DNA of 20,364 nucleotides, from positions 1-20,364 of the IMG/VR virus record IMGVR_UViG_3300018426_000208; one strand, 5' to 3'. Positions 1 through 20,364 of this stretch are shown one piece after another (within the stretch, counting starts at the first letter, position 1; the number at the start of each line of letters is the position of its first letter). The translations under genes were made by a program, and so were the position numbers. The notes beneath the pieces were generated by a model that saw nothing but the letters and a program-made list of their open reading frames with translations, was not told where the DNA came from and searched no databases. Source of the stretch: a virus.

Positions 1-826
1 CCTGTTCCTGTTGGGGATTGAACGCATCCAGTTGTTCCCTGTATCCACGGCGTCCGATCATCTTCTTGACCTTCTTCTTCAGGGCCTTGAGATGTCTGAT
101 GCCTGCCTCCACCATGATGTCAGCACCTGCGTCGGTCCATTCCTTGCCCTTGGCGGAACGTAGGAATGCCTCCAACACCTGTATGTCTCCCACCGTTTCA
201 CTGATGTGTGAGCCGAACTCGTCGTAGGGCACGCCGCCCTCTGAGCAGTGCCTTGCCATGGCACGACCTGCGTAGAGCTTGGTGAAAGGTAGTTTGAACC
301 TCTCGCCCTCTGCCGTTTCAACATAGAGTTTGGCCACGTTCCTGTAACGTGCATCACCATTCTCCTCGTCAATGGGTCTGGAGTGTACGATCTTGAGCTT
401 GGCCTCTCTGGTTGGCTTGGTGTATGATGTGTTCTTGTAGCCGTAGTACTTGCCTTCAGTGACCGCGGCCATGGTCTTCATTGCGTGTTTCAATTTGTTC
501 ATGTGCTTGAGTTCAAATCCCATCATGTTCCTGCGAGCGAAATGCCTGAGCTGGTATAGGAAATCATACCAGTCGGCCTTGTCCTGCGACTCCATGGAAC
601 GTCCCAACCTATCACCATAGAACACTTCCAACACGCCCTCTGGTGTGATGGTCACTACCACCGTTCCGTAGTTGTTTTCCTCTCCGGCCACATAGTCAAA
701 AGTGAACAGGTCCGCCTGTCCGGCATCACTGGTCTCCTTGCCCTGTGCGTCTCGTGTCACCACATTGAGGTTCTTGACTGACAACAGGTCGTATAGGTTC
801 TGTCTGGTTTGTTCTGTGGATATCAT
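1..826 (-). CDS. Conserved hypothetical protein, 3' end outside window
   Basis: An open frame runs from ATG 826 to the left edge with no stop, giving 275 codons beginning MISTEQTRQNLYDLLSVKNL. It is the last gene visible after the terminase and starts 15 nt past the terminase stop. The protein is soluble with no signal peptide. A central basic stretch (RRNMMGFELKHMNKLKHAMK) is followed by a segment containing VETAEGERFKLPFTKLYAGR, which I associate with uncharacterised proteins of marine T4-like phages; no function is known to me. The end inside the window is rich in Lys and Arg. No Shine-Dalgarno is seen, and a late-type box GATAAATA lies 8 nt before the ATG. It could be a virion protein because of its late promoter and neighbours, but that is inference. 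Confidence 0.75.
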   Translation of the reverse strand, partial: MISTEQTRQNLYDLLSVKNLNVVTRDAQGKETSDAGQADLFTFDYVAGEENNYGTVVVTITPEGVLEVFYGDRLGRSMESQDKADWYDFLYQLRHFARRNMMGFELKHMNKLKHAMKTMAAVTEGKYYGYKNTSYTKPTREAKLKIVHSRPIDEENGDARYRNVAKLYVETAEGERFKLPFTKLYAGRAMARHCSEGGVPYDEFGSHISETVGDIQVLEAFLRSAKGKEWTDAGADIMVEAGIRHLKALKKKVKKMIGRRGYREQLDAFNPQQEQ

Positions 827-834
827 GCTAAGAG

Positions 835-842
835 TATTTATC
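835..842 (-). promoter_or_regulatory. Late promoter box GATAAATA
   Basis: The minus strand reads GATAAATAC just upstream of the gene starting at 826, and matches the NATAAATA late promoter motif of marine T4-like phages. The box overlaps the end of the terminase stop codon. If it is centred on -10 as in T4, transcription starts near 829, only about 3 nt before the ATG. Confidence 0.7.
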
Positions 843-2410
843 TAAAACATTATAAATGGCAATGGTGGCACCTCGACATCGGTATGATCCGTCATGTTCT
901 CGCCCAGATCCTTGTGGTACTGCTGTATCTGTTGCATCATGCGTACCGCCAGCACAGTGGCCATCACCAGGTCATCATGCTCGCCCGGCTTGGCCGCATA
1001 ACTGGTGCCCGATGCCACGAACTGTTTGAGCTCGCTGACCAGTGACTTGCTGTGTATCTTGAGCCTGCCACCCTCTATCAGTGTCTTCATCTTGGCGCAC
1101 GCCGCTATCTTGGTCTTGTGCGTGGTGTTGAATCCCTTGCGGAAACGCCTGCCCTGTCCCGTTTTCTTGTCCTCTGACAGGAACAGTCCTGCGATGTTCT
1201 CCTCACCGTAGTCCGCTATGGATATCAGTGCGGCCTCTCCGATGGTGTTGTTCTCCACAGAGAAATATATGTTGTTGGCGTTCACTCCATGCTCCGTGAG
1301 ATGCTTGATCATGTCCGAGAACACCCTCACCTGCTCTGGAATGGGAGTCTTGTTGTGTTTCCATTCCGCCACCTGTCGCATGTTGGTGGCATTGAACACC
1401 TGCATGGCGGCAAAGTCTCCACCCGTGCCCAGTGATGGATCCCATGACACCGTGTATATGTGTTCGGGTATCACACGTCCGTACCAACGTACCTGTCCGG
1501 TCCTCTGGGAGGGTTCCTCTCCTGCCAGGTCCATCAGGTATATGGGATTGATCAGTGTCTCGTCCACGTTGACGAACTCACATTCCATCTCCCGTCGGAA
1601 ACGTTCCTCTCCCAACTTGGCACGTTCCTCGTCTGCCCACTTGTCGTCCCTGTCGGGATGTTCTTTCCAGTAACTCCTGTAGGCCTTGAAACCGTTGATG
1701 CCCACGTCAGTGGTGTTGCCATTGGCATCCTCACACTTGTTGGCACCCTTCCACAACAGTGCGAACTGGTCCTCGTCACTGCTGGGAGTTGATGTGATGA
1801 TGGCCTTACCACCAGTGGCCAGTGTGGGTGATATGGATGTCCAGAACTCCTTGGCTATGGTGGGCCTCACGAAAGCGAACTCGTCACAGTACAGCAGTGA
1901 GATGGACATACCTCGTCCAGTGTTCTCCGTGGTGGTGGCCGACACTATGCGTGATCCATTGTCAAACTCTATGCTACCCTTGTTGTAACTGACTGCTCCT
2001 GCACGTATGTGGTCTGGGCATTCCTCGTATGCGTATCTTATGCGTTGCATGATCTCCTGTGCACCAGTGAACTTGTGTGCGGCGATCAGCACGGTGGAGT
2101 CCGGTACGAACATGGTGAACCATAACAGGTAACCGGCCGCACTGGTGGACTTGCCCGTCTGCCTGGGCATCATGCTGATGGAATATCGATAGTTGTGGTA
2201 GACGTCTATCAGGCGTTCCTGGTATTCATAGGGATCATACTTGATGCCTCCCCTCACAGGATGCTGTATGTAAAAGAAGTTGGACATGAAGTACTTGGCA
2301 CCCGTCTTGGGGTCGGCACACTTCTTGAACTGTTCTATCTGATCAATGGTGTAGCTCATCTTGCTGTGAGCCTTCTTGATCAGTACTCCGTCAAGCGATT
2401 TCTGTGACAT
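842..2410 (-). CDS. gp17: Terminase large subunit (T4 gp17-like)
   Basis: A 522-aa DNA-packaging motor with an N-terminal ATPase and a C-terminal nuclease. The Walker A loop PRQTGKST lies at residues 82-89. The Walker B strand is SLLYCDEFAF, with D176 and E177 as Mg-binding and catalytic acids, and a coupling motif TSTPS sits at 206-210. The RNase H-like nuclease shows D324 (SWDPS), E386 (FSVENN) and D479/D480 (GEHDD), matching the acidic triad of T4 gp17. The length is somewhat below the 610 aa of T4 gp17, and there is no intein or frameshift. Its ATG overlaps the stop of the upstream 65-aa gene as TAATG, and an AGGGA about 7 nt upstream serves as ribosome site. Its partner gp16 is encoded far away at 8282-8767. 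Transcription probably comes from the late box near 2613-2620. Confidence 0.96.
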   Translation of the reverse strand: MSQKSLDGVLIKKAHSKMSYTIDQIEQFKKCADPKTGAKYFMSNFFYIQHPVRGGIKYDPYEYQERLIDVYHNYRYSISMMPRQTGKSTSAAGYLLWFTMFVPDSTVLIAAHKFTGAQEIMQRIRYAYEECPDHIRAGAVSYNKGSIEFDNGSRIVSATTTENTGRGMSISLLYCDEFAFVRPTIAKEFWTSISPTLATGGKAIITSTPSSDEDQFALLWKGANKCEDANGNTTDVGINGFKAYRSYWKEHPDRDDKWADEERAKLGEERFRREMECEFVNVDETLINPIYLMDLAGEEPSQRTGQVRWYGRVIPEHIYTVSWDPSLGTGGDFAAMQVFNATNMRQVAEWKHNKTPIPEQVRVFSDMIKHLTEHGVNANNIYFSVENNTIGEAALISIADYGEENIAGLFLSEDKKTGQGRRFRKGFNTTHKTKIAACAKMKTLIEGGRLKIHSKSLVSELKQFVASGTSYAAKPGEHDDLVMATVLAVRMMQQIQQYHKDLGENMTDHTDVEVPPLPFIMF

Positions 2411-2607
2411 TACTTGTCCCTGGGCATGGGATCCTCACCCGTCAGGTGAGGCTGTGCAAACCATAACTTGAACCACTCGGGATCTCCCGGGCGTATGTTG
2501 TGCCTGCGTTGGTACTCGGACTTTTCCGAGGCCGTGTTTGATATGTTCTCGCCCATGTCAGGTGTGTCCTTGACTCCGGCCAGTTTCTTCAGTTGTTTGA
2601 TGTCCAT
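2410..2607 (-). CDS. Small conserved protein coupled to terminase, 65 aa
   Basis: Starts MDIKQLKKLAGVKDTPDMGE and contains NIRPGDPEWFKLWFAQPHL. The latter looks like a short conserved signature (PGDPEWFxLWF) that I associate with small proteins of marine phages; its function is unknown to me. An upstream in-frame Met would lengthen it to 107 aa, but that extension lies inside the methyltransferase gene in another frame and is rejected. The stop overlaps the gp17 start (TAATG), so the two are probably translationally coupled. Its position tempts one to call it the small terminase subunit. It is too short for that, and a better gp16 candidate exists at 8282-8767. A late-type box GTTAAATA is placed so that the predicted start of transcription is the A of this ATG. 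Confidence 0.72.
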   Translation of the reverse strand: MDIKQLKKLAGVKDTPDMGENISNTASEKSEYQRRHNIRPGDPEWFKLWFAQPHLTGEDPMPRDK

Positions 2608-2611
2608 ACAG

Positions 2612-3259
2612 TTATTTAACCGATAACGTGGCCTTTTTCTTGGCCAACACGCAGTTGTATGTGTCCTGCGTGGTCTTGCCCGTTTCGTTGTGCGTGATGG
2701 GTATGCTGGCATTACGATACCACTCCACGTCAAATCCTGCCCTGACCACCCAGCTCTGCATCATGATCTCGTTGACCACTGTGTAGTTGCGATCCCAGTT
2801 CTCATAGAACCTGGCGTTGTTGGGTGCTGGCATCTCCAGGTACAGCATGCCACCCTTCTTGAGCAACCTGTTGTATTCTATCAGTGCCATCATTGGAAAC
2901 ACTGACTTCTCCAGTGCATGCCTGCAGAATATGAAGTCATACTTGTCGTCATTGTCCTTGATGAAGTTGATGTCTCCCTTGATGATCTTGTAGCCCTTGT
3001 CCAGGCAGGCCTTGATGTCTCCCTCGGTCCAGCTCACTCCGGTCAGGTCCTTGTAGCCCAGTGTCTTCATCTCGTCCATGAAGTATCCCACTCCACAGCC
3101 CACGTCCAGTATCTTGGACTTCTTCTTGAGCTCCAGTGGTTTGATGAACTGTTCCACCACCTGGCTCATGATGGCCTGTAGCTCAGGAACTTCTCCCTCG
3201 TCCCTCATGGTGTTGAGGCAGAAGTCATAGTATAGTTTTAGTTTTGCCGCGTCAAACAT
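2612..3259 (-). CDS. Class I SAM-dependent methyltransferase
   Basis: A 215-aa single-domain Rossmann-fold methyltransferase. Motif I is LDVGCGVGYF (residues 51-60), the glycine-rich SAM loop. It is followed by LTGVSWTEGD at the second strand, KGDINFI (motif II region, D96), and then FDFIFCRHALEKSV-like and LLKKGGMLYLEMPAP segments typical of post-motif strands. This organisation resembles small-molecule, sugar or protein methyltransferases (Methyltransf_11/23 type) rather than DNA methylases: no DPPY or NPPF motif is present, so the substrate cannot be read. The ATG at 3259 has AGGA about 9 nt upstream. It lies between a secreted-protein gene and the 65-aa/gp17 pair. Related enzymes in phages are sometimes linked to glycan or capsule modification, but nothing here shows that. 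Confidence 0.88.
   Translation of the reverse strand: MFDAAKLKLYYDFCLNTMRDEGEVPELQAIMSQVVEQFIKPLELKKKSKILDVGCGVGYFMDEMKTLGYKDLTGVSWTEGDIKACLDKGYKIIKGDINFIKDNDDKYDFIFCRHALEKSVFPMMALIEYNRLLKKGGMLYLEMPAPNNARFYENWDRNYTVVNEIMMQSWVVRAGFDVEWYRNASIPITHNETGKTTQDTYNCVLAKKKATLSVK
2613..2620 (-). promoter_or_regulatory. Late-type promoter box GTTAAATA
   Basis: The minus strand reads GTTAAATA, one base off NATAAATA, and spans the stop codon of the methyltransferase gene. Counting as for T4 late promoters, position +1 falls on base 2607, the A of the ATG of the 65-aa gene. No Shine-Dalgarno lies between them. Confidence 0.5.
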
Positions 3260-3318
3260 GTTCCTGTTTCCTGGTTGTTTGACTTACTTACCGGTACAGG
3301 ATGCTTTGTGGAAAATAA

Positions 3319-3681
3319 TTACAACGGCAACTGCTTCATGCAGTCATTGTATATCCTGAGGCGTATGGATTCAGGGTTGTAGTATTTCTCGACTTCTATC
3401 AGGCGCTTGACCTCTTTCATGATGAAGTTGATCACCTTGGCCTCATACTGCGTGGGCGGTCTCCTGGGTGTGATCTTGGGTTCTTGGTTCTGTATGATTC
3501 TGATCTGTGCCAGCAACAGTGCCAACTGTGATGAGTGTACGCACACCTCCCATGGTGGCATCTGGTCCAGTGTGAGTGGTCCTGCGGAAACTGTGCCGCT
3601 GAACATGAGCAGGCAACTAACTACTATCAGCCTTTTTAAGTTTTTTACGAGACTCCCTCTCCTTCCTGAGTAATTCTTCAT
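3319..3681 (-). CDS. Small secreted (periplasmic) protein, unknown function
   Basis: 120 aa with a signal peptide: a basic N region (RRGSLVKNLKR), a hydrophobic core (LIVVSCLLMFSG) and an AxA-like cleavage site, SGTVSA then GP near residue 34. The mature part of about 86 aa has two cysteines (C47, C114) that could pair, a proline-rich turn (TPRRPP) and a charged C-terminal helix (KVINFIMKEVKRLIEVEKYY). The start at 3681 is fixed by AGGAG ending 6 nt before the ATG, although this places the first 65 nt inside the preceding 77-aa gene in another frame. No later start codon would keep the signal peptide intact. It is probably made together with the 79-aa membrane protein. A role in lysis or the envelope is possible but not shown. 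Confidence 0.75.
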   Translation of the reverse strand: MKNYSGRRGSLVKNLKRLIVVSCLLMFSGTVSAGPLTLDQMPPWEVCVHSSQLALLLAQIRIIQNQEPKITPRRPPTQYEAKVINFIMKEVKRLIEVEKYYNPESIRLRIYNDCMKQLPL

Positions 3682-3850
3682 ATTGTTCTCCTGACAGGCA
3701 ATTGATGTGATATGTCCTGTTGTTGCGAGGATAGTGAGTGTCGTAGAAAGTTGCTATGGACAGATTCTCAGTGATTATCAGCACATCATCAAAGTCATTC
3801 GTGACTGTGTAGTATGATGTTCCATCTATGTGCCGACTGCGTGATATCAT
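3617..3850 (-). CDS. Hypothetical protein, 77 aa
   Basis: Begins MISRSRHIDGTSYYTVTNDF and ends in a strongly charged helix (EQYEELLRKERESRKKLKKA). There is no membrane segment, signal peptide or motif I recognise; the N-terminal half looks beta-rich and the C-terminal third looks like a basic amphipathic helix. The ATG overlaps the stop of the upstream membrane-protein gene as ATGA, and the last 65 nt overlap the start of the secreted-protein gene. This packing supports a real gene in a three-gene unit behind the late box at 4128-4135. No function is assigned. Confidence 0.65.
   Translation of the reverse strand: MISRSRHIDGTSYYTVTNDFDDVLIITENLSIATFYDTHYPRNNRTYHINCLSGEQYEELLRKERESRKKLKKADSS
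3688..3692 (-). promoter_or_regulatory. Shine-Dalgarno AGGAG inside upstream gene
   Basis: The minus strand reads AGGAG with a 6-nt gap to the ATG at 3681. It lies within the coding sequence of the 77-aa gene and fixes the start of the secreted protein despite the 65-nt overlap. Confidence 0.75.
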
Positions 3851-4086
3851 TTGTCCAACTTGCTATCTCTGGCCTCTTTCCTATCCAAGTCTGCTTGTAA
3901 ACACAACATTATTGCGATCAAGAAAAATACACATGTGCCACACAGCAATGCGTACATGAATGTCCAGAATCCTATGAATGATATCAGCATCGAAACGATT
4001 CCGATGCAGACGGCGATCAGTGATCCAATGGTCAGATATACGGCTGTGCCATCCGACATGTTCCTTAATAATTTTGGTTTAAACAT
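3847..4086 (-). CDS. Small two-helix membrane protein
   Basis: 79 aa from the ATG at 4086 (MFKPKLLRNMSDG). Two hydrophobic stretches, about residues 15-38 (VYLTIGSLIAVCIGIVSMLI) and 41-62 (FWTFMYALLCGTCVFFLIAI), are joined by a very short turn. A charged tail (QADLDRKEARDSKLDK) follows. A longer reading from 4122 would start with TTG and would sit exactly at the predicted late transcription start, so I prefer ATG 4086, which has AGGGG just upstream although the spacing is short. ATG 4059 with AAGGA is an alternative giving 70 aa. The size and hairpin-like topology would suit a holin or other phage inner-membrane protein, but no family motif is seen. Confidence 0.68.
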   Translation of the reverse strand: MFKPKLLRNMSDGTAVYLTIGSLIAVCIGIVSMLISFIGFWTFMYALLCGTCVFFLIAIMLCLQADLDRKEARDSKLDK

Positions 4087-4127
4087 TTCCCCTTTGTTCA
4101 GCCACCGAAATGCAATGGCCAATACAA

Positions 4128-4135
4128 TATTTATG
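4128..4135 (-). promoter_or_regulatory. Late promoter box CATAAATA
   Basis: The minus strand reads CATAAATA, matching NATAAATA. The predicted start near 4122 gives a leader of about 36 nt before the ATG at 4086. It heads the membrane protein, 77-aa and secreted-protein unit. Confidence 0.7.
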
Positions 4136-4164
4136 GACCAAGATTAATTTCTATATAGGATCAG

Positions 4165-4557
4165 TTATTTCTTGTATTTGTTGGTGACGTTCTTGGCCTT
4201 GCCCTTGCGATCCTTGTTGGGATCGTTCCTGCGTTTCCTACGCACTGCCTGTGCTATGGCCTTCTTGCCGCCCTTGGCCCTGAGTTTGGCCGCGGCTGAT
4301 TTTGACAAGCACTTGGGCTTGCCTTCCTTGGGTCCTGCATCACCGCACTTGCCGATGCGTTCACCCTTGGTGTTGTAGCGATCCCATCCGCCTCCACCGG
4401 CTCCGCCTTTCTTGCCCTTGCCGAACCAGGCCTTGAGATCTTCTGCCACGTCGTCTTCTTTCACGCAGTTGGGCACCATCCTGTTGCCCTTCTTCTTCAT
4501 GCCTACCTGCTTGTAGCCTGTCCAGCATTTTTCCGTGATGAATTCTGTTGCACGCAT
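4165..4557 (-). CDS. Basic Cys/Lys-rich protein with capsid-targeting-like leader
   Basis: 130 aa. The N-terminus MRATEFITE followed by K resembles the T4 capsid-targeting leader and ends in ITE, fitting the (I/L)xE rule for the gp21 prohead protease. A module with C11 and C31 follows (CWTGYKQVGMKKKGNRMVPN), then a glycine-rich piece (GGAGGGGWDRYNTKG) with C71 and C83. The last 45 residues are nearly all basic (VRRKRRNDPNKDRKGKAK). Similar modules occur in uncharacterised marine phage proteins. The ATG at 4557 overlaps the preceding stop as TAATG; a longer frame upstream lies inside that gene and is rejected. It is the last gene of the seven-gene operon. I infer a DNA-associated internal head protein. 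Its function has not been demonstrated. Confidence 0.8.
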   Translation of the reverse strand: MRATEFITEKCWTGYKQVGMKKKGNRMVPNCVKEDDVAEDLKAWFGKGKKGGAGGGGWDRYNTKGERIGKCGDAGPKEGKPKCLSKSAAAKLRAKGGKKAIAQAVRRKRRNDPNKDRKGKAKNVTNKYKK

Positions 4558-4928
4558 TATTTCTTGCTCTTGTTGCCCCAGTTGGCCGCGCCAACCTTGC
4601 GGCACTGCACCAATGCTCCACTTGCGTATGCACTGGGCCATACCTTGTAACGGCTCTTGACCTTGTGGTAACATGCGTCCTTCTCGCCGGCCGCCTCATC
4701 AAACTGTTCCTCGGTCATCACTGCCTCGTCCACGAACTGCACAGGTACCAATTCAGTGCCCTGCGTCTTGGGATTGAGTACCATCATGTATGGTTTGCCA
4801 TTGCTGGTCAACTTTGAATCTTTCTGCACCCGGGCATATTTTTGTTTTGTGATCTTGACGGGACCTTTGCCGTTATATTCAAAATCTCTACCTGCTAAGA
4901 CTGCTTCTTTGAATTCTTCGTATCTCAT
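4557..4928 (-). CDS. Conserved small protein with Cys/Trp basic C-terminal module
   Basis: 123 aa starting MRYEEFKEAVLAGRDFEYNG. This resembles the leaders of neighbouring genes but lacks a clean (I/L)xE cleavage triplet. The middle contains KPYMMVLNPKTQGTELVPVQ. The C-terminus carries DACYHKVKSRYKVWPSAYAS followed by a second Cys and NWGNK, with C86, C109, W97 and W117 and many Lys/Arg. I recognise this C-terminal block as a module recurring in marine T4-like phage proteins of unknown function. The start overlaps the stop of the upstream gene only in part (ATGA shared with the nuclease stop side is at 4925-4928), and its own stop overlaps the next ATG. It is a candidate internal head protein by context; confidence in that role is low. 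Confidence 0.78.
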   Translation of the reverse strand: MRYEEFKEAVLAGRDFEYNGKGPVKITKQKYARVQKDSKLTSNGKPYMMVLNPKTQGTELVPVQFVDEAVMTEEQFDEAAGEKDACYHKVKSRYKVWPSAYASGALVQCRKVGAANWGNKSKK

Positions 4929-5383
4929 CTCTTGCGTTCCATCAATTTGATTGCCTTGTCATAGTCCTTCTGGCTCACGCCGCCCTCGCTCAACACCTTC
5001 TGCCTGTTGGCCATGTGTGTCTGCCAGACCTCGTCCTTGGATCCACCGTGGTAGGCCACTGCATGTCCATGTTCTATCAGCACCTCGGTGGCCATCTTGC
5101 CATCCTTGGTAGTGAAGTCGCCCAGTATGCGTCCGAACTTGCCCTTTGAATCGTATTCCTTGCACACCAGCACCGCTTGCTTGCCCAGTATCTCCTTGAG
5201 CTTGGCCTTGGCCGCCAGTCCAAACAGTTTCTCTACCTTGTCTCTGGTCCTGGATTCCGGTGTGTCTATGCCCATCATGCGTACACGTTCATCTTTCAGC
5301 ATGACACCAAACCCTAGGTCGATGTCTATGTCCACGGTGTCGCCGTCGACTATGCGTTTGATGATGGCCTTGTACTCATACAT
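4925..5383 (-). CDS. Staphylococcal-nuclease-like (thermonuclease) enzyme
   Basis: 152 aa covering a complete SNase OB-fold domain. The catalytic set is intact: D15 in VDGDTVDI, R35, D40, T41 and E43 in ERVRMMGIDTPES, and R85 in KFGRILGDF. These match D21, R35, D40, T41, E43 and R87 of the staphylococcal enzyme, a Ca-dependent nuclease cutting DNA and RNA. There is no signal peptide and no capsid-targeting-like leader, so it should stay in the infected cell unless carried by a partner. The ATG at 5383 is chosen because the domain starts there; the longer frame runs into the previous gene. It is 1 nt from the upstream stop and its stop overlaps the next ATG as ATGA. SNase-like genes are known in marine T4-like phages, but their role is unclear. 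Confidence 0.93.
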   Translation of the reverse strand: MYEYKAIIKRIVDGDTVDIDIDLGFGVMLKDERVRMMGIDTPESRTRDKVEKLFGLAAKAKLKEILGKQAVLVCKEYDSKGKFGRILGDFTTKDGKMATEVLIEHGHAVAYHGGSKDEVWQTHMANRQKVLSEGGVSQKDYDKAIKLMERKR

Positions 5384-5384
5384 G

Positions 5385-5771
5385 TCACTTGTTCTTCCTT
5401 GACTTCTGCCACTTGGCTCCCTGCACGGGTGACTGTGTGTTGGTGTCCTCCAACTCCCTGGATGGTCCTTCTGACTCCACCTTGGTCTTGATTCCCATGG
5501 CCTTGTTGGCGGCATCGATCATCTTGCGTTCTGCCTCCGTGTAGGCTCCCATGTATGGTCTGGTGGTGAGGAATGCGTCAGTGTCTATGTCGCTGTCGTC
5601 ACCGGGTGCCCTGGCCATCAGCATGGAGGCTCTGTACATGCCATAGTACCTGTCCATGTCTGCCGTGTAGGCTCCTGGAGTGGCCGCGGCGAGTCTTTGG
5701 TCCATCTTTCCTGGACGCTTGCCGCTCATGCCGAAGGGACCTCTTTCCGATAGGAATTCCTTGGCTCGCAT
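5385..5771 (-). CDS. Conserved marine-phage protein with capsid-targeting-like leader
   Basis: 128 aa starting MRAKEFLSE then RGPFGMSGKRPGK. LSE fits the (I/L)xE cleavage pattern, as in four other proteins of this window. The middle is Met/Tyr/Ala-rich (YYGMYRASMLMARA), followed by an acidic Asp stretch and TTRPYMGAYTEAERKMIDAA. The C-terminus has RELEDTNTQSPVQ and a basic end. The TEAExxMI...A and LEDTNTxSPV blocks recur in uncharacterised marine T4-like phage proteins. It lies between the 167-aa protein and the nuclease, with 1-nt gaps on both sides, so it is part of the packed late operon. The upstream extension of the frame overlaps the 167-aa gene and is rejected. An internal head role is inferred only from the leader. 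Confidence 0.8.
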   Translation of the reverse strand: MRAKEFLSERGPFGMSGKRPGKMDQRLAAATPGAYTADMDRYYGMYRASMLMARAPGDDSDIDTDAFLTTRPYMGAYTEAERKMIDAANKAMGIKTKVESEGPSRELEDTNTQSPVQGAKWQKSRKNK

Positions 5772-5772
5772 G

Positions 5773-6276
5773 TTAGTTGTTGACCTTTGAGCCCTTGCGC
5801 CACTGGTAGCATGACCAGTACTTGGCTTTGGTCTTGTCCTTGGCTGATGCCTTGTCACAGCCGTGTCTGGCACGGAATGACTTGCGTCTCTTGGGATCGT
5901 CTCTCTTGATGGACAGTTTGGGATCACCGAATCTCACCACTTTCACGTTGCCCGACTTGGGATCTTTGACGTACACCTTGAATTTCTTCTTGGGATTCTC
6001 TGATGTCCTGATGGGATCATTCAGTTTGACTTTCTTTCCCTGGTACTCTGCCTCGTCAAACACTGCAAACTCAACACCGTCCTCGAACTCACATCCGCAA
6101 TGCTCAAGCATGGCCTGGCATTCCTCGTCCATGATCAGTGTGATGGAATCGTCAGTGTGTGACTCAACGATGGATTCAACCACCGTGTCCAGGTTGATTA
6201 TGAAGTCCACATGGTCATCCGTCACTGGATTGGCATGTCTCCTCTCTGTTTCCTCGAGATACTTTCTGAAAGACAT
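5773..6276 (-). CDS. Conserved protein with capsid-targeting-like leader and Cys/Arg C-terminus
   Basis: 167 aa. The leader MSFRKYLEE then TERRHANP gives LEE at the cleavage position. A mixed alpha/beta middle follows, with an acidic Cys-containing part (C53, C60, C62) and the segment KKKFKVYVKDPKSGNVKVVR. The C-terminus holds KRRKSFRARHGCDKASAKDK and YWSCYQWRKG, with C140 and C156, a basic module common in marine phage proteins. The Cys pair suggests metal binding or a disulfide. Its ATG overlaps the stop of the 455-aa gene (TAATG). I infer a virion-internal, DNA-contacting role from the leader and basic tail; function is otherwise unknown. Confidence 0.82.
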   Translation of the reverse strand: MSFRKYLEETERRHANPVTDDHVDFIINLDTVVESIVESHTDDSITLIMDEECQAMLEHCGCEFEDGVEFAVFDEAEYQGKKVKLNDPIRTSENPKKKFKVYVKDPKSGNVKVVRFGDPKLSIKRDDPKRRKSFRARHGCDKASAKDKTKAKYWSCYQWRKGSKVNN

Positions 6277-7643
6277 TATTCTGATTCCTTGTATTCCTTG
6301 TAAAGATCCATCATGCTCTCTTCCAGATCCTTGTTCTTGGTTTCTTGGTACAGTGCATTTGAGTTGGACTTGGCCGCTGATGCTGGTCTTGGACCATTCA
6401 CACCGCCTGTCATCTTGACCATCTGCGTGTCTGCTGATGCTACCTTCTCTCTGGGAGAGTTGGTGTACTCGATGTCTCTTTCTTCCTCGACCGACTCTTC
6501 ATCGCCCTTGTATTCCTTGTAACCATCTGAACGCATGCCGGACAGTTTCAACAGGTTCTTGATCATGTCCACATGATCACCGTTGGCACTGATGCTCACG
6601 TTCTCGTTGCCCTGGTCATCAATGGATTGTGTGACATTGACTCCCTCGTCCAATCTTTCTTTCAACTTGTTTTCAAAGTCTTCCATCATGGCGTCCAGGT
6701 TCAGTTCCGCTGACTCTTTCTTGGGACGTCCACGTCCTCTCTTCTCCGCATCCGGATCTACCAATGGATCCACTGGCTCCATGGATGTGGCCTTGACACC
6801 ATCCTTGGTGTACTTGTAGTGTGTTCTCTTGCCGTCCTTGTAAGTGACCGTGAATCCTGCACTGTCCTTTGATGGACTGTCCTTCTTGACCTTGTGTCCT
6901 GCCTTCTCATGGCCAGCGATCTTGTCGTCGATGTCTGATGGATCGTATGCCTCTTCCACTTTCTCGATCTTCTCGTACTGCTCAGGAGTGGTGTCATCTT
7001 CCTTCATGTCTTCCTTGTCCTTGGCGGCCTTCTTCATTGGCTCTTTTTTGTCGCCATCCTTGTCAAGGTCCAGGAAGTCTGGCTTGGCTTCTTCGATTGT
7101 TTCATTGTACTTGTCTCGAGTCATGGTAGGTGCAATGCCGTGGAGTCTTCGGAGGTCGTCGGCCGCATTTTGAATTTGATATGCAACTGACTTGTCCTCT
7201 ATCTTGTCACACATCTGGTCGATGTAGTTGAGATAGGACTCTGCTTGCTCTTTAGACGATTCTTCATCGTCTTCACCAATCTTTTTGGCCATTTTTTGTT
7301 CAGCATCTGCTTGCTTTTTGGCCATTTTGTATTCCGCGTCTACCTGCTTTTTGGCCAAATCAGATATGGCATCCTCGTTGGTAGTCTCAGGAGCATCTGA
7401 CTGCACGTTCAGTGTCTGAACACCTGCCAGTCTGGCATACTCCGTTGGAGATTCCTCATTTGCCACTGGTGTGTACACTTCCTCGCCCGTTGCCGAGACC
7501 TGCTGTGCCTGTGGCATCAATGGATTTTCCGCAGTTGGATTGGTAGGGTTGTTCATCTTCTCTGCGTTCTCGATGGCTCTCGCCTGATCCTCGTTGGGAT
7601 TCTCAATCTTTTTCAGTTTTGATAATACGTCTTGCATTTCCAT
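6276..7643 (-). CDS. Acidic coiled-coil protein with AT-hook and EF-hand-like loop
   Basis: 455 aa, very rich in Glu, Asp and Lys. Near residues 95-122 a repeated unit (KKQVDAEYKMA, KKQADAEQKMA) should form a coiled coil. Residues 192-201, DLDKDGDKKE, look like a Ca-binding EF-hand or dockerin-type loop. Residues about 301-310, KRGRGRPKKE, form a textbook AT-hook core (RGRP with flanking basic residues). Near the C-terminus is DMIKNLLKLSGM, a motif shared with other acidic marine phage proteins. I start it at ATG 7643 because AGGAG lies 10 nt upstream and overlaps the previous stop; a longer reading begins with TTG. Its size, charge and place in the head region suggest a prohead core or internal protein. 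No convincing resemblance to T4 gp22 is visible, so this is inference. Confidence 0.85.
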   Translation of the reverse strand: MEMQDVLSKLKKIENPNEDQARAIENAEKMNNPTNPTAENPLMPQAQQVSATGEEVYTPVANEESPTEYARLAGVQTLNVQSDAPETTNEDAISDLAKKQVDAEYKMAKKQADAEQKMAKKIGEDDEESSKEQAESYLNYIDQMCDKIEDKSVAYQIQNAADDLRRLHGIAPTMTRDKYNETIEEAKPDFLDLDKDGDKKEPMKKAAKDKEDMKEDDTTPEQYEKIEKVEEAYDPSDIDDKIAGHEKAGHKVKKDSPSKDSAGFTVTYKDGKRTHYKYTKDGVKATSMEPVDPLVDPDAEKRGRGRPKKESAELNLDAMMEDFENKLKERLDEGVNVTQSIDDQGNENVSISANGDHVDMIKNLLKLSGMRSDGYKEYKGDEESVEEERDIEYTNSPREKVASADTQMVKMTGGVNGPRPASAAKSNSNALYQETKNKDLEESMMDLYKEYKESE

Positions 7644-7653
7644 GGTTCTATGT

Positions 7654-7658
7654 CTCCT
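7654..7658 (-). promoter_or_regulatory. Shine-Dalgarno AGGAG overlapping a stop codon
   Basis: The minus strand reads TAGGAG at the end of the 196-aa gene, so the stop codon TAG supplies the first bases of the ribosome site for the 455-aa gene. The 10-nt gap to ATG 7643 favours this start over the TTG at 7667 and the ATG at 7637. Confidence 0.7.
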
Positions 7659-8247
7659 ATCTAGCAAACGACTTGACGTCTGGTAGTTTTGGTTTCACGC
7701 TACCCACGGCTGATTTGTCACCCATCGGTAAGTCATTGTTTGTTTGTGCCTTCGGTTCAGCGATGTTGGCGGCAAACTTGAATCTCGTGTGCTTGTCTTT
7801 TGGTAGGCTGTTGCTGGGATTCTGGTAGTCTTCACTGGCCTGTTTGGCTTCCGCACTGTCCGACAGTTCTTTCTCCAGTATCGGACCTTCCTCAGGCTCC
7901 GCACCCTCGTGCTCCTCCCAGGACTTGGCGAAATGTTCGCCCACCACCTTGATGTGTGACTTGGGATGGTTGGTGCATTTCTCTATCATCTCATACAGTG
8001 CGTCCTGCCCTGCTGGATATGCCAGTTCGATGTCAAAAGAGCAGACCTCCATGTTCTTGACATGTGGGAAATCCAATGGATCTTCCTGCACGGGTGTGGT
8101 CTTGGGTGAGCTCATGTTGACCAGTTCGAACTGTCCCAACTTGGTCTCCAGCTCTTTCAGGCATTCATTATCACAGTCACCGGCCACTTTGACCCTGTAC
8201 TTGTAAGTCTGTTCCGCTTCAATTAAATATCTTAAGTATGTCTTCAT
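7657..8247 (-). CDS. Conserved protein with T4 internal-protein-like leader, 196 aa
   Basis: Starts MKTYLRYLIE then AEQTYKYRVKVAG. The first four residues and the acidic ending at residue 10 closely parallel MKTYQEFIAE, the capsid-targeting leader of T4 internal proteins. LIE fits (I/L)xE cleavage. The following domain (TYKYRVKVAGDCDNECLKEL, then FELVNMSSPKTTPVQEDPL and CSFDIELAYPAG) is an alpha/beta fold found in uncharacterised phage proteins. The C-terminal 80 residues are acidic and then disordered. It is the first gene of the seven-gene late operon, directly behind a perfect TATAAATA box, with AGGTAGGG as ribosome site. I infer a capsid-internal or prohead protein; the enzymatic role, if any, is unknown. 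Confidence 0.83.
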   Translation of the reverse strand: MKTYLRYLIEAEQTYKYRVKVAGDCDNECLKELETKLGQFELVNMSSPKTTPVQEDPLDFPHVKNMEVCSFDIELAYPAGQDALYEMIEKCTNHPKSHIKVVGEHFAKSWEEHEGAEPEEGPILEKELSDSAEAKQASEDYQNPSNSLPKDKHTRFKFAANIAEPKAQTNNDLPMGDKSAVGSVKPKLPDVKSFAR

Positions 8248-8268
8248 AATTTTTCCCTACCTTGACTG

Positions 8269-8276
8269 TATTTATA
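8269..8276 (-). promoter_or_regulatory. Late promoter box TATAAATA (exact T4 consensus)
   Basis: The minus strand reads TATAAATA, identical to the T4 late consensus. It lies in the 34-bp gap between the gp16 stop and the 196-aa gene. The predicted start near 8263 leaves a 16-nt leader with AGGTAGGG. The box is embedded in the imperfect palindrome CTGTATTTATACAG (8267-8280). Confidence 0.85.
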
Positions 8277-8281
8277 CAGTT

Positions 8282-8767
8282 TCAGTCTTTTGAGTCCTTG
8301 CCTTTCAGCAGTTGTTCCAGCATCTCGTTGCGATCCAGTATGTGTCCCTCGCCTGCCTCGATGACCTCTCCCTTCTTGCTGGTATCCGAGTCCAGTTTGG
8401 CCTTCTTGAGCTGTAGGTCGATCATCTTGAGCTTCTTGTTGATCTTAGCAGTCTTGGCAGATATGGCATGTCCCAACATGTTGTTGGCCACCTGGAATAT
8501 CTCGCTGGCAAATCTTGAATCCACGTTCATGCCCAGGTCCATCAGGTCCCTGTAGGAGTTCTGTGCCAGTTGTCCCAGTTCATCCATCTCCTGGTCACTG
8601 GCCTCCAATCCCTTCACTGCCGGCAGTGCCGACTCTATCTTGTCGATGTTCTTGAATGTGTCGGCCGGAATGGGCGTGCTGGCCTGTTCAATGGGCTTGT
8701 GTAGTTCATTGTCTGGCTGTTGCTCCACTGGATCCAGGTCAAACATCTCTTCCAATTTCCTTGTCAT
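8282..8767 (-). CDS. gp16: Terminase small subunit (T4 gp16-like)
   Basis: 161 aa, close to the 164 aa of T4 gp16. It is mostly helical, with a central region (NSYRDLMDLGMNVDSRFASE, then FQVANNMLGHAISAKTAKIN and KKLKMIDLQLKKAK). This lines up in pattern with the T4 gp16 core helices, in which a helix pair is followed by a long charged helix. The end has HILDRNEMLEQLL. Its role would be to recognise DNA and stimulate the gp17 ATPase during packaging. The ATG overlaps the gp4 stop (TAATG). In T4 gp16 is next to gp17; here they are about 6 kb apart. The call rests on pattern and length rather than diagnostic residues, so moderate confidence is appropriate. Confidence 0.72.
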   Translation of the reverse strand: MTRKLEEMFDLDPVEQQPDNELHKPIEQASTPIPADTFKNIDKIESALPAVKGLEASDQEMDELGQLAQNSYRDLMDLGMNVDSRFASEIFQVANNMLGHAISAKTAKINKKLKMIDLQLKKAKLDSDTSKKGEVIEAGEGHILDRNEMLEQLLKGKDSKD

Positions 8768-9201
8768 TATCTAGCACCACTCCTGAATATGTCTTCTTCC
8801 GTTACCACGCGGAAGGTTATGCCGTTTGCCTTGCACCAGCGGGCGGCCTGTTCCCATTTGGCATGGTTCAATGCCACTGTTTCCCTCAATCGTCGATTGC
8901 GATTCTTGCTCTCGATTATGCTCTGGTTCTTGGGTTTGATTTCCACCAGTTCCGTTATTAATTTACCATGTTTGTTCTGGTACTGCACTAAAAAGTCTGG
9001 CACGTAGTTGCGTTGCCGGCCAGTGAATGGGTCCCTGTAGGGTATCTTGACGGACTCGTTGGCCCACTTGGTCACGCTGGGGTGTGTGTCACAGAATCTC
9101 ATGAAGGCATGTTCCCAACCGGACCGGTAATGGGGTCCCTTGATGCCCACATACTTCTCTGGATGTCGAAGCACGTAGTCGCCCTGTGCCCACTTGGCCA
9201 T
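8767..9201 (-). CDS. gp4: Head completion protein (T4 gp4-like)
   Basis: 144 aa, similar in length and sequence order to T4 gp4. It has YRSGWEHAFMRFCDTHPSV (compare YRSNWEKFFFEWLDKNP), a WANESVKIPY segment, then YVPDFLVQY and TELVEIKPK, ending with NGITFRVVTEEDI. This arrangement, with E30, D69 and E87-x-K89, is that of a TnsA/restriction-like nuclease fold. The T4 protein completes the packaged head before neck attachment. The ATG overlaps the stop of the 120-aa gene (TAATG) and its stop overlaps gp16, so the three genes are translationally linked. Confidence 0.9.
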   Translation of the reverse strand: MAKWAQGDYVLRHPEKYVGIKGPHYRSGWEHAFMRFCDTHPSVTKWANESVKIPYRDPFTGRQRNYVPDFLVQYQNKHGKLITELVEIKPKNQSIIESKNRNRRLRETVALNHAKWEQAARWCKANGITFRVVTEEDIFRSGAR

Positions 9202-9563
9202 TACTTGACTACGTTTCGGGCCGCGTAATTATTGGGTTGTTGTACCACGCCGACGCCCACCAGTGTTGATTTTGATCTCAGGCCGTTGAGATAGTATGCC
9301 ACTGTCTCTGTCAGTGCCACGGCATCTCCGGCGCCCTGAAATTCCTTGAGCAGTTCGTCCCGTGTGATGTCGTATGCCTCCAGGATCTGGAAGAATACTG
9401 AAGTGAAGTCATCTGCGATGTCGCTGTCGTATCCATATGCCTTGAAAAACGTGCTCACGATCTCATAGTCATTCTGAGATATCGCAGTGGTCCTGTTGTA
9501 GAACTGGTCAAATATGGTTACTGACTGGTCCTGTGTGTTCTTTGTTACGTTGACTGTGCCCAT
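9201..9563 (-). CDS. Conserved virion-region protein, 120 aa
   Basis: Begins MGTVNVTKNTQDQSVTIFDQ; the remainder is mainly helical (YEIVSTFFKAYGYDSDIADD, then DFTSVFFQILEAYDITRDEL) and ends with VAYYLNGLRSKSTLVGVGVV. I recognise the AYYLNGLxSKxxxxGV ending from marine T4-like phage proteins located beside gp4, function unknown. It has no membrane segment or signal. It follows the tube-like protein by 21 nt and its stop overlaps the gp4 start. A late-type box GTTAAATA sits 5 nt before the ATG with no Shine-Dalgarno between. A structural or assembly role is inferred from its neighbours. Confidence 0.78.
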   Translation of the reverse strand: MGTVNVTKNTQDQSVTIFDQFYNRTTAISQNDYEIVSTFFKAYGYDSDIADDFTSVFFQILEAYDITRDELLKEFQGAGDAVALTETVAYYLNGLRSKSTLVGVGVVQQPNNYAARNVVK

Positions 9564-9568
9564 AATAG

Positions 9569-9576
9569 TATTTAAC
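9569..9576 (-). promoter_or_regulatory. Late-type promoter box GTTAAATA
   Basis: The minus strand reads GTTAAATA, then 5 nt, then the ATG at 9563. With the T4 spacing, +1 is the A of the ATG. It is the same sequence and spacing as at 2613-2620. Confidence 0.5.
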
Positions 9577-9584
9577 CTACTGGA

Positions 9585-10940
9585 CTATGTTGGGTTGATT
9601 ATTGCTGTGCCCAGGGTAGAGGCGTTGGTAGACAGTGTCTGCTTGGTGGTCCTGGTCAGCGTGCCGTCGGCATTGGTGGTGGTATCCACCAGATCCCTGG
9701 CAGAGTAACCTGTTGTGCCGGGATTGCGTCCGCCCGCTGTGTTCACCACTGCATTGGTGTTGCTGTTGACTAGATTGGTTGGCAGGTTGTTGTCAGATAG
9801 GTCCAGGCTCAGTGGATTCGGTGCTGGTGTTGCCAGTATCGGTGTTGGTCCGCCTGGGAATGTTGGCGTTGTTGGTCCCTGCCTCTTGGGCACTGGGATG
9901 GTCTGTATCGCCTTGACTGCCGCGGGCAGTCCCTGTCTGATTACCGCACCCTTCAACTCTTCCTTGACTCCCTTGATGCCATCTCTGTCGATGGATCTGG
10001 ACACACGTGCAGTTTTGATGGCCGCACCCAATAGGTTGCCCGAGGACAGATCATCAAAGATGCCAAGTCCAGCATCTATCAGTCCACCCTGTCCCAGCAC
10101 GCTGGTGTTGGAACCTGGTCTGCTCAGTGAGCTCGGAGTCTTGTCATAGTATGCCGAATCTGCGAATCCTGGGATAGGTGCACCCGTACTTCCGTTGAGC
10201 TTGCCCGATCCATACTTGACCGTTTCGTATCGCAACTCCATGGTGTTCTGCATGGGTGTACCGCCATCGCTGTAGTCATAGGTGTCGTGTCTGTATGATA
10301 TGATGTGTGGATTGATCAGCGTGTATGACACAAAATCATGCTGGCTCATGCCGTAGATGGTGATGTCCCGGAAGAAATATGGCTTGCCGCCCTGGGCACC
10401 GCCTTCTCCGGAATATCCCCAGTCATTGCCCGCACGTTGATCAGCATAGGTGTCCCTGTCATTGTAGCCAGCCCTGGCACCTGGTGCCTGGTTGGTCAAC
10501 GCTGTGTTGGATGCTATGTTGGCATTGTATGGCTGGTTGGCATCCTTGTAGTAGTAACTGAAGTAATTGAACCAGAGCTTGCGTGCCAGATCGCTGTGGT
10601 CATCGTGGAAAGTGATGGTCACGGGATCATATTCTATCTTGTTCTGTACCAATCTCTTGCGATTGTACTGGTTGAGAGTATCGGTCTCAATGGTGTAGTT
10701 GGGCAACTGGATGTTCTTGACCAACAGGCTGAGCCTGTCTTGTTCGTCCCTGCCCACGAGCTGTCTCAGACCTGGTATGGCGGCCACGTTCAAGTTGAAA
10801 TACACATGAAATAAAAACTTGTAACGTGGTGCCAGTGCATAGCCACCGGACCTAAAGGTCTTGGAGCCGTGCCTGAAGTCTTTTAGGCCTTCACTGCCCA
10901 GGAAACCATTGAGAAGGTCATTCTCAAATATGCCTGCCAT
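9585..10940 (-). CDS. Tail-tube-like structural protein with long C-terminal extension
   Basis: 451 aa. The N-terminal ~240 residues carry a tail-tube-type signature: YKFLFHVYFNLN, then LLVKNIQLPNYTIETDTLNQ, then KIEYDPVTITFHDDHSD and LWFNYFSYYY. The family order of a Pxxxxx-T strand, a PVTITF strand and a second half with YGMSQHDFVSYTLINPHIIS is visible. The last 200 residues are Gly/Pro/Ser/Asn-rich (RPGSNTSVLGQGGLID, PTTPTFPGGPTPILATPAPN) and probably flexible. It starts 5 nt after the gp19 stop and probably shares its transcript. It may be a tube-initiator or baseplate tube protein comparable to T4 gp48/gp54, or a second tube subunit; the sequence does not decide. Virion location is likely. 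Confidence 0.8.
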   Translation of the reverse strand: MAGIFENDLLNGFLGSEGLKDFRHGSKTFRSGGYALAPRYKFLFHVYFNLNVAAIPGLRQLVGRDEQDRLSLLVKNIQLPNYTIETDTLNQYNRKRLVQNKIEYDPVTITFHDDHSDLARKLWFNYFSYYYKDANQPYNANIASNTALTNQAPGARAGYNDRDTYADQRAGNDWGYSGEGGAQGGKPYFFRDITIYGMSQHDFVSYTLINPHIISYRHDTYDYSDGGTPMQNTMELRYETVKYGSGKLNGSTGAPIPGFADSAYYDKTPSSLSRPGSNTSVLGQGGLIDAGLGIFDDLSSGNLLGAAIKTARVSRSIDRDGIKGVKEELKGAVIRQGLPAAVKAIQTIPVPKRQGPTTPTFPGGPTPILATPAPNPLSLDLSDNNLPTNLVNSNTNAVVNTAGGRNPGTTGYSARDLVDTTTNADGTLTRTTKQTLSTNASTLGTAIINPT

Positions 10941-10945
10941 TTAGA

Positions 10946-11563
10946 TTAGCCTGTGACTACTTCGCCTAGTGCCCTACCGACGCTGGTGCCGAGTCCAGTA
11001 CCCAATGGTGTCTGTACAGCATTGTCAAACTTGATGGTCAATGAGACTGTCGCTGGTGCTGATTCACCGTAGTTCAAGTCGTTGTAGTTCACTGCTGTTA
11101 GGTAACAACCGTATAGTTCCCATGTCTCCAACACGTTTGGTTCGTTGGCACCGTTGCCGCCGTCCAGCACTTCACATCTTGTGATGAACTTGTAGTCGAT
11201 ACCAGCCGCCGCACTAGACATCTCCATGAAGTCTAACTGTTTCTGCAACTGTTCGCCTACTAGTTTAGCAACACTGCCTGAAGCATCGTCACGCAATTCA
11301 ACCGTGACATCTTCCCAACTATGCTTACCAGCCAACTTGATCTTTGAGTTGTAGATGTCTATCATCATTTCCTCAAAGCTCACTGATGGTCTGGTGAAAC
11401 TAATAACCTGTTTTGTCAATTCTGATCTTGGTGTGCTCACACCTAAGTTCTCAAATACCGTCCTAAAGCGATATTTTAATTTGGGCATCAACAGGCCTTG
11501 GTTAGCATTAGACTGGTCTGACGCTAAAGGCACTGTCATTTTTGTCAATGATGAAACTGCCAT
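10946..11563 (-). CDS. gp19: Tail tube protein (T4 gp19-like)
   Basis: 205 aa, compared with 163 in T4. The order of segments is that of the contractile tail tube family: a KLKYRFRTVFENLG strand, QVISFTRPSVSFEEMMIDIY, KIKLAGKHSWEDVTVELRDD, a helix with QLQKQLDFMEM, then TWELYGCYLTAVNYNDLNYG and VSLTIKFDNA. It builds the inner tube around which the sheath assembles. The ATG at 11563 has AAGGAG 8 nt upstream, and a late box GATAAATA is located at 11592-11599. It lies directly after the sheath gene, with a terminator in the gap. The C-terminal Gly-rich tail (LGTGLGTSVGRALGEV) is longer than in T4. Confidence 0.94.
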   Translation of the reverse strand: MAVSSLTKMTVPLASDQSNANQGLLMPKLKYRFRTVFENLGVSTPRSELTKQVISFTRPSVSFEEMMIDIYNSKIKLAGKHSWEDVTVELRDDASGSVAKLVGEQLQKQLDFMEMSSAAAGIDYKFITRCEVLDGGNGANEPNVLETWELYGCYLTAVNYNDLNYGESAPATVSLTIKFDNAVQTPLGTGLGTSVGRALGEVVTG

Positions 11564-11591
11564 GTGTATTTCTCCTTGTTTCTATGTAACG

Positions 11592-11599
11592 TATTTATC
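11592..11599 (-). promoter_or_regulatory. Late promoter box GATAAATA
   Basis: The minus strand reads GATAAATA with a predicted start near 11586. The leader is about 23 nt and contains AAGGAG before the gp19 ATG. It lies just downstream of the sheath terminator, so tube transcription can be set separately. Confidence 0.78.
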
Positions 11600-11612
11600 A
11601 ACCGCTGGCCAC

Positions 11613-11636
11613 AAAAAATGGCACCGAAGTGCCATT
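11613..11636 (-). terminator. Intrinsic terminator after tail sheath gene
   Basis: On the minus strand an 8-bp perfect stem AATGGCAC / GTGCCATT closes a TTCG tetraloop and runs into six Ts. This is a classic rho-independent terminator with a C(UUCG)G loop, 21 bp after the sheath stop codon and upstream of the gp19 late promoter. Confidence 0.92.
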
Positions 11637-11657
11637 ATCTGCGTATATTATTCTATA

Positions 11658-14600
11658 CTATAGGTTGCCTGCCGCGATGTCTCCAGTGTTCTTGATTCTC
11701 AATGGAATGTAGATGAACTCTGCTGACTTGACTGGCTCGATGGCAATGTCCACATACAACTCGTTGCGATCGATTCGATCCGAAGTGTTGTTGGTGTCAT
11801 CACACACCACCAGGTAGTCGTAGATACCACGCTTGGCAGTGACATCATTCAGCAACTGTTCAGCCGCTTGTTTGATCTCATTGCGTGTCAGTGTGTCATT
11901 TGGCTCAAAGATGTAGCCTCTGCCCAGTGCCTCCAGTCTGTCACGTAGGTAAGCGATCAGACGTGCCACGTTGATCCTGTCAAGTGCCGAAGGTGTGCTG
12001 GCCACTGTCTTGTTGCCGTAGTTCTGTAATCCACCGCCCGGTAGGTTGGTCAATGGGTTGACCTTGTTCTCATACAGTGTGTCACGCAGTCCCTGTCTGA
12101 CAGCAGTCTGTGTGAACTCGCCTGTGGCTGAGCTGACGTAACCCAATGCTGAAGCATTGTCGATCGTGCCTCGCAGTCCACCTGCTGGTGCCAGCCATGG
12201 GTAACTGATCTCATCTGATCTCACCATGGTTCTCAGCATCATGTGGCTTGCTGGAACTACCACTGTGTTGCCTGACAGGTCTGTTGTCCTACCACTTGGA
12301 TAGAAAACACCAACATATGGATCAGCAGTTGTCAGTCCGTCCTCGCCGTCTACGCCTGCGCCATTGGCATCTGTTGCCCAGTTGACCACGTCAGTGGCTG
12401 AATCAGCCAATCTCATCGGTGAATCACCTACCACAAATGCTGTGTTGTTTCTGTCATTGTTCAGTGTCACTAGGTTTGATATCAACTCTGGATATCCTGG
12501 TGCTGACAATAGGTTGAATTGTTTCTGTTCCTCACGTATCTCTGTGTTGGCATCCAATCCTGATTTCAACTTGTCTGTGACGATCTTACGCACAGCCTTG
12601 CGTCCCTGGTATGCCGAACCATCTGCCTTGTTGCCTGAAACTGTGACCCAGGCATCCTTTTCTGTTGGCAAGACATCATCTGGATAGTCAACTCCGTTGA
12701 ATCTGTTTGAATCAAACTCCTTGACGTTGAAGCCGGAGCGTCTGGTGTTGACCAGTAGCATGCCCTGTGGATACAGTGTAGGATCTGGTCTGTCAATGTC
12801 AACGTAGTTGCTGGTCAACAGTGACTTGATTGTTGGTATGTCGTCTGTGACTGGATCTGTGGTGCCATCGCCTGCCCAACGTGCATCAGCAAACAACACT
12901 CCGTTCTCTGTTGTCTGGTCTGTCTTGTCAATGGTCACCCACTGATCGACTGAATCAACAGCCTGCCAACGCTTGATCTTGACGTCTTCCAGGTCGCTGG
13001 TGTCGATCCAAAGATCTCCGTATACCAATGCTGTGTCATCAGACTGTAGTGTTGGAGCGGTAGCACTCACGATAGGACCATTTGGTGATGCAGTGGTTAG
13101 GTCAAATCCACGTGAGTCAGTGCTCACGTTCTGATAACCCTTCCAGGTACCGCCGTCCTGTATCATGATATCCCACTGGTCGCTTGCCGAGTAGTACCAA
13201 TATGTACCGTCTGCTGGATCCTGTGTGGGCTCGCTGGTCTTTGCTGTGTATGTCAATGGAACGTAGTTGGACAGTATCAGATCTGAGTCATTGCCTGCTC
13301 TAACATTGTCCAATGAGCTGGAAATTCCAGCATCAGCAACAGGAGTACCTGATGTGTCCTTGAGTATGATCACACCACCCTGTGTGTGCTTGATCTGTAT
13401 CTCTCCTGATGATGTCACGCTCGCTTCAGTGTTGGCCACGTTGGCCGAGTTGAAGTCACTCACGAAGTCAGCAACTGTCGTACCACTCATCGAGACAGTG
13501 ACTGCCGAAGTCAACTCAGTTGAGTTCTTGGCACTGGCCTGGATGGTGAACGTTTCACTGCCTACAAATGTGGGTGTGGTCGTGTCGTTCTCAGTGGTGA
13601 CTATTGTGTCACCTGTTGCGTATCTGTAGTATACCTTGAATGTTGCGTTGTCTGCCTCGGTAGAGTCATACTGCACATATAATGTGTCAGCCGCCACATT
13701 CTCACCGCCACCGCTTGGATCGATGTTCTTGAGTGCTGTGCGATCGTTCTCATATATCGGAGCACTGGTTGTGGTCCAAACATTGGTGGTTGAGTTGTAT
13801 CTCTTGACAACTATCTCAGCACCATTGTTGACTGCCGTGGTCTTGATCCATACAGAACCTGTAGGACGTGGAGCAGTGTCAGTTGACTTCCAACGTGGGT
13901 TGGAGTAGTGCTGTGACTGTTGTAGTCTTGGATAGTAGTATGTGCCCGCTGTCAAACCTGCGTCGGTGAGGATTGTACCTGTGCCGTTTGCCAGTACGAG
14001 AGCACCTTCCAAACTTGATCCATCAACTGAAACTTCCGAGTCAGCGTAGATCTCTAATTTGTTGCTGACCACATCCGCTGTCACACCAGCAATGGATGCT
14101 GAGTTGATGTTGGTGGCCAAGTCTGATAAAGTAGTGCCGGACAGTGTGACTGTGGTACCCTGTATCACGATGCTGTGTCCTGATGTCAATGTGGCAGACG
14201 AGACCGTACCAGTTATGGTAGGCCAACTGTTGTGCCAGTCGTCTGATCCCACTAACACCCAGGCATTGCTTCTGTTCTTGTAGTATATTGGGTTGTTGGC
14301 ATTCGTGGCAACCACAGCGTAACTACCAATGGCACCTATCGATGTCTTGGGCACGCCGCCATCCAGATCAGTTGTTGATGTGATGACTGTTGGTACCTTG
14401 TTGGTGAATGCATCTGTGGATGATGACCACTCATGTATGCCCCACTTGGATTCTGAAGTGTCCAACCACCATGCGTTGTTGTCCGCTTCTCCCAATGGAC
14501 GTGTCAGTGATGACGCAAGTGCGCCTAGGTCAACGTCAACACGCTGGATGTATGCCCTGTTGGAAATGCCCAACACGGAGTATGCCGCCAATAATCCATA

Positions 14601-14873
14601 TTCGTTTAGTTCGTATCCGTTGATCGGTGTGCCAGCACTTGTGTTGTAGAAAGTTGGGTTACCATACAATGTAACCAGTTCTCTCTGGCTGGTGACTAAA
14701 TTAATCTTGTTAGCGTTGGCCGCTGTTGTGCCGCTCGCTGTCGCTGTAGATGTTCCACTTGTCTTGTCCTGTGCTGTCGCGATCAGGATGTACGGAACTG
14801 AATTGGTCGGTGCTGGAACGTATTGACTCTGGTCAATTACGCTAACCTCGACTCCTGGGGATACTAATGCCAT
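11658..14873 (-). CDS. gp18: Tail sheath protein (T4 gp18-like), enlarged
   Basis: 1071 aa compared with 659 in T4. The conserved N-terminus reads MALVSPGVEVSVIDQSQY. The conserved C-terminus runs from about residue 960 (ALDRINVARLIAYLRDRLEA, FEPNDTLTRNEIKQAAEQLL, then YDYLVVCDDTNNT and KSAEFIYIPLRI) and carries the interlocking sheath domain. Between about 200 and 730 lies an insertion of Thr/Ser/Asp-rich beta modules with an internal duplication (annotated separately). The sheath contracts to drive the tube through the host envelope; the insertion probably decorates its outer surface. The ATG at 14873 has AGAGGA upstream and a late box at 14902-14909. An intrinsic terminator follows the stop. 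Confidence 0.95.
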   Translation of the reverse strand: MALVSPGVEVSVIDQSQYVPAPTNSVPYILIATAQDKTSGTSTATASGTTAANANKINLVTSQRELVTLYGNPTFYNTSAGTPINGYELNEYGLLAAYSVLGISNRAYIQRVDVDLGALASSLTRPLGEADNNAWWLDTSESKWGIHEWSSSTDAFTNKVPTVITSTTDLDGGVPKTSIGAIGSYAVVATNANNPIYYKNRSNAWVLVGSDDWHNSWPTITGTVSSATLTSGHSIVIQGTTVTLSGTTLSDLATNINSASIAGVTADVVSNKLEIYADSEVSVDGSSLEGALVLANGTGTILTDAGLTAGTYYYPRLQQSQHYSNPRWKSTDTAPRPTGSVWIKTTAVNNGAEIVVKRYNSTTNVWTTTSAPIYENDRTALKNIDPSGGGENVAADTLYVQYDSTEADNATFKVYYRYATGDTIVTTENDTTTPTFVGSETFTIQASAKNSTELTSAVTVSMSGTTVADFVSDFNSANVANTEASVTSSGEIQIKHTQGGVIILKDTSGTPVADAGISSSLDNVRAGNDSDLILSNYVPLTYTAKTSEPTQDPADGTYWYYSASDQWDIMIQDGGTWKGYQNVSTDSRGFDLTTASPNGPIVSATAPTLQSDDTALVYGDLWIDTSDLEDVKIKRWQAVDSVDQWVTIDKTDQTTENGVLFADARWAGDGTTDPVTDDIPTIKSLLTSNYVDIDRPDPTLYPQGMLLVNTRRSGFNVKEFDSNRFNGVDYPDDVLPTEKDAWVTVSGNKADGSAYQGRKAVRKIVTDKLKSGLDANTEIREEQKQFNLLSAPGYPELISNLVTLNNDRNNTAFVVGDSPMRLADSATDVVNWATDANGAGVDGEDGLTTADPYVGVFYPSGRTTDLSGNTVVVPASHMMLRTMVRSDEISYPWLAPAGGLRGTIDNASALGYVSSATGEFTQTAVRQGLRDTLYENKVNPLTNLPGGGLQNYGNKTVASTPSALDRINVARLIAYLRDRLEALGRGYIFEPNDTLTRNEIKQAAEQLLNDVTAKRGIYDYLVVCDDTNNTSDRIDRNELYVDIAIEPVKSAEFIYIPLRIKNTGDIAAGNL
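12698..14177 (-). repeat. Internal duplicated beta modules in sheath insertion
   Basis: At protein level two module types alternate. Module A occurs at residues about 233-310 and 439-520. It shares VTLSGTTLSDLATNINSA versus VTVSMSGTTVADFVSDFNSA, then an EI strand and a late DAG (TDAGLTAG versus ADAGISSS). Module B occurs at about 327-381, 542-590, 606-653 and perhaps 694-726. It has the pattern P-x-G-x-x-W/Y followed by an acidic strand and a W near the end (GSVWIKTT, GTYWYYSA, GDLWIDTS). The layout is A-B-A-B-B. Confidence 0.65.
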
Positions 14874-14901
14874 TTTATTAATCCTCTTTAACTGTTACGA
14901 A

Positions 14902-14909
14902 TATTTATT
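14902..14909 (-). promoter_or_regulatory. Late promoter box AATAAATA
   Basis: The minus strand reads AATAAATA with a predicted start near 14896. A leader of about 23 nt carries AGAGGA ahead of the sheath ATG. Confidence 0.72.
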
Positions 14910-14930
14910 CAAATCGCTGTAATCTTGCGG

Positions 14931-14952
14931 TTATAAAGAGCCTTTATAAAGG
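14931..14952. promoter_or_regulatory. AT-rich palindrome between divergent sheath and HNH-like genes
   Basis: The perfect 12-bp palindrome CCTTTATAAAGG (14941-14952) is preceded by a further copy of TTATAAAG (14931-14938). It lies 12 bp before the plus-strand ATG at 14964 and contains TATAAAGG, which is loosely like a late box or a -10 element. It may be the promoter of the HNH-like gene or an operator between the divergent genes. No good -35 is seen. Confidence 0.35.
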
Positions 14953-14963
14953 TCTAACTAAAT

Positions 14964-15311
14964 ATGGGCATGAAGAGACCCATCTGTGGCGCCTGCAGGC
15001 ACAACCTATGTGCCATCAACTACAAACGCAATGGCAAGACACACTACCGTAGCCGTTGCATGGCCTGTGCCAACAGCCGACGCAAGATACGCCAACCGGA
15101 TCCGAGATGGAGGAGCAAGGGATATGTCAAGAAGAAGACCTGTGACCTGTGTGGGTTCCGTGCCAAGCATGGTAGCCAGATCATGGTCTATCACATGGAT
15201 GGCAATCTCAACAATGCTGACCTGTTGAATCTGCGTAGCATCTGCCTCAACTGTTCCGCATTGGTACAGCGCCAGTCAGCATGGAAAGTGGGAGATCTGA
15301 TTCCTGATTAG
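14964..15311 (+). CDS. HNH-like zinc-binding protein
   Basis: 115 aa on the strand opposite its neighbours. The N-terminal half has Cys pairs CGAC (C8, C11), C16 and CMAC (C32, C35). The C-terminal half has CDLCGF (C60, C63), then VYHMDGNLNNADLLNLRSIC and CLNC (C94, C97). The HMDGNxxN core resembles the HNH nuclease loop, with H77 in the place of the general base. The usual third His after the last CxxC is Ser98, so activity is uncertain. Similar Cys-rich HNH-like proteins without that His occur in marine phages. ATG 14970 is an alternative start. Its stop codon overlaps the stop of the dNMP kinase, tail to tail. It may be a free-standing mobile endonuclease or a small DNA-binding protein. 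Confidence 0.8.
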   Translation: MGMKRPICGACRHNLCAINYKRNGKTHYRSRCMACANSRRKIRQPDPRWRSKGYVKKKTCDLCGFRAKHGSQIMVYHMDGNLNNADLLNLRSICLNCSALVQRQSAWKVGDLIPD

Positions 15312-15913
15312 CAGTGCTGTTTGAGCAACTGATCTACCTGGCGGTAGAGATCGTCTGTGGTTCCGTTGTTGTCCAGTGTGCGGTCAAAGTCAGTGCCGAT
15401 CCAGTCATACTCGGAACGATGCACGCCCAACTCCTGTAACTTGTTGATGTCATTGGCCTCGGCATGTGTGTACCAGTCTGGCCTGTCACCCCTGACGACT
15501 TCCACGCATATGGCACCCAGTCCACGCAACATCTTGACCTCGTTCTTGAACCTGACGTCACTGATGACTATGTTGTCATCGGTCTTCCTGAGTTTGTTCT
15601 CCAGGCTTGCCAACCACATGTCATCGTGGAAGTGTGCCCTGATGACATCCGTGCCCACGTGCTGTAATATCCAGCGAGGTGTCAGGTGTGGCATGTCCAA
15701 TCTCTTGGCCCACCATTCGTCCACTTCCTCACGCCACTTGCGACTGGATTTGGAACGTCCTTCGACCATTTCCCTGTCCCAACCGAACATGTTGCATATG
15801 GCATCCTTGAGGTTGTTGGCGAAACTGTCTCGCCTGTATTCGTGTGTGTTGACCAGGTAGTCCGCCAATGTGTCCTTGCCCGATCCTATGAGTCCGCTGA
15901 TTGCTATGATCAT
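15308..15913 (-). CDS. gp1: Deoxynucleoside monophosphate kinase (T4 gp1-like)
   Basis: 201 aa. The P-loop GLIGSGKDT lies at residues 7-15, followed by an ADYLV helix, as in T4 gp1 (SGKDT). Later are KWREEVDEWWAKRL, RWILQHVGTDVIRAHFHDDM, and the strand IVISDVRFKNEVKMLRGLGA followed by VEVVRGDRPDW. The end matches the dNMP kinase fold that phosphorylates dNMPs to dNDPs for phage DNA synthesis. The ATG overlaps the exonuclease stop (ATGA), so both share the sigma70-type promoter at 16441-16469. Its stop overlaps the HNH-like gene by 4 nt. It is an early-function gene sitting among late structural genes. Confidence 0.9.
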   Translation of the reverse strand: MIIAISGLIGSGKDTLADYLVNTHEYRRDSFANNLKDAICNMFGWDREMVEGRSKSSRKWREEVDEWWAKRLDMPHLTPRWILQHVGTDVIRAHFHDDMWLASLENKLRKTDDNIVISDVRFKNEVKMLRGLGAICVEVVRGDRPDWYTHAEANDINKLQELGVHRSEYDWIGTDFDRTLDNNGTTDDLYRQVDQLLKQHC

Positions 15914-16434
15914 TTTATCTTGTTGATTCCCAGGTGTTTAATACATGATTGTAACATCTGGATCTGTCTTTTGCAATCATCTAGGGCATGGTGGCTTGCC
16001 GATTTGACCTCAGGCATGTCCGGCCACAATGAATAGACTGTCCTGCAATCATGCACCCTCCAGAACTTCCAGTGCAGGTTCTGCCCTAATTCCTTGTAGG
16101 CATGTTCCAGTATGTTCATGTCAAAGGTGGGACCATTGGCCCATATCCTTTCACTGTGCCATATCAATTTGCCCAGATCTTCCAGGCACTCATGCAATGG
16201 CCTGCGACCCACGTCCTCGAACACCTCACGTTGTGCCTCCGGTGCCTGGTGTGCCCACCACTCAACGGTGGCATCATCCACCTTGCGATTGGGTTGGCTT
16301 TCCGTGGTGACCCTGGCATAGAAGTGCCTTTCTGGCCAGCCGTTCTGCAAGGGATCAAACACCTGTGCCGCGATGGTCATGATCACAGCGTCGTGGTCTG
16401 TTGCCAGTGTTTCTATGTCAATCATCAAATCCAT
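15910..16434 (-). CDS. DEDDh 3'-5' exonuclease (T4 DexA-like)
   Basis: 174 aa from ATG 16434. Motif I is MIDIETL (D6, E8). VDDATVEWWAHQAPEAQREV resembles the STIEWWKNQSPEAR block of T4 DexA and Rv2179c-like exoribonucleases. Motif II is NGPTFDMNIL (D105) and motif III is HHALDDC (H148, D153), so the four-acid DEDDh site is complete. DexA degrades DNA 3' to 5', whereas Rv2179c-type enzymes act on RNA, so the substrate is not decided. A longer frame begins with TTG at 16452, but that lies within the promoter, so ATG 16434 is taken. It is co-transcribed with the dNMP kinase. The predicted transcript starts at the A of the ATG, and there is no Shine-Dalgarno. Confidence 0.9.
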   Translation of the reverse strand: MDLMIDIETLATDHDAVIMTIAAQVFDPLQNGWPERHFYARVTTESQPNRKVDDATVEWWAHQAPEAQREVFEDVGRRPLHECLEDLGKLIWHSERIWANGPTFDMNILEHAYKELGQNLHWKFWRVHDCRTVYSLWPDMPEVKSASHHALDDCKRQIQMLQSCIKHLGINKIK

Positions 16435-16440
16435 GCTATT

Positions 16441-16469
16441 ATTATACTGCAAACTGGATTTTGTGTCAA
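16441..16469 (-). promoter_or_regulatory. Perfect-consensus sigma70 promoter (TTGACA-17-TATAAT)
   Basis: On the minus strand TTGACA (16469-16464) is followed by a 17-nt spacer and TATAAT (16446-16441), both exact consensus. It fills the 36-bp gap between the basic-protein stop and the exonuclease ATG. Six nt after TATAAT comes the ATG, so +1 coincides with the A of the start codon. It is an early promoter by type, read by unmodified host RNA polymerase. Confidence 0.92.
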
Positions 16470-16470
16470 C

Positions 16471-16872
16471 CTACTTGCGTTTTGGTCCTTTTGGGGATAT
16501 CTTTTTTAGGAAAGGTGTTTTTGGTTTGGCACGTTTTGACGTTGCCACTTTCTTGGGTCTGAGAGATTTTTTGAGTGCGTCTCTGCGTTTGAACTTGTTC
16601 AGCGCCTGCATGATGCGACTGGCCACGTTCAGTTTCTTGGTTCTCTTGGCCTTGCGTGCCTGCACGGCCTTGGTCTTGGCACGTGTCTGTTTCATCTTTG
16701 CCCGTTTGCCCACATCAATGGATGCTCCGCATTGGCTGGGACTTGACACCAATCTGCCTGCACGGTTGCCGGTCTCGCAACGCCACTTCATCTTGACCTT
16801 GGACTTGCCGGTACCGCCCTTGCCCACACGGGCAAACACCATGCCTTCCGTGATGATCTCGGATACCTGCAT
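16471..16872 (-). CDS. Highly basic protein with capsid-targeting-like leader
   Basis: 133 aa. The leader MQVSEIITE then GMVFARVG ends in ITE, matching the (I/L)xE cleavage rule. A short module with C32 and C48 follows (KMKWRCETGNRAGRLVSSPS, then QCGASIDVGKRAKMKQTRAK). The second half is histone-H1-like in composition, almost all Lys, Arg and Ala with Pro-spaced basic clusters (KKVATSKRAKPKTPFLKKIS). The WRC...GR.VSSPSQC block recurs in marine phage proteins. The ATG overlaps the gp13 stop (TGATG), so it is made late together with the neck protein. The best inference is a DNA-binding internal head protein packaged by the leader. No enzymatic motif is seen. Confidence 0.82.
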   Translation of the reverse strand: MQVSEIITEGMVFARVGKGGTGKSKVKMKWRCETGNRAGRLVSSPSQCGASIDVGKRAKMKQTRAKTKAVQARKAKRTKKLNVASRIMQALNKFKRRDALKKSLRPKKVATSKRAKPKTPFLKKISPKGPKRK

Positions 16873-17627
16873 CAGCCGATCACCCAGCTCAATGGTTGTG
16901 AATGATCCGTGAATGTTGCCAGATCTGCTATCAGCCTGTCCATCTCTGCCTGTGCCTCTGCCTTGATGGCCGAGCCGTTCAGTGGAGTGCCTCCCTGTGG
17001 ACCAGCGATGGTGGCGAACTTCTCACGTGCCTCGCCGATGATCATCTTGCCGCCGGCATAGGTGTAGTCACGTATCCATTGCAGTATGGGTGCATCCTGC
17101 AACAGCACCACTTCCGGTTTGTAGTTGTAGTGCCACAACAGCACGTCCTCGCCACTGCCCTTGGGATCACGCATGATGGTCAACTTCTTGCTCACTGGCT
17201 CGTAGTTGAAGTTCAGGTGTCCTCCGAACATACGCATGGCCAGCTCAACGTATTGGCTGTACATGTCGAATGTGGCCAAACCGCCCGCATAGGAGTAGTT
17301 CAGCAGGTACACGTTCAAGGTGGCCGATGAGAATGGATCAAAACTGGATGAGTATGGTCCTGTGGCATCTCCCATGGTCCTGCGGAAGATCTGTCTCACT
17401 GACTGCACTTCGCTTGGCAGTGTGTACACGTTCTGGTTCTTGGTCAGTTGCAACAGAGAATATGATTCCTCATGGGCATTCTGTGCCCTGGATCTGTATG
17501 TCAGCAAGGCCTTTGAGTATGCCGTTTCATAGTGCTTGGGATCCAGTTCGGTATCAACTATGCCATCGCCCAAGCGATTGGCAACATAGTCAAACACCTC
17601 CTGTTTTAATTCTGTTAGTGTGGCCAT
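16872..17627 (-). CDS. gp13: Neck protein (T4 gp13-like)
   Basis: 251 aa compared with 309 in T4. It matches the gp13 family of marine T4-like phages. The N-terminal helix reads LKQEVFDYVANRLGDGIVD, followed by DPKHYETAYSKALLTYRSRA, EESYSLLQLTKNQNVYTLPS and QSVRQIFRRTMG. The middle contains ELAMRMFGGHLNFNYEPVSK and KLTIMRDP. The C-terminus contains IGEAREKFATIAGPQGGTPL, NGSAIKAEAQAEMDRLIADL and SWVIG. It forms the neck ring joining portal and tail. The ATG at 17627 has GGAGGA upstream and a late box GATAAATA at 17646-17653. Its stop overlaps the basic-protein start. In T4 it is followed by gp14 on the same strand; here gp14 is divergent about 1.1 kb away. Confidence 0.92.
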   Translation of the reverse strand: MATLTELKQEVFDYVANRLGDGIVDTELDPKHYETAYSKALLTYRSRAQNAHEESYSLLQLTKNQNVYTLPSEVQSVRQIFRRTMGDATGPYSSSFDPFSSATLNVYLLNYSYAGGLATFDMYSQYVELAMRMFGGHLNFNYEPVSKKLTIMRDPKGSGEDVLLWHYNYKPEVVLLQDAPILQWIRDYTYAGGKMIIGEAREKFATIAGPQGGTPLNGSAIKAEAQAEMDRLIADLATFTDHSQPLSWVIG

Positions 17628-17645
17628 TGTGTCCTCCGTTGTAAC

Positions 17646-17653
17646 TATTTATC
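17646..17653 (-). promoter_or_regulatory. Late promoter box GATAAATA
   Basis: The minus strand reads GATAAATA with a predicted start near 17640, giving a 13-nt leader with GGAGGA before the gp13 ATG. It separates the gp13 unit from the upstream sigma70-driven pair. Confidence 0.78.
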
Positions 17654-17662
17654 GGAATATGG

Positions 17663-18415
17663 TCAACTGGCTGATGGTAGGGTGTAGGTGGCCTTGATGA
17701 TGATCAGGTTGCTGTTGAATCGTCCATTCACTGGCGTGCCAGTGGTCTTGAGCTCATCAAACAGTTTGCGTCTGGACGGCTTGTCCGCCAGGCTCAACTG
17801 TGGCAGGAACTGTTCCGGCTTGCGTAGTGTCTTCTGTGTGGACTTCTTGGCGTCAAAATTCAGTATGCTGGTGCCCTTGACCATGAACACCTTGTTCTGG
17901 GCATCGGCCACGTAGTATTGCAGTTTGCGGTTCTTGGTGTTGTACACCCACATCTCACTGGACTCCAGTATCTTGGTGGGATCCTCGGTCTTGAGATTCA
18001 GTTCCGGAAACTCGCTGAGCAGTTTCAGTTTCCTCACCACCTTCTCCGGCGGTCTTGGTTTCCTGCGTTTGACTCCTTCCTTGGAATCCTTTGAATATGC
18101 CTCTAATTCGCTTATAATCTCCCTACAGTAAGAGATCATGTTCTTCTGCTGGTCCTTGGTAGCCCAACTGTATCCCTCGCTTAGAACCTTGTCTTTGTTG
18201 GTCACAGAGGCATTCAGTTCCTTGATCTGTTTCTCCCACAGATCCTTGATCATCTTGATCTGCTTGGCCGGTAGGTCATATCTGGCCAGTATCTCCTGTA
18301 TGCCCTGGGGTTTCTCGCTGTCCTGTATGTCGCCCTCGATGTAGTTGTCGAACACCTCGTTGATCTTGCCCACGGCGCAGGCCTTGCTCTCTTCCACTGA
18401 TCTCTTGAGTGCCAT
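17663..18415 (-). CDS. Conserved hypothetical protein, 250 aa
   Basis: Starts MALKRSVEESKACAVGKINE. The N-terminal half is helical and charged (PAKQIKMIKDLWEKQIKELN). A basic linker (KRRKPRPPEKVVRKLKLL) leads to a beta-rich C-terminal half (EMWVYNTKNRKLQYYVADAQ, then KVFMVKGTSILNFD and a basic stretch, ending GRFNSNLIIIKATYTL). I associate this with marine T4-like phages but know no function. The ATG at 18415 overlaps the stop of the 87-aa gene (TGATG). The longer frame from 18523 lies inside that gene and is rejected. Together with the 87-aa gene it should be transcribed from the sigma70-type promoter at 18685-18713, which suggests early expression, though late read-through is possible. Confidence 0.8.
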   Translation of the reverse strand: MALKRSVEESKACAVGKINEVFDNYIEGDIQDSEKPQGIQEILARYDLPAKQIKMIKDLWEKQIKELNASVTNKDKVLSEGYSWATKDQQKNMISYCREIISELEAYSKDSKEGVKRRKPRPPEKVVRKLKLLSEFPELNLKTEDPTKILESSEMWVYNTKNRKLQYYVADAQNKVFMVKGTSILNFDAKKSTQKTLRKPEQFLPQLSLADKPSRRKLFDELKTTGTPVNGRFNSNLIIIKATYTLPSAS

Positions 18416-18678
18416 CACAACAGTTTCCCCATCATGATCATCTTTTGATAGTCTGCTATCATTGTGTTGCATTTCTCCTGTAATTCTATAAAAGTGTGCG
18501 TCGTCTTGTGATGTCGCCTGCACTGAATTTCTGCTGTACTTAACTCAGTAACCAGGTTACTGATATTTTTGTTTATCTTCTCCAGGTCCATTCTGACATG
18601 ATAAGGCAGGTTTTTGATGTCTTTTTGCAGTTCATGATCCACTCTTGCCCAATCTTGTGAGGTGTCAATTCGTAGCAT
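18415..18678 (-). CDS. Small coiled-coil protein, 87 aa
   Basis: Begins MLRIDTSQDWARVDHELQKD. Nearly all helix, with heptad-like hydrophobic spacing (LEKINKNISNLVTELSTAEI, then LQEKCNTMIADYQKMIMMG), so it probably oligomerises. It has two cysteines and a His/Arg patch (CRRHHKTTH). No family is recognised. The ATG lies 6 nt after the -10 hexamer TAAAAT, so the mRNA is predicted to start at the A of the ATG with no ribosome site. Its stop overlaps the 250-aa gene start. The promoter type suggests an early protein. Confidence 0.75.
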   Translation of the reverse strand: MLRIDTSQDWARVDHELQKDIKNLPYHVRMDLEKINKNISNLVTELSTAEIQCRRHHKTTHTFIELQEKCNTMIADYQKMIMMGKLL

Positions 18679-18684
18679 CTCACT

Positions 18685-18713
18685 ATTTTACCACTTTTGT
18701 ATTTTGAGGTCAA
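18685..18713 (-). promoter_or_regulatory. Sigma70-type promoter (TTGACC-17-TAAAAT)
   Basis: On the minus strand TTGACC (18713-18708), a 17-nt spacer and TAAAAT (18690-18685) differ from consensus by one base in each box. As at 16441-16469, exactly 6 nt separate the -10 box from the ATG (18678), placing +1 on the start codon. Confidence 0.82.
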
Positions 18714-18724
18714 CTCTTTTAGGC

Positions 18725-18732
18725 GATAAATA
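18725..18732 (+). promoter_or_regulatory. Late promoter box GATAAATA for gp14-gp15
   Basis: The plus strand reads GATAAATA. The predicted start near 18738 gives a 16-nt leader before the gp14 ATG. It lies back to back with the minus-strand sigma70-type promoter, whose -35 box ends only 11 bp away. Confidence 0.78.
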
Positions 18733-18753
18733 GTTAGATAGCGAGAACACAAA

Positions 18754-19887
18754 ATGCCACGATTATCATTATACCGATCAAACAAGACCAATGACTTCAA
18801 GTTCCTGGACAAGACCATCAGCGAGATGTACACGGTTGGCGGTGCGGACATATTCGTCCACAAGTACATGGGACCCAAGATCGTCGGTGACAGTTCGGTC
18901 AGAGATCAGGGCGACGTCACACAACCCACATACGACACAGAAGATCCACTGAACGTGGAGGACTTGTTGTTCCTGGAGAACAGGAACAGGAACTACGATG
19001 ATGACATCTATGTCATGCGTGGAGTGTACAACGTGCAGGACATCGACTTTGACCTGTCACAGTTTGGTCTGTTCCTGAATGGTGACACGCTGTTCGTCAC
19101 TTTCCATTACAATGACATGATAGATTCACTGGGTCGCAAGTTGACGGCCGGTGACGTGTTGGAATTTCCCAATCTCAAGGACTACCATCCATTGGACACC
19201 AACGACCTGATACCCAAGGCATTGCCCAGGTACTACGTGGTTCAGGATGCCGCCTTCGCGGCTGAGGGCTTCAGCCCGACCTGGTTACCACACCTATGGC
19301 GTGTCAAGGTCACACCGATGCAGGCCACACAGGAGTTTGATGACATCCTGAACAAGCCGATCGATCCGGACAATCCAAGTGCGGGCACCATCGAAGACTT
19401 CGTGTCAATGAAGAAGAAGGATCTGGAGATCAATGATGCCATAGTGCAACAGGCAGAGGTCGAGGTTCCACGCAGTGGTTATGACAACACAGCATTCTAT
19501 GTGACGGCAACGGTAGATGACGAACCGGTCAAGCCAGGCACCACACCATCAGTGGACGGCTACCTGGTGGGATACATGACCGGCAACAATGTTCCGCCCA
19601 ACGGACTGCCCGTGACATCGGGCGTGAGCTTTCCCGCCAATCCAGGCAGTGGCGACTACGCACTGAGGTTGGATTACTTCCCCAACAGGCTGTTCAGATT
19701 TGATGGCACCAGATGGGTCAAGGTAGAGGATGGCGTGAGAACAGAATTGACACCGGGTGATACAGACAACAAGACACTGAAAGAATCATTCCAGAGCAAC
19801 ACAGCAACGGTACAGACGACGGACAGGGGCAACATACCAAGTAGCCAATCGCTGTCTGACCTGTTGAACCCCAAAAAGGATAACTAA
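18754..19887 (+). CDS. gp14: Neck protein (T4 gp14-like) with C-terminal extension
   Basis: 377 aa compared with 256 in T4. The N-terminal ~200 residues show the gp14 pattern: VGGADIFVHKYMG, DPLNVEDLLFLENRNRNYDD, a strand LFVTFHYNDM, GDVLEFPNLKDYHPLDTND and YYVVQDAAFAAEGFSPTWLP, then HLWRVK. With gp13 it completes the head-tail connector. Residues about 235-335 form an extra segment (TAFYVTATVDDEPVKPGTTP, then GDYALRLDYFPNRLFRFDGT followed by RWVKVED), similar in style to module B of the sheath insertion. The C-terminus is polar and probably extended. It is transcribed from the late box at 18725, and its stop overlaps the gp15 ATG (TAATG). Confidence 0.88.
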   Translation: MPRLSLYRSNKTNDFKFLDKTISEMYTVGGADIFVHKYMGPKIVGDSSVRDQGDVTQPTYDTEDPLNVEDLLFLENRNRNYDDDIYVMRGVYNVQDIDFDLSQFGLFLNGDTLFVTFHYNDMIDSLGRKLTAGDVLEFPNLKDYHPLDTNDLIPKALPRYYVVQDAAFAAEGFSPTWLPHLWRVKVTPMQATQEFDDILNKPIDPDNPSAGTIEDFVSMKKKDLEINDAIVQQAEVEVPRSGYDNTAFYVTATVDDEPVKPGTTPSVDGYLVGYMTGNNVPPNGLPVTSGVSFPANPGSGDYALRLDYFPNRLFRFDGTRWVKVEDGVRTELTPGDTDNKTLKESFQSNTATVQTTDRGNIPSSQSLSDLLNPKKDN

Positions 19888-20364
19888 TGGCAGGACAGAC
19901 AGTACCATTTTTCTATGACGACCAGATAAGGCGTTTCCTCATACAGTTCACGAGGATGTTTTCCAACTACCAGGTGGAATACGGAGTGGACGACACGGGT
20001 GCGGCCACATTGGTGCGTGTACCAGTCAGGTACGGAGACGCATCCAGGCAGGCATCACAGATCATCGCACAGAACTCCAGGAGCAAGATGCCCAGTTCTC
20101 CCATGATGACTTTCCACATCACGGCACTGGACTATGCCAGGGACCGCGTGCAGGAGCCATTCTTCGTTGACAAGAAGACGCTGAAACAGAGGACCTGGGA
20201 CACCGACACACAGACATACGAGAACACACAGGGCAACGCATTCACCATTGAGAGATTGATGCCAGTGCACTACAACATGACCATACAGTTGGACGTGTGG
20301 GCATCAAACAAGAAACAGAAGTTGCAGATAATGGAAAAGATAATGCAAATGTTCAACCACAGAA
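19887..20364 (+). CDS. gp15: Tail sheath stabiliser/completion protein (T4 gp15-like), 3' end outside window
   Basis: 159 codons are visible, starting MAGQTVPFFYDDQIRRFLIQ. The order FFYDDQIRRF, RMFSNYQVEYG, RVPVRYGDASRQASQIIAQN, PMMTFHITALDY and ERLMPVHYNMTIQLDVW follows T4 gp15 (YFYNSSFRRYATLMGDLFSN, FIRVPITYAS, INLHLVDFSYN, KMIYELSIFTRY). gp15 caps the tail tube and sheath and joins the tail to the neck. The ATG overlaps the gp14 stop as TAATG, so the two are coupled. The frame is open to the right edge. Confidence 0.9.
   Translation, partial: MAGQTVPFFYDDQIRRFLIQFTRMFSNYQVEYGVDDTGAATLVRVPVRYGDASRQASQIIAQNSRSKMPSSPMMTFHITALDYARDRVQEPFFVDKKTLKQRTWDTDTQTYENTQGNAFTIERLMPVHYNMTIQLDVWASNKKQKLQIMEKIMQMFNHR

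Follow-up and report, generated by a model that had tools for sequence, protein, structure and literature searches.

Candidate T4-type capsid-targeting leaders on proteins encoded beside the terminase in uncultured marine T4-related phages

Gene content of the leader operon and its surroundings

The window analyzed here is a 20,364-base IMG/VR virus fragment taken at its full length. In minus-strand order, its genes run from a neck protein through p16872, an exonuclease, a dNMP kinase, the tail sheath and the tail tube to a second tube-like protein, a gp4-like head-closure protein, p8767, p8247, p7643, p6276, p5771, a staphylococcal-nuclease-like enzyme, p4928 and p4557, and onward to the large terminase; several of these names were assigned by synteny with phage PA5oct. 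The T4 gp17-like large terminase (842-2410, minus strand), the landmark of the locus, is 53% identical to the terminase of PA5oct, and PA5oct-type Pseudomonas jumbo phages are its nearest cultured relatives. The late cluster gp291-gp280 of PA5oct (Wroclawvirus, Arenbergviridae) has the same neck-to-terminase order as the window; however, PA5oct lacks the candidate cargo genes that the window carries in addition between p7643 (the gp281 position) and the terminase. Relatives of the locus were drawn from terminase-anchored loci, since a direct scan of viral contigs with p8247 returned zero relatives. A gene for a staphylococcal-nuclease-like protein lies near or adjoining the terminase both in the window and in cyanophage S-SM1 (SSM1_125).

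All features of the leader operon lie on the minus strand. A T4-type late promoter octamer, TATAAATA (8269-8276), which the earlier note had missed, is the sole match in the window against 0.09 expected; the first gene with a leader, p8247 (7657-8247, 196 aa), starts about 21 nt downstream of it. The leader of p8247, MKTYLRYLIE/A (codons 1-10, 8218-8247; the slash marks the candidate cleavage site here and below), precedes an acidic mature part in which a ferredoxin-like domain is weakly predicted and the tail is disordered. The next gene product, p7643 (6276-7643, 455 aa), is acidic and leaderless, and its positional counterpart in PA5oct, gp281, is a virion protein by ESI-MS/MS. An EF-hand-like acidic stretch, PDFLDLDKDGDKKEPMKKA, is present in p7643, and stretches of this type recur in many proteins encoded at this locus in relatives, although these proteins otherwise differ. 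The 167-aa p6276 (5773-6276) starts with MSFRKYLEE/T (codons 1-9) and ends in a DUF5754-like AEY module directly preceded by FDE75/A76. The basic p5771 (5385-5771, 128 aa), with the leader MRAKEFLSE/R (codons 1-9), belongs to a family that is tandemly amplified in relatives (MRAREF[IV]xE). Between p5771 and p4928, the staphylococcal-nuclease-like enzyme (4925-5383; Pfam SNase, 2e-12) has no leader.

The basic p4928 (4557-4928, 123 aa) carries a degenerate leader, MRYEEFKE/A, that the earlier note on this DNA had missed and that appears in homologues as MKILEIQE/G and MKFTEFQE/G; its C-terminal DACY module follows directly on MTE/E. In p4557 (4165-4557, 130 aa, pI 10.3), the leader MRATEFITE/K is followed by a KCW module and then by VAE39 and a module beginning DLKAWFG. 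The gene for p16872 (16471-16872, 133 aa) lies apart from the operon and follows the neck gene; its product has the leader MQVSEIITE/G and, with a pI of 12.0 and 34% Lys plus Arg, the composition expected of a protein sitting among packaged DNA. The pI values of p6276, p5771, p4557, p16872 and p4928 span 8.5-12.0, in contrast to 5.0 for p8247, whose acidity also sets it apart from the T4 internal proteins. The operon has its strand and position in common with the tail and terminase genes, and these features together with TATAAATA predict that it would be expressed late.

Reality and conservation of the leaders

The five leader starts reported in the earlier note (MKTYLRYLIE, MSFRKYLEE, MRAKEFLSE, MRATEFITE and MQVSEIITE) were all found in place, with those of p8247, p6276, p5771 and p4557 in one operon and that of p16872 outside it. 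For p4557 and p5771, longest-ORF calls start further upstream; the leader starts, which abut the preceding stop, are the conserved ones. Since homologues retain the leaders, these are, judging from the aligned sequences, no start-calling artefact. The pattern M-x3-5-[FYILM][ILV]xE, which was derived from T4 yet applied after the window had been viewed, matches approximately 0.8-1.2% of internal ATG/GTG codons in four relatives and approximately 2.5% of T4 start codons, giving a chance probability of about 2e-6 to 4e-4 for five leaders in some 26 genes.

Conservation of the leader in homologues, proposed earlier as a check, was borne out, with the Glu and the leader retained down to 29% identity. 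Among non-redundant homologues, the Glu is invariant in the 8247 (25/25), 5771 (26/26) and 6276 (7/7) families, and all aligned members have a hydrophobic residue at P3, in some cases V or M. The 28 p8247 homologues listed, with identities down to 29%, start with M[KR]xFxxYL[TA]ES or near variants, while the p5771 family has the form MRA-[KRQS]-[ED]-F-[ILV]-x-E behind an ATG or GTG start, with M1, A3, F6 and E9 invariant in 42 sequences. The leader is not the best-conserved stretch of either p8247 (rank 37 of 186) or p6276 (103 of 157). AlphaFold models were poor (mean pLDDT of 66.5 for p8247 and 58.3 for p5771), and fold comparison of p8247 gave only generic ferredoxin-like matches (S6, PII, HPPK) of low TM-score, from which no function was read.

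Spread across relatives and concentration near the terminase

A strict form of the leader was found on 201 of 3164 ORFs from related loci, corresponding to 155 distinct proteins from dozens of uncultured relatives. These comprise 60 members of the 5771 family, 32 of the 4557 family, 28 of the 8247 family and 18 of the 6276 family, as well as a few singletons, including the 16872 type. The leader proteins thus represent four unrelated families and, in addition, the 16872 family, in agreement with the earlier claim that they are mutually unrelated. Enrichment in late operons, which the earlier note had suggested measuring, was also observed: between p8767 and the terminase, 10 of 41 ORFs carry the leader, compared to 7 of 612 elsewhere in three long related contigs (Fisher p = 4e-9, a value to be taken as strong rather than exact, the three genomes being of common ancestry and not fully independent). 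These counts used the strict motif in place of a looser one, with which a first genome-wide count had been weak.

Loci bearing a p8247 homologue contain one to five leader genes, mostly three to five. Tandem leader genes often overlap by ATGA, as in related loci L021 (63-1170), L036 (2043-4766) and L049 (1250-2387), and the members of these arrays are diverged p5771 paralogues. Besides the leader, the paralogues in L021, L036, L049 and L060 have a C-terminal motif, S-x-E...SP[VI]xxFKGYxR.

Correspondence to the T4 capsid-targeting sequence

In T4, the unrelated small proteins IPI, IPII and IPIII carry a capsid-targeting sequence (CTS) that is cleaved by gp21, and a 10-residue leader of the form MK-T-[YF]-x-x-[FY]-[IL]-x-E is common to the T4 and marine systems; IPII and IPIII do start with MKTYQEFIAE, as the earlier note had stated. 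A position matrix built from 20 distinct marine 8247-family leaders, with zero T4 data, was scored on 263 annotated T4 proteins. IPIII and IPII ranked at the top with 19.8 bits each, followed by gp61.1 (12.5), IPI (5.9) and gp24 (-0.4), while the highest score reached by any of the 954 internal Met windows was 1.5. T4 gp61.1 (NC_000866, 18966-19130; in L222) is a 54-residue protein starting with MKTFKEFIKE/DMVAGDS, a sequence suggesting that its targeting to the capsid has been overlooked.

In the IPIII leader, targeting depends on residues 4 and 7, whereas processing depends on residues 8 and 10; replacing residue 10 by Asp blocks processing while leaving targeting intact (PMC9026906). The 8247-family leader is most conserved at K2, Y/F7, L8 and E10, with position 4 kept aromatic or Leu, such that F/Y/L4, Y/F7, L/I8 and E10 overlap the positions mapped in IPIII; the 9-residue leaders of the window fit the same targeting and processing positions with one residue fewer. 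CTS-like basic proteins occur in close T4 relatives, and the CTS has been proposed as a general loading device (PMC9026906). In contrast to the T4 system, the marine leaders are attached to different candidate cargo families, include the 9-residue variant MRAREF[IV]xE, and are encoded in clusters beside the terminase, with tandem arrays. Internal head proteins of phiKZ and SPN3US have propeptides at their N-termini that are removed by cleavage behind a Glu; however, their motifs are SxE or AxE, and their propeptides are mostly far longer (PMC5694885).

The 16872 family resembles the longer T4 leader type. Near relatives of p16872 start with M[KR]I[SN][ED]II[TS]E/GMVFAR. In a set of 20 distinct leaders from distant homologues, no Glu is more than 4 residues from the conserved core (20/20), and 19/20 have V, L or I at P3; leader length varies from 8 to 27 residues, yet the Glu keeps its place at the mature boundary. 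This design matches that of T4 IPI, with its 19-residue leader ending ITE/A, and the family includes similarly long leaders ending in hydrophobic-x-E/A, such as MHLTELCENTSVSTVLE/AK. Salicola phage SCTP-2 has the 16872-family core without a leader.

Prohead protease and its other substrates

The earlier note called for a check that a gp21-like protease is encoded elsewhere in the genome. None was found on the 20-kb window record, which is a fragment; the gene does occur in relatives with the same locus. Of 15 large related contigs, 6 encode a Peptidase_S77 (gp21-type, PF03420) protease, and three of these (G001, G004 and G006) also contain the leader locus. The major capsid protein of G001 and G006 starts with MS[QN]ELLE/..LLE/G..ILE/N..L[RA]E, and the scaffold protein neighboring the capsid gene has more than 12 (L/I)xE sites, most of them at matching positions, so that the capsid and scaffold proteins of these relatives look cleavable.

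Leader-bearing proteins in virions of relatives

The PA5oct homologue of p8247, gp282, is a structural protein by ESI-MS/MS according to its record note, and it has lost the cleavage Glu (MKSFRDYYDAS), as has the Phosso homologue (MKNFYEYLSS); both keep aromatic or hydrophobic residues at leader positions 4 and 7. The loss of the Glu in these two homologues means that targeting and processing have to be kept apart, and the presence of gp282 in virions is as expected of a targeted yet unprocessed protein. The homologue in Vibrio phage 2.275.O keeps MKDLNTILTE/S. Across the PA5oct proteome, a plain T4-like pattern showed no enrichment among virion proteins (3/93 versus 7/352 other proteins, p = 0.35), and a pattern with an added basic residue at position 2, chosen afterwards, gave a weak signal (5/93 versus 4/352, p = 0.02). 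Five PA5oct virion proteins, gp333, gp246, gp247, gp105 and gp104 (L168-L173), have short leaders ending in xxE, examples in this phage being MKINDIITE/G, right after the portal, and MKIKDILVE/S, suggesting that PA5oct may hold more tagged proteins.

In the first 150 kb of the 174-kb S-SM1 record, four leader matches were found, among which the T4-GC190 protein alone has the full MKxFxxFLxEA form (MKKFSAFLNE/A). This protein was experimentally found in virions and is listed by Sullivan et al. (PMC3037559). T4-GC190 is a cyanophage core virion protein, a cytidylyltransferase encoded in L401 at 48256-49419 (148256-149419 of the S-SM1 record). A CTS-like leader would explain the presence of such an enzyme in virions, and its distant homologues align only past the leader region. 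It is a virion protein of a marine T4-like phage with a leader of this kind, but it is an enzyme and no kin of any of the five window proteins.

Interpretation of the leader operon and alternative explanations

The reading favored here, with a probability of roughly 0.85, is that the leaders are T4-type capsid-targeting propeptides and that the operon at 8247-4165 is an internal-protein (cargo) locus beside the terminase. The tagged proteins would be made late in infection; the 9- to 10-residue leader would dock each of them onto the prohead core; a gp21-type protease would cut after (hydrophobic)-x-Glu; and the mature cargo would stay in the head until ejected with the DNA. We infer packaging, cleavage and ejection in this manner for all five window proteins, with p16872 as a further, very basic member of the cargo. 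The earlier proposal of an internal-protein locus in a T4-like phage holds as far as the sequence features go, but the closest cultured relatives are the T4-related jumbo phages PA5oct and Phosso rather than T4, and a cargo locus expanded in marine T4-related phages is the best reading.

An unlikely alternative is that the leader stays uncut and serves as a helix for docking onto the prohead or another virion assembly, with another role for the Glu. It would account for PA5oct gp282 reaching virions without the Glu and for the aromatic and hydrophobic residues retained by Phosso; residues 4-10 are helical in the p8247 model, at low confidence, and work on SPN3US showed that head-protein processing is no stable feature between related giant phages (PMC5694885). 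The invariance of the Glu in three families, however, argues against this alternative, as does its hold on the mature boundary in the 16872 family while leader length varies.

Far less probable is a resemblance at the nucleotide level, for example a translation-initiation sequence with no protein signal, which could be imagined for a short N-terminal element that is frequent among tightly packed genes. Codons of the 8247-family leader do vary less than those of the following body (identical residues with different codons in 33% versus 52% of cases); in the 5771 family, by contrast, 53% of comparisons between identical leader residues show different codons, and variation extends to the codons of Arg, Ala, Glu, Phe and Ile, which places the constraint on the protein rather than the DNA, and the pattern is missing from nearly all other late genes of the same genomes. 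Chance resemblance of a loose motif deserves equally little credence: the loosest (I/L)xE form does occur near the N-terminus of 31 of 445 PA5oct proteins, but conservation, concentration in the locus and the high ranks of the T4 internal proteins under the marine-trained matrix refute it across phages.

The tag itself proved widespread and portable and, if the leaders are indeed capsid-targeting propeptides, would allow the head cargo of uncultured marine phages to be predicted from sequence alone. No description of such leaders in marine or Arenbergviridae-related phages was found among the papers searched. The T4 internal proteins are known as a small, poorly conserved set, and the proteins injected with T4 DNA include an anti-restriction protein and a modifier of host RNA polymerase. 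The present analysis names candidates for DNA-co-injected proteins, including the tandem, fast-diverging MRAREF arrays adjoining the terminase.

Module junctions and a possible polyprotein organization

Both p4557 and p4928, as well as p6276 in its C-terminal half, are built of small modules that occur in many marine phage proteins; S-SM1 SSM1_115 is another module protein. In relatives, one such module is found either as the first element after a leader (MRAVEFISE/DLRAWFGKGKKGG) or far into the interior of a long protein. For four unrelated small Lys/Cys-rich modules, a Glu stands before the module at 53/53, 38/39, 16/24 and 35/35 distinct junctions, and V, I, L or M precedes this Glu by two residues in 92, 66, 88 and 100% of cases, compared to 25-29% for other Glu residues in the same proteins. 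The signature holds at either position, behind a short leader or within a long protein, and the junctions of the window read VAE/D (p4557), MTE/E (p4928) and FDE/A (p6276). These sequence patterns raise the possibility, rated at slightly below even odds, that marine T4-like phages make capsid cargo as polyproteins from which the prohead protease would cut mini-proteins inside the head; if true, this would explain the module-repeat proteins common in these phages. Alternatively, the junction Glu could be part of the module fold.

The AEY module allows phages with and without a detected protease to be compared. In four cultured phages with the protease, its junctions are LEE/A, LTE/A, LDE/G and MME/S, all of the form L/M-x-E. 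Cultured relatives that keep the motif include HTVC008M and phage C48C1, in which the leader MKKFKQYIDE/G is followed further on by LTE/AEYQGKK. No S77 protease was found in HTVC026P, HTVC111P, CRP-902 or CRP-235; in the first three, which are small phages, the AEY module starts with MA[KT]Y exactly at the junction residue, as it does in Aegir, a further small phage outside the protease search, while the CRP-235 junction is too diverged for alignment. For such standalone AEY proteins, a Met at the junction is obligatory anyway. PF07068 searches of the AEY contigs gave mostly zero matches because the contigs are fragments. Of 80 uncultured loci with the module, 69 have hydrophobic-x-E at the junction, 2 another x-x-E, 5 an Asp (confined to one uncultured clade) and 4 a direct Met start, and all 7 uncultured AEY contigs with a detected protease have hydrophobic-x-E.

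Follow-up and report, generated by a model that had tools for sequence, protein, structure and literature searches.

We found a sigma70-type promoter docked on the start codon of an 87-aa open reading frame (ORF), at positions 18713..18676 (minus strand) of a viral DNA record of 20,364 nt, the whole of which is called the window here. RNA synthesis from a sigma70 promoter begins approximately 7 nt past the -10 box, which here would place +1 on the A of the ATG; thus, judging from the layout of the boxes, this promoter very probably starts its RNA at that A, or within 1–2 nt of it, and yields a leaderless mRNA. The first-pass annotation had described TTGACC-N17-TAAAAT-N6-ATG without a clear Shine-Dalgarno (SD) sequence, a description that is exact once the minus strand, which it did not state, is supplied. 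What it had missed was the meaning of the 6 nt, namely that they equal the distance from the -10 box to +1, so that the ATG is the predicted 5' end of the transcript. The elements of this locus are:

18713-18708, minus strand: -35 box TTGACC of the reported promoter, kept in relatives
18690-18685, minus strand: -10 box TAAAAT of the reported promoter, TAAAAT or TATAAT in relatives
18676..18684, minus strand: 6-nt spacer AGTGAG and the ATG (18678-18676), with the predicted +1 at the A of 18678
18415..18678, minus strand: 87-aa ORF, function not assigned, predicted leaderless, N-terminus conserved
17663..18415, minus strand: phrog_11903 gene, function not assigned, its ATG overlapping the stop of the 87-aa ORF

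The two boxes are 17 nt apart, inside the 16–18 nt expected of sigma70 promoters, and scored 10 of 12 against the consensus, and a TG dinucleotide ahead of TAAAAT makes the latter an extended -10. This was the sole sigma70-type promoter found on its strand upstream of the 87-aa ORF, which lies only 75 nt from a divergent gene. An upstream start of the ORF is excluded by an in-frame TAA within the -10 box. The ORF had no PHROG match.

A twin promoter, with the same spacer and the same distance to the ATG, precedes an exonuclease gene elsewhere in the window:

16469-16464, minus strand: -35 box TTGACA of the twin promoter
16446-16441, minus strand: -10 box TATAAT of the twin promoter, 17 nt after TTGACA
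16434-16432, minus strand: ATG of the twin promoter's gene, after the 6-nt spacer AATAGC
15910..16434, minus strand: exonuclease (phrog_255), predicted leaderless, ATG 6 nt past the -10 box
15308..15913, minus strand: deoxynucleoside monophosphate kinase (phrog_139), its start overlapping the exonuclease stop

The twin scored 12 of 12. Direct reading of the sequence revealed no SD before the ATG at either site, the position being filled by the -10 box. Both promoters headed a list of 31 sigma70-type sites from a scan of the window, and no other site in the record matched TTGAC-N18-TANAAT-N6-ATG exactly. Of 500 dinucleotide shuffles of the window, one contained a single match and none contained two, which bears out the earlier argument that an identical spacer and 6-nt distance at two genes are not a coincidence.

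The placement was then followed through a clade sample of 1.35 Mb, made up of 12 related virus records read in pieces and the window. Among 1520 ORF starts, -10-like hexamers were found 47 times at a distance (d) of 6 nt from the start codon vs. approximately 9 times at most other distances, and 21 of the hexamers at d=6 were accompanied by a -35 box matching at least five of six positions. A test free of ORF calls, in which the distance to an ATG was measured after 145 promoters of the form TTGAC-N17-19-TANAAT, gave 7, 28 and 4 ATGs at d=5, 6 and 7, respectively, with 0–5 at each distance from 8 to 20 and approximately 3 at most other short distances. The peak was sharp, falling to 1–3 at d=8. 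Such a scan of N6 spacing against shuffled sequence had been set beforehand as the check that could refute the idea; the 12 related records and the window showed a clear N6 excess (28 sites observed vs. 0.4, sd 0.6, in 30 shuffles). With a strict pattern (N5-7), matches were present in 13 of 14 records, on a single strand per record, whereas the reversed control gave two matches. Looser boxes yielded 50 sites with d=5-7 spread over 33 protein clusters, and the signal is therefore not due to one duplicated gene. When ten of these clusters were compared with PHROGs, four received a name (helicase, endonuclease, exonuclease and phosphoribosyl transferase), three hit only families without an assigned function, among them phrog_11903, to which the window gene at 17663..18415 belongs, and three had no match.

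T+A-rich upstream regions do produce many weak -10 boxes, and it could be argued that promoter-like strings in AT-rich intergenic DNA have fallen into this alignment by accident. This explanation was rejected on the shuffles of both the window and the clade. It is also contradicted by conservation, as the spacing is kept among exonuclease relatives while the letters of the spacer vary, and we regard its probability as close to negligible.

The start codons at d=6 were 28 ATG, 1 GTG and 2 TTG. Leaderless initiation depends on or favours AUG in E. coli and Caulobacter, according to the available text of PMC9031893, and the AUG-only excess at this distance thus fits the leaderless reading.

A second class of promoters in the clade showed a comparable arrangement at a distance of its own. 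Of 256 unique NATAAATA boxes, 35 were followed by an ATG at d=5, two by GTG and one by TTG; before removal of duplicates, NATAAATA-N5-ATG occurred 36 times vs. 8.7 (sd 2.9) in shuffles. Ten of these genes were compared with PHROGs, and those named included virion structural, baseplate, ParB-like and heptose-metabolism proteins. The late promoters of phage T4 (TATAAATA) are served by the gp55 sigma factor, and the clade shares with T4 both the NATAAATA boxes and gp55-like proteins: phmmer detected gp55-like ORFs in 3 of the 12 records (G001, G003 and G004; E 5e-8 to 9e-7) and none in the 20-kb window fragment. The T4 late box ends at -6, while the sigma70 -10 box ends at -7. Distances of 5 and 6 nt would therefore both put +1 on the A of the ATG. 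That two unrelated promoter types, at different distances, lead to one predicted start is the strongest argument for leaderless mRNAs. T4 itself, unlike the clade, has no N5 ATG peak at its late boxes (2 of 65), from which ATGs are mostly 21–29 nt away; for the sigma70 class, its three matching promoters are too few to serve as a control.

Conservation was assessed at both window loci. For the exonuclease we used the best 80 of 262 related loci, leaving out L064, which has no upstream sequence, and adding the window. The -10 box was located 6 nt (50 loci) or 7 nt (21 loci, one group in which this distance is fixed) before an in-frame ATG at 71 of 80 loci, the window included, and in 34 of 42 distinct upstream variants. 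Two loci that fit by eye were kept out of the 71, namely L014, with a second TATAAT at 7 nt, and L068, with TACACT at 6 nt. Longer leaders were found at seven loci (6 of 42 variants): L019, L054 and L055 have an AAGG sequence 8–9 nt before a TTG start, and the other three variants, L031, L032 and L057, are ambiguous cases. In L055, the old leaderless ATG persists but opens a frame of approximately 11 codons, and the TTG start with its AAGG comes after it; the leader was perhaps gained there through local insertion or duplication. In a more distant exonuclease group (L067-L086, e.g., L079), the stretch from the -10 box to the ATG is often the nearly palindromic GTGCTATAATCAGCAC, in which the -10 is extended and the -35 is poor; this element could alternatively serve as an operator.

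At the 87-aa ORF, the promoter was found 6–7 nt before the ATG at 11 of 15 related loci. L090, L093 and L053 have the old promoter displaced to approximately 39 nt upstream, with a candidate TTGACT-N17-TAAAGT-N7-ATG adjoining the ATG, while L051 carries TTTACT-N16-TACACT-N6-ATG. These replacement -10 boxes are weak, the TAAAGT of the first three matching at 4 of 6 positions.

The same alignments bear on whether the promoter-adjacent ATGs are true starts at all, or whether translation begins further downstream on an mRNA that has a leader. In the exonuclease, codon 4 or 5 is indeed another ATG, and it is conserved across relatives. However, the residues ahead of it are conserved too, and the 87-aa ORF, whose N-terminus is conserved in relatives of 63–79% identity, offers no second ATG before codon 30. 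Neither GTG nor TTG is enriched at d=6. A downstream start was rejected on the conserved N-termini of the two proteins, and we judge it very unlikely.

In a wider comparison, IMG/VR viral contigs were scanned with four patterns, and the scans were judged by the fraction of ATGs opening an ORF of 40 codons or more, not by absolute counts. Among the matches listed, such ORF-opening ATGs made up 115 of 163 for N6, 56 of 118 for N8, 24 of 122 for N10 and 40 of 119 for N14. A further 247 promoters, in loci fetched for other distances, had an ORF-opening ATG at d=6 in 19 cases and at d=7 in 10, the other hump consisting of leaders of 25–33 nt. N6 ORF starts were present at 96 loci, again among the matches listed; 65 of these loci encoded at least one clade protein and 51 at least three, and much of the wider signal therefore comes from the same or a neighbouring lineage. 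The genes at these wider N6 loci include a primase; polymerase, ligase, J-domain and RNase H proteins were also recognised there by eye.

The raised share at N8 suggests that some transcripts in general viral contigs may carry short leaders. Applied to the clade, this would mean a leader of 1–3 nt translated by 70S binding or scanning, with the promoter held tight to the gene and the AUG not strictly terminal. The exonuclease group fixed at d=7 and the fact that transcription starts shift by 1–2 bases speak in the same direction. Against it stand the sharpness of the clade peak at d=6 and the separate peak of the late class at 5, and we consider a short leader of this kind unlikely. The preferred reading remains a leaderless mRNA that begins at the A of the AUG or within 1–2 nt of it.

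Docking on the ATG is one of two modes and not a universal rule. In the clade, an ATG at d=5-7 followed 34 of 121 strong sigma70-type promoters (approximately 28%) and was absent at the other 87. In the other mode, the ATG of an ORF of at least 40 codons is located approximately 22–35 nt away (85 sites), and an SD-like tetramer was present at 58 of these 85 sites vs. 7.1% of 23,888 background ATGs. The first-pass annotation had seen in the 6-nt distance a rule for early genes: the shared placement holds, but the generality was rejected, as most promoters have leaders, and docking also at late promoters (5 nt) shows that the geometry is not restricted to early genes. That the N6 genes are expressed early is suggested by their promoter type and gene functions. 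Among cultured relatives, no peak was observed in Atu_ph07 (400 of 490 kb examined), and PA5oct showed a weak peak for late promoters only (8 of 145). Syn9 had no peak.

The window encodes the terminase large subunit, tail sheath, tail tube-like and other virion proteins. By terminase, its nearest cultured kin belong to the PA5oct group of Pseudomonas phages (53% identity); a DNA search of a phage collection with the locus gave no match. Late-type promoters are also present in the window:

18725..18732, plus strand: late-type promoter GATAAATA, divergent, with a 21-nt leader to the ATG at 18754
18754..19887, plus strand: virion structural protein (phrog_11591), oriented away from the reported promoter
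14957..14972, plus strand: degenerate late-type box ACTAAATA, then 5 nt and ATG 14970 of a small ORF

The 87-aa ORF and the phrog_11591 gene run in opposite ways from the 75-nt stretch and thus form a divergent pair. In the G013 counterpart, 55 nt separate the divergent ATGs, one of which has a sigma70-type promoter 6 nt before it and the other a late box 6 nt upstream. Orthologues of the small ORF at 14970 carry NATAAATA-N4-6-ATG. The window has seven exact NATAAATA boxes, none of them with an ATG at N5; at six an ATG lies at a distance of 8–28 nt, in several cases with an SD, and the seventh is not near any gene start. At its other end, a late box GATAAATA (842-824, minus strand) precedes by 8 nt the ATG of a gene leaving the window, and the distance is 5 nt at its counterpart in several relatives.

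On the mechanism suggested by this layout, host RNA polymerase would read TTGACC/TAAAAT and begin transcription at 18678, approximately 7 nt beyond the -10 box, and ribosomes would begin at the 5'-terminal AUG without an SD. The exonuclease promoter (16469..16432) would act in the same way. The lineage as a whole would use host-type promoters 6 nt (5–7) before the ATG at genes of DNA metabolism and of unknown function, and phage late promoters (NATAAATA) that often lie 5 nt before it.

Several known systems resemble this arrangement in part. Bacterial leaderless 'TA-led' genes, as described in the available text of PMC3160421, have a TA-rich -10 box approximately 10–12 bp before the start codon and no SD; the -10 box has this distance at both window sites and at the clade peak, and there, as here, leaderless status was deduced from position only. 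The present case differs from that account in that it concerns T4-related phages, that the -35 boxes are clearly of the TTGAC type and that a phage-specific late class occurs at a distance of its own. In the lytic Thermus phage phiYS40, middle and late mRNAs are mostly without leaders, as far as the available part of PMC3594737 goes; the leaderless classes there are the middle and late ones in a Thermus host, whereas here sigma70 and T4-type late promoters are involved and SD-led genes coexist within each promoter class. The lambda cI mRNA, named in PMC9031893, begins at its AUG. It comes from one repressor gene in a temperate phage, in contrast with the dozens of genes predicted leaderless here. 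Phage transcripts are often leaderless according to the corresponding part of a paper on AR9 (PMC5312081). From these partial accounts, leaderless phage mRNAs as such (lambda cI, phiYS40) are already known, and what looks new is the docking of two promoter classes on the ATG in a T4-related lineage. We found no paper describing such an architecture in the open-licence literature, a scope outside which most subscription journals fall.

Translation initiation on leaderless mRNAs, which has received little study, thus becomes accessible to testing in a set of aquatic viruses. Most work on leaderless translation concerns individual genes or hosts like mycobacteria. The lineage would supply dozens of natural leaderless genes, from two independent promoter classes each at its own distance to +1, and natural gains and losses of a leader at one orthologous gene could reveal when and why a virus drops its ribosome binding site. 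Annotators of uncultured phages would obtain a simple rule for correcting start codons and finding promoters.

We tentatively suggest, as a possibility short of an even chance, that this large T4-related aquatic lineage runs a two-channel programme. Leaderless genes (replication and nucleotide genes under host-type promoters, some virion genes under late promoters) would be expressed beside SD-led ones, and translation components carried by some members (ribosomal protein bS21, tRNA-Met and a permuted tmRNA) may shift the weight between the two during infection. Genes for bS21 were present in 3 of 15 records searched (G002:C1:1181-1339, G013:C1:22083-22238 and G004:C1:89457-89621). The permuted tmRNA of G004 (L239 17980-18305, minus strand; Rfam beta_tmRNA, 129 bits) is located near several tRNA genes, and the beta_tmRNA match hints at a betaproteobacterial host. 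CAT-anticodon tRNA genes were found at L239 15959-16032 and 19001-19075 (minus) and at L202 1394-1470 (minus). Initiator tRNAs are marked by a C1:A72 mismatch and three G-C pairs in the anticodon stem; the tRNA-Met of G004 at L239 15959-16032 showed an apparent C1:A72 mismatch by eye, without the three G-C pairs.
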